Part shown: one piece after another, positions 1-44,291 of the stretch
Position numbering within the stretch: position 1 is the first letter of the stretch
How the letters are laid out: the number at the start of each line of letters is the position of its first letter
From: Verrucomicrobiota bacterium
GTDB taxonomy: Bacteria > Verrucomicrobiota > Verrucomicrobiia > Verrucomicrobiales > DEV007
NCBI GenBank assembly: GCA_024277195.1
Contig: JAJRVS010000027.1
Location: 1-44,291 of the forward strand
DNA: 44,291 bases
Direction: 5' to 3'
Notes under the pieces: model-generated
Database searches by the model: none
What the model was told of the DNA's origin: nothing
The model's input: the letters and a program-made list of their open reading frames with translations, nothing else
Translations under genes and position numbers: made by a program

Positions 1-30
1 ATCAGTGTTTATCAGTGTTTATCAGTGTTT
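1..30. repeat. Three tandem copies of a 10-bp word at the window edge
   Basis: Three perfect copies of ATCAGTGTTT open the window, followed by AT-rich sequence with no gene before position 93. The array may continue outside the window. The same word recurs in reverse orientation at 3765-3797, and related words occur at 3911-3957, 15737-15787 and 43649-43682, so this is one member of a dispersed intergenic repeat family. Confidence 0.85.
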
Positions 31-92
31 ATATTTATTGTCCTGTAATGCATTTTCACCACACTGACTCACCACAAGCAGTATACCACACA

Positions 93-1730
93 CTACGGCC
101 GTGCCACATAACGCTGCGCAATCGGATAACGGCGCCCCATGCCAAAAGCCTTGCTACTAACCCGAATACCCGGAGCTGCCTGGAAACGCTTCCACTCATT
201 GATATCCACCGCCCGCGCCACCCACTTCACCACTTCGCCATCAAAGCCATCCGCAATGATCTCTGCCACACTCAACTGCCGCTCCACATAACGCTCCAAA
301 ATACCATCCAACACATCATACTCTGGCAAGGAATCCTGATCCTTCTGGTCAGGCCGCAACTCCGCACTCGGAGGTTTATTGATGGTATTCCAAGGGATCA
401 CCTCCTCGTCACGATTTAGCCAGCGTGACAATTCAAAAACCGTGGTTTTAGGCAAGTCACTGATCACCGCCAGACCTCCGCACATGTCCCCGTAAATGGT
501 GCAATAACCAACCGCCAACTCACTTTTATTACCCGTCGTTAGCAACAAATTGCCCATCTTGTTAGAAATCGACATCAGCATCAGCCCTCGGATGCGCGCC
601 TGCATATTCTCCTCGGTCACATCTTCCTCGCGATCCCCAAAAACCGGCGCCATCTCGCTTTTCAAAGCCTCAAACACTCTCTCAATCGGAATCTGCTGAC
701 ACTCGATGCCGAGAAAATCAGCCAAAGCCACCGAGTCGTCCACACTGCCGTCCGACGAAAACTGACTCGGCATGGTAACCCCCAATACATTCTCCGCACC
801 CAGCGCCCGTGCAGCAATCGCCGCCACCAGAGCGGAGTCAATACCGCCGCTCAAACCAATCACCGCTTTTTTGAATCCGCACTTACGCATGTAATCACGC
901 ACCCCCAGTGTCAAAGCCTGCGCCACCTCCTCCATCGGCTCAGGCCAATCCTCCACTGATTCCTCATCCCCATTCAAATCAACCACCTCCACCGCTTCCT
1001 CAAAACCTGCCAGGCGCTTCAACACCTTGCCATCTTTCCCAATCACCGCCGAGTGACCGTCAAACACCAACTGGTCGTTGCCGCCGACCGCATTGGCATA
1101 GACCAGAGGCACATCCAGATCACGGCACAGATCATCCATCATTTGCTCGCGCACCTCAGCCTTCCCTTGATGATAAGGTGAAGCACTCAGATTCAAAATC
1201 ATCTGCGCTCCTTTTTCCACCAAAGCTTTTGGTGGGTTTTTCACATACAACTTGGACGGCAGATAATCCTCACTCCAAATATCCTCACAAATCGTGATGC
1301 CCATCTTCACCCCCGCGACCTCCACCGGCTCACATTGATTGCCCGGTTGGAAATAACGCGCTTCATCAAACACATCATAGGTCGGTAACAAACACTTCAA
1401 TACCACCTGCCCGATTTTGCCCTGCTGCAACACCGCCGCCGCATTAACAAAAGGGGCGCCCGCTTCTTGTTCCGAAAAATCAACAAAACCCGTGATCAAA
1501 GGCACTGCCCCGGTCTGCGCAGCCAAGTCGCGCAAAGCCTGCAAATTGCCCTCCACAAACTCCGAACGATAAACCATATCCCGTGGCGGATAACCTGGGA
1601 TCGCCAACTCAGGTGTTACCACCAAATCAGCTCCAGCTTCGACACATTGACGATACGCCTTGAGCAAGCGCTCAACATTGCCTGCAAAATCCCCAATCGT
1701 AGCGTTGATCTGTCCGATGCCGACCTTCAT
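93..1730 (-). CDS. nadE: Glutamine-dependent NAD+ synthetase
   Basis: Catalyses the last step of NAD+ synthesis: ATP-dependent amidation of deamido-NAD+ using ammonia released from glutamine, in the cytoplasm. The 545-residue product has an N-terminal nitrilase-type amidase domain with a Glu41-Lys112-Cys148 triad (TPELAIPGYPPRD, VVLKCLLPTYDVFDE, GITICEDIWSE) and a C-terminal synthetase domain with the PP-loop SGGIDS at about 294-299. Length and order fit the two-domain bacterial enzymes. The open frame runs 19 codons further upstream, but the conserved start MKVGIGQINATIGDF and the 8-base gap from the preceding stop favour 1730. It is the last gene of a minus-strand run and is probably cotranscribed with the nucleotidyltransferase gene. 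Confidence 0.95.
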   Translation of the reverse strand: MKVGIGQINATIGDFAGNVERLLKAYRQCVEAGADLVVTPELAIPGYPPRDMVYRSEFVEGNLQALRDLAAQTGAVPLITGFVDFSEQEAGAPFVNAAAVLQQGKIGQVVLKCLLPTYDVFDEARYFQPGNQCEPVEVAGVKMGITICEDIWSEDYLPSKLYVKNPPKALVEKGAQMILNLSASPYHQGKAEVREQMMDDLCRDLDVPLVYANAVGGNDQLVFDGHSAVIGKDGKVLKRLAGFEEAVEVVDLNGDEESVEDWPEPMEEVAQALTLGVRDYMRKCGFKKAVIGLSGGIDSALVAAIAARALGAENVLGVTMPSQFSSDGSVDDSVALADFLGIECQQIPIERVFEALKSEMAPVFGDREEDVTEENMQARIRGLMLMSISNKMGNLLLTTGNKSELAVGYCTIYGDMCGGLAVISDLPKTTVFELSRWLNRDEEVIPWNTINKPPSAELRPDQKDQDSLPEYDVLDGILERYVERQLSVAEIIADGFDGEVVKWVARAVDINEWKRFQAAPGIRVSSKAFGMGRRYPIAQRYVARP

Positions 1731-1738
1731 GCGATGAC

Positions 1739-2458
1739 CTATTGATTTAGACTCTCCACCACTCCCGGATCGCGCACATCCGCCCACTCTCCACTCAACT
1801 CCACCGCCTTCACCTTCAAACCATCCTCCACCATGGCGGCAATAGCATCGGTCAGTTCATACTCCCCACGCGGCGATTTCTCAAGCTTCGCGGTGTATTC
1901 AAAAATACGTGCGCTGAACGAATAAATCCCCGCATTATAATACGGACTGGTCGGCTCACCAGGGCGGGGCTTTTCGATCAAACCCGTCAACCAGCCCTCA
2001 TCATCGATGAACACCGCACCACCTTGCGACACATCCTCATTGACCTTAACTGTAATCTTAGCATCCACGCCAGAAAACTCGACCAAATCCGCGTAACTCG
2101 CCGCCGGCACCAATATATCACCATAACTCAAAATAAAAGCATCCCCTGCAGAAAAATCCGCCGCCAGATCCACCACTCGTCCCGTGCCATCCTGCACCAC
2201 CTGCGTCACATAAGAGATCGCACAGCCAAAATCCCCACCATCATCAAAATAGTCTTTTATCACCTCCGGACGATACCCCACTACCACCAAAACTTCCCGC
2301 ACTCCGTTCTCCACTAGACCACGAATAATCGTCTCCATGATCGGGCGCCCCTGCACCTCGATCATCGGTTTGGGAATATCTTCCGTCAGCCCCTTCATGC
2401 GCGTGCCTCGACCCGCCGCCAAAATCACCGCCTTATTAATTTTTACTTCTTCACTCAT
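1739..2458 (-). CDS. Sugar-phosphate nucleotidyltransferase (NTP_transferase family)
   Basis: Predicted to condense a nucleoside triphosphate with a sugar 1-phosphate, giving an activated sugar for envelope polysaccharide. The 239-residue protein starts with the pyrophosphorylase signature LAAGRGTRM, followed by KPMIEVQGRPIMETII, and carries the later EKP motif (LIEKPRPGE) and a YNAGIYSF strand typical of RfbA/GalU-like folds. It lacks any added hexapeptide or acyltransferase domain. The ATG at 2458 is preceded by an in-frame GTG at 2461; a TAGGAG-type ribosome site lies about 12 bases upstream. The substrate cannot be read from the sequence; glucose 1-phosphate or an N-acetylated sugar are both possible. 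Its stop lies 8 bases before nadE. Confidence 0.85.
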   Translation of the reverse strand: MSEEVKINKAVILAAGRGTRMKGLTEDIPKPMIEVQGRPIMETIIRGLVENGVREVLVVVGYRPEVIKDYFDDGGDFGCAISYVTQVVQDGTGRVVDLAADFSAGDAFILSYGDILVPAASYADLVEFSGVDAKITVKVNEDVSQGGAVFIDDEGWLTGLIEKPRPGEPTSPYYNAGIYSFSARIFEYTAKLEKSPRGEYELTDAIAAMVEDGLKVKAVELSGEWADVRDPGVVESLNQ

Positions 2459-2470
2459 CACAAAAAAATT

Positions 2471-2507
2471 CTATCTCCTACCTTCTAACTCCTATCTCCT
2501 TCTTCCC
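2471..2507. repeat. Pyrimidine-rich word repeat (CTATCTCCTACCTTCTAACT type)
   Basis: The short gap between two minus-strand genes is built almost wholly from variants of the words CTATCTCCT, CCTTCTAACT and CCTATCTCCT. Read on the minus strand it is GGAG-rich and could offer several ribosome-binding sites to the nucleotidyltransferase gene, but the similar array at 6511-6547 lies upstream of a plus-strand gene in pyrimidine orientation, so translation is not its general role. Confidence 0.65.
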
Positions 2508-3695
2508 TCATCGTAATCTTTCCACAAAGTTCCCCATGCGCTCCATCGCAATTTCCAGCTTATCCTTCGCCGTCGCATAACAACAACGCACAAAACCCTC
2601 ACCCGCCTCGCCAAAAGCACTGCCCGGCACCGCCGCCACATTCTCCTCTTCCAAAAACTTAAACGCAAACTCACTGCTGCTGAGACCAAATTCACGCACA
2701 TCGGGAAACATATAAAACGCCCCACCGGGAGAAAAACACGGCACTCCGATTTGCTCAAAACGCTTGCGCATCAGATTGCGGCGTGTCGCATAAGACTGCC
2801 GCATCTCTTCCACCGGTCCGGCCCCATTCTGCAAAGCCTCGACTGCCGCCGCCTGACTGGTGATCGGCGCACACAGCATCGCATACTGATGGATCTTCAT
2901 CATCGCCTCAGTCAAAATCGGTGGCGCACAGGCATAACCCAAACGAAAGCCGGTCATCGCAAAAGCCTTGGAAAAACCATGCAACAAAATAGTGCGCTCC
3001 TTCATGCCCGGCAAGCTGGCGATCGACACATGCTCGGCCGCCTTCATACCCTCGTCCTCACCATAAGTCAGCTCGCTGTAGATCTCATCACTGATCACGA
3101 TGAGGTCATGTTTGATCGCCAGAGCCGCGATCTTCTCCAACTCCTCCACCGGCTCAACAGCCCCCGTGGGGTTAGTCGGAAAATTGATCACCAGGATTTT
3201 GGTTTTATCCGTGATGTGTTTTTCCACATCACTCGCCATCAGCGCAAACTTATCCTCCGCCTTGGTCTCAATCGCCAACCCCACCCCACGCGCCATCACG
3301 ATGCCTGGATGATAAGACACATAACAAGGCTGGTGAAAAATCACCTCGTCCCCCGGATTCAACAAAGCCCGAAAAGCCAGATCCAAAGCCTCCGACACCC
3401 CCACCGTCACCAGAATCTCATCGTCCGGCGAGTAACGCACCTCAAACTTGTCCTCGACATAATCTGAAATCTCACGGCGCAAAGACATCAAACCAAAATT
3501 GGAAGTATAAGAAGTCTCCCCCTTTTCCAAAGAATAAATCGCCGCCTCGCGAATATGCCACGGCGTCGAATAGTCCGGCTCACCCACCCCTAGTGAAATC
3601 ACATCATCCCGCCCCTGCACCAGCTCAAAAAAATCACGAATCCCCGAACGAGGAATCTGACGCAAATGCTCAGCTATAAAATTATCTAAATTCAT
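2508..3695 (-). CDS. PLP-dependent class I/II aminotransferase (AlaT/AraT-like)
   Basis: A fold-type I aminotransferase of 395 residues. It has NFPTNPTGA (Asn185 contacts PLP), SDEIYSELTYG (Asp203 pairs with the pyridine nitrogen) and HGFSKAFAMTGFRLGYA, in which Lys243 is the Schiff-base lysine. The N-terminus SGIRDFFELV, then VISLGVGEPDYSTP, is typical of the aspartate/alanine/aromatic aminotransferase I-gamma branch. The Lrp/AsnC gene upstream at 3977-4459 is on the same strand, an arrangement like the alaR-alaT pair of Bacillus subtilis, so alanine or a related amino acid is a plausible substrate; this is inference. The 281-base gap to that regulator holds word-like repeats, so cotranscription is not assured. 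Confidence 0.9.
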   Translation of the reverse strand: MNLDNFIAEHLRQIPRSGIRDFFELVQGRDDVISLGVGEPDYSTPWHIREAAIYSLEKGETSYTSNFGLMSLRREISDYVEDKFEVRYSPDDEILVTVGVSEALDLAFRALLNPGDEVIFHQPCYVSYHPGIVMARGVGLAIETKAEDKFALMASDVEKHITDKTKILVINFPTNPTGAVEPVEELEKIAALAIKHDLIVISDEIYSELTYGEDEGMKAAEHVSIASLPGMKERTILLHGFSKAFAMTGFRLGYACAPPILTEAMMKIHQYAMLCAPITSQAAAVEALQNGAGPVEEMRQSYATRRNLMRKRFEQIGVPCFSPGGAFYMFPDVREFGLSSSEFAFKFLEEENVAAVPGSAFGEAGEGFVRCCYATAKDKLEIAMERMGNFVERLR

Positions 3696-3764
3696 AAAAA
3701 CTCACTTCTTTCCATTCAAGGATAAACTTCTTTGGGAAACCTCAGATACTAAATCCCTTTTAGG

Positions 3765-3797
3765 AAACCACTGATGACACTGATAAACACTGATAAG
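3765..3797. repeat. Reverse-oriented ATCAGTG word repeat
   Basis: On the plus strand the stretch reads as three joined words, AACCACTGAT, GACACTGAT and AAACACTGAT. Reversed, it is ATCAGTGTTT-ATCAGTGTC-ATCAGTGGTTT, which matches the array at position 1. It lies between the aminotransferase start and the Lrp/AsnC stop. Confidence 0.8.
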
Positions 3798-3910
3798 AGA
3801 TTTACTTTCAAAACCTCCACTTTAAATCGCTCGAACCAACTCGTAACAAAACTCCCCTGTTATCCTTTATTAAAATTGCTCCTCTTATCCGCGGTCAAAA
3901 CCCTTCCTCC

Positions 3911-3957
3911 TTTTAGTGTTTTTAGTGTTTTTAGTGGTTTTAGTGGTTTTAGTGGTT
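3911..3957. repeat. Five tandem TTTTAGTG(T/G) words
   Basis: Five consecutive copies of TTTTAGTGT or TTTTAGTGG, with small changes in the length of the T run, end in GGTTAAT. The array is only 19 bases downstream of the Lrp/AsnC stop on the minus strand. It shares the GTG-T core and the GGTT ending with the other members of this family in the window. Confidence 0.85.
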
Positions 3958-3976
3958 AATCTCCCCCTCTTCTGAA

Positions 3977-4459
3977 TCAAGGAGCCACCGCCAACCTTGT
4001 CGGCTCACTCTCCGTCTGGGCAAAAAAGCCGCTTTGTTTATAAATCTTCAGTTGAAAGTGCGTCGCCGTCGAGATCACTCCCTCGATCGTGCTAAGCTTC
4101 TCCGTCACAAAACTGGCCACATCACGCAGATTTCCACCCGTCACCACCACCGCCAGGTCGTATCCCCCGCTCATCAGATAACAACTCGTCACACTATCAA
4201 ACTTCGATATACGCGACGCCAGGCGGTCAAAACCACCACCCCGTTCCGGAGTCAGTTTCACCTCGATCAACGCGGTCACTCCAGAGTCCCCAGCTTTCTC
4301 CGGATCAACCACCGCCTGATAACCCAAGATCGCCCCCTCTTTTTCAAAGGTCGCGATCTGTTCCGCGATCTCCTTCTCATCGCGCGCCAACAAATCCGCC
4401 AACTCACTGGTGCTGAGCTTGGAGTTCTTCTGCAATTGTTTTATTATGGGATCTATCAT
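3977..4459 (-). CDS. Lrp/AsnC family transcriptional regulator
   Basis: A 160-residue cytoplasmic regulator. Residues 1-45 form the winged helix-turn-helix (LSTSELADLLARDEKEIAEQ, then a wing of the GAILGYQAVV type). Residues 60-145 form the RAM/effector-binding alpha-beta sandwich, with VTSCYLMSGGYDLAVVV carrying the usual gly-tyr-asp turn. Lrp-family proteins assemble as dimers to octamers and respond to amino acids. The linked aminotransferase suggests that the ligand is the substrate or product of that enzyme, as in AlaR-AlaT of B. subtilis. The C-terminal dozen residues are unrelated to the core family. It starts 57 bases after the carboxypeptidase stop on the same strand. Confidence 0.9.
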   Translation of the reverse strand: MIDPIIKQLQKNSKLSTSELADLLARDEKEIAEQIATFEKEGAILGYQAVVDPEKAGDSGVTALIEVKLTPERGGGFDRLASRISKFDSVTSCYLMSGGYDLAVVVTGGNLRDVASFVTEKLSTIEGVISTATHFQLKIYKQSGFFAQTESEPTRLAVAP

Positions 4460-4516
4460 GTCATCTACTGGCTATACTGCCGGCTCGCGGCATTCCTTTC
4501 ATTTTATAAAAATTTA

Positions 4517-5494
4517 TCAGCGCGGCACATTGCCTACATTTAACAATTCCTCGCTATCTTGTATCACCATGCCTGCCGCCATCCACGCTTCATAACGTCC
4601 CCAGCCATTATTGAGCAGTTGGGTCGTCTGTCCAAAACGATTAGGCGAGTGCAATACCACCGAAAAAATCCGATAGGGAATACGGCTTTTTTTGTCATTC
4701 GCCAGCGGAATGATCTTATCCGGCCGACGCGCGCTCGCCACTAGGCAATCGCCGGCTTTTGAAGTGCGACCCGTTTTGACTCCGTCGACATAATTGCGCC
4801 CCAGCAAGTCATTGGTGTTTTTCAAATCAAACGCCAGCTCCTGCCCCCCCCGCTGAAAAGTAATGCGCCGTGTTTTTTGATCACAAATAAAAGTGAACGA
4901 CGATTTGCTCAGGGCAAAAAACGTCAGCTTCGCTATGTCGCGAGCCGTCGAAAGCCCCGGTTTGCCAATATGATCCAAACCACTGGCATTACGGAAGCGA
5001 GTTCTGCTCATGCCCTTCATCTTGGCCAGCGCATTCATCTGTCCCACAAAAGCCGTAAAAGGATCCGTCTTTCCCAAACGTCCCATCATCTGCCGTCCAA
5101 AGTGAACCGCCAAAGTGTGCGCCGACACATTGTCCGATACCATCATCGCGCAAAACATCGCATCCCTCACCCGAATCCGGTCCCCCGGAATCATCCCTAC
5201 CGGATTGGCTCCGCCAATCATCGCCGCCGACGGAGGCACCGTCATCAACTGGTTCTGATCCCCACGAGTCAACTTCAGCCAATCCATCGCCACCACCACT
5301 GTGGCGATTTTAGTCAAACTCGCCACCGGCACCTTGCGGTCGGCATCGTTTTCAGCCAGAATCTTTCGATAGGTGTAGTCCACCACGATGTAACTGTTAT
5401 TTCCCTGAGCCATGACTGATATAGAATCAGTCAGCAAAACCAAGCTGACCAGCAACAATACGGAAATCCTCTTCCTATTTAGAAATAAAAACAT
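4517..5494 (-). CDS. Secreted D-alanyl-D-alanine carboxypeptidase (peptidase S11)
   Basis: A penicillin-binding DD-carboxypeptidase that trims the terminal D-Ala of peptidoglycan stem peptides in the periplasm. A signal peptide covers about residues 1-29, with cleavage near VMAQ-GNN. The catalytic motifs are all present: SLTK (Ser59, Lys62), SDN (120-122) and KTG (240-242). The 325 residues cover the catalytic domain; the usual C-terminal beta domain and amphipathic membrane anchor of DacA/DacC-type enzymes are short or absent, so it may be soluble. The coding strand contains a run of eight G (plus-strand C at 4844-4851) within codons for Arg-Gly-Gly near residue 226. It is the first gene of the minus-strand run ending at nadE. 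Confidence 0.93.
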   Translation of the reverse strand: MFLFLNRKRISVLLLVSLVLLTDSISVMAQGNNSYIVVDYTYRKILAENDADRKVPVASLTKIATVVVAMDWLKLTRGDQNQLMTVPPSAAMIGGANPVGMIPGDRIRVRDAMFCAMMVSDNVSAHTLAVHFGRQMMGRLGKTDPFTAFVGQMNALAKMKGMSRTRFRNASGLDHIGKPGLSTARDIAKLTFFALSKSSFTFICDQKTRRITFQRGGQELAFDLKNTNDLLGRNYVDGVKTGRTSKAGDCLVASARRPDKIIPLANDKKSRIPYRIFSVVLHSPNRFGQTTQLLNNGWGRYEAWMAAGMVIQDSEELLNVGNVPR

Positions 5495-5586
5495 GGCTCA
5501 CTGTAACTTTTGCCCCCCTTGACGCAACCGTGAAATCGATAAAGCAAAGATAAGAAAACAAGCTTTTAACACCAAAAATCGAGCTT

Positions 5587-5614
5587 TTGACTCCTGAATA
5601 CTGAATTTCGACTC
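5587..5614. repeat. ACTCCTGAATACTGAATTTC-type word repeat
   Basis: The words TTGACTCCTGAATACTGAAT and TTTCGACTCC lie in the gap between the divergent carboxypeptidase and hydrolase genes. The array closely resembles the one at 6511-6547. Nothing else recognisable was seen in the 206-base gap, apart from an AT-rich stretch that should hold the two divergent promoters. Confidence 0.6.
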
Positions 5615-5700
5615 CTTCCCCAAGGTTTTGCTTGGAAGTCGACGCGGGATACGCTAGGAAAAACTACGCAAATTCTTTAATTAAACTCACCCACACTAAT

Positions 5701-6504
5701 ATGCCCTACGTCGATACCAACGGAATCAAAATGTTTTATGAAGAAAGTGGCAGTGGCGATCCTGTGATTCTCATCATGGGAATCACCGCTCCCGGTGCCG
5801 TCTGGGAAGCCCACGCCGCCGACTGGTCGCAAGACTTCCGCTGCATCATGCCCGACAACCGGGGCGTCGGACTCAGCGATAAACCCGCCGGAGACTACAG
5901 TGCTGCCATGATGGCTGACGACTACGCTGGACTGATGGACTCTCTCGGTATCGAAAAAGCACGCATCGTCGGAGTCTCCATGGGCAGCATCATCGCCCAG
6001 GAACTCGCCCTGCGTCACCCGGATAAAGTACAAAGCACCGTGCTGATGTGCCCCTGGGCCAAATGTGACCGCTACGCCACCGCCATCTTCAATCACATGA
6101 TCACCTGCAAATCCCACCTGCGTCCCGAACAGTTCATGGAATGGGTGCAGACTCTGATTTTCACCAAACCCTTCTGGGATAACGACGAAGCTCATCAGGG
6201 CATGCTCGAAGGACTGGCCGGTGCTGCCATCGACTCCAACCCGCAGCCCGTGCACGGACTCGAAGGACAGGCCGCCGCCTGCATCAATCACGACACCTCG
6301 GATCGACTCGGGCAAATCAGTTGCCCCGCACTGGTCATCGGCGGAGTCAACGATATGTTCACCCCCAAATGGATGAACGACGAAGTCGCCGCCGCCATCC
6401 CCGGTAGCGAACAACACCTGTATGAAAATGCCGGCCACGCCTTCCACTGGGAATGCCTCGAAGACTTCAACCCAAGAATAAAAGCGTGGCTAAACGCCCA
6501 CTAA
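5701..6504 (+). CDS. Alpha/beta hydrolase
   Basis: A 267-residue alpha/beta-hydrolase. The nucleophile elbow is GVSMGS (Ser93), the acid is Asp218 in GGVNDMF and the base is His246 in NAGHAFHWE. The oxyanion-side motif near residue 26 is IMGITAPGAVW in place of the common HGFPGS type, and DNRGVGLSDKP is typical of the esterase/epoxide-hydrolase/3-oxoadipate enol-lactonase branch. The open frame extends 23 codons upstream, but the domain begins at MPYVDTNGIKMFYEE, so 5701 is chosen. No signal peptide is seen, so the enzyme is probably cytoplasmic. The substrate is not predictable. It lies 49 bases upstream of a sugar isomerase-like gene and may be cotranscribed with it. Confidence 0.88.
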   Translation: MPYVDTNGIKMFYEESGSGDPVILIMGITAPGAVWEAHAADWSQDFRCIMPDNRGVGLSDKPAGDYSAAMMADDYAGLMDSLGIEKARIVGVSMGSIIAQELALRHPDKVQSTVLMCPWAKCDRYATAIFNHMITCKSHLRPEQFMEWVQTLIFTKPFWDNDEAHQGMLEGLAGAAIDSNPQPVHGLEGQAAACINHDTSDRLGQISCPALVIGGVNDMFTPKWMNDEVAAAIPGSEQHLYENAGHAFHWECLEDFNPRIKAWLNAH

Positions 6505-6510
6505 AACAAT

Positions 6511-6547
6511 CCTATTCCAACTCCTGAATTCTAACTTCTTACTCCTA
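6511..6547. repeat. ACTCCTGAATTCTAACTTCT-type word repeat
   Basis: Nearly the whole gap between the hydrolase and the isomerase consists of CCTATTCCA, ACTCCTGAATTCT, AACTTCTT and ACTCCT words. It is a second copy of the family seen at 5587-5614 and is related to 2471-2507. No typical ribosome-binding site is visible before the downstream ATG. Confidence 0.6.
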
Positions 6548-6553
6548 AAAAAT

Positions 6554-7420
6554 ATGTCCAAAATAAAATTCGGCTCACAAGTTTACACCTGGTTCATGCA
6601 GGAAACCGGTAAATCTTACGACAACAAACTCGATCACATGATCAAAACCGCTGCAGCGGCCGGTTTCAAAAGCATCGAACCGATGGTGCTCGAAATCTCC
6701 GAAAGCGCTCTCGGTTGTGGCAAATACTGGCTTGGCGATTTCTGCGACCCGATCAAACTCAAAGACAGCCTCGACGAACACAACATGGAACTCGCCGGCC
6801 TGGCTCTGGTCTGCGCCTGGGACGGTGAAGAAGAAGCCCCCAACGAACGCGCAGCCGCCGACTTCACCATGGACTTTCTCAAACATTTCCCCGGTGCCAT
6901 GATGGGCACCGTGACCCTGCCCAGCGGCCGCGCCAACGACCTGCAACGCCGACGCCTCAACGTCGCCAAAAACGTCAACGCCGTATCCAAACGCGCCGCC
7001 GACCTCGGCTTCACTTGCTCCTACCATCCCAACAGCCCACCGGACTCCCTGGTGCGCCATCAGGAAGACTACGACGTGGTGCTCAGCAGCCTCGACCCCA
7101 GTGTCACCGGTTGGACCCCCGACGTCGGACACATCATCCGCGGCGGCATGGACGTGATCGAGACCCTCAACAAGTGGTCCCACCTGGTCAACCACATTCA
7201 CTACAAAGACTTCAGCGGCAACGGCCCCGAGCCTTGGGCGCAGATGGGAACCGGCAAGCTCGACTTCCACCGCATCACCGGCTGGCTCACCCAGCACAAC
7301 TACGAAGGCTGGATCATCTGCGAAGACGAATGCGAAAAAGCGATCGACGACCCCGACGGCGTGACCATGCAAAACGGCGAATGGTGTAAAGAAAATTTAC
7401 AGCCACTAGTGCAAGGCTAA
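6554..7420 (+). CDS. TIM-barrel sugar phosphate isomerase/epimerase-like protein
   Basis: A 288-residue member of the xylose-isomerase-like TIM barrel family (AP endonuclease 2 type fold). The barrel strands carry candidate metal ligands: EPMVLEI near residue 40, HPNSPPD near 158, PDVGHIIRGG near 189, HIHYKDF near 214 and ICEDECE near 254. There is no signal peptide, so it is cytoplasmic. Relatives isomerise or epimerise keto sugars or inositol derivatives with a divalent metal; the actual substrate is unknown. The hydrolase gene lies just upstream, and an inverted repeat and a terminator follow. Confidence 0.87.
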   Translation: MSKIKFGSQVYTWFMQETGKSYDNKLDHMIKTAAAAGFKSIEPMVLEISESALGCGKYWLGDFCDPIKLKDSLDEHNMELAGLALVCAWDGEEEAPNERAAADFTMDFLKHFPGAMMGTVTLPSGRANDLQRRRLNVAKNVNAVSKRAADLGFTCSYHPNSPPDSLVRHQEDYDVVLSSLDPSVTGWTPDVGHIIRGGMDVIETLNKWSHLVNHIHYKDFSGNGPEPWAQMGTGKLDFHRITGWLTQHNYEGWIICEDECEKAIDDPDGVTMQNGEWCKENLQPLVQG

Positions 7421-7427
7421 CCCCATT

Positions 7428-7454
7428 GTAGGGCGAGCGCTCCGCTTGCCCTAC
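7428..7454. repeat. Perfect-length inverted repeat GTAGGGCGAGCG / CGCTTGCCCTAC
   Basis: Twelve-base arms GTAGGGCGAGCG and CGCTTGCCCTAC pair across a 3-base CTC loop with a single G-T wobble. It lies 8 bases after the isomerase stop and is not followed by a T run, so it looks more like a dispersed palindromic repeat than a factor-independent terminator. It could still stop or stabilise the transcript. Confidence 0.7.
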
Positions 7455-7519
7455 CTTCTCCCCGCTGCTTTACCGCACTCGACCATCGACTAGGTTAAAG
7501 CATAAATTTAACAACCAAC

Positions 7520-7548
7520 AAGCCCGCTACACAGCGGGCTTGTTTTGT
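7520..7548 (+). terminator. Rho-independent terminator
   Basis: A 9-bp stem, AAGCCCGCT with AGCGGGCTT, closes a 4-base ACAC loop and is followed by GTTTTGT. It lies about 100 bases after the isomerase stop and probably ends the hydrolase-isomerase transcript. Confidence 0.75.
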
Positions 7549-7702
7549 AAAAGACATTACAAGCGAGCTAAAATGCCAATAGGGAAAATCATAGCCCTAA
7601 CTAGAATATCAAGTTCTCCCTGAAAGGGTATTTAAATTAATCTTTTACTCACTACCCTAAAAGGTGATTGTAGCATTTTGTCATAAATGTTACTTTTAGA
7701 TC

Positions 7703-8547
7703 ATGGCTAAAACGCTCAAAACTTGTGAGACAGTCCCTCCTCTTAAATCCGAGCCTCCCTACGCAAATCAACGATTCGTCTATCAACGGTCAATCTCCGA
7801 AACACTTGGAATTCTCATCTACTTTGGAATTGGCTACTTATTCTTTGGTATTGCACTTTTTAATTTGTTTTACATCAGACCTTTTGATCCACAAGCGCAC
7901 ATCTCCGCTAGCATTTGGATCGGTGTCGTAGTCTTTGCAACGATTTCAAATTGCAAAAATATTGGCTTTCACCAGCATTGCGTCAATTTTCTTGCCGCAT
8001 TTGTTCGTAATAGATTTGTTAGCATAGAATGGAGTGGCCCTAGCGATGAAATTCTCGCTTTAGGATTCACCTTTGCTTCACATTCTTTTTACCTGTTAAA
8101 ATTCAAATCAAAAGCAATCCAAACCGTTGACTGGAGTATGGGCCAGGCGTCAGATAGAACCAAAAAGACTGCAATGATTGGTCCATAGCCATTTGGTTTG
8201 ATGCTACTTCTATCATCTACAATAAGTCTGAATACCAACAGGGAATTTGCATAATAGGATCAACCGGCAGCAAAGAATCCGTAGCTACTTGCGGAACTGA
8301 GCTAATAAAATTTCTGCTTAGCAACAATATAAACCTTCCTTCCCCTAAAAGAGAATACTGCGAACTGCCCGCAACCGCGATCGAAGATGTTTTCCCCTCT
8401 GGAAAAATTAAAGTAGCAGGAAAAATTTTCATCGGGCGATCTGCAGATGGCTTCATCCATAAAGGTCAATCTCTCCATGTTACAGACGTAGTAGGAACCT
8501 CCATTTACGTAAAAAAATCCTTACCTACTAAAGCTCCCCCTTTATAA
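7703..8547 (+). pseudogene. Membrane protein with C-terminal NfeD-like OB domain, split by a -1 frameshift
   Basis: The first frame (7703-8188) encodes two membrane segments (ILIYFGIGYLFFGIALFNLF, then IWIGVVVFATI) and a soluble part ending SMGQASDRTKK. Its continuation is open in the -1 frame from 8167 to the stop at 8545-8547 and has no ATG, GTG or TTG of its own. That second part ends with a stretch resembling the NfeD C-terminal OB fold: SGKIKVAGKIFIGRSADGF, then HKGQSLHVTDVVGTSIYVKK. Joined at CAAAAAG (8161-8167), the product would be about 281 residues. This may be a decayed gene, a sequencing or assembly indel in the A run, or programmed frameshifting. The region is AT-rich (20 G or C in the 60 bases from 7801), unlike its neighbours, which suggests foreign origin. 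Confidence 0.6.
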
Positions 8548-8549
8548 AG

Positions 8550-8693
8550 AACATAACTATTCAGGATCAAAAAGAAAGCGATGGATTTTCCATCACAAAA
8601 ACCAACTTGAACGAAGCTGCGCAATTCATCGCAGTTAGTGAAAATCTATCCTACCAACACAATCCCGAACTCGATGCTCGCCAGTATAGGGTC
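8550..8693 (+). pseudogene. Gene remnant with a secretin/STN-like short domain
   Basis: Just after the NfeD-like segment, the third plus-strand frame reads NITIQDQKESDGFSITKTN, then LNEAAQFIAVSENLSYQHN and PELDARQYRV. The spacing resembles the short secretin and TonB N-terminal domain (a leucine-rich helix, an aliphatic/aromatic strand, then a positively ended strand). There is no start codon and the frame degenerates into intergenic sequence after 8693. It is best read as a fragment of a lost gene. The rest of the gap to 8922 holds two hairpins and no other gene. Confidence 0.3.
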
Positions 8694-8733
8694 ACACCCC
8701 ACCCAATAACAATGGTGCAACCACACAGAAGGG

Positions 8734-8749
8734 CGGACATTTCTGTCCG
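8734..8749. repeat. Short hairpin CGGACA-TTTC-TGTCCG
   Basis: A perfect 6-bp stem with a 4-base loop sits within AAGGGCGGACATTTCTGTCC in the gap after the remnant. It is followed by CAAAAAAAAC, not by a T run. It may be a dispersed palindromic element. Confidence 0.45.
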
Positions 8750-8877
8750 GCAAAAAAAACAATGCCTCAACCTTACTCCCCACCACCTAGACAATCGAAG
8801 CGATCGCCCTACAATCCCCCCCCTCTTCTTCCTTATTATCCGCGCCACCCGCGGTCAACTTCTTCATATCCCCCCAC

Positions 8878-8907
8878 AAAAAAAGGGCGGGTTAAAAAAC
8901 CCGCCCT
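8878..8907 (-). terminator. Rho-independent terminator of clpB
   Basis: A 10-bp stem, AGGGCGGGTT with AACCCGCCCT, encloses an AAAA loop. On the plus strand seven A residues, counting the A that opens the stem, stand at 8878-8884, so the minus-strand transcript ends in a U run directly after the hairpin. It is 16 bases beyond the clpB stop. Confidence 0.85.
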
Positions 8908-8922
8908 CCTGTTTGTCCAGCA

Positions 8923-11499
8923 TCATCTAGTGAACACCAACTCGTCCCCTTTCGCCCCCACCTCAATCTTGTCCCCCTCACTGAATTTCCCTTCCAGGAT
9001 CTCCATGCTCAAAGGATCAAGCAAGCGTTTCTGAATCACCCGCTTCAAGGGCCGGGCTCCATAAGCAGGGTCATAGCCCTCCTTCGCCAGCAAACCCAGC
9101 GCCTCGTCATCGACAAGCAGTTCCATCCCTTGCGCTTCCAAGCGCTGCAAGACACGTTTGATTTGCAAAGTAACAATCTGCCGGATATCCCCCTCGCTCA
9201 AGCGATCAAAAATGATCGTCTCATCAATACGATTGAGAAACTCCGGGCGAAAATGACCACGCAACGCCTCCGTCACCAGAGCATCTCGTTTTTTTGGATC
9301 GTCCTCGCTCATGATATACTCACTGCCAATGTTGCTCGTCATGATGATCACCGTATGGCGAAAATCCACCGTGCGCCCCTGGCCATCGGTGATACGCCCA
9401 TCGTCCAGAACCTGAAGCAAAACGTTGAACACATCCGGATGCGCTTTTTCGATCTCATCGAACAAAATCACCGAATACGGTTTGCGCCGCACCGACTCAC
9501 TCAACTGACCGCCCTCTTCATAACCGACATAACCCGGAGGCGCTCCAATCAAACGCGACACCGCGTGTTTTTCCATATACTCGCTCATGTCGATGCGCAC
9601 CATCGCCTGTTCGTCATCGAACAAAAATTCCGCCAAAGCGCGGGACAATTCCGTCTTACCGACTCCAGTCGGCCCGAGGAATAAAAACGAACCCAGCGGC
9701 CGGTTCTCATCCTGCAATCCCGCCCGTGAGCGCCTGACAGCATTCGATACCGCCACCACGGCGTCACGCTGACCAACTACCCGGTCACCCAGACGATCCT
9801 CCATATGCACTAGTTTTTCGCGCTCGCCTTCCTGCAATCTCGAAACCGGAATACCGGTCCACGAAGCCACCACCCTGGCGATGTCCTCCTCTGTCACTTC
9901 CTCCTTGAGGATGCTGGTCTGTTGCTGCAAGTCCGCGAGTTTTTTCTGCGCATCGACCTGCTTCTCTTCCAAGCCCGGCAGCGTCCCGTATTGGATTTCA
10001 CTCGCACGTCCCAGGTCGCCCCCACGTTGCGCCTGTTCCAGTTCATTGCGCGCAGCCTCCATCTCCTCCTGAATGAGACGAGCCTCGTCGATGACCCCTT
10101 TTTCATTCTGCCACTGCGCTTTCAGATGATCTCCTTTTTCTTTCAGATCCGCCATGTCACGCTCGACTTTCTCCAAGCGCTCCTTGCTCGCCGCGTCTTT
10201 TTCTTTTTTCAAAGCCTGGCGCTCCATTTCCAACTGCATCACCTGACGATCAAGTTGATCAATCTCGGTTGGCATCGAGTCGAGTTCGATCTTCAAGCGC
10301 GAAGCCGCTTCATCAATCAAATCCACCGCTTTGTCCGGCAAAAACCGATCCGAAATATATCGGTCCGACAACGTCGCTGCCGCCACCAAAGCCGCATCCT
10401 GGATACGCACCCCGTGATGCAACTCATAACGCTCGTTGACTCCACGCAGAATCGCAATGGTATCCTCGACACTCGGCTCGTCAACCGTCACCGGCTGGAA
10501 GCGCCGCTCCAAAGCCGCGTCCTTTTCGATATACTTACGATACTCGTCCAGAGTCGTCGCGCCAATCGCATGCAACTCCCCACGAGCCAACTGCGGCTTG
10601 AGCAAATTGGACGCGTCCACCGATCCCTCCGCAGCTCCCGCACCGACGATGGTGTGCAGCTCGTCGATGAACAAAATGATCTCACCGTCGGATGAAGTCA
10701 CCTCCTTGAGAAAAGCCTTCAATCGATCTTCAAACTCGCCCCGGTATTTGGCCCCCGCCACCATCGCGCCGATATCCATCGCAATCAGTCGTTTGTTCTT
10801 CAATGAATCCGGCACATCTCCACTGACAATGCGCCGCGCCAATCCTTCGGCAATCGCCGTCTTGCCCACTCCCGGCTCACCTATCAAAACCGGATTATTT
10901 TTCCGCCGCCGGGACAGCACCTGCATCACTCGACGGATCTCATCATCACGACCGATCACCGGATCGATCTTGCCCGCCCTAGCCTGCTCGGTCAGATCCT
11001 GACCGTATTTCTCCAGCGTCTGGTATTTGCCCTCTGGATCCTGATCCGTCACCCGTTGCTGCCCACGCACCGAAGCCACCGCTTCCAGTAAACTCTTTTC
11101 CGTCGCACCCGCCTCTTTCAGCAAAGTTGTCGCATCATTTTTACTGACCAACAAACCCAACAAAAAATGCTCCACACTCAAGTAGTCGTCCTTGAGTTCC
11201 GTGCGTTTTTTATCCGCCGCTTTTAACACCGTGTTGAGTTCATCTCCCAGATAAACCTGTCCCGTTCCACTTCCGGTAACTGACGGCTGAGCCTCCAGCT
11301 TCTGCTCCAGTTTTTGCCGTAACGAGTCCACTGGGACCCCTATTTTTTCCAACACCGGACGCGACACGCCCTCGGCCTGATCCAACAAAGCACACAACAC
11401 ATGCACTGGGTTCAAGGATTGGTGGTCTTTCTCCGATGCCAGATCCTGAGCCTCACGAAGAGCTTCCTGCATCTTCAAGGTTAATTTATTTAGATTCAT
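8923..11499 (-). CDS. clpB: ATP-dependent chaperone ClpB
   Basis: A Hsp100 disaggregase of 858 residues, the usual length for ClpB. It works with DnaK to extract polypeptides from aggregates in the cytoplasm. The order is: N-domain with two Clp_N repeats (1-145); AAA-1 with Walker [14 protein letters not shown] near 205 and Walker [10 protein letters not shown]; a long coiled-coil middle domain (about 405-525, rich in E, K, Q), which distinguishes it from ClpA and ClpC; and AAA-2 with [17 protein letters not shown] near 605, Walker [15 protein letters not shown] and a C-terminal [13 protein letters not shown] sensor 2. The N-terminus [14 protein letters not shown] fits the family, so 11499 is the start. 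The upstream 130 bases are AT-rich; no CIRCE element was found. Confidence 0.97.
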
Positions 11500-11632
11500 A
11501 TCAACTTATTATTTATGGTTATATATCTTATTTATATAGGGCACACGGTCTCCGTATCATCCCTATATAATTGGACAGTGATTCCCCTGATATGTTGAAT
11601 CTTTTCCTAGCTTCGCATCCGCCACCAAAGCC

Positions 11633-13828
11633 CTAATAAATCCTCACCGACCAGCCAGGGGCTTCGGCGGATTTTTTACCCAGATCCAGCGTGATCAAAC
11701 TGCGTGCATCTCTGAAATATAGCCCTGATTTGGCCAACACCCAGCGACGATTCGGAGGAAAAATAGCTCCCTGCCCGGGCCCCTTGCCAACCGCAGTTAA
11801 AGAAATCCATGCATTCAAACCTAAAACCTGCCCTTCCTTGCCCAAATTCCAACCATGGCGATAGAGATAAATCCGGGGTATTCTAATTTCCACCTTCTTG
11901 GAAGCATTACCTTTGCTTTTCAACAAAGTCCGAATGCCTTCCGGCGGGATCGCCCGATCATAAGCATTCCCAAAAAGCCCCATCTTGGTGAGCTTTACGG
12001 TACCGGCACCATCTGCACTGCCAAATAAAACCCTCACCCGCTCGACAAATCCAAACTGCCGGTTTTCAGCCTGGGGGCGTCCATCGATAAAAACTTCAGC
12101 CGTCATCGACACCCCGCCAGGGATGTCCACCAAATTAATCTTCTCAAGATCAAAGCTCACATACAAAGCATCCTTGTCAGCATCCACCCGCAGATACACC
12201 GCCTCCTGTGTCGCCGGAGCCGTCTTCATTACCCGCACCCCGGGAGTGTATTCTTCATCATGAGCCAAGGCTACCTTCTCTCCCAATTTCAGATCCCGCG
12301 TTGCTTCCACTTCACGAAAAAACACAAAGGTCTTGCCCTCTACGCGCACCTTCAATTGAACCGTTTCCTTAAAACTAAATACCTCGTCTTTTTCATTGAT
12401 CGGAAACTCCGCAAAAAAATCTTTTTCACTATTCGCATCCAATTGAAATTTTCCCGCAGCCTTACGCTCTCCCATCTTGATTTCATAATCGCCCGCCAGA
12501 GTTTTTTTCTGCCCGTTATTAAAACGCCAAGCCAAACGAACCCCGCTCTTCACGCCTACCTGGATGCCTTCGTTCCATGTCACCGCTACCGGCTCCAATA
12601 CCGGTGCCGTATCGATCACCCGTGAACTCCCGGCATCAGCCAGCAAAAAACTAAACGGCAGACGAGCTTCACCTGGATCCAGGCTCTGCAATCGCGAGGG
12701 CGCTCCTCCCCTGAAATTACGCTGCTGACGTTTATACGTAAAAGAAAACGAAGCCGTTTTACCTGGTTCGATTCGATAACTCTGGAATGCACTCTGCTCG
12801 GTCGGCACCAACAATCGCCGGGTGGTCAACGCCCCCATGAATCCTTCTTTAGCTTCACTGCCCCCATTCTTTAACGACAGATCAACTTTGATAGTTTCTG
12901 GGTCAATAAAGGTTGCCCGGGAAACCACTCTGAAAGGAGCCGAAGGCTCGCCATTGAACAACTGGTCAAAGATCGCTTTGCCCATCGCTTTATGAACACC
13001 TAGATTGGGGTGCAGCAGTTCTCTGGGAGGAGTGACAAAATCAAAATCCTTACCCATTTTTTCAGCCACCACGCCAATCGCATCTTTGGCATCCATTTCG
13101 CCTTCACCCACTCCGCTCGTTTGCGCAATCACCTGCCCCATATCCGCAAAAAAGATGCCATTCTTCATTGCTAACTCTCTAGCTATCATCGCATGCCCCC
13201 GGGTCATCCCCCATTCGATCGGCCCTTGGGAAACCCGCACCATCGACGGAGCCAACAAAATCACATCCAAGCCACGATTGCGGCATTCATCAATGCTGAA
13301 TTGGATCGACCTGCGATACGCATCGAAAGACAAACCCATCAAGGAATCATTAATTCCATATTTGATTATCACCAGATCCGGTTCATTCAAAAACACATCG
13401 GTGGTGATCCTTTGCAGAGCGTCAATGGCGGTGCGCCCACCCAATCCAAAATTCTCCAAGGTGATCTCATCGCCAAGGTATTCGTTCGCTTTATCGGGTT
13501 TACCTTTCTCAGGATTAAACAAACGCACCTCGCCTGGATAGAAAAACTCCAGACACAAAAGCTCGGCAAACTTAACATGGTAAGCATGTAAATAATTGTG
13601 ATTAGTGTCCGCATCCGGAGTATACATTTCCGTCACACTATCCCCTAGGGTCAGAATATGCACCGGATCATGCCGCTGTAATTTGGCGAAAGTACGCGGT
13701 ATCAGCTTCTGCAGCCTCGCCTTTTGGGCATCGGTCAAAGGGTACGCACCAACTTTAGGCACCGCCCAGAAGCAGCAAAGTGCCAGCAAACATAAAACCA
13801 CACGTCTCATTGTCATTACGGGTATCAT
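11633..13828 (-). CDS. Secreted SGNH/GDSL hydrolase with large C-terminal beta-rich region
   Basis: Residues 8-28 form a signal peptide (RRVVLCLLALCCFW, cleavage near VGA-YP). The SGNH core covers about 50-295: block I TLGDSVTEMY (Ser64), block II glycine in NFGLGGRTA, block III KYGINDSLMG (Asn160) and block V LLHPNLGVH (His273). Such enzymes deacylate or deacetylate sugars and esters outside the cytoplasm. The remaining 430 residues are beta-rich, with a segment near 555-700 (TAEVFIDGR, then VRVLFGSADG) that resembles carbohydrate-binding module family 9/DOMON folds, which would fit a polysaccharide esterase. The frame starts at 13858, but AGGAA six bases before the ATG at 13828 supports the shorter start. 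The usual aspartate before the block V histidine appears as Glu270, spaced differently. Confidence 0.82.
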   Translation of the reverse strand: MIPVMTMRRVVLCLLALCCFWAVPKVGAYPLTDAQKARLQKLIPRTFAKLQRHDPVHILTLGDSVTEMYTPDADTNHNYLHAYHVKFAELLCLEFFYPGEVRLFNPEKGKPDKANEYLGDEITLENFGLGGRTAIDALQRITTDVFLNEPDLVIIKYGINDSLMGLSFDAYRRSIQFSIDECRNRGLDVILLAPSMVRVSQGPIEWGMTRGHAMIARELAMKNGIFFADMGQVIAQTSGVGEGEMDAKDAIGVVAEKMGKDFDFVTPPRELLHPNLGVHKAMGKAIFDQLFNGEPSAPFRVVSRATFIDPETIKVDLSLKNGGSEAKEGFMGALTTRRLLVPTEQSAFQSYRIEPGKTASFSFTYKRQQRNFRGGAPSRLQSLDPGEARLPFSFLLADAGSSRVIDTAPVLEPVAVTWNEGIQVGVKSGVRLAWRFNNGQKKTLAGDYEIKMGERKAAGKFQLDANSEKDFFAEFPINEKDEVFSFKETVQLKVRVEGKTFVFFREVEATRDLKLGEKVALAHDEEYTPGVRVMKTAPATQEAVYLRVDADKDALYVSFDLEKINLVDIPGGVSMTAEVFIDGRPQAENRQFGFVERVRVLFGSADGAGTVKLTKMGLFGNAYDRAIPPEGIRTLLKSKGNASKKVEIRIPRIYLYRHGWNLGKEGQVLGLNAWISLTAVGKGPGQGAIFPPNRRWVLAKSGLYFRDARSLITLDLGKKSAEAPGWSVRIY

Positions 13829-14033
13829 TATCAATTCCTGATCCAACCAGCCCTTCATTCAGACCCGTCGGTTCTTACCTGTTAATATTCCACCGGCCCG
13901 ATGTCAAAAACCAAGTTCATCCCAAATTTTTCCTAAAACCCTCAAAAGGACCTCTCCATGCCCTCTTTTTACTAACAACATTCTCAATTATTTCTGGCTT
14001 GCACCAAACTACTCTACTGGTCAACACTCCATA

Positions 14034-14738
14034 GTGGTCTCAAAAAATGAACGTATCGCCGACATGCCCGAGGAAGAAAAACCCCGGGAGAAACTTTTGC
14101 AACGTGGAGCTTCTGCGCTGACGGATGCCGAACTGCTGGCGCTCTTTTGCGGCACCGGACTGCCCGGAGTGAATGCCATCGACATGGGGCGGATGCTGGT
14201 CAAGCAATCGGGCTCACTGCAAGCCCTCTCCCGGCGTAGCCTCAACGATCTGATGCAAATCAAGGGAATTGGCCCGGCCAAAGCCTGCCAACTGGCGGCT
14301 ATTTTTGAATTTGGCAAACGGCTGGCCATCGAACGCCGCTCCCAGTCACCACTCGACAGCCCTGAAGCGGTCTATGACCTGCTCGGCCCCACCCTGCAGT
14401 CCCTCAACCACGAATCCCTGCAGGTTTTGCTGCTCAATACCAAATACCACCTGATCCAAGTCCAGGAAATTTCCAAAGGCGGCCTCAATGAATGCATCGC
14501 CCACCCGCGCGAGATCCTGCGCGCCGCAATCACCCACTCGGCTTATGCCTTCATCCTCGTTCACAACCACCCCAGCGGCGACCCCTCCCCCAGCAGAGCC
14601 GACCGCAAGCTGACCAGCCAACTCAAACTCGCCAGTGAACACGTCAGCATCGAAATGCTCGACCACATCATCATCGGCACCCCCTCAGCCCAATCAGATC
14701 AAGCCTATTTCAGCTTCCGCGAGATGGGATTGCTCTGA
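14034..14738 (+). CDS. radC: RadC family JAB-domain protein
   Basis: The 234-residue product has the N-terminal UPF0758 signature RIADMPEEEKPREKLLQRGA and the helix-hairpin-helix LMQIKGIGPAKACQLAA (about 73-90). The C-terminal JAB metalloprotease-like domain has the zinc motif HNHPSGDPSPSRAD (His177, His179, Asp190). The molecular function of RadC is unsettled; a role in repair was originally proposed and later questioned. The start is a GTG at 14034; an ATG at 14064 would remove the residues that align with the family start, so GTG is preferred. The gene stands alone between the divergent SGNH hydrolase gene and lpxA. Confidence 0.93.
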   Translation: MVSKNERIADMPEEEKPREKLLQRGASALTDAELLALFCGTGLPGVNAIDMGRMLVKQSGSLQALSRRSLNDLMQIKGIGPAKACQLAAIFEFGKRLAIERRSQSPLDSPEAVYDLLGPTLQSLNHESLQVLLLNTKYHLIQVQEISKGGLNECIAHPREILRAAITHSAYAFILVHNHPSGDPSPSRADRKLTSQLKLASEHVSIEMLDHIIIGTPSAQSDQAYFSFREMGLL

Positions 14739-14792
14739 AATTTGTTTCACCGTTCCATCTCCCCTCTATATGCCAACATCTGCCATTCAAGC

Positions 14793-14820
14793 TAAAAAGG
14801 TAAAAAGTAAAAAGGGACAG
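14793..14820. repeat. TAAAAAGGTAAAAAGTAAAA repeat next to GGGACAG
   Basis: Three units of (T)AAAAAG(G/T) are followed by GGGACAGACCC in the 200-base gap before lpxA. It belongs to the class of short-word arrays in this window. The GGGACAGACC ending recalls short repeats found beside REP-type transposases, but no transposase is present here. Confidence 0.5.
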
Positions 14821-14941
14821 ACCCTATCTAATTTCTTTCTTGCGCTCTGTTTTTAGGTCACTGCCGCCCCTTTCTTCCAACGCTGGGCAGCATTTCGCCG
14901 CTTTACATCACAGCTATTTCCCTTACAGGTTCAGCACTCTT

Positions 14942-15721
14942 TTGAAAATCCACCCGACCGCCGTCATCCACCCGCAAGCCGACATCGCCGACGATGTCGA
15001 AGTCGGCGCGTTCACCATTATTGAAGCCGACTCACGCGTTGGCAGTGGCAGCAAAATCCATAGCCACGTGCATCTGCTGAGCAATGTGACCCTCGGCGAA
15101 AACTGCCACATCTGGCCCGGCACCATTATCGGGGGTGATCCCCAATCCATCGGCTTCGACCCGCAGATGCCCAGCGGCGTCGTGATCGGAGCCGGCAGCA
15201 TCATCCGCGAGCATGTCACCATCCACCGCAGCTTGACCGAAAACGGATTTACCCAGGTCGGACAAAACAACTTTTTCATGGTTGGCACCCACCTCGGCCA
15301 TGATTGCCTGCTCGGCGACGGCAATGTCCTGGCCAATAACACCATGCTCGGTGGACATATCACCATTGGCCACAACTGCTTCATCGGAGGAGGAGCCGGA
15401 GTGCACCAATTTGCCCGCATCGGCGACTTCGTCATGCTGCAAGGGCACGCCTCGATTTCCCAGGACATCCCGCCCTACGTCACCGCCGCAGGTTTAAATA
15501 ACATTGTGGGTTTGAACTCTGTCGGCCTGAGACGGGCAGGTTTCGCCCCCGCCATCCGTCGTGAGATCAAACAACTTTACCAGATCTTCTACCGTCAAGA
15601 CCTCAACCGACAACAAGCTCTCGCCACCGCCGAAGAAAAATCATGGAGCAATGAAGCAGAAAAATTTATCACTTTTTTAAGTCAAAAGTCAAAACTCGGC
15701 TATTGTATGCGCACCAGATAA
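14942..15721 (+). CDS. lpxA: Acyl-ACP--UDP-N-acetylglucosamine O-acyltransferase
   Basis: The first enzyme of lipid A synthesis, adding a 3-hydroxyacyl chain to UDP-GlcNAc in the cytoplasm; it forms a trimer of left-handed beta helices. The hexapeptide repeats begin at once (HPTAVIHPQADIADDVEVG). The catalytic histidine is His120 in THLGHDCLLG, and NATLAGHV-like and GVHQFARIGD loops follow, then the helical C-terminus GFAPAIRREIKQLYQIFYR. The open frame runs from a TTG at 14840, but homology starts at the TTG at 14942, giving 259 residues, close to the usual 260. The last dozen residues (SQKSKLGYCMRTR) are encoded by a GTCAAAAGTCAAAA repeat and are not family-like. There is no adjacent lpxD, fabZ or lpxB. 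Confidence 0.93.
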   Translation: MKIHPTAVIHPQADIADDVEVGAFTIIEADSRVGSGSKIHSHVHLLSNVTLGENCHIWPGTIIGGDPQSIGFDPQMPSGVVIGAGSIIREHVTIHRSLTENGFTQVGQNNFFMVGTHLGHDCLLGDGNVLANNTMLGGHITIGHNCFIGGGAGVHQFARIGDFVMLQGHASISQDIPPYVTAAGLNNIVGLNSVGLRRAGFAPAIRREIKQLYQIFYRQDLNRQQALATAEEKSWSNEAEKFITFLSQKSKLGYCMRTR

Positions 15722-15736
15722 GGGTATTTTCGTAAT

Positions 15737-15787
15737 GAACCACTGATGTCTAAGTGGGAAAAAGTGCAGTTTTTAGTGGTTTTTTAC
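15737..15787. repeat. Two facing members of the AGTGGTTT word family
   Basis: GAACCACTGATGTC (the reverse of GACATCAGTGGTTC) at 15737-15750 and TTTTTAGTGGTTTTTTAC at 15770-15787 lie in opposite orientations just downstream of lpxA. Both match words found at 3765-3797 and 3911-3957. Confidence 0.7.
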
Positions 15788-15840
15788 TCGATTTGTTGTT
15801 AAAAAGCCTATTTCCATTATAGATAACTTGCGGTTTAGCT

Positions 15841-15882
15841 GTAAAATTTTACAATTCCTAATAACTAGAATTTCTAATAACT
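15841..15882 (+). promoter_or_regulatory. Palindrome and direct repeat upstream of lptD
   Basis: A perfect 12-base palindrome GTAAAATTTTAC (15841-15852) is followed by AATTCCTAATAACT (15853-15866) and AATTTCTAATAACT (15869-15882), a direct repeat with one mismatch and a 16-base period. The block ends 57 bases before the lptD start codon. The near one-and-a-half-turn spacing could be an operator, but no regulator is implied and the site may equally be a simple repeat. Confidence 0.35.
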
Positions 15883-15939
15883 TTCATAATGCGGCTATCA
15901 AGTGCCCGTATCATGTTATATTTTCTCCATCAAAGCGAA

Positions 15940-18447
15940 ATGAGAACCTTACCACGTAAAGCCCTGCCGATCGTTATCGGCGTGATCACCGGATTGAGCA
16001 GCCTGCTGTATTCACCGCAATCTTTTGCTCAACTAGATGCTGCCACCAAAAAACTCGGCCAGCTCAAAGAAGCCAGCGGAGTGGATGCAACCGACCTCAC
16101 CCAGGCCGCCGGAGTCGCTGCCCAAGCTGCCAGCCTTGCCTCGAATCTGGAGATCCAAAGTGATGAGACCAGCTTTGATGAGCAAATGGGGATCGCCAAA
16201 GCTAAAGGCAATGTGGAAATCCAATACCGCGGCACCACCATTCAATCTGACCAGGCTGAATTTCACCAAACCACCGGTGACGTTTTTGCCCGCGGCAATG
16301 TGGTTATTTACAAAGACGGCGGATCCTACACCGCTGAAGAAGCGATCTACAACATCAATACCGGCGAAATGACCGCCTCCAGCCTGCGCGGAGCTCTGGT
16401 GCCGATCTATTACGACGCCGGTGACATCGAGATCCCCACCAGTGCGACCGACATGATCGAAATGACCGATTCCTGGTTCACCACCCACGACAATCAAGAT
16501 CCCTCTTTCAAAATGAAAGCCAAACGCATTCGCATCTATCCCGGCGAACGCATCACTTTCAAAAACATGAAATTCTATGCGGGAAATGTCCCCATCATTT
16601 GGCTGCCCTACCTTTCACAACCACTCGATGATGAACTCGGTTACTTTTTTACTCCTGGTTACAACAGCGGTTGGGGCGGTTTCCTGCTGAACCAATACGG
16701 CTTTATGATTGGCGACCACACCCTCGCCCAGGCACAATTCGACTTGCGCAGCAGTCGTGGTGTGGCCGGTGGCATCGAATTCAAATCACAAAGATACCGC
16801 AGCAACCAGAACTTCGGTCGCCTCAAGCTGTATTACGCCAATGACAGCACTCCCAACGTCTCCTTCACCGGCAACGAACGCCGTATTGGTGATACCAGCG
16901 CCGACCGCTACCGTATCAACCTGCAACACCGCGTCTATTTTCCCGGACCCGAAAAAAGCACCCTCTATCTCGACATCGACATCAACAAACTCAGCGACGC
17001 CTTTGTTTACAGCGATTTTTTCCCACGTGAATTCACCGTCGATCCCAAACCCGACAACATCCTCAATCTGGTAAAAACCGATCCGCGCGGCACCTTGTCA
17101 CTCACCGGTCGTTTCCAGTTGAATGATTTTTTTCAAACCGATTCCCGCCTACCCGAGTTGGCACTTGACGTCACTCGTCAGCCAATCTTCGGATCGGGAG
17201 TCTTTTACCAGGGTTACACCACCTTCGGCATCCTCGAAGAAAACCTCGCGACTGACGTCCGCAGTATCAGCGAAACCAGCCGCAAAAACCAAAACAACTT
17301 CTTGCGTATGATTGACGACGGCAAAGCCGAAATCAAAGACGGCAACTTGGTAACCGTCGTCAACGAAGACAAAGGCGAAGAAAGTGTCGTGCTGCAAGAA
17401 GACTTCAACGAAGAAGCTTCACGATCCCTGCTCAACAACCTCGACCAGCTGCTCGATAACCGCAGCTTCACCCGCTTCGACACCTATCATGAAGTGCTCT
17501 ACCCCACCGCCGTCGGCGGCTGGCTCTCCCTGGTGCCTCGTGCCGGTATCGGTTACACCAAATATCTGGACGTGGGTGCCGCCAACATCGGCGATCAAGA
17601 CCGCACCACTCTCCACGCAGGTTTTGACGCCTCATTCAAAGTCTCCAAGGTTTACCCCGAAGCTTTCTCCGAAGCCATGGGTATCGACGAGCTGCGCCAC
17701 ATCACCCAGCCCTACCTCAACTACTCCTTTGTCAGTGCTGATGCCCCAGCTGGTGGCTTTGCCACCCGCATCGACCGCCTGACCCCCACGACGCGCCTGC
17801 GCCCACTGGATCTGCCGCTGTTCACCGCCGTCGACGACATCCAGAACTGGAATATTGCCCGCATCGGCATGATCAACCGCCTGCAGACCAAGCGTAACCA
17901 AGGCACCTTCGGCTGGTTCGAGTTGAACACCTTTTTCGACACTTACCTCGACGATCCAGAGTTCGACCGGGACTTCTCCAACCTGTTCAACAACATCACC
18001 TGGTATCCGTTGCCTTGGTTGACCGCTCGACTCAACTCCCAGATCCCGGTTTTCAATCAAGCCACCGATTTCACTGAAATGGTCAGCAACCTCACCTTCA
18101 TGCCCACCAAAAACTTCCAGTTTTCGCTCGGTAATTATTACCTCAACGACCACCCCTTCTTCCTCGACAGCAACCTTTACACCTTCGGCACCTACACCCG
18201 CCTGGGAGAAAACTGGGGATTCAGCACCAGTCACCGCTTCGAAGCATCTGATAGCACCTTGGAGATCCAGCAATACCAGATCCACCGCGACCTGTCCGCT
18301 TGGACCGCATCCTTTGGTGGTATCATCCGTGACAGCCGCCGCGGCACCGATGAATGGGGGGTTGTGATGAGCTTCACCCTCAAAGCCTTCCCGAAAGTCA
18401 CTCTGCCCATCGACCTGCAACCTGGTTCGTTCGGCGGCGCCAACTGA
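15940..18447 (+). CDS. lptD: LPS-assembly protein LptD (OstA-like)
   Basis: The outer-membrane barrel that inserts LPS into the outer leaflet. The frame opens at 15889, but the ATG at 15940 begins a proper signal peptide (MRTLPRKALPIVIGVITGLS, cleavage near FAQ-LD), giving 835 residues. After a short Ala/Gln-rich helix, residues of about 70-165 form the LptA/OstA-like jelly roll (LEIQSDETSFDEQMGIAKA, then GNVEIQYRGTTIQSDQAEF and GDVFARGNVVIYKDG). The rest is a beta barrel with alternating aromatic strands; WLPYLSQPLDDELGYFFTPG is typical of the barrel entry of LptD. The conserved disulphide cysteines of the E. coli protein are not evident. It lies downstream of lpxA, and ugd follows. Confidence 0.88.
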   Translation: MRTLPRKALPIVIGVITGLSSLLYSPQSFAQLDAATKKLGQLKEASGVDATDLTQAAGVAAQAASLASNLEIQSDETSFDEQMGIAKAKGNVEIQYRGTTIQSDQAEFHQTTGDVFARGNVVIYKDGGSYTAEEAIYNINTGEMTASSLRGALVPIYYDAGDIEIPTSATDMIEMTDSWFTTHDNQDPSFKMKAKRIRIYPGERITFKNMKFYAGNVPIIWLPYLSQPLDDELGYFFTPGYNSGWGGFLLNQYGFMIGDHTLAQAQFDLRSSRGVAGGIEFKSQRYRSNQNFGRLKLYYANDSTPNVSFTGNERRIGDTSADRYRINLQHRVYFPGPEKSTLYLDIDINKLSDAFVYSDFFPREFTVDPKPDNILNLVKTDPRGTLSLTGRFQLNDFFQTDSRLPELALDVTRQPIFGSGVFYQGYTTFGILEENLATDVRSISETSRKNQNNFLRMIDDGKAEIKDGNLVTVVNEDKGEESVVLQEDFNEEASRSLLNNLDQLLDNRSFTRFDTYHEVLYPTAVGGWLSLVPRAGIGYTKYLDVGAANIGDQDRTTLHAGFDASFKVSKVYPEAFSEAMGIDELRHITQPYLNYSFVSADAPAGGFATRIDRLTPTTRLRPLDLPLFTAVDDIQNWNIARIGMINRLQTKRNQGTFGWFELNTFFDTYLDDPEFDRDFSNLFNNITWYPLPWLTARLNSQIPVFNQATDFTEMVSNLTFMPTKNFQFSLGNYYLNDHPFFLDSNLYTFGTYTRLGENWGFSTSHRFEASDSTLEIQQYQIHRDLSAWTASFGGIIRDSRRGTDEWGVVMSFTLKAFPKVTLPIDLQPGSFGGAN

Positions 18448-18452
18448 TCACA

Positions 18453-18473
18453 CGGCAGCATATCCTGCTGCCG
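18453..18473 (+). terminator. Possible terminator hairpin after lptD
   Basis: An 8-bp stem, CGGCAGCA with TGCTGCCG, has the loop TATCC and lies 5 bases after the lptD stop. No clear T run follows (GCATGATTT), so it could act as a weak or Rho-assisted terminator or as a transcript-stabilising hairpin. Confidence 0.5.
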
Positions 18474-18607
18474 CATGATTTGCCTGAGCCTCGGGAGCTT
18501 CAATGCTCCTTCACAAGTGGAGCCACCGCTAATAATGTAATATTACTGGCGTATCGCCAAGCTTGAGTATATTGGCGCGACTTGTTTTTAGCCACACATT
18601 CAATTTT

Positions 18608-19936
18608 ATGAAAATCACTATCATCGGATCCGGTTACGTCGGACTCACCACCGGCGCTTGTTTTGCTGAAGTCGGCCACGAAGTCCTCTGTGTAGACAAC
18701 AACGAAGAGAAAATCGCCCGTCTGTTAAAAGGTGACATCCCCATTTACGAACCGGGTCTCGAAGAAATCGTATTGAAAAACGTCGCTTCAGGTAACTTGA
18801 GATTCACCACCTCCACCGAAGAAGGCGTGCAAAGTGGCGAAGTTGTATTCATCGCCGTGCCAACCCCGCCCAATGAAGATGGCAGCGTCGATCTGCGTTT
18901 CATCGAAAAAGTCGCGCGAGAAATCTCCCCTGCCATCGACAGCTACAAAGTCATCGTTGATAAAAGCACCGTGCCCGTCAACACCGGGGAGAAAGTCGCA
19001 GAGACAATCAAACGCTACGCCCCCGACTCTGACTTCGACGTGGTCAGCAATCCTGAGTTTTTGCGCGAAGGCTGCGCCGTCAGCGACCTGATGAATCCCG
19101 ACCGCATCGTCATCGGAGCCAACAGCGATCGTGCGCTGGCGCTGATGAAAAAAGTTTACGAGCCCTTCATGGCACCCATTCTAGTCACCGACATCAACAG
19201 TGCCGAACTGATCAAACACGCCGCCAACTCTTTCCTCGCGCTTAAGATTTCCTACATCAACGCCGTTTCAGCTGTCTGCGAAGCCACTGGTGCTGACATC
19301 GAGATGGTCGCCGAAGGCATCGGCGCCGACAAACGTATCGGGCGCGCCTTCCTCAACGCCGGCCTCGGATACGGTGGTTCATGTTTCCCCAAGGACATCG
19401 CCGCCTTCATCGCCATCAGCGATCAACTGGGCACCCCCTTTGACCTGCTCAAGGAAGTCGAACGCATCAACGTCACCCAACTCGAACGTTTCATCGACCG
19501 CATCCGCAAAAAACTGTGGGTGCTGCAGGATAAAAAAATCGCCGTGTGGGGACTCGCTTTCAAACCCGATACCGACGACGTGCGCTGTTCGGTCGCCATT
19601 GAACTGGTCGAGAAACTGGTCGCCGAAGGTGCGCAGATCACCGCTTACGATCCGCAGGGAGCGGAAAACGCCAAGAACCTGCCTATCGGTTCAAAAATCA
19701 AAATCGCCGATTCGGCCGAAACCGCAGTCAAAGACGCCGAAGCTCTGATCATTGCCACCGAGTGGCCCGAATTTGCCTCAGCGGATTTTTTTGCCGTGCA
19801 CAAAAGCATGCTGGCTCCGCTCATCTTTGATGGCCGTAATCTGCTCGATCCACGTAAGATGGCTCAACTTGGTTTTGAATACCACGGCATCGGACGCGCC
19901 CCAGTGGAAAACGCCCCTTCGACCGAAAACAGCTGA
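18608..19936 (+). CDS. ugd: UDP-glucose 6-dehydrogenase
   Basis: Oxidises UDP-glucose to UDP-glucuronate with two NAD+, supplying precursors for acidic polysaccharide or LPS core. The 442-residue protein has the NAD-binding motif IIGSGYVGL at 5-13, VPTPPNEDGSVDL near 84-96, the dimer/central-domain lysine in LIKHAANSF (Lys203) and the nucleophile Cys259 in GLGYGGSCFPKD. The C-terminal UDP-binding domain follows (VWGLAFKPDTDDVR). The frame runs 15 codons further upstream, but the Rossmann strand begins at MKITIIGSGYVG, so 18608 is the start. The gap upstream contains the 10-base palindrome GTAATATTAC. Related UDP-sugar dehydrogenases exist, but the motifs fit the UDP-glucose enzyme best. Confidence 0.93.
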   Translation: MKITIIGSGYVGLTTGACFAEVGHEVLCVDNNEEKIARLLKGDIPIYEPGLEEIVLKNVASGNLRFTTSTEEGVQSGEVVFIAVPTPPNEDGSVDLRFIEKVAREISPAIDSYKVIVDKSTVPVNTGEKVAETIKRYAPDSDFDVVSNPEFLREGCAVSDLMNPDRIVIGANSDRALALMKKVYEPFMAPILVTDINSAELIKHAANSFLALKISYINAVSAVCEATGADIEMVAEGIGADKRIGRAFLNAGLGYGGSCFPKDIAAFIAISDQLGTPFDLLKEVERINVTQLERFIDRIRKKLWVLQDKKIAVWGLAFKPDTDDVRCSVAIELVEKLVAEGAQITAYDPQGAENAKNLPIGSKIKIADSAETAVKDAEALIIATEWPEFASADFFAVHKSMLAPLIFDGRNLLDPRKMAQLGFEYHGIGRAPVENAPSTENS

Positions 19937-20029
19937 GCTGCTTTTTCAGTGAAAACAAACCCGCAACCGGGTCAATACCCGACTAGGTATCCCGATTGAC
20001 ATCCGAATAAGCGAGAACCCACCTCTTTC

Positions 20030-21304
20030 ATGGCCGCACCCAAACTCAGAAGCATCGCTTTAAAATGTCTCGAACGCTGGGAAAATGAAACCGTGCATGC
20101 GGATCGCATTCTTTCCGACCTCAGCAAAAAACACCTACTGGAACCCCGCGATCACGCTTTTGTGCAGCAGATTTTTTACGGCATCATCCGCAATCTCACT
20201 CTGCTCGACACTTGCATCGACCATCTGCGCAATCACAAGGGACTCAAACACCGGTTGCGCCTGATCCTGCGCATCGGCCTGTTCCAAGTCCGCCACACCA
20301 ACATCGCCCCTCACGCTGCCATCAACGAAACCGTCGGACTCGCCGACAACCGCCAAACCCGCTCGCTAGTCAACGCCATCCTGCGCAATGCCCAACGCAA
20401 AAAAGACGAACTCGATGAACTCGTCGAATCACTGCCACCGGATGAAGTTTACTCCCAGCCCGCTTTTTTGATCGAACGCTGGACCCAACACTTCGGCCAA
20501 GAAGCCACCACCAAACTCTGCGCCTGGAACAATGAAGCCTCCTGCGTTTATTTGCGCCTCAACTCCCTCAGCAACAATCCGGACGCCCTGCAAAGCATCC
20601 GCGATAGCGAATCCACCCAAGCCGTTGAAGCCGCCCCGGATGATTTTCTGCAACTCAGTGGCCCGGTTCCCCGCGACTGGATCGATCAGGGCCTGATCTA
20701 CATCCAGGATCCCAGCACCAGCCTCTCCTGCCAACTGCTCGACGCTCAAGCCGGACAAAATATCCTCGACGCCTGTGCCGCGCCCGGAGGCAAAACCATA
20801 TTGTTAGCTGCCGCGATGGAAAACAGCGGCCACCTCCTCGCCGCCGACTGCGACGAAAATCGCCTCGAACGCCTGCGCGAAAACCTCAACCGCAGTCATG
20901 TCAAAAATTATCAACTGGCTCAAATCGATTGGTCCAGCCCCGACAAGTCCGCTGCCGACTTCCCCGCCCCCGCCTCTTTCGACAGCATCCTCATCGACGC
21001 CCCCTGCAGCAATACCGGAGTGATCAAGCGACGCATCGACGTGCGCTGGCGCCTGCGCGAAGAAGACTTCCTCAGCATGCAAGCACAGCAACTGGTCATC
21101 GTCAGGAATTGCCTGCCCCTGCTCAAACCCGGTGGCCACCTGGTTTACAGCACCTGCTCCCTAGAGCCTGAAGAGAACCAGCAAGTGGTCGACACCCTGC
21201 TCAAAGAATTTCCCGACTTGCAGCTCGAAGGCTCGCAACAAAGTCAACCTTGGCAAGACGGCTTCGATGGAGCCTTTGCCGCCCGCCTCAAGCTGAACAG
21301 CTAA
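20030..21304 (+). CDS. rsmB: 16S rRNA (cytosine-C5)-methyltransferase RsmB
   Basis: Methylates C967 (E. coli numbering) of 16S rRNA with S-adenosylmethionine. The 424-residue protein has the N-terminal NusB-like RNA-binding domain (1-130), a linker with the N1-type fold, and the class I methyltransferase domain: DACAAPGGKTILLAAAM (248-264) binds SAM, LIDAPCSNTG (Cys326) is the motif IV cysteine and VYSTCSLEPEEN holds the nucleophile Cys376. Domain order and length match RsmB/Sun. The start at 20030 agrees with the family. The usual partner fmt or def is not adjacent. Confidence 0.95.
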   Translation: MAAPKLRSIALKCLERWENETVHADRILSDLSKKHLLEPRDHAFVQQIFYGIIRNLTLLDTCIDHLRNHKGLKHRLRLILRIGLFQVRHTNIAPHAAINETVGLADNRQTRSLVNAILRNAQRKKDELDELVESLPPDEVYSQPAFLIERWTQHFGQEATTKLCAWNNEASCVYLRLNSLSNNPDALQSIRDSESTQAVEAAPDDFLQLSGPVPRDWIDQGLIYIQDPSTSLSCQLLDAQAGQNILDACAAPGGKTILLAAAMENSGHLLAADCDENRLERLRENLNRSHVKNYQLAQIDWSSPDKSAADFPAPASFDSILIDAPCSNTGVIKRRIDVRWRLREEDFLSMQAQQLVIVRNCLPLLKPGGHLVYSTCSLEPEENQQVVDTLLKEFPDLQLEGSQQSQPWQDGFDGAFAARLKLNS

Positions 21305-21325
21305 CGGGTAACGGGTAACGGGTAA
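21302..21325. repeat. Three tandem TAACGGG words
   Basis: Three perfect 7-base copies of TAACGGG begin in the rsmB stop codon itself (TAA) and run on to GTAAATGAAC. The 155-base convergent gap that follows shows no clear factor-independent terminator, only the weak pairing CCACCTT with GAGGTGG at about 21410-21450. Confidence 0.75.
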
Positions 21326-21459
21326 ATGAACTATCCTGAGTAACAGGTTACAAACAGACCGCGCCACAATCATACTGCGCAGCACCATTTAAAGGACGGC
21401 GCAAAAGGCCACCTTCAGCTTAAACCTTGATCTGTGATCAGACCGAGGTGGGTAAAAAT

Positions 21460-21942
21460 TTACTTCACCACTTCTTTTGACTCTACCGGCAAGCCTAGCT
21501 TGACCCAGTCCTCGATACCTCCGTTCAAGCTATTTAAATACTGATAGCCGGCACTTGCCATACGAAGCACCACTTCAATCGCGTAAAAGTTCTCAGTGCT
21601 ACCGTAAGTTAAATAAACCTTCTTGGTATCATAATCAGGGTGCGCAATCAACTGCTCCTGTATGGACTGTTTTTTTAAATCATAAGGGAAAGATACTGCT
21701 CCAGGAAGATGCCCCTTGTCGTAGTCTTCAAGACCTCTCACATCCAACAAAATCGCATCGGGATTGCTCTCTAAAAAATGTTTTATGTGCTCAATATTTA
21801 ATCGAGTCTGCGTCTGCTGGGTAGCTGGATCAAACGGTGGCAAATCCTCCACATCCGCGGCCTTGATAACCTTCGGTCCAGGCGGACGACAGGCTACCAA
21901 CCCCACAGCAATCAACAATAATATCTGACAAATAACTTTCAC
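21460..21942 (-). CDS. Rhodanese-like lipoprotein lacking the active-site cysteine
   Basis: The start is taken as GTG at 21942 because it gives an ideal lipoprotein signal (MKVICQILLLIAVGLVAC, lipobox GLVAC-R). The rest of the 160 residues is a single rhodanese domain: DAILLDVRGLEDYDKGHLPG near residues 62-81, AVSFPY, and the substrate-binding loop region YLTYGSTENFYA, where catalytic rhodaneses have a cysteine after the tyrosine. Here it is glycine, so sulfur transfer is unlikely and a binding or structural role in the envelope is more probable. It is convergent with rsmB and divergent from the Tat-exported TIM-barrel gene. Confidence 0.85.
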   Translation of the reverse strand: MKVICQILLLIAVGLVACRPPGPKVIKAADVEDLPPFDPATQQTQTRLNIEHIKHFLESNPDAILLDVRGLEDYDKGHLPGAVSFPYDLKKQSIQEQLIAHPDYDTKKVYLTYGSTENFYAIEVVLRMASAGYQYLNSLNGGIEDWVKLGLPVESKEVVK

Positions 21943-22091
21943 TGACCAAAGACTAGGCCAGCTCGACGGTGGATCAAGTGCGAGAGGCAATCATCAAGAT
22001 CTGCAACAACTACCTACTTGAATCCGCCTTCCCTCTGCTACAAAAAGGTTCCACTTCCCCAATGCCTGCCATGTGCTAGATTCTCGCCACT

Positions 22092-23027
22092 ATGAAAAAC
22101 CCTGATCGCAGAAACTTCCTCAAAACAGCAGGCCTGACCGCAGCCGGACTCGGCACTATTGGTCTCCAACACGATGCTTTAGCGGCAGTAGAGCCCTTCA
22201 AACGTGCTCCCGGCGGCGCGCGTTTGCGACTGGCACTAGCAGCGTATTCTTTTCGCAATCACTTCACCTGGATGAAGGGTAAAGCTAAAAAAAACAAGAA
22301 TCCGCAGATCACTATGAAAGGGTTTGTCGACTTCTGTGCTGAGCATGACTGCGGCGGTGCGGAGTTAACCAGTTATTTTTTTCCCGGCGATGCCAAGGAG
22401 CAATATTACGCCGACATGCGGGCTTACGCACACCAGCGCGGCGTGGAAATTTGTGGCACGGCGGTAGGTAACAATTTTTCCAATCCCAAGGGCTCGGAGG
22501 AACGTGCCAAACAAATGGAGTATGTGCGTTTGTGGATCGACCGCGCCGCTTTGATGGGAGCTCCCCACATCCGGGTTTTTGCCGGACGCCATCCCAAGGG
22601 GGTGAATGAAAAAGACGCCGAACGTTTTGCCGCTGAAGCGCTCGAAGAAGCTGGTGAATACGCGGGCAAAAAAGGCATCTGCCTCGGCATCGAGAACCAC
22701 GACAGCATCGCCGACTCCGGTCGCTTGCTGCGCATCGTCCGAGCGGTCAAAAGCCCTTGGGTCGGAATCAATTTGGATACCGGTAATTTTCGCACGGACA
22801 ACCCCTACAAGGATATCGCGGAAACTGCAGCTTATGCAGTGAACGTACAACTCAAGGTGGATATGCGCACTCCTAAACCCGGCCCTGCTGATCTCGACCG
22901 CATTGGCAAGATCCTCAAAGACTCAGGATATCAGGGCTATGTGGTGCTGGAGTATGAAAAAGACGACGACCCGTTTGAAAACGTGCCGCCGGTATTGGAT
23001 CGCATGCGCAAATTTTGCGACGCCTGA
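22092..23027 (+). CDS. Tat-exported TIM-barrel sugar isomerase/epimerase-like protein
   Basis: A 311-residue protein with a twin-arginine leader, RRNFLKTAGLTAAGLGTIG, cleaved near LAA-VE. It is an xylose-isomerase-like TIM barrel: GGAELTSYFFPG, HIRVFAGRHPKG, GICLGIENHDSIAD (Glu and His metal ligands near 200), VGINLDTGNFRT (Asp near 228), VNVQLKVDM and YVVLEYEKDDD (Glu near 288). Tat export fits a folded metalloenzyme acting in the periplasm. The DUF1080 genes 0.9 kb downstream suggest a shared role in breakdown of keto-sugar compounds, but this is context only. It ends 14 bases before the GNAT gene. Confidence 0.87.
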   Translation: MKNPDRRNFLKTAGLTAAGLGTIGLQHDALAAVEPFKRAPGGARLRLALAAYSFRNHFTWMKGKAKKNKNPQITMKGFVDFCAEHDCGGAELTSYFFPGDAKEQYYADMRAYAHQRGVEICGTAVGNNFSNPKGSEERAKQMEYVRLWIDRAALMGAPHIRVFAGRHPKGVNEKDAERFAAEALEEAGEYAGKKGICLGIENHDSIADSGRLLRIVRAVKSPWVGINLDTGNFRTDNPYKDIAETAAYAVNVQLKVDMRTPKPGPADLDRIGKILKDSGYQGYVVLEYEKDDDPFENVPPVLDRMRKFCDA

Positions 23028-23041
23028 AACTCAGACGCACC

Positions 23042-23866
23042 ATGAGCATCCGGCTACGAATCATGCAGCAGGCCGACCTGGACTTCGCCAACGAACTTCG
23101 TCAGATCGCCGGATGGAATCAGACTCTCAACGACTGGCGGCGCTTCCTGTCGCTGTCGCCAGACGGCTGTTTCATCGTGGAATGGAACGGCGAGGCTGCG
23201 GGAACCGCGACCACCACTTGTTACGGTCAGGATCTAGCATGGATCGGCATGGTGCTGGTGCACCCTAACTTCCGCCGCCGCGGCTTGGGTCAGGCCCTGC
23301 TCGAACACTGCATCCACCATCTGCGTGAGGTGAAAAAAATCCGCTGCATTAAACTCGATGCCACTCCAGATGGCCAAATGCTTTATGAAAAACTTGGTTT
23401 CAGTGCTGAATGGAGCCTGAAACGCTGGCTAGGCCAAGGCGGTGGTCATGGGGAAAATTCTCCCCATGATGAACTTAACGAACAATCACTGGAACTCGAC
23501 CGCACGGTGTTTGCCGCCGATCGCAGTCAACTGCTGAACTCCCTCCTGCCGGACGGCCTGGCCAGTCGAGTCCTCGATGACGGATCCTACGGCCTGATGC
23601 GTCCCGGCATGGAGGCCACTTATCTTGGAGCTTCCGCTGCCGCCTGCGAAAATTCGGGACTCAGTATTGCCCGCGAATTGATCCACTGCGCCCCGCAAAA
23701 AAACATCTTCTGGGATTTACCCGACGCCAATAAAGCCGCCATCCAACTGGCAGAAAAACTGCAGTTCGAGGCAAAACGTGATTTACTCAGAATGTATCTC
23801 GGCGACAATAGCTCTGCGGGTGATGCTCTCGGCATGTTCGGTCTCGCCGAACCTGGCCTGGGTTAA
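23042..23866 (+). CDS. GNAT N-acetyltransferase with C-terminal YitH/HolE-type domain
   Basis: A 274-residue cytoplasmic protein. Residues 1-130 are a GNAT domain ([40 protein letters not shown] with the acetyl-CoA loop RRRGLG near 82, and [10 protein letters not shown]). Residues 155-270 form a second GNAT-like half as in the YitH/Acetyltransf_18 group, with [12 protein letters not shown] and a closing [14 protein letters not shown]. The acetyl acceptor is unknown. The frame opens 9 codons earlier, but [13 protein letters not shown] is the domain start, with 14 bases separating it from the upstream gene, so the two are probably cotranscribed. Confidence 0.87.
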
Positions 23867-23925
23867 CCCTCCTCCCCGCAAGCTCTACACTTTTTAAAAT
23901 TCAAAAAATAAGCCCTATCAAAATC

Positions 23926-24639
23926 ATGAAAAGCAAATTACTTACTATCGCTCTCATCCTGCTTAGCATGGCCGGTGCGCAAGCCCAAAATGATAATGGC
24001 TCTAAAAAATGGACCAACCTTTTTGACGGCAAAACCTTGAACGGCTGGAAACAACGCGGAGGAAAAGCCAAATACACTGTGGAAGATGGCGTCATCGTCG
24101 GCACCACTGTGCCGAACACACCTAACTCATTTCTCTCCACAGAAAAAAACTACGCGAACTTCATCCTCGAAGTCGATTTTAAAGTCGATCCGTCGATGAA
24201 CTCTGGCATTCAAATCCGCAGCAATGAATTCAAAGAAGGTGATCAACAGCCCGTCGAAGGGAAAAAAATACCTGCTGGCAGAGTTTATGGTTACCAAGTG
24301 GAGATTGACCCGTCCGAACGTGCCTGGTCGGGTGGTATCTACGATGAAAGCCGACGCGGATGGTTGAACAATCTCGAAAAAAATCCTGCTGCTCGCAAAG
24401 CTTTCAAGCAAAATGAATGGAACCACTACCGAATCGAAGCGATCGGCGGACGCATCCGGACTTGGGTCAACGGTGTCCCCGCTGCAGACCTCAAAGACAA
24501 CATGACGGCATCGGGATTTATCGCACTGCAAGTACATGGCATCGGTAATAAAAAGGGTACTTGGCAAGTAAAATGGCGTAATATTCGTATTCAAGAGAAC
24601 CCCAAAGCCCCCACAAAAAATAAAGCTGCTAAAAAATAA
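23926..24639 (+). CDS. Secreted DUF1080 (3-keto-disaccharide hydrolase family) protein
   Basis: A 237-residue secreted protein. Residues 1-20 are a signal peptide ([18 protein letters not shown]). The rest is a concanavalin-like beta sandwich of the DUF1080 family: [70 protein letters not shown] and [19 protein letters not shown]. The family is large in Verrucomicrobia and Planctomycetes and has been linked to hydrolysis of 3-keto sugars. It is a close tandem paralogue of the next gene's N-terminal half, with most of these motifs shared word for word. A short Lys/Pro tail ends the protein. Confidence 0.9.
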
Positions 24640-24672
24640 CTCTCAAATCGACTAACCCTAATCTACAACGAG

Positions 24673-26217
24673 ATGAAATTAAAACTTTTGATCACCACGC
24701 TGGTTTTGTCCGGCCTATTGAGCGCGCAAGCTCAGGAAAAAATCAGTGACGGTAAATGGGTCGATCTGTTCGACGGCAAAACGCTGAAGGGCTGGAAACC
24801 CGTAAGTGGAAAAGCTGTTTATACAGTAGAAGACGGCGCCATCGTCGGCACCACCGCTGCCAACACCTATGACAATGTGTTGGCTACAGAAAAAGAATAC
24901 GGCGACTTCATTCTCGAGCTGGATTTTAAAGTCCATTCCCTGCTGAACTCGGGCATCCAAATCCGCTGTCACAAATTCAACGAAGGCGATGAAAAACCAA
25001 AAAAGGGCAAAACCGCCCGCCCGGGACATGTTTATGGTTATTCGATAGAGATCGACCCCTCGGATCGCGCCTGGTCTGGCGGGTTTTATGAGGGAGGTCA
25101 CCGAGGCTGGTTGAAAGATCTGACCGACAACCCTGCCGCCCGTTTTGCTTTCAAGCAAAATCAATGGAACCATTTCCGCATCGAAGCGATCGGCGACCAC
25201 TTCCGCACCTGGATCAATGGCGTGCCAGCCATTGACGTCCATGACAGCGAAACGGCTACCGGTTTTATCGGCATCCAAGTCCACGGTCTTGGCAGCAAAC
25301 CGGAAAAACGACAAGTAAGAGTGCGCAACATCCGTATTCAAGAAAACCCTAGCCCCTCGCCGGCAGCCAAGACCTACGTGCCCAGCACCGGACCAATCGT
25401 TCCCGAAGGAACACAGGTCACAAAACTCGCCGATGGTTTTAAGTTCACTGAAGGCCCGGCTCAAGGACCCGATGGGCGGATTTATTTTTCCGACATTCCC
25501 AACGAACGCATCATGGTCTTCGATCCGGTCTCGAAAAAAACCACGGTTCATCGCGAAAATTCAGGCAAGGCCAATGGCCTGTGGTGGACACCCTCCGATG
25601 CCTTGCTCGCCTGCGAAGGCGGCAACCGCCAGCTGACCCGCACTGATGCTGAAGGGAATCTGGATGTATTGGCTGACAGCTTCGAAGGGAAGAAATTCAA
25701 CAGCCCCAACGATCTGGTGCAGGATCAAGTCGGCGGCATTTTTTTCAGCGACCCTCGTTATGGCAACCGCGATGACATGGAGATGGAAGTCGAGGGGGTA
25801 TATTATTACAACCGGCGCAAAAAAGTCACCCGCGTGATCGACGACCTCAAGCGCCCCAACGGCGTCTTGCTTTCACTCGATCACAAAACCCTCTATGTCG
25901 CCGATACCGAGCTGAAAAAAATATTCGCTTACCAAGTCACTGGCGAAGGAACTCTTGGCAAAAGCCGGGAGTTTGCCAACATCGGCAGCGATGGCCTGAC
26001 CCTCGACGAACGCGGCAATCTCTACGCCACCTGGAAAGGCAAAGTCTGGATCATTTCTCCAGAGGGCAAAGACCTGGCGCAAATCGATTGCCCAGAAGGA
26101 CCCGCCAACTGTTTCTTAGGCGGACCCAAAGGCAACACTCTTTACATCACCGCCCGCACGGGCTTTTACTCCATCGAGTTGAACGTAAAAGCCCCGGTGC
26201 CTTACCGGGGCGAGTGA
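24673..26217 (+). CDS. Secreted DUF1080 - SMP-30/gluconolactonase fusion
   Basis: A 514-residue two-domain secreted protein. After the signal peptide (to about residue 20, SAQA-QE), residues 25-230 are a DUF1080 domain nearly parallel to the upstream gene (LFDGKTLKGWKPVSGKAVY, NSGIQIRCHKFNEGD, IEIDPSDRAWSGGFYEGG). Residues 250-510 are a six-bladed SMP-30/gluconolactonase propeller: FTEGPAQGPDGRIYFSD (metal Glu), NSPNDLVQDQVGGIFFSD, RPNGVLLSLDHKTLYVAD and GSDGLTLDERGNLYAT (metal Asp). Joining a keto-sugar hydrolase-type domain to a lactonase-type domain suggests consecutive steps on one sugar. It follows the paralogue by 33 bases, so the two form a unit. Confidence 0.9.
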   Translation: MKLKLLITTLVLSGLLSAQAQEKISDGKWVDLFDGKTLKGWKPVSGKAVYTVEDGAIVGTTAANTYDNVLATEKEYGDFILELDFKVHSLLNSGIQIRCHKFNEGDEKPKKGKTARPGHVYGYSIEIDPSDRAWSGGFYEGGHRGWLKDLTDNPAARFAFKQNQWNHFRIEAIGDHFRTWINGVPAIDVHDSETATGFIGIQVHGLGSKPEKRQVRVRNIRIQENPSPSPAAKTYVPSTGPIVPEGTQVTKLADGFKFTEGPAQGPDGRIYFSDIPNERIMVFDPVSKKTTVHRENSGKANGLWWTPSDALLACEGGNRQLTRTDAEGNLDVLADSFEGKKFNSPNDLVQDQVGGIFFSDPRYGNRDDMEMEVEGVYYYNRRKKVTRVIDDLKRPNGVLLSLDHKTLYVADTELKKIFAYQVTGEGTLGKSREFANIGSDGLTLDERGNLYATWKGKVWIISPEGKDLAQIDCPEGPANCFLGGPKGNTLYITARTGFYSIELNVKAPVPYRGE

Positions 26218-26235
26218 TTGCTCACTCCACAAACC

Positions 26236-26415
26236 TCAATAGTTACCTCTGAGAAACTTCGAGTTAGCGTCCTGCATCCTGGCAGCGTTATCAGCTTTAT
26301 TAGGTGCTGGATAATTAGGCATGCCATTTTCATCCTCAGGAGCCGAAACACATCCGGTAAAAGTCATCACCATCACCGGAGCCAACAAAATTGCGAGTAA
26401 AATAGAAATTTTCAT
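26236..26415 (-). CDS. Small lipoprotein, 59 residues (family shared with 39104-39283)
   Basis: An AAGGTGG ribosome site lies just before the ATG at 26415. The product has a lipoprotein signal peptide (MKISILLAILLAPVMVMTFT) and a GC lipobox, leaving a mature chain of about 38 residues: a short acidic/Pro linker and a basic C-terminus ARMQDANSKFLRGNY. The same size and a related ending (GIQEAQSKVIRRLSL) are found in a second small lipoprotein at 39104-39283. The function is unknown. It is convergent with the gluconolactonase fusion (18 bases apart) and divergent from the bat cluster. Confidence 0.72.
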   Translation of the reverse strand: MKISILLAILLAPVMVMTFTGCVSAPEDENGMPNYPAPNKADNAARMQDANSKFLRGNY

Positions 26416-26550
26416 AGCCACCTTCTATCGAATCACCCAGTCCAGATCAAGAGAATTCTGTAAATTCACACTCCCAGGCTTCTTTTCTTGTCATTTTTCA
26501 TGGCGGTCAGACGAATTTTCTCCGATACTCCGCTCTTTGTATAAACATTC

Positions 26551-27468
26551 ATGGCAAGACCTGCACCCATCAGCACTGAAGATCAGCAAGATATATCGGA
26601 AATTCTGCGTAAAATCCGCAAGATCGAGCTGAAGACGCGTGGCTTGGTGCGTGAAAGCGTCGGCGGTGAATACCACAGTTGCTTCAAGGGTGAAGGCATC
26701 GACTTCGAAGACTTCCGCGAATACCAGCACGGCGACGAAGTGCGTTCGATCGACTGGAATGTGACCGCCCGCATGGGAACACCTTATATCAAAAAATTCA
26801 CCGAACAGCGTGAATTAAGCGTGCTGCTGGCAGTGGATATCAGTGCCTCCGGCAATTACGGCAGTCACGAACAAAGCAAACGGGAACTGATCGCCGAGGT
26901 TTCTGCGCTGCTGGCCTTCAGTGCTTTGCAAAACAAGGATAAAGTCGGCCTGATCCTTTTTACTGATCATATTGAAAAATACGTGCCGCCGCAGAAGGGC
27001 AGCTCGCACACCCTACGCCTGATCCGGGAAATTCTTTTCTGCCGCCCCACCCGCCAACAAACCCAATTGGAGGACACGGTTCACATTTTGAGAAATCACA
27101 TCAAACGCCGCTCGCTGGTTTTTCTGATCTCGGATTTTCTCTTTGCAGACAACCAACTCGACGAATTAAAAAGCCTCGGCCGTCAACACGACCTGGTGGC
27201 CATCCAAGTGAGTGACCCCGCAGAAAAAAAACTGCCTGCCGTTGGTCCGGTCAGATTGGAAGATCCGGAAACCGGCGAACAAATAGAACTCAACACCTCG
27301 AACCCCCGGGTTCAGCAAGCTTACCAACAGCAAGCCGAAAAATGGCAGGAACAAGTAAACGCCCATTTCCGCAAATTGGGCATCGACAAAATCGACCTGG
27401 TCACCGACCAGGAATACCTGCCCGCCCTGCACTCCTTTTTCAAACGTCGCGGAGGCATGGGAAATTAA
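26551..27468 (+). CDS. DUF58 domain protein of a Bat-type cluster
   Basis: A 305-residue cytoplasmic protein, first gene of a five- to six-gene run. The DUF58 signature is GIDFEDFREYQHGDEVRSID with WNVTARMGTPYIKKF. A von Willebrand A-like fold follows with the metal-site motif AVDISAS near residue 92, and the C-terminus HSFFKRRGG is usual for the family. Such proteins normally sit between a MoxR AAA+ ATPase and the Bat membrane proteins and are thought to link the ATPase to its clients. No moxR gene is next to this one: upstream lies the small lipoprotein on the other strand. TATAAA at 26540-26545 is too close to the ATG to be sure of as a promoter element. Confidence 0.92.
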   Translation: MARPAPISTEDQQDISEILRKIRKIELKTRGLVRESVGGEYHSCFKGEGIDFEDFREYQHGDEVRSIDWNVTARMGTPYIKKFTEQRELSVLLAVDISASGNYGSHEQSKRELIAEVSALLAFSALQNKDKVGLILFTDHIEKYVPPQKGSSHTLRLIREILFCRPTRQQTQLEDTVHILRNHIKRRSLVFLISDFLFADNQLDELKSLGRQHDLVAIQVSDPAEKKLPAVGPVRLEDPETGEQIELNTSNPRVQQAYQQQAEKWQEQVNAHFRKLGIDKIDLVTDQEYLPALHSFFKRRGGMGN

Positions 27469-27524
27469 TCCATCTGTCTGAAAAAAACTAAATTCAAAAT
27501 CTGATTCCGAAACCTGTTACCTTG

Positions 27525-28091
27525 ATGATCTCCGCCCTTGTAGCACAAATAGCACCCAGCCAAACTGATGCCGCAGAGCTACCTGATATTCAGGATATCA
27601 TCTCGCCGCAGGCTTCGCTCAGCTACGGGCTACTCATCGCCATCGTGCTGGTGGGACTGCTATTACTTGCCGTTGTGATCTTCCTGCTCGTTTATTTCAT
27701 CAGCAAAGACAAAAAACGTAGCCACCAAATCCCGGCCGGACGAATTGCTTTGAGAAAACTGGATGAACTGGAAACCCTGGCACCTGAACTCAGCGCAAAT
27801 GCTTTCAGCCTACAGGTTTCTGACATTTTAAAAGACTACCTAAAAGAACGCTTCCAGGATTCGTTCCGCTACGAAACTTCTGAAGAATTCATCAAACGCC
27901 TGAGCAGCGGAACTTCCCGCAGCCTGCCGCAAAGCTTGCAAACAGACCTAGCAAACTTTGCCGCACTTTGCGACCAGTTGAAATTCGCCCGCTTTGCCAA
28001 TGCCGAAGACCACAAACTGCCGCTGCTCGAAGAAGCGCGCCGAATCATTCGAGAACCTATAAACATCCATGCCACACCTCCTGTTAGCTGA
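27525..28091 (+). CDS. Single-TM protein of the Bat cluster (DUF4381-like)
   Basis: A 188-residue protein with one strong transmembrane helix near residues 33-58 (GLLIAIVLVGLLLLAVVIFL) between a short N-terminal segment containing DIQDIISPQ and a helical cytoplasmic domain (ALRKLDELETLAPE, then ILKDYLKERF and ETSEEFIKRL). The position between DUF58 and BatA and this layout resemble the DUF4381 proteins of MoxR-linked operons. A TTG precedes the ATG, and the ATG at 27525 is preferred. Its last 23 bases overlap the start of batA, so the two are translationally coupled. Confidence 0.82.
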   Translation: MISALVAQIAPSQTDAAELPDIQDIISPQASLSYGLLIAIVLVGLLLLAVVIFLLVYFISKDKKRSHQIPAGRIALRKLDELETLAPELSANAFSLQVSDILKDYLKERFQDSFRYETSEEFIKRLSSGTSRSLPQSLQTDLANFAALCDQLKFARFANAEDHKLPLLEEARRIIREPINIHATPPVS

Positions 28092-29082
28092 TATCAGTTG
28101 GCGTTTTGTCCATCCCTGGGCACTGCTGCTGCTGTTGTTCATCCCCGTACTCGCGGTGATGAAGGGACGGCGCGGTCAACAGGCGACCGTGGTATTTTCC
28201 TCGCTGCACATCCTGCGTCAACTGGGCCCCATGACCCGCTCCCGGGCAGGCGCGGTTCGTCTCGCCCTGATCTATCTCAGCATTGCCCTGCTGATACTCG
28301 CTCTAGCACGACCACAAAAAGTGCGCTCCACCGAGAGAACCAGCGAGAGCGGCATCGAGTTGCTCATCGCCATCGATGTCTCCCGCTCGATGCAGGTCAC
28401 CGACTTTACCCTCGGTGGACGCAAGGCGACCCGCCTGCAAGCAGCGAAAAAAGTCACCCGAGACTTCATTCGTGGACGCGAAACTGATCGCATCGGAGTG
28501 ATCGCGTTCGCCGGTCGCCCCTATCTGGTCGCGCCGATCACCTTGGATCATGAGTGGATCGAAGACAGCCTCGAACGCGTACGCATCGGCCTGGTAGAGG
28601 ACGGTACCGCCATTGGCTCTGCCATCGGTGCCACTGCCCGACGGCTGGAAAAACGTCCGGCTAAAAGCAAAGTGGTGGTATTGATCACCGACGGCGTGAA
28701 CAACGCCGGCAGCCTCACCCCAATCACTGCGGCAAAACTGGCCAAAACTCTCGGCATCAAAATCTACACCATCGCCGTTGGCACCTACGGCAACTACACC
28801 GTGCAGACCCCGGTCGGCCCACAGCATTTGCAGCAGGAATTCGACGAAGAAACACTCAAGGAAATCGCCCGCATCGCCGACGGTGAATACTTTCGGGCAC
28901 AGGACACCTCCAGCCTCGAGCGCATTTTCGGCTTGATCGACAAACTGGAAAAAACGGAAGTCAAAAAACACGTCACGCTTCATGCCAAGGAGTATTTTTT
29001 CTGGTTTGCTATCGCTTCCCTGGCTTTTGCTTTATTATCTTTGATTGGGGGAGAAACCTTTTGGCGACGCTTACCTGAATGA
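28069..29082 (+). CDS. batA: BatA: membrane-anchored vWA protein
   Basis: A 337-residue inner-membrane protein. Two N-terminal transmembrane segments (about 17-31 and 63-80, ending ALARPQKV) lead into a von Willebrand A domain with the metal-ion site AIDVSRSMQVTD (Asp103, Ser105, Ser107) and a later TDGVNNAG. A third transmembrane helix lies near the C-terminus (FWFAIASLAFALLSLIGG). The Bat (Bacteroides aerotolerance) system is found near MoxR/DUF58 genes and is implicated in envelope stress or oxidative tolerance; the biochemical role is unsettled. The start overlaps the upstream gene by 23 bases, and the stop overlaps batB-batC by 4 bases (ATGA). Confidence 0.93.
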   Translation: MPHLLLADISWRFVHPWALLLLLFIPVLAVMKGRRGQQATVVFSSLHILRQLGPMTRSRAGAVRLALIYLSIALLILALARPQKVRSTERTSESGIELLIAIDVSRSMQVTDFTLGGRKATRLQAAKKVTRDFIRGRETDRIGVIAFAGRPYLVAPITLDHEWIEDSLERVRIGLVEDGTAIGSAIGATARRLEKRPAKSKVVVLITDGVNNAGSLTPITAAKLAKTLGIKIYTIAVGTYGNYTVQTPVGPQHLQQEFDEETLKEIARIADGEYFRAQDTSSLERIFGLIDKLEKTEVKKHVTLHAKEYFFWFAIASLAFALLSLIGGETFWRRLPE

Positions 29083-31346
29083 TGCCCACTTTTGCCGAAC
29101 CAGTTTATTTTTGGATGCTGCTTGCGTTGATACCGCTGCTGCTATTGCGGCTACGTGCGCACCGACTCAGTCGCAAAGGCACCCCCGGACTGATCGCCAA
29201 CCGACTGCGTAACGAACTGGTCATCGGCGCCAATCCCTGGTTGCGTTGGTTGGCCTTCCTCCTCCATTGCCTGGCGCTGACCTTCATCACCCTTGCCCTG
29301 ACCCGCCCGCAATGGGGGCACGAAGAAATGCCCACCGAATCTGAAGGGCGCAACATCATCATCGCCATCGACACCTCGCGCAGCATGCTCGCGACTGATC
29401 TGCTGCCGGATCGCCTCACCCGCGCCCGCTTGGCGGCGCAGGACCTGGTGGACTCTTTACCCAATGATCGCATCGGCCTGATTGCCTTTGCCGGTCGTGC
29501 TTTTCTGCAAGCTCCCCTGACCATGGACCACATGGCCATCGTCGAAACGCTCAATCAGATTGATACGGAAGTCATCCCCCGTGGTGGAACCAACATCAAC
29601 TCCGCAGTCGCGATGGCGATCGAAACCTTCCGCAAAATCGATAGCAAAGACAATGCGCTGATCATTTTTAGCGATGGCGAAGATCTGGAAGGCGGAGAGC
29701 AGTTGGCCCAAATAGGCGAGGACGCAGAAGAACTTGGCATGGTCGTCATCGCCATCGGCGTAGGCACCCAAGCGGGCTCGATCATCCCTGATCCTAGCGC
29801 GACCAGCCCTGGAACTTTTATTAAAAATGACAACGGGGACATTGTTCGCAGTCGCCTCGACCCCGCCGCCCTACAACAGTTGAGCGCACGTACTTCACGG
29901 GGAATTTATCTCAATCTGGGCTCTGCCAGCTCGATCGCCGACATCGTCGGCAAAGCGCTAAGCCAGATCAAAACCTCTCGCCATGAAGACGCAGCGAAAA
30001 AACGTCCTATCGAGCGCTTCCTCTGGCCGCTCTCCTTCGCTTTGTTCTTTATGATCGCAGGTTTCATCCTCCCCATTTCCATCCGCCAGCAGCACCGCCG
30101 CACGACGGTTGCCACCCCTTCTCCGAGCAGTAAACCCAAACCATCCGCCACTCCGCCACCGCTGCCCGTCGTCGGTAAAACCGTCGCCCTGCTTTTATTT
30201 GCAGGATATTTTACCCTTTCCCCACCATCACTACAAGCGGAAGAATCCGATACCAAAAGCACCGCTCTGCCCGCCCTCGAATCCTACCAAAACGAAGACT
30301 ACCAAACAGCAGTCAAAAGCTACCAGCAAGAAATCGAGGAAGAAAAATCTCCGAAAAAAGAATCCCAACTCCACTTCGGCTTAGGGTCAGCCGCCTACCG
30401 AAGCGGTGATCTAGAACTCGCCGAGCAAGCTTTTGGCAAGGTGCTCGAACGTGCTAATAATAAAAAACTTAATTCCGATGCGCACTACAATCTGGGCAAT
30501 ACGCTATTCCGTCACGGCCAAACTTTGCTCAAACCAACAGCCGTAAATGACCAGCAAAGCAACAACGCTGCTGCCCCAGGCCAGCCTGACATGAAAGGAG
30601 CCACCCGCCAATGGCAAGCCGCCATCGAACACTACCAGGCAGCCCTGAAAACCAATCCCAAGCACGTCCCTGCCAATGAAAACTTAAAACTCGTGCAGAA
30701 CTACCTGAAACTTTTGCAAAAAAAACAGCAGGAACAAGAACAGAAAAAGGAGCAGCAAGAGAAAAAAGACGAAGAGAAGGACAAAGAAGAGGATAAAGAC
30801 AAAGAAGAAAATAAGGATAAGGGAGAAAAAGACGAGCAGGACAAAGACCAAGGCAAAGATCAAAAACCTGATCCCAATGGTTCTAAAAATCCCGATGGAA
30901 AACAGCCGCCTCCCAAAGATCAGGACAAAAACAGTGACGGCAAGCCCGGCGATAACAAAGATCAAAAATCCCCTCCACCCTCTGATCCAAAAAATCCGGA
31001 TGGGGAGAAAAAACCTTCTGACCCATCTAAAGACAAACAAGACGGCAAGCCGGATGACAAACAAGAGGGCAAACAAAAACCTAGTGAAAAACAACCTCCG
31101 CAACAACCCGGTCAGGCTGAGCCCAAGCAAAAAGACCCCGAAGGAAATTTAAAAGCCAATCCGAGCCAGCAACAACCCGCCCAAGCTGCCGATGCTCGCA
31201 AGGGCAAGGAAGACCAAAAGCGCAACCCGGAAACCGGCTTCTCCCCGCTAGAGGCACGCCGCTTACTGCAAAGCCTTTCGGACGAAGACCTCAGCATCAA
31301 ACCCCTGATGCGACCTGCCCCCGCCCAACCTTACAAAAACTGGTGA
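29079..31346 (+). CDS. batB: BatB-BatC fusion: vWA protein with TPR and charged tail
   Basis: A single 755-residue polypeptide. Residues 1-345 equal BatB: two N-terminal TM helices (10-24 and 58-74), a vWA domain with AIDTSRSMLAT (Asp98, Ser100, Ser102) and FSDGEDLEGG, then a TM helix at 315-334. A Pro/Ser linker leads to GKTVALLLFAGYFTLSPPSL (366-385) plus QA-EES, a signal-peptide-like segment that would be the start of a separate BatC. Residues 395-545 have at least three TPR-like units (SQLHFGLGSAAYRSGDLELA, SDAHYNLGNTLFRHG, QWQAAIEHYQAALKTNPKHV). Residues 548-720 are low-complexity Lys/Glu/Asp/Gln/Pro, and the C-terminus PLEARRLLQSLSDEDL resembles BatC ends. ATGATG begins the gene inside the batA stop. 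Confidence 0.9.
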   Translation: MMPTFAEPVYFWMLLALIPLLLLRLRAHRLSRKGTPGLIANRLRNELVIGANPWLRWLAFLLHCLALTFITLALTRPQWGHEEMPTESEGRNIIIAIDTSRSMLATDLLPDRLTRARLAAQDLVDSLPNDRIGLIAFAGRAFLQAPLTMDHMAIVETLNQIDTEVIPRGGTNINSAVAMAIETFRKIDSKDNALIIFSDGEDLEGGEQLAQIGEDAEELGMVVIAIGVGTQAGSIIPDPSATSPGTFIKNDNGDIVRSRLDPAALQQLSARTSRGIYLNLGSASSIADIVGKALSQIKTSRHEDAAKKRPIERFLWPLSFALFFMIAGFILPISIRQQHRRTTVATPSPSSKPKPSATPPPLPVVGKTVALLLFAGYFTLSPPSLQAEESDTKSTALPALESYQNEDYQTAVKSYQQEIEEEKSPKKESQLHFGLGSAAYRSGDLELAEQAFGKVLERANNKKLNSDAHYNLGNTLFRHGQTLLKPTAVNDQQSNNAAAPGQPDMKGATRQWQAAIEHYQAALKTNPKHVPANENLKLVQNYLKLLQKKQQEQEQKKEQQEKKDEEKDKEEDKDKEENKDKGEKDEQDKDQGKDQKPDPNGSKNPDGKQPPPKDQDKNSDGKPGDNKDQKSPPPSDPKNPDGEKKPSDPSKDKQDGKPDDKQEGKQKPSEKQPPQQPGQAEPKQKDPEGNLKANPSQQQPAQAADARKGKEDQKRNPETGFSPLEARRLLQSLSDEDLSIKPLMRPAPAQPYKNW

Positions 31347-31357
31347 GAACCTTAGTT

Positions 31358-33175
31358 ATGACATCTCCTTTCTCATTTTTTACTTTTAAAATCCTACTCG
31401 GAAATAGACTCCCCATCAGTGCTGCGATCATCGCCGCACTGACTATCTGCTTATTTCCCTTCACCACCTGGTCACAGCAGGCCGGCCGGGAAACCAAAAT
31501 AACCAGCCTGTTGCACAGCCGTAAAATTGCCATCGGTGAAACCGGAGTTTTTGCCATTCAAGTCGACAATGGCACCCTAGATGAAGCTCCTCGAGTGATC
31601 AAGGCCCCTGGGCTCGACATCATTTTTCAGGGTCAAAACTCCAGTCTGAGAATTCTCAATGGAGTCAGTAGTAATCAAACACTCTACTACTACGTGGTCA
31701 GTGGTCAGAGCGCCGGCAATTTCACCATCCCGGCACTCAGCTTGAACGTCCGGGGCAAAATCTATACCACCAAACCTGCCAGTTTGGTGGTCTTCAAACG
31801 CAAAGCAGGCGATCTGAGTTTGGACGCGTCCAAACCCTACTTCCTCCGGCTCACCGCTCCTAAAACCGCACTTTACGTCAACCAGATCGTGCCACTGGAG
31901 CTGACTGCCTTTGTCCGCGGTCAAGGCAGCATTTATGAAATTGGAGCCCCCGACTTGAAGAACGAAAACATGATCATCAAACCCTTCCAGCGTAATGTCG
32001 CTCAAGGCAATCTGATGATCGATGCCTACGAGTATTCCACCGCAAAAATCCAAGGCTCCATTTTTCCCATCCAGCCCGGTCAACAAGTTCTGCAATCCGC
32101 CAATCTGCGCTGCCGTTTCATCGACCGAAGCACCCGGGTGGGAGGTGGCCTACGCAGCCTATTCACCCAGACCATCACCCGCACCCTGCAAAGCAACTCA
32201 CTCACCTTCGATGTCAAACCCTTGCCATCAGAAGGCAAACCCACCAGCTTCTCGGGTGCGGTGGGAAATTTTAATATGGAAGTCAAAGCCTCACCGCTCA
32301 AGCTGCAGGCCGGCGATCCTATTTCCATCGACATCACCGTCGAAGGGATCGGCAACTTTGACCGCCTCGCCGCACCCACCTTCCTCAGCCAGGACCCGAA
32401 GAAATGGCGCACTTACGAAGCACGGAAAACCATCGACCCCAATGAGAAATCCGACGGGGTAGTGCCAGGCAAAAGCACCTTCACCCAGATCATCATCCCT
32501 TTAGGTGAAAGCAATGAACTGCCGCCTTTTGAAATCAGCTTTTTCGATCCTGAAACAGAAAAGTATGTCACCCGTCGCTCGTTGCCCATCCCACTGGAAA
32601 TCGCCCCCGACATACGCCCCTCCAACTCCGGGGCAACGCTCTCTGCAGGCGGCCATTCATCCGGCACGGGCTCCGTCACCGCTCCACCCAGTCCTAACTT
32701 TGACGACATTCTCTACATCCGCAAAAACAAACCGCACAACCGCAGCATCCAGGCCTCCCTGCAGCACCGTCCGGCTTTCTGGTTTGCCCAAGTCGTCCCG
32801 CTACTTCTGCTTGGCTGGATTTTAACAATTGCCCTGCTTCGTTTTGCCAAACTAAAAGGACTAGGTGCCAAAAACACCCAAACAAAAATCGATTACCATC
32901 AAGTGAGAAGCGGGGTAGACGCCTCAGCCTCTGCTCGTGCCGATTATTACAAAAAAATCGAGGAATGCCTCAACGCCTGGCAACAACAAAACAAGCAGCC
33001 ACTCGACTCCCAACCCGATACTCTCAAGGCTGGTTTCAACGCTCTGAATTCCCGCTGCCAGTGGATCCTATACGGAGCACCAGAAAGCGACCGCCATGCG
33101 CCTCCTACTGAACAGGAAACCACCGAGGCCAGACAAATCCTCGACGGCCTTTCCCAAAATCTGACATCCGCTTGA
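31358..33175 (+). CDS. batD: BatD: oxygen-tolerance type membrane protein
   Basis: A roughly 605-residue protein. An N-terminal hydrophobic signal or anchor (AAIIAALTICLFPFTTWS, ending near Gln-Gln) precedes a long beta-rich periplasmic region of repeated immunoglobulin-like folds (IAIGETGVFAIQVDNGTL, QTLYYYVVSGQSAGNFTIP, FSGAVGNFNMEVKASPLKLQ). One transmembrane helix near the C-terminus (WFAQVVPLLLLGWILTIALL) leads to a short cytoplasmic helical tail. This is the BatD/oxygen-tolerance family layout. A GTG at 31343 overlaps the stop of the preceding gene; the ATG at 31358 is also usable. The spacing implies cotranscription with batB-batC and batE. Confidence 0.88.
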   Translation: MTSPFSFFTFKILLGNRLPISAAIIAALTICLFPFTTWSQQAGRETKITSLLHSRKIAIGETGVFAIQVDNGTLDEAPRVIKAPGLDIIFQGQNSSLRILNGVSSNQTLYYYVVSGQSAGNFTIPALSLNVRGKIYTTKPASLVVFKRKAGDLSLDASKPYFLRLTAPKTALYVNQIVPLELTAFVRGQGSIYEIGAPDLKNENMIIKPFQRNVAQGNLMIDAYEYSTAKIQGSIFPIQPGQQVLQSANLRCRFIDRSTRVGGGLRSLFTQTITRTLQSNSLTFDVKPLPSEGKPTSFSGAVGNFNMEVKASPLKLQAGDPISIDITVEGIGNFDRLAAPTFLSQDPKKWRTYEARKTIDPNEKSDGVVPGKSTFTQIIIPLGESNELPPFEISFFDPETEKYVTRRSLPIPLEIAPDIRPSNSGATLSAGGHSSGTGSVTAPPSPNFDDILYIRKNKPHNRSIQASLQHRPAFWFAQVVPLLLLGWILTIALLRFAKLKGLGAKNTQTKIDYHQVRSGVDASASARADYYKKIEECLNAWQQQNKQPLDSQPDTLKAGFNALNSRCQWILYGAPESDRHAPPTEQETTEARQILDGLSQNLTSA

Positions 33176-33188
33176 TCCCTTTCAGCCA

Positions 33189-34001
33189 ATGCCTTTTCTA
33201 AATACCAACTTTATCCAATGGGCCAGCATCTGCCTGCTACTGGCTTTGCTCGTGCCTGCACTTCAAGCAGCAGATTCCCCCGCAGAGGCTTATCAAAAAG
33301 GTAATGAACTCTACGAAGAGGGCAAATACGATCAATCTGCTCGCTTGTATCAAAAAAGCTTCCAACAGGGACATCTTTCTGAAGAACTTTTTTACAATCT
33401 CGGCAACACCTTTTTCAAACAGGAAAACTATGGAGAGGCCGCTTTATGGTACCGCCGCGCGCTCATTCTCAATCCGCGCATGCCGGAGCCTCGTCAAAAT
33501 TTGCGCACCCTGAAAAACCGGGTCGGTTTACTCGACTTTGAACCCAAGGGAGTCAACCAGTTCATTTCCCACTTCCGTGAAAGCGAACTCACTTCGCTGC
33601 TCACCATTTGCACCTGGCTGGCTGTGCTCAGTCTTGCCACCGCGCTGTTCGTCAAACGTCTGCGTCCTTGGCGCGCCCTGCTTATTACCGCCTGTTGCCT
33701 CTTTATCGGCCTGACCTTTACCGCTATATTAGCACTGCGAACCTATCGCAAACATATCACGGTTGATCATCGTGCCGTGATCACTGCCGCCGACGCTATT
33801 GCACAAACAAGCCCGGTGCCAGATGCCAAAACCGTGATAGAACTGCCCCCTGGCAGCGAAGTGCGCATCGTTACGGATAGCGGTCCCTGGCAATACATCG
33901 ACATCCCGGGTGAATTGCGCGGGTGGGTCAAAACTGAAAACCTTGCCCCACTCTGGCCTCCCACTCCGGCGGACCAAAAGCCACCGGCTCAGAATCCATG
34001 A
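33189..34001 (+). CDS. batE: BatE: TPR and SH3b membrane protein
   Basis: A 270-residue protein. A signal/anchor helix (SICLLLALLVPALQA) is followed by two TPR units (DSPAEAYQKGNELYEEGKYD, EELFYNLGNTFFKQENYGEA, WYRRALILNPRMPEPRQNL). A pair of transmembrane helices lies at about 135-183 (LLTICTWLAVLSLATALFV, LLITACCLFIGLTFTAIL). The C-terminal 65 residues are an SH3b-like domain (VIELPPGSEVRIVTDSGPW, then GWVKTENLAPLWP), which in exported proteins often binds peptides or cell wall. It starts 13 bases after batD and is the last Bat gene; the convergent ceramidase-like gene ends 37 bases later. Confidence 0.87.
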   Translation: MPFLNTNFIQWASICLLLALLVPALQAADSPAEAYQKGNELYEEGKYDQSARLYQKSFQQGHLSEELFYNLGNTFFKQENYGEAALWYRRALILNPRMPEPRQNLRTLKNRVGLLDFEPKGVNQFISHFRESELTSLLTICTWLAVLSLATALFVKRLRPWRALLITACCLFIGLTFTAILALRTYRKHITVDHRAVITAADAIAQTSPVPDAKTVIELPPGSEVRIVTDSGPWQYIDIPGELRGWVKTENLAPLWPPTPADQKPPAQNP

Positions 34002-34038
34002 CTGCGGTCGGTCAACAAGCCAGACAAACCAATTCGGC

Positions 34039-35451
34039 TCATCGCAGCAATGACAGCGTCGCTTCGACGATCTTATCCTCGACGTCCAATGACAGGCGGC
34101 TTGCTTTTGCAAAAGAATCCATCGATTGATCGACCTCATACCCGCCTTCGGAAATCATCTTTTTCGTCGCGATGTAACAAGGGTCGTCATTGGAATAAGC
34201 ATTGACCCACAACGCTCGCCTGCCCGACTCCCGCTTCAAACGCAAAGAGTAACCCGCAACAACTTCGCCCGCCAAAAACACCATCGAAAGATCCTCTCCG
34301 AAGTTCCACACCTGTATAGGATAAGAAAAAGCAGTAGGTGTGACCTCTCCGCGGTCCAAACGGTCCAACATCACCTGAGCAAAATACGCAGCATTCGCCC
34401 CTTGTTTGAGCCGTTGTTGCAACTCATCACGCCCCGGCACATGATCCACCGACAAGTCAATCCGCTTGATCCTGCAATCAGGTTTTGATTTGAGCACCTT
34501 CATCCCTCCCCTCAACAGGCGCTCCACTTCACTCGCTACCGCTTGGCCATGTCGGTTCACCACATCAAATCCAGCTGCCACCCCCCGGGGCTTTGGATTG
34601 GCGTCTCCGCCACAGCCCAAAGCCACCATTGCGATGCAATCAGGATGTTTATCTTCAAGTATTTGCGCTGCAGCCCCGGCCCAATCCCCATGAATTTTAT
34701 TAAATTTCGAGCCATAGGTGGTTCCGTGACAAGCATAACTCAGAAACAGGGATCGCAGCTCCCCCTCAGCACCCAATACTCTCAACACAGGCAAAGCATG
34801 ATCGACTACTCCTTTTTCATTGGGTCGCATCCCTACCCATTTCCCATCTTTCACCATTCTCCGGTTAGTGGCAAAACCCACTGATCCTTCACCCCAGGCA
34901 AGTTGTGAAGGCTGACGATTATCAAGCGCATCCAAAACAAGCTGCTCCAACAAGTCCAACAGGTGATCCGTGTATTGCTTGATCCGGGCTTTTTGTGGGG
35001 CAGGGATATTACTTCCGAAATACGAATCCACCAACATACTGCTCAAGGCCGGGCCGCTATGTGTATGCGTCACGCACACCGCTAGTTGCGAACGTTCCAG
35101 TCCCACCTTTTTTTTCAATCGAGCCGCCAAGGACTCAACCAATACTCCTGGGGCACGGATCAACTCTGCAGTGATCAGTACACTTGGCTTTTGATTATCA
35201 CTGCCTATGACCAGGGCTTTGGCCCAGATTTTACTCGCAACCCCCTGCGATGGCTCACGGCGATTGGCATAGCCCGCCAAACGGATAGCTCCATGCGGAG
35301 TGATATCCACCTTCGCCACCCCCACCGAAAATAAATCTCTCTGTTCCGCTGAAACGCCGCTCACACACAAAAGCACCGCCCCCATTATAATCATGGATAC
35401 AGGAATCAGCTGCGACTTGCAGATCAATGACAAACAATTGGATTTTTTCAT
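34039..35451 (-). CDS. Secreted neutral-ceramidase-like hydrolase
   Basis: A 470-residue secreted enzyme. The signal peptide ends near residue 35 (MIIMGAVLLCVSGVSA-EQ). The N-terminal domain of the neutral/alkaline non-lysosomal ceramidase family is seen: VGVAKVDITPHGAIRLAGYA, VLITAELIRAPG, the zinc motif CVTHTHSGPALS (His129 and His131) and SYACHGTTYGS (a further zinc histidine). Glycines at VALGCGGDANPKPRG are typical. Canonical ceramidases are about 650 residues or more with a C-terminal immunoglobulin-like domain; this one lacks that part, as do many verrucomicrobial and planctomycete relatives whose substrates are untested. Residues 430-470 carry conserved SNDDPCYIATKK. Confidence 0.85.
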   Translation of the reverse strand: MKKSNCLSLICKSQLIPVSMIIMGAVLLCVSGVSAEQRDLFSVGVAKVDITPHGAIRLAGYANRREPSQGVASKIWAKALVIGSDNQKPSVLITAELIRAPGVLVESLAARLKKKVGLERSQLAVCVTHTHSGPALSSMLVDSYFGSNIPAPQKARIKQYTDHLLDLLEQLVLDALDNRQPSQLAWGEGSVGFATNRRMVKDGKWVGMRPNEKGVVDHALPVLRVLGAEGELRSLFLSYACHGTTYGSKFNKIHGDWAGAAAQILEDKHPDCIAMVALGCGGDANPKPRGVAAGFDVVNRHGQAVASEVERLLRGGMKVLKSKPDCRIKRIDLSVDHVPGRDELQQRLKQGANAAYFAQVMLDRLDRGEVTPTAFSYPIQVWNFGEDLSMVFLAGEVVAGYSLRLKRESGRRALWVNAYSNDDPCYIATKKMISEGGYEVDQSMDSFAKASRLSLDVEDKIVEATLSLLR

Positions 35452-35485
35452 ACAGGAACCAAGATCGCCTTATTTCAAAAAACAC

Positions 35486-36157
35486 TCAAGCGTGGTTTTT
35501 AGAACTTTTTGATTTTTTCTTGGATGAACTGATTTTCTTCTTGGATGAACTGCTTTTCTTCTTGGATGATGAGCTGCTCTTCTTTTTAGATGAACTGTTT
35601 TTTTTATGCGAGGATGAACCGGATTTATAAGTCTTCCCGTGTTCATCCTTCAAGGTGAAATCTTTCACCTTGTACCCCCGTCCTTTATACCAATCCAATG
35701 TATGGTATTTTTTGGGATGCCCCCTGCCCACATTCCTGCCTGTCAGCTTGTATTTTTCATCATGGCTTGAGTGTTTTTTGCTCGAAGATGATTTTTTATT
35801 ATAATCGTAATCTCGATCATCATGACGATCATCATGACGATCTCGATAGGCGTAACGGTTATAACCAAAATAGTTCCCTCCACCATAATGATTAGAATAC
35901 CTCGTCCCACCTCTATATCCAGAGCCGTATCCAGGAGAATGACCCGAACCATATCTTCGTCCACCATCATACCATGGCTCAGCCGAATGATGGGATCCCT
36001 GCCCGATATCACCTCCCCCATATCCGTAACCCGCCATTCCGTAAGGGGCACAAGACGGTAAAAAAAACAACGCACTTACCGCAACGCAGGCTCCCAGTAA
36101 CCCTACGCTATTTATCCCCCTATTTGGATTTCCTTTGTTTCGTAATTTTGGCATCAT
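35486..36157 (-). CDS. Gly/Tyr-rich lipoprotein with Ser/Lys repeat tail
   Basis: A 223-residue protein, with the ATG pair at 36157/36154 preferred to the TTG at 36190. A lipobox (VAVSALFFLPSC-AP) makes it an envelope lipoprotein. Residues 35-110 are Gly/Tyr/Arg/His-rich (YGMAGYGYGGGDIGQG, then NHYGGGNYFGYNRYAYRDRH). A small possibly folded core follows (KYKLTGRNVGRGHPKKY, then WYKGRGYKVKDFTLKDEHG). The last 45 residues are runs of Ser and Lys (SSSKKK units), encoded by a minisatellite. The very basic tail might bind nucleic acid, wall polymers or LPS; no family is recognised. It is divergent from the gene at 36304. Confidence 0.72.
   Translation of the reverse strand: MMPKLRNKGNPNRGINSVGLLGACVAVSALFFLPSCAPYGMAGYGYGGGDIGQGSHHSAEPWYDGGRRYGSGHSPGYGSGYRGGTRYSNHYGGGNYFGYNRYAYRDRHDDRHDDRDYDYNKKSSSSKKHSSHDEKYKLTGRNVGRGHPKKYHTLDWYKGRGYKVKDFTLKDEHGKTYKSGSSSHKKNSSSKKKSSSSSKKKSSSSKKKISSSKKKSKSSKNHA
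35513..35597. repeat. Minisatellite of about 21 bp encoding SSSKKK units
   Basis: The unit TTCTTGGATGAACTG, flanked by T/C-rich triplets, occurs four to five times with single-base changes and one 3-base insertion. It encodes the Ser/Lys tail of the lipoprotein, in frame, so unit gain or loss would change tail length without breaking the gene. Confidence 0.75.
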
Positions 36158-36303
36158 TACTATAGACGGGATAAAATCTCTCTTATTCAATTTTAAAATT
36201 CACCCCAGCCCTACTTTCTCCATAAAAAATAGCCCCATTATCCCTCCTTGCATTCACCCTGCATATCTGATACCCCTCATCACGGATAATCCCCCCACCT
36301 AAT

Positions 36304-37467
36304 ATGAAAACTTTCAGCCTATTTCGCCACTGCGCCCATATCACACTCTCTCTCGCTTTTATTTTCACCACTATTTCCCTGCACGCCGCTGACTCCGCCT
36401 CACGCTTCTTAAAAGACGCGCAAAAAGGAGATCTCGACCTTAGCTCCATTGGGCGTTTGGCCTTTGGCCCGGACGGACTGCTACTGTTATCCGACCCGCG
36501 GTCTGCTTCCATCCTTGCCATTGATACAGGAGACACCGGCCCTTTGGTCAAACTGGAGAAAAAAATCAAAAACATTGATTCCGTCCTCGCCAAAGAACTC
36601 AAAGTCGAAACCGATGCCCTCAGCATCATCGACATGGCTGTCAATCCCGCCAGCGGGCGTATTTATTTCAGCCTGAATGTCAAACCTGGCAACCAGGCCA
36701 TTCTCATCGCCGTCGATGGCAAAGGAGAGATCCATCGCCCTGAACTGACAAAGATGGAATACGTCCGCATGACCCTGCCCGTAGGAGACAAAGGCAAGTT
36801 GCGCAATGTCACCGATCTGGCTTGGGCAGATTCCAGCGTGGTGGTTGCCGGGCAGTCCAATGAAGAATTTGCCAATAAAATCTACCAAATCCCCGTCCCT
36901 CTCGAAAATGGGGTCAACGCCCGGTATTTTTCAGCCGAAACTTACCACGTTTCCCACAAGCGCTGGGAAACCAAAGCCCCAATCCAATCTTTCATTCCCT
37001 ACGAAGAAAATGGAAAGTTCTATATTGTCGGCGCTTTTGCCTGCACCCCGATTGCAAAATTTCCGCTCAGTGGAATCGAATCCGGGGACAAAATCAAAGG
37101 CATCAGCATTGTTGAATTAGGTGGTGGCAATCGTCCACGCGATATGTTCACTTACAAAAAAGATGGTAAAGAATGGCTAGTCACCAATACCAAACGTTTC
37201 CATAAAAAATTCGGCCCTAGTCTTTACTGGGGAGCCCGGGTGGACATGAAATATCTGTCTGCTGACAAAGCGGAAGACACCAACGAAAACGCGCCGCGCC
37301 GCAATGTGAAGAAAACCAGCGGCCCGGACGCCAAAGGCATCGAAGTCATCGATGAACTTTACGGAGCAGTCCTGGTCAGCCAATTGGAAAACGAGCAGGT
37401 CATCGTCTTACGCGAAATCGAAGAAAACAGCACGAACCATAACCTCGAACCTGTCACTCTTCCCTGA
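36304..37467 (+). CDS. Secreted propeller-like protein of unknown function
   Basis: A 387-residue protein with a signal peptide (CAHITLSLAFIFTTISLHA-AD). The start of the mature part looks like a beta-propeller blade: IGRLAFGPDGLLLLSDPRSA, then ILAIDTGDTG; further blades are IIDMAVNPASGRIYFSLNVK and VTDLAWADSSVVVAGQSNEE. A single short C-terminal region KGIEVIDELYGAVLVSQLEN ends the fold. No catalytic motif or heme motif is seen. The downstream Ig-like lipoprotein begins 67 bases later on the same strand, so they probably form a pair. The divergent gene is the Ser/Lys lipoprotein. Confidence 0.7.
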   Translation: MKTFSLFRHCAHITLSLAFIFTTISLHAADSASRFLKDAQKGDLDLSSIGRLAFGPDGLLLLSDPRSASILAIDTGDTGPLVKLEKKIKNIDSVLAKELKVETDALSIIDMAVNPASGRIYFSLNVKPGNQAILIAVDGKGEIHRPELTKMEYVRMTLPVGDKGKLRNVTDLAWADSSVVVAGQSNEEFANKIYQIPVPLENGVNARYFSAETYHVSHKRWETKAPIQSFIPYEENGKFYIVGAFACTPIAKFPLSGIESGDKIKGISIVELGGGNRPRDMFTYKKDGKEWLVTNTKRFHKKFGPSLYWGARVDMKYLSADKAEDTNENAPRRNVKKTSGPDAKGIEVIDELYGAVLVSQLENEQVIVLREIEENSTNHNLEPVTLP

Positions 37468-37534
37468 GCTCCGCTCACGCCCATTCCTTCGCTCTTTAGC
37501 TACACTCCACACCAATGCCCACACGAGTCACCCC

Positions 37535-38377
37535 ATGATTTCACACGGCGTACACTCCACCGCATTAGTCGCTGTTTGCCTACTGTTGCTAAGCGCTTGC
37601 GAAGAAAGCCACAAGCCCATTCGACCAAATAGCCCTTCCGAGCAAAAACAAACGACTGCAGCTGATAACATCCGCATCCATCCGTCTGTTGATGTATTGC
37701 CCGCCAATCATCTGAAATTCTACATTGAATTCCCCGCCGCCATGGCCAGGGGTGATATCTTCCAGTATTTTTCTTTAATTGAGAACGAGTCGGGAGATGC
37801 CGTGCCTGACCCCTTCCGCGAAATAGAGCTGTGGGACGAAAGCGCACGCCAGCTCACTCTCTGGTTCCATCCCGGCCGTCAGAAACCCGGCGTGAATCTG
37901 AATATCGACATCGGCCCGATTCTGGAAGAAGGAAAAAACTACACCCTGATTCTTTCAGGAAAATGGCAAAGAGAAACTGGTCAAATTATTGGCAAAGATG
38001 TAAAAAAATCATTCCGCGCCGGTCCAGTGGACAACACCCAACCTGATCCTCAAAAATGGCAATACTCCATTCCGGCGGCAGGCAGCAGCACTGCTTTGAG
38101 TATCACTTTCCCCGCCCCGCTCGACTACGCCCTCATCCCTCGCACCATCCAAATCAGCTCCAACCATAATTCAAAAATTGGATCATCCCACGACGGACAA
38201 TCCATCCAATTCATTCCCGCCTCTCCTTGGAAAGCAGGGCAAATCAAAATAACCATCTCCCCGATCCTCGAAGACCTCGCCGGCAACAGCATCGCCCGCC
38301 CCTTCAACCTCGACCTGCAAACAACTCCCGAACTCCCAAAACCCTCCAAAACCATGCGCAGCTTCACGATCAAATAA
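37535..38377 (+). CDS. Lipoprotein with Ig-like (Big_5-type) domains
   Basis: The frame begins inside the upstream gene at 37352, but the ATG at 37535 starts a lipoprotein signal (STALVAVCLLLLSAC-EE), giving 280 residues. The mature chain contains two beta-rich domains with the PVDVxPxxHxxxxxxxFxxAM-like pattern of SbsA/Big_5 Ig-like proteins: VLPANHLKFYIEFPAAMARG, then LNIDIGPILEEGKNYTLILS, and IKITISPILEDLAGNSIARP. The repeated GPILEEG/SPILEDL motif marks the two units. It is probably anchored in the outer or inner membrane and acts with the product of the preceding gene. No enzymatic motif is seen. Confidence 0.75.
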   Translation: MISHGVHSTALVAVCLLLLSACEESHKPIRPNSPSEQKQTTAADNIRIHPSVDVLPANHLKFYIEFPAAMARGDIFQYFSLIENESGDAVPDPFREIELWDESARQLTLWFHPGRQKPGVNLNIDIGPILEEGKNYTLILSGKWQRETGQIIGKDVKKSFRAGPVDNTQPDPQKWQYSIPAAGSSTALSITFPAPLDYALIPRTIQISSNHNSKIGSSHDGQSIQFIPASPWKAGQIKITISPILEDLAGNSIARPFNLDLQTTPELPKPSKTMRSFTIK

Positions 38378-38409
38378 ATGATCCATCAAAATGACCGAAT
38401 GCTAAATTG

Positions 38410-38991
38410 CTAGTCTCCCACTCCGGTAAACTCCTCATCAGGAATCAAACCCAGCCCCATCAGCACGCTGTCGTGAGCTCCTCCTTTCATGTCCAATACA
38501 TAGTTCTCTATCCGGCACAGCTCATCAAAACCCGCATCTCGAAAGGCCTCTATCAATTCTGCAGGCGCGCCCATCAATTCCGACTCCAAGCGCATCAACC
38601 CCGCATGCTGGCCCAGGCCGACCAGACTGCGAACCAAAAGACGCATCAGTCCATGCCCACTGTATTCAGATTTCACCATCATATTTACAGAACCAATATG
38701 ACGCTTCCAGCCCCCCTGGCGTTGATGCAATATGCCCAAAGCCACTATTTTTTTGCCCTCTAGTGCCAACAACGGCAAGTTACAGTCATAATCAACACTG
38801 CGGCACCAGTCCATGAATATGTCCGAACTCGAACACGGCCCCTTGATAAAAAGCCGCTCTTCCGGCTGCAGCGCCAGCATGAAATCACATAACGCTTTTT
38901 CATCGTCCTCTCGCAAAGGACGCACCGTATACATCAACTCATCCGGCAGCTCAACTTGCTGCGGATACTCCTCCAACGCAAAATCCAACAT
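38410..38991 (-). CDS. GNAT family N-acetyltransferase
   Basis: A 193-residue GNAT-like protein. YTVRPLREDDEKALCDFMLA opens the fold, KKIVALGILHQR is the strand 4 region, and MMVKSEYSGHGLMRLLVRSL carries the acetyl-CoA loop (SGHGL, in place of the common Q/RxxGxG/A). A further C-terminal helix and strand (AFRDAGFDELCRIENYVLD) match the family. A C-terminal acidic segment (GLIPDEEF) is added. The acceptor is not predictable. Convergent with the Ig-like lipoprotein gene (32 bases between stops). The 112 bases upstream hold only the weak hairpin CTAGT/ACTAG. Confidence 0.83.
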   Translation of the reverse strand: MLDFALEEYPQQVELPDELMYTVRPLREDDEKALCDFMLALQPEERLFIKGPCSSSDIFMDWCRSVDYDCNLPLLALEGKKIVALGILHQRQGGWKRHIGSVNMMVKSEYSGHGLMRLLVRSLVGLGQHAGLMRLESELMGAPAELIEAFRDAGFDELCRIENYVLDMKGGAHDSVLMGLGLIPDEEFTGVGD

Positions 38992-39103
38992 AATCCCTCC
39001 TCCTTTCTAGTTTTGAGACTAGTCAAAAAGTCGGGGCAATAGCAAGATAAAAATTATCAAATATGAGAATTTTGCCAAATCCGAGAGCGGGCGGTCGGTA
39101 AAA

Positions 39104-39283
39104 TCAGAGTGACAAACGGCGAATCACCTTGCTCTGAGCCTCCTGGATCCCCAATCGACTGCTACCTGGAGTAGGCTGCGGCGTGATCCCCTGTGAAGTG
39201 CCCGAATCCGCATCCGATGCGCAACTCATCAAAAAAACAGCTCCAAATACAGCCAAACTCAATCGCAAAATACCCTTTTTCAT
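39104..39283 (-). CDS. Small lipoprotein, 59 residues (family shared with 26236-26415)
   Basis: Translated directly from the minus strand: ATG at 39283, TGA at 39104-39106. MKKGILRLSLAVFGAVFLMS precedes the lipid cysteine, then a Ser/Thr/Pro-rich linker (QGITPQPTPGSS) and the C-terminus RLGIQEAQSKVIRRLSL. GTGGGGTC just upstream of the ATG can serve as a ribosome site. It has the same length as the lipoprotein at 26236-26415 and the same ending pattern, [IM]-Q-[DE]-A-[NQ]-S-K-x-[LI]-R. The function is unknown. Confidence 0.7.
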   Translation of the reverse strand: MKKGILRLSLAVFGAVFLMSCASDADSGTSQGITPQPTPGSSRLGIQEAQSKVIRRLSL

Positions 39284-39415
39284 GACCCCACTTTTATCAC
39301 AAGCTTAGGCCGAGGAAAAGCCTTTTTATCAACGCCTGATTTTATTCAACAAAACCCGCCCTCGTCTTGTCATAAATAGTAGCCAAATGGCTGTTGCTGT
39401 TCACCTGTTGTCAAA

Positions 39416-42098
39416 ATGAAGCCCCCCCCCCCTGCATCCTCGCCCAAATCCAACGGCTCTACTCGCCGTTCTACTTGCCTGTATTCTGCCCTCAGCGAAG
39501 TCCGCGGAAAGCCAGGCACCCGCAGGCAAAATCACCTACGAGCAGCACATCCGCCCGATTCTCAAAGCCAATTGCTTCCATTGCCACGGAGAGGGCGATA
39601 AGCTTAAGGGCGAGCTCGATCTGCGCTTGCGACGTTTCATCGTCAAAGGTGGCGAAAACGGCGCAGCCATCGTGCCCGGTGATCTCACAAAAAGCTTACT
39701 GCACCAGCAGCTTATCAAAGGCGAAATGCCACCCGAGGACAAACACCTCAAAGCCGAAGAAATTGCCCTGATCGGCCAATGGATCGCAGCCGGCGCCCCC
39801 ACCCTGCGTGACGAACCGGAGAACCTCTCAGGCTTTACCATCACCGAAGAGGAACGCAACTTCTGGTCTCTGCGCCCGGTCAAATCACCACCACTTCCAA
39901 AAATCAAACACCGCGAACAGGTCAAGACCGCCATCGACACCTTCCTGCTGGCCAAGCTCGAAAAATCCGGTCACAACTTTAATCCCACTGCTGATAAAAC
40001 CACTCTGATCCGCCGCCTCTCCTACGACCTCACCGGACTCCCTCCTTCCCCTGTAGAGATCACCACCTTTCTCTCCGACCAACAGCCTGGCGCTTACGAA
40101 CGCCTGGTCGATCGTTTACTCGCATCGGAACATTTTGGCGAACGCTGGGCGCGCCACTGGTTGGACGTCGCCGGCTACAGCGATTCGGAAGGTTACACCG
40201 CCCGTGACACCGTGCGCAACTGGTCGTGGAAATACCGCGACTACATCGTGCAAGCCTTCAACCACAACCTGCCCTTCGATCAATTCATCCGTGAACAACT
40301 CGCTGGAGACGAAATGGTCAAAAGCCCGTATAAAAATCTCAGCCCTGAACAACAATCCAAACTCGCCGCCACGGGTTTTCTGCGCATGGCACCCGACGGC
40401 ACCGGCTCCGGCCCGGACGATCAGAAAATCGCCCGCAACCAAGTCGTGGCCGACACCATCCAAATTGTCTCCACCTCGCTGCTCGGCACCACCATGATGT
40501 GCGCTCAATGCCACAATCATCGTTATGACCCGATCCCGCAAAGCGACTATTACAGCATGCGAGCCGTGTTCGAACCCGCCTTCGACTTGGTGCACTGGAA
40601 AAACCCCGCTAGCCGCCGCGTCTCCCTTTACACCGACCAAAACAAAGCCGACGCCGCCAAGGTCGAAAAAAAAGCCAAAGTGATGAATGACGCACGGCTC
40701 AAATTGGAGACAAAATATGTCAACGAAGTCGTAGAAATCGAAATCGCCAAGTTGCCCAAAGAAATACAAAACCCGATTCGAATCGCGCGTAATACCGAAG
40801 AAAAAAAGCGCAACGAAGCTCAGCAACTACTGCTCAAAGATAACCCACGAATCAAAAAAGCCTCGGGTGGGTCCCTCTATCTTTATAATCGCAAAGCCTC
40901 TGACGAAATCAAAAAACTCGCCGCCGACATCAAAGCTGTGCGCGATACCAAACCTCCGCTCAATTACATCCGTGCGATGTGGGAAAAACCTGGCGCCAAA
41001 CCTCCCCTCACCCACCTTTTTAATCGTGGTGATCACCAACAACCCAAAGAAACCGTTCCCCCTGCCGGCCTCACCGTGCTCGGCGAATGGGGCGCCGGAG
41101 CTATCCCCGACAACAACCCCGACCTAGCCAGCACCGGACGCCGACTCGCTTACGCAGAGAAACTCACCAACGGCAAACACCCGCTCGTTTCGCGAGTGCT
41201 AATCAACCGTTTCTGGTCACACCTTTTTGGGCAGGGTATCGTCACCACTCTCGGTGACTTTGGCACTCTGGGCACCCTCCCCACCCACCCTGAACTGCTC
41301 GATTGGATGGCTGCCGACTTCAGCAGCCACGGCTGGGACTTCAAACGCAGCCTCAAACAAATGCTGATGTCAGCCGCCTACCGGCAAAGCTCGGATCGCA
41401 AGGCCGATCTCAATCAAATAGATCCACAAAACCATCTGATCGGTCGCATGAGCGTGCGCCGCCTCGATGCCGAATCCATCCGTGACTCGGTGCTGGTGAT
41501 GAGTGAAAAATTCAATCCCAAGCTCTATGGTCCACCCGTCCCGGTAATGGAGGACGAAGTCGGCCAGATCGTCGTCGGCAAAGAAAATAAAGACGGCGAA
41601 GGCAAACCCGGTGAAACCCTGGGGCTGGACAACCAGGAATTCCGCCGCAGCCTCTACATCCAGGCTCGCCGTAGTCGCCCGCTCGCCGTATTGCAATCCT
41701 TCGACCGGCCTGACATGGTCGAAACCAACTGCACCGAACGCAACTCCTCCACCGTCGCACCCCAGGCACTGATGCTGATGAACAGCCAATTCATCACCGA
41801 CTTCTCGATCCACATGGCCAAACGCCTGCAGCGCGAACACCCTGCAGACCTCGACGCCCAGATCAAATTCGCCTGGAACTTGATCTACGGTCGCCCCGCC
41901 TCCACGGCCGAAGCCTCCGACGCGCTTTCTTTCATCGAAAACGAACAGCGGATTTTGCCTGCGGCCGCCGCTGTAGCCAAATCTGCCAAACCGGCCAAAG
42001 GCAAAACCGCTACACCAACCCCCGATCTCGCCACCCTCTCCCTCGCCACCTTTTGCCAGGCTCTGCTTAGTTCCAACGAGTTCCTCTACCTGAACTGA
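39416..42098 (+). CDS. Secreted cytochrome-c type DUF1549/DUF1553 protein, start out of frame at a poly-C tract
   Basis: The body is the Planctomycete/Verrucomicrobia PSD1-type protein: PILKANCFHCHGEG (CxxCH heme motif), GENGAAIVPGDL and GEMPPEDKHLKAEEIALIGQWI (cytochrome c domain), DUF1549 from about AIDTFLLAKLEKSGH to MMCAQCHNHRYDPIPQ (second CxxCH-like site), and DUF1553 to the end (RVLINRFWSHLFGQGIVTTL, RRSLYIQARRSRPLAVLQSFD). The frame has no ATG, GTG or TTG between an in-frame stop at 39417 and the TTG at 39627. ATG AAG at 39416 is followed by 11 C and lies in another frame; removing one C would join it to a signal peptide ending SAKSAES. About 893 residues would result. DUF1501 follows 47 bases later, its usual partner. 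Confidence 0.88.
39422..39432 (+). repeat. Eleven-base poly-C tract in the signal-peptide codons
   Basis: Eleven C residues follow ATGAAG. With 10 C (or 13), the ATG reads into MKPPPLHPRPNPTALLAV, a signal peptide continuous with the heme domain; with 11, it leads into a short unrelated frame that stops at 39601. Slipped-strand mispairing or a sequencing miscount are both possible. Confidence 0.8.
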
Positions 42099-42144
42099 CC
42101 TTTCTTCATTTTCTATTTTCTATTTTCAACTGTCCATTATTCAA
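42099..42144. repeat. TTTTCTATTTTC-type word repeat
   Basis: The gap between the two paired genes reads as CTTTCTTCATTTTCTATTTTC, repeated as TATTTTC and AACTGTCC words, up to the ATG of the DUF1501 gene. No purine-rich ribosome site is seen before that ATG, so translation may be coupled or use another signal. Confidence 0.55.
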
Positions 42145-42145
42145 C

Positions 42146-43579
42146 ATGTTCACCTCACGCAGAGATTTTTTAAACCGTAGCGGTATGGGAATCGGTTCCG
42201 TCGCGTTGTCCTGGTTGATGCAGCGCGAACAGACTTTTGCCCGCCCCGTTTCCGGCAAAGCTGAATCTTTCGACCTGCTGCCCAAACAACCCTTCGAGCG
42301 CCCCAAAGCCCAGGCGATGATCTCGATGTTCATGCAAGGCGGCCCCAGTCACATCGACCTGATGGACCCCAAACCCTTACTGGAAAAATTCGCCGGCAAA
42401 CCCTTCCCCGGAAAAATCAAATACGACAACGCCGCCCAGGCCAGCTCCACCGTGCTCGCCTGCCCGTGGAAATACAGCCGCTGTGGCGAATCCGGCATGG
42501 AAATCTCCGAACTGCTGCCTCACCTGCAAGGCATCGCCGATGACATCACCATCATCCGCTCGATGACCACCGGAGTGAACAACCACGGCCAGTCCATCCA
42601 CTCACTCAATACCGGACGAGTCACCCCCGGCAACCCCGCACTCGGTGCCTGGCTGTCCTACGGACTCGGCAATCAAACCGACGAACTGCCCGCTTTCATG
42701 GTGCTCAAAGATCCGCGAGGACTGCCCGTCGAAGGCGTGCGCAACTGGTCCAACGGCTGGCTGCCCTCACTCTACCAGGGCACCGTGGTGCGCTCCAAGG
42801 AACCGCGCATCGCCAACCTCGACGCACCGCCACACCTCAAAGGTGAACCGCAAAAACGCTACCTCTCCTACCTCGACCAGCTCAACCGCCAACACCTCGA
42901 CCAGCACCCCGGCGAACTCGAACTCGAAGCCCGCATCAGCAGCTACGAACTCGCCGCTAAAATGCAAACCGCAGCCAAAGACGCGCTCGACATTTCCGGT
43001 GAATCCAAAGCCACCAAACAACTCTACGGCATCGACGACCCGGCCACCGAAGAATTTGGCACCCGCTGCCTGATCGCTCGTCGTCTAGTCGAACGAGGCG
43101 TTCGTTTTGTCCAGCTTTTCACCAAAAACCAATATTGGGATCACCACGGCACCATCCGCAAACGACTGCCCGAATCCTGCCAATACATCGACCAACCCGC
43201 TGCCGCGCTGGTCCAGGACCTCAAAGGCCGCGGCCTGCTCGATACCACCCTCGTCCATTGGGGTGGAGAAATGGGACGCCTTCCCGTCATCCAGAACGAC
43301 ACCGGCCCGGACAAAGTTGGACGCGACCACAACACCTACGGCTTCAGTATGTGGTTAGCCGGAGGCGGTGTGCGCGGCGGACACATCCACGGAGCCACCG
43401 ACGAATGGGGGCACCACGCCGTGCTCGACAAAGTCACCCACCACGACTACCACGCCACCCTGCTGCATCTCTTCGGCCTCGACGCCAACAAGTTGCGTTT
43501 CAAACGCAACGGACTGCCGGTAGGGCTGATTCCGCCAAGCGATAGCGGCGAAGTGATTCGGGCGATTTTGAAAAGCTAG
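42146..43579 (+). CDS. DUF1501 domain protein with twin-arginine-like leader
   Basis: A 477-residue protein of the DUF1501 family (sulfatase/alkaline-phosphatase-like fold). The N-terminus MFTSRRDFLNRSGMGIGSVA is a Tat-type leader. Family marks are MFMQGGPSHIDLMDPKP, GMEISELLPHLQGIADDITI, RSMTTGVNNHGQSIHSLNTG, RLVERGVRFVQLF, LVHWGGEMGRLPV and GRDHNTYGFSMWLAGGGVRG. It is nearly always encoded directly after a DUF1549/DUF1553 cytochrome in these phyla; the pair is abundant but its reaction is unknown. Here it starts 47 bases after that gene. Confidence 0.93.
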   Translation: MFTSRRDFLNRSGMGIGSVALSWLMQREQTFARPVSGKAESFDLLPKQPFERPKAQAMISMFMQGGPSHIDLMDPKPLLEKFAGKPFPGKIKYDNAAQASSTVLACPWKYSRCGESGMEISELLPHLQGIADDITIIRSMTTGVNNHGQSIHSLNTGRVTPGNPALGAWLSYGLGNQTDELPAFMVLKDPRGLPVEGVRNWSNGWLPSLYQGTVVRSKEPRIANLDAPPHLKGEPQKRYLSYLDQLNRQHLDQHPGELELEARISSYELAAKMQTAAKDALDISGESKATKQLYGIDDPATEEFGTRCLIARRLVERGVRFVQLFTKNQYWDHHGTIRKRLPESCQYIDQPAAALVQDLKGRGLLDTTLVHWGGEMGRLPVIQNDTGPDKVGRDHNTYGFSMWLAGGGVRGGHIHGATDEWGHHAVLDKVTHHDYHATLLHLFGLDANKLRFKRNGLPVGLIPPSDSGEVIRAILKS

Positions 43580-43597
43580 CGGAAGGCTCGCAAGAAG

Positions 43598-43682
43598 GCT
43601 GTAGATATTTAGGCTATAGGCTGTGGGGGAAATTTTCTCCTATTCCTTATTCGTGTTTTTTAGTGTCCATTCGTGGTTCTCA
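43598..43682. repeat. GGCTATAGGCTGT words followed by ATTCGTG/TTTAGTG words
   Basis: Two repeat types are adjacent here. AGGCTGTAGATATTTAGG, then CTATAGGCTGTGGGG, fills 43598-43628. ATTCGTG, TTTTTTAGTG and TCCATTCGTGGTT fill 43649-43682, belonging to the same word family as position 1 and 3911. Seven C residues (43702-43708) follow before the last gene. Confidence 0.7.
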
Positions 43683-43720
43683 TTCTTGACGCACCAACAC
43701 GCCCCCCCTACTTTCAAAGC

Positions 43721-44291
43721 ATGCCTGAACCCGGTCAGTTCGCGCCAACACGTCTCGACGATCCCTCGCCTCGTCGTAGCTTCTGGCGCATGGCTAGCAA
43801 AATCATCCTTGCTCATCTGGTTTTCATCCTCGCCATCCTCATTCCCTTGGGCATCCACGAAAACCGTCAAGCCCAACGCGACTGGGATGACTTCAAAGCA
43901 CACTGGGAAGCCAAAGGCGAAATTTTCGACCTCGAAAAACTTATCCCCCCGGAAATCCCCGACGAAGAGAACTTCGCCGCCGCCCCGATTATAGCGGACA
44001 TTTTCTCCCACCCCGATGACAATCTACTGGATTCTATCGACTTGGACAATCTCCCTGGATTTGGTGAACATATTCGTTCAATTAACGACACGCAACGCGC
44101 ACTCGGTGCATTTGGCGATAAACTTTCCAATTACTTAGACAAGCCTGATGACTATCCCACCGACAAAGAAGCCGCTCTAATTATTCTCAAAGCTCTAGAG
44201 CCGCTTAAGCCCATCTTTGCTGAATTTGAACAAGCTTGCCAACGCCCAAAAGTTAGATACCCCCTAGACTATTCAAGTCCTTTTACTATGA
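43721..44291 (+). CDS. Membrane-anchored protein of unknown function, N-terminal part (cut by the window)
   Basis: Read directly from the ATG at 43721; no stop occurs before the window end, leaving 190 residues. MASKIILAHLVFILAILIPL (residues 24-43) is a single transmembrane anchor after a Pro/Arg-rich N-terminus. The periplasmic part begins RDWDDFKAHWEAKGEIFDLE, then IPPEIPDEENFAAAPIIADI, an arrangement I recognise as a frequent uncharacterised family in Verrucomicrobia. The rest is helical and acidic. Its start codon is 38 bases after the repeat at 43649-43682. The full length and function cannot be judged here. Confidence 0.75.
   Translation, partial: MPEPGQFAPTRLDDPSPRRSFWRMASKIILAHLVFILAILIPLGIHENRQAQRDWDDFKAHWEAKGEIFDLEKLIPPEIPDEENFAAAPIIADIFSHPDDNLLDSIDLDNLPGFGEHIRSINDTQRALGAFGDKLSNYLDKPDDYPTDKEAALIILKALEPLKPIFAEFEQACQRPKVRYPLDYSSPFTM

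Follow-up and report, generated by a model that had tools for sequence, protein, structure and literature searches.

How is a gene read when it lies in two frames, the second without a usual start codon? The window analyzed here, a stretch of 44,291 nucleotides from a Verrucomicrobiota genome (assembly G000: 5.49 Mb, 422 contigs, 95.6 percent complete), raises this question at positions 7703-8547, where a first-pass annotation saw two plus-strand frames parted by a single -1 step and considered that the step might be programmed. We think it very probable that the locus is a rare verrucomicrobial membrane gene with a C-terminal NfeD domain, residing in a laterally variable slot and split by one recent, non-programmed one-base step, either an indel mutation or an assembly error. 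An ordinary break is the most likely reading because relatives are unbroken, a recoding signal was not found, and the two frames make up one homologous protein.

One protein in two frames

The 5' frame, taken as the 0 frame, runs from the ATG at 7703 to the TAG at 8186-8188 and is open for 161 codons (161 residues). The -1 frame is open for 129 codons, from 8158 to the TAA at 8545-8547; the chance of 126 open codons at the local base composition is about 6e-4. The second frame was said to have no start codon, and indeed ATG, GTG and TTG are all absent from 8158-8547, while CTG, ATT, ATC and ATA codons are present. The parts of the gene are:

7703-8188, plus strand: 5' gene part, with two hydrophobic segments and, up to GQASDRT, the N-terminal half of a probable PH-like domain
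8158-8547, plus strand, -1 frame: 3' gene part, with the remainder of the probable PH-like domain (DCNDWSIAIWF...) and the NfeD domain
8371-8517, plus strand: NfeD domain (PF01957), matched by Pfam and by PDB 3wwv

The frames overlap, one base out of step, only at 8158-8185, so that any frame switch must fall there; the sequence CAAAAAG (8161-8167, plus strand) lies inside this overlap.

Do the two frames belong together? A profile was built from three homologues only (L040, L041 and L042, listed below), the window sequence being left out to avoid circularity, and was run against every six-frame segment of the window that is 30 residues or longer, 806 in total. The two frames took ranks 1 and 2, with E values of 1e-13 (frame starting at 7700) and 4e-8 (frame starting at 8158), the third-best segment reaching E 0.54, and they cover consecutive model positions, 39-146 and then 148-208. 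The conserved GQA is read in the 0 frame and the conserved D..DW in the -1 frame, which narrows the step to about 8158-8169, bounded by the position where the -1 frame opens and by the first conserved Asp read in it (near 8169). The first-pass view that the frames are sensible only together is borne out by this profile, and its placement of a single -1 step near CAAAAAG is good to within about a dozen bases. Neither half (7703-8188 or 8158-8547) holds an extra stop or frame step. Judged from sequence comparison, the two frames encode one homologous protein.

What sort of protein would this be? The N-terminal part was taken for a membrane segment, in agreement with two hydrophobic stretches in the 0 frame (19-residue peaks that begin at residues 35 and 66; the relatives have such segments too). 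The NfeD-like OB domain proposed for the C-terminus is recognized by PF01957 in the second frame above the curated cut-off (E 2.2e-7, 31.4 bits against 29.1), and PDB 3wwv, a stomatin operon partner protein, matches the same part at E 5.9e-5. The middle region is probably PH-like. Its AlphaFold model, of low confidence (mean pLDDT 49.6), has a run of strands followed by a helix, and a Foldseek search with this model, which we take as a hint only, returned PH domains among its matches (best E 0.022, none at 0.001). A DUF4429 match to the Persicirhabdus protein is subthreshold (E 0.0058).

Relatives and the AT-rich slot

A read-through query, with X at the junction, matched 51 of 384 genomes of the class at E up to 0.1, its own genome included, most of them in the NfeD part alone. 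Two matches cross the junction in one open frame, those in G455 (E 3.3e-13) and G590 (E 1.2e-10), and one in G706 (E 1.4e-6) connects the middle region with the NfeD region; the other weak read-through matches were not used, nor was a weak match in G778 (E 8.3e-4). An alignment-based profile scan of the genome contigs found four loci:

L040 (the G455 locus): Persicirhabdus sediminis, 228 aa, single frame
L041 (the G590 locus): Kiruna_bin-02725, single frame
L042: RI_372, single frame
L043 (the G706 locus): Verrucomicrobiales MAG, on the same contig as L018

Each of the three full-length homologues is one uninterrupted open frame (228, 243 and 243 aa), so the comparison that the first-pass annotation had proposed finds three relatives that read straight through. 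None of L040, L041 and L042 has an NfeD match. The G706 relative, L018, is 5'-truncated and without the N-terminal part; in it the last part of the middle domain and an NfeD domain (E 1.2e-7) share one frame at 1507-1938. We note a palindromic repeat just upstream of this truncated relative, near 1413-1436.

The L040 and L041 relatives are 22-26 percent identical to the window protein, and the homologue-only profile matches across the middle domain in register, which places the protein in the Persicirhabdus-type membrane family. How widespread is the gene? Searching 95 relatives with the 0 frame matched its own genome alone, and with the -1 frame 2 of the 95: its own genome and G031, the latter with an OB-type match. 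Profile searches returned only its own genome and G455 among 387 genomes of the phylum, and these two and one weak match among 386 genomes of the order. Single-frame searches for close relatives gave OB-domain matches only, or nothing; a genome-contig search with the second frame alone confirmed none of 66 candidate stretches; the viral contigs gave 0 of 10; and there was no match among plasmids and phages or in PHROGs, while NCBIfam matches were all subthreshold. The gene is a rare, patchily distributed member of a verrucomicrobial membrane-protein family, a distribution in keeping with lateral gain.

The surroundings of the gene are as follows:

6554-7420, plus strand: left neighbour, sugar-phosphate-isomerase-like (named by eye), conserved, 95 percent identical in the congener G001
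7421-8922, no strand: AT-rich variable slot, flanked by the isomerase-like gene and clpB
8923-11499, minus strand: right neighbour, ClpB-like (named by eye), conserved, 93 percent identical in G001

The first-pass annotation had placed an AT-rich island at about 7.5-8.7 kb, and the two lowest in G+C of the 88 500-base bins do lie there (0.388 at 7501-8000 and 0.410 at 8001-8500, against a mean of 0.521). It had also read the island as a sign of transfer. The gene's absence from congeners and its patchy occurrence are in keeping with this part of the claim, though no donor was found in the genomes searched. In G001 hydrolase-like, isomerase-like and ClpB-like neighbours stand in the same order, and the slot holds a 263-aa SnoaL-like gene; in a second congener, G002, the isomerase-like gene is followed by a DNA-glycosylase-like gene on the opposite strand (named by eye), the contig stopping before clpB. 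The content of 7421-8922 thus differs in three congeners, with the window gene, the SnoaL-like gene and the glycosylase-like gene as occupants. As far as sequence comparison goes, the slot appears laterally variable and the patchy gene in keeping with lateral gain.

Several further features of the region were seen. Inverted 24-nt arms at 7425-7448 and 8792-8815, 88 percent complementary, bracket the island, and the left arm is part of a dispersed REP-like palindrome with 10 genome copies at up to 3 mismatches (none for a reversed control). Strong hairpins at 7517-7544, after the isomerase-like gene, and at 8885-8908, after clpB, resemble intrinsic terminators, the latter as read by eye. On the 3' side of the NfeD frame, at about 8607-8690, a leftover of the SnoaL-like gene of G001 seemed possible by eye but found no support: the best tblastn match, E 0.17, lies elsewhere, Pfam gave none, and there is no genome copy. 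Elsewhere in the window AT skew is unusual at 30501-31500 (0.585 and 0.317) relative to the rest.

Programmed shift or ordinary break?

Could ribosomes shift by -1 on A_AAG, yielding both a membrane form of only 161 residues and a longer one with NfeD? The A_AAG tetramer (8164-8167) sits within the frame overlap at 8158-8185, a slip at that point would put the following residues in the family's register, neither half is otherwise damaged, and a passage in PMC4066793 describes AAG, with its lysyl-tRNA, as prone to shift in E. coli. Against this, the annotation's likening of the site to an A-AAA-AAG heptamer fails on phase: it is read C_AAA_AAG, which is not a canonical X_XXZ_ZZN heptamer and leaves the A_AAG tetramer only, and the P-site AAA would have to re-pair with CAA. 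The same source, in the part that bears on such Z_ZZN tetramers in E. coli, has them require a strong stimulator. None was found: the 30 bases upstream hold none of the SD-like motifs sought, and no fold was found downstream, where the native RNA is matched or outdone in stability by most shuffled versions of itself (174 of 200 and 195 of 200). Nor is the heptamer conserved in homologues, the junction codons carrying an A-run in none of the four relatives (L040, L041, L042 and L043), all of them distant and only one, 5'-truncated, with the NfeD fusion. Among the genomes searched the frame shift is a singleton, and, according to a passage in PMC3711429, homology-confirmed singleton frame transitions are likely to reflect either sequencing errors or recent indels. 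The short form would, moreover, break off inside a conserved domain instead of at the boundary of one. The idea that the two forms differ by the whole OB domain holds insofar as the short one lacks all of NfeD, but it would also lose the second half of the middle domain. Programmed shifting is therefore, on phase, missing stimulator, relatives and singleton status, improbable. A lineage-specific variety of it, in which a laterally gained gene would use the bare A_AAG to yield both a short membrane product and a longer one bearing an NfeD scaffold-binding domain, seems to us slightly less probable again. As A_AAG is a known bacterial slippery tetramer, low-level shifting may occur at the site.

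Might each frame instead be a gene of its own, the first for a short membrane protein and the second for an NfeD-like protein begun at a non-standard start or by coupling? The CTG, ATT, ATC and ATA codons of the second frame, and its overlap with the first frame's stop, would allow it. The usual starts are lacking, however, the family profile passes from one frame to the other inside one domain, and the relatives are single genes; we regard this reading as very unlikely. More improbable still is transcriptional slippage restoring the frame in part of the mRNA. There is a run of five A at the junction, but this is short against the nine A or T at which, according to a passage of PMC1088944, a large share of genomes shows clear signs of selection against runs prone to slippage, and a longer run of seven A at 8511 in the same gene is without a step.

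An ordinary break thus remains the reading we prefer. Because neither half has another lesion, the event would be recent or artificial, and a real mutation would be a recent one. Is the assembly at fault? From 43 ORFs of the window with matches on the G001 contig, 14 evident genes were chosen (leaving aside shadow frames and, at 39.6-43.6 kb, two distant matches), and none of these 14 syntenic orthologues, about 18.4 kb in all, has a frame break. This bounds the local error rate, loosely, at about 3 in 18,000 (rule of three, 95 percent); it speaks weakly against an assembly with many errors and so makes somewhat more room for a real biological origin. The sequence data are compatible with either a real indel or an assembly error. 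If the sequence stands as read, the cell would make only the 161-residue form, which keeps the membrane segments but lacks the whole NfeD domain and the latter half of the middle one; such a product is probably non-functional. The intact protein would be membrane-anchored, and its NfeD domain might be available to an SPFH (flotillin- or stomatin-type) scaffold, a role suggested by analogy with a passage in PMC11222466 linking NfeD to SPFH scaffolds in a different organism.

Comparison with known systems

Genes with programmed -1 frameshifts, such as dnaX and those of the IS3 family, resemble the window gene in having overlapping frames and a -1 step at an A-rich site, and differ in that neither heptamer, stimulator nor conservation was found here. 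As a frameshift the case is ordinary, and its main lesson is that recoding should not be called on the strength of a single sequence.

The likeness to NfeD proteins lies in the C-terminal partner-binding domain (PF01957; PDB 3wwv), for which the window domain passes the Pfam cut-off and matches 3wwv. Unlike NfeD proteins proper, it follows a probable PH-like domain and has no SPFH gene in its slot: no flotillin/SPFH gene lies next to it, the neighbours being the isomerase-like and ClpB-like genes, and the four Band_7 matches of the genome, which has three NfeD-domain matches, are all on other contigs. The combination of membrane segments, a probable PH-like domain and NfeD is unusual, and we did not find it described in a limited literature search; a probable PH-like membrane protein fused to NfeD is of modest interest for bacterial membrane-scaffold biology. 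Set beside the Persicirhabdus sediminis family of L040, L041 and L042, which are read in one frame and have no NfeD match, the window protein shares the two hydrophobic N-terminal segments, the pattern W..GQ......D..DW and, after it, G...KE.....G......F.

Follow-up and report, generated by a model that had tools for sequence, protein, structure and literature searches.

The window, that is, the whole stretch of 44,291 nucleotides that was analysed, carries two tiny lipoprotein genes, P0001 (gene 1) and P0002 (gene 2), whose features are listed in Table 1. P0001 is translated from the minus strand as MKISILLAILLAPVMVMTFTGCVSAPEDENGMPNYPAPNKADNAARMQDANSKFLRGNY, with its stop at 26236, and P0002, from the same strand, as MKKGILRLSLAVFGAVFLMSCASDADSGTSQGITPQPTPGSSRLGIQEAQSKVIRRLSL, with its stop at 39104. 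An earlier note on this DNA had described both reading frames as 59 residues plus a stop, with lipoboxes at the same position to within one residue, and the translations agree on each count, the putative lipobox cysteine being residue 22 in one protein and residue 21 in the other. The decapeptide that it had seen shared between their ends is likewise present, but it is not the end of either protein: GNY follows it in P0001 and RLSL in P0002, leaving it 3-4 residues before the C-terminus. The spacing from the cysteine to this motif is 25 residues in both. The second gene had been singled out as short; short it is, but so, equally, is the first.

Table 1. Positions of the two genes, their motifs and the adjoining features in the window
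Feature	Position	Strand	Basis
Tiny lipoprotein gene 1 (P0001, A-type), 59 aa	26236..26415	-	Translation; orthologues in G001, G002, g10, g12, g16
Putative lipobox FTGC of P0001, Cys = residue 22	26350..26361	-	Sequence
C-terminal motif MQDANSKFLR of P0001, residues 47-56, inside predicted helix 40-57	26248..26277	-	Alignment, AlphaFold2
Intrinsic-terminator-like hairpin 3' of P0001, at junction with convergent gene	26191..26211	-	1 found, 0.5 expected
Convergent neighbour of P0001: 3-keto-disaccharide hydrolase + SGL fusion protein	24673..26217	+	Pfam
Tiny lipoprotein gene 2 (P0002, B2-type), 59 aa	39104..39283	-	Translation, G001 orthologue, codon-position bias
Putative lipobox LMSC of P0002, Cys = residue 21	39221..39232	-	Sequence
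C-terminal motif IQEAQSKVIR of P0002, residues 46-55	39119..39148	-	31-member alignment

A single-sequence search places orthologues of P0001 in two further genomes of genus g1, at 68 and 64% identity, and P0002 has an orthologue in one genome of its genus, G001, at 84% identity and with the same neighbours. Between P0001 and its G001 counterpart the three codon positions differ at 12/9/29 sites (dN 0.21, dS 1.8, dN/dS about 0.11), and the comparison with G002 gives 17/9/31. For P0002 and G001 the figures are 10/6/32, with a dN of 0.13 and a saturated dS. Because these differences are concentrated at third codon positions, P0001 and P0002 are real coding genes under purifying selection. An AGGTGG stretch precedes the start codon of P0001, and past its stop lies a strong hairpin with a short T-run; inspection of the flanks of P0002 revealed no clear ribosome site and no terminator.

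A separate observation concerns the upstream regions. Several members of the family described below carry a box resembling TATAAA, TATAGA or GATAAA about 6-14 bases before the ATG, often without a Shine-Dalgarno site, and this spacing resembles that of leaderless transcripts. Such boxes lie within 26416-26440 and 39284-39310 in the window and upstream of the A-type genes at loci L090, L092, L094 and L100.

An undescribed family within one Verrucomicrobiales family

Relatives were sought with single sequences in 57 genomes and with iterated profiles in 75 genomes of the bacterial family and 387 genomes of the order; in the large runs the best 20 or so candidates per genome were scored, and very divergent members may be missed. 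The proteins behind the single-sequence matches share the build of P0001 and P0002, and two places in G029 were matched by both queries. Single sequences followed by profiles gave about 36 members in 25 of the 75 genomes and 6 of the 18 genera of the bacterial family (g1, g2, g10, g12, g13 and g16). Genomes with the family hold one to four copies at unrelated loci: two in G000, both of them in the window, and two to four in the g12 genomes. The family is missing from many g2 genomes and from whole genera, which means that it has no place in the essential envelope machinery.

Beyond this bacterial family, profile searches found nothing convincing in the order's sister families (about 310 genomes), and matches at chance level only in a phylum-wide set of 388 genomes. 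The candidates from G295 (f2; E 0.003-0.01 over this set of roughly 310 genomes), G539 and G490 all lie at chance level and were not counted. The G295 candidate, a 121-aa frame at locus L140, is a longer sister-family lipoprotein that starts CATTGDPTAGGIFWSPTKAQARQQALIQEG and continues into a long coiled coil; it is a possible longer relative, its match being at chance level. A scan of GTDB contigs with MQEx[ML][SGT][QDR][VML]TR, a pattern drawn from the D/B alignment, returned 23 stretches, five of which encode a relative, each matching a genome already found. Neither the single proteins nor the 31 aligned members match a Pfam, NCBIfam or PDB family at cut-off, and the weak Pfam and NCBIfam matches are scattered, each to one member. 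The family is thus undescribed and limited to one Verrucomicrobiales family. The earlier note's proposal of an unnamed family of tiny lipoproteins is upheld, and the further members that it called for in related genomes exist, across six genera; it had pointed to Verrucomicrobia genomes for the search, and the family is narrower than that group.

The C-terminal motif is the constant part of these proteins. In an alignment of 31 members (A5), which leaves aside the E-type, it reads hydrophobic-Q-[EDQN]-x-x-[SGTN]-x-hydrophobic-x-R and usually stands 3-6 residues before the C-terminus. The glutamine is present in 31 of 31 members and the arginine, eight residues further on, in 30; the position before the glutamine is hydrophobic in 29 of 31, the position after it is E, D, Q or N in all, and position +4 is S, G, N or T in 28. 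This is sharper than the pattern first proposed, [IM]-Q-[DE]-A-[NQ]-S-K-x-[LI]-R, of which the Q and R are family-wide but the A-[NQ]-S-K core is not. The motif is kept in all orthologues of P0001, found independently by synteny in four genera, as the earlier note's reading requires. The lipobox cysteine occurs in all 31 aligned members, about 18-31 residues from the start, and the variable linker that follows usually bears an aromatic-x-x-Pro element before the motif. Pairwise identity averages 37% in the tail, 22% in the linker and 25% in the signal peptide. Whole proteins measure 53-73 aa and their mature parts 34-51 residues.

The members fall into subtypes, lettered A-F in this analysis. 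The A-type, that of P0001, has the tail IQExHSxxLR, and the B2-type consists of P0002 and its G001 orthologue (IQEAQSKVIRRLSL). B- and B3-types carry MQExMSxVTRxLxPF (MQEAQSRVMRSMIPF), the C-type DPDTKRLExQEGMTxVTRELSENY, the D-type YPTPAEKNxxMQExMSxxTRSF and the F-type YYxPxPxSxxxRxxxxQxxxGxIxRSxIR; the E-type, GQDRLWEVHSRTxRELxY, has W in place of Q. The tails nearest to that of P0002 outside its genus are IQEAQSRVMR (G014) and MQEAQSRVMR (G035). A PDZ-type ligand acting through a terminal hydrophobic residue was considered, F, Y or L being the last residue of many members, and rejected because most F-types end in R.

Kinship between P0001 and P0002 is remote. Aligned directly by BLASTP, the two are 24% identical over 51 residues (E = 3e-4, counting this one comparison), with a score owed partly to the signal peptide. 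A profile built from members outside genus g1 ranks P0001 and P0002 first and second of all six-frame reading frames in the window, with genome-scaled E values of 0.11 and 3.1 and the next-best frame at 34. Composition-preserving shuffles reached the score of P0001 in 1 of 5000 cases and that of P0002 in none of 5000, and that of the G001 orthologue of P0002 in 149 of 5000. With the lipobox cysteine removed, a profile of A-types alone gives P0002 5.0 bits, a score reached by 8 of 2000 shuffles, and scores its G001 orthologue no better than shuffles; a profile trained without B2 gives P0002 12.1 bits, reached by 0 of 2000. The tie of P0002 to the A-type on its own is thus weak, as it would be if the likeness were convergence or chance among short lipoproteins instead of homology. 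That reading is nevertheless quite improbable: the intermediate B members of G029 and G024 score 26.6 and 25.0 bits with the same A-only profile, against about 11 for the best shuffle, and P0002 takes second place in the window with a profile drawn from other genera. These B-member scores and held-out ranks support, at the level of sequence, a link between the two genes through intermediates. The best explanation is that the two window genes, though dispersed, belong to a single family that is confined to one lineage and inherited vertically.

Neighbourhoods of the subtypes

Each subtype keeps its own place in the genome. The A-type gene lies tail-to-tail with the 3-keto-disaccharide hydrolase/SGL gene in eight of nine genomes, from g1, g10, g12 and g16, with 7-50 bp between the stops where measured; in the ninth, G002, the two genes are on separate contigs. 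A search for hidden A-type copies next to the g2 orthologues of the SGL gene found none, the hydrolase/SGL gene standing without an adjoining small gene in most g2 genomes. The other flank of the A-type in g1 is a Bat-type operon (DUF58, VWA, BatD). In the window, a gene resembling neutral/alkaline ceramidases (34039-35451) adjoins the Bat-type operon, and two adjacent genes at 23926-26217 both have a 3-keto-disaccharide hydrolase domain, joined in the second to an SGL domain, a pair that likely arose by tandem duplication and fusion.

P0002 and a PSCyt2/PSD1 gene are divergently oriented, and DUF1501 comes after the latter. DUF1501 genes near P0002 and the G014 and G024 copies were considered as synteny and set aside, being 29-42% identical, differently oriented and part of a large paralogous family. 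B and B3 copies adjoin genes like acetolactate synthase and C copies a START-like protein, both named by sequence inspection only. The F1 copies (L205, L206, L210 and L211) lie, mostly tail-to-tail, near an ion-channel protein, an AcrB-type efflux pump and its adaptor. In g2, four D-type loci (L104, L105, L106 and L215) stand about 250-280 bp upstream of a hybrid HAMP histidine kinase of about 1040 aa, and three F2-type loci (L204, L207 and L213) the same distance upstream of a PAS histidine kinase of about 411 aa, all in the direction of the kinase. No neighbour is common to all subtypes, and since neighbours differ between them the family probably functions in trans.

A predicted tail helix and its possible role

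AlphaFold2, run on a 31-row alignment, predicts two helices in P0001, one in the signal peptide (residues 3-18) and one in the tail (residues 40-57). Mean pLDDT is 76 and pTM 0.32; the tail helix, about 18 residues long and at a pLDDT of about 82, scores highest within the mature protein. Helix geometry worked out by hand places motif positions -1, 3, 6 and 7 on a hydrophobic side and Q0, E1, S4 and R8 on the opposite one. Amphipathicity alone is not striking, since the helical moment exceeds that of shuffles weakly (mean z 0.8, with 13% of members below p 0.05); the strand-type moment falls below shuffles (-0.7). That a polar face is conserved on a helix with a hydrophobic face as well points to specific docking and not to mere lying on a membrane, and the lack of a shared neighbour suggests that the partner is encoded elsewhere.

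These features can be assembled into a model that stands an even chance of being correct, in which the family members are tethers or adaptors at the outer membrane that dock by their helix on the same partner in the periplasm. The lipobox cysteine would be lipidated and, if the sorting rules of E. coli apply, the mature protein would be anchored at the outer membrane. The lipid would be followed by a linker, flexible and variable, in most cases by an aromatic-x-x-Pro hinge, and then by one C-terminal helix, which would most likely dock, without a covalent bond, on a periplasmic partner shared by every member, making the protein a short tether or adaptor. The dispersed copies would presumably be expressed under different conditions.

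Several other roles have to be weighed against docking on a shared partner. The tail might bind peptidoglycan and so join the outer membrane to the cell wall in the manner of Lpp, non-covalently for want of a C-terminal lysine. Size and architecture do resemble those of Braun's lipoprotein, the invariant arginine could contact a wall carboxylate, and a verrucomicrobial lipoprotein found in the peptidoglycan fraction, WP_009060351, has been suggested to be an analogue of Lpp (PMC10260701). A terminal lysine, however, is absent from all 31 aligned members, the helix is short, at about 18 residues, and the copies are dispersed and wanting in many relatives, so that a wall tether seems fairly unlikely. 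An accessory lipoprotein like LptM or VirB7, stabilising an outer-membrane or periplasmic complex, would have a precedent in LptM, a tiny lipoprotein that acts on the LptD/E translocon (PMC10567701), and the family too combines an aromatic-x-x-Pro element with a docking-type motif. The NCBIfam LptM model matches a single member, below threshold (E 0.071), and the neighbour stretches that were read, which covered part of the neighbours, showed no recognisable gene of the lpt, bam or type IV secretion kind; such a role is unlikely.

The g2 loci upstream of histidine kinases raise the idea of envelope-stress sensors that signal to these kinases, as RcsF or NlpE do. In its broader form, the members would be outer-membrane lipopeptide sensors that read the state of the envelope by their common helix, with the D- and F2-types still next to their kinases, on the upstream side, and the rest, the two window genes among them, acting on kinases whose genes lie elsewhere. 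Kinases are common genes, their proximity was noticed after the fact, and no kinase neighbour was recognised at the A-, B-, C- and E-type loci, both window genes included, which makes either form very improbable. Toxic lipopeptides of the entericidin or lysis type, or secreted peptides whose tail becomes active after cleavage, would be of similar length, and one of the 31 members weakly matches entericidin A (E 0.01) where the others show nothing. With weak matches touching one member each, neither an antitoxin partner nor a paired gene observed, and conserved polar Q, E and R residues that are atypical of membrane-lytic peptides, this possibility is extremely slight.

Comparison with known envelope lipoproteins

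Gene callers and family databases readily overlook tiny lipoproteins, yet known examples such as Lpp and LptM keep the outer membrane intact or assist in assembling its machines. A lineage-restricted family with a clear one-helix signature offers a concrete bait, a peptide of about 20 residues, for envelope partners, and may show around what structures these little-studied bacteria organise their envelope.

The nearest case by phylum is WP_009060351 of Methylacidiphilum, a protein of 139 aa with a phylum-specific C-terminal domain of 53 aa and a conserved C-terminal tyrosine and lysine; the domain is widely distributed in the phylum and is proposed to join the outer membrane and the wall (PMC10260701). 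It shares with the present family restriction to Verrucomicrobiota and a conserved C-terminal region and is set apart, by its description, by its size, its terminal lysine and its breadth. Lpp is likewise a tiny lipobox protein with a helix in its mature part, thought to be at the outer membrane; the family differs from it in the lysine, the length of the helix and the several dispersed copies, and no member matches the curated Lpp model at E 0.1. The conserved stretch of LptM (YifL) adjoins the cysteine. This LPS-translocon maturation lipoprotein resembles the family in being very short with a brief conserved stretch, which in the family stands at the C-terminus, away from any recognised lpt neighbour. 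VirB7-type proteins are short lipoproteins that dock a partner, as is proposed here, and differ by the secretion genes that were not recognised near the family and by the want of a Pfam or NCBIfam match at cut-off. As tiny envelope lipoproteins the family is kin in kind to Lpp and LptM and, having neither a C-terminal lysine nor a match to a curated model, a member of neither.
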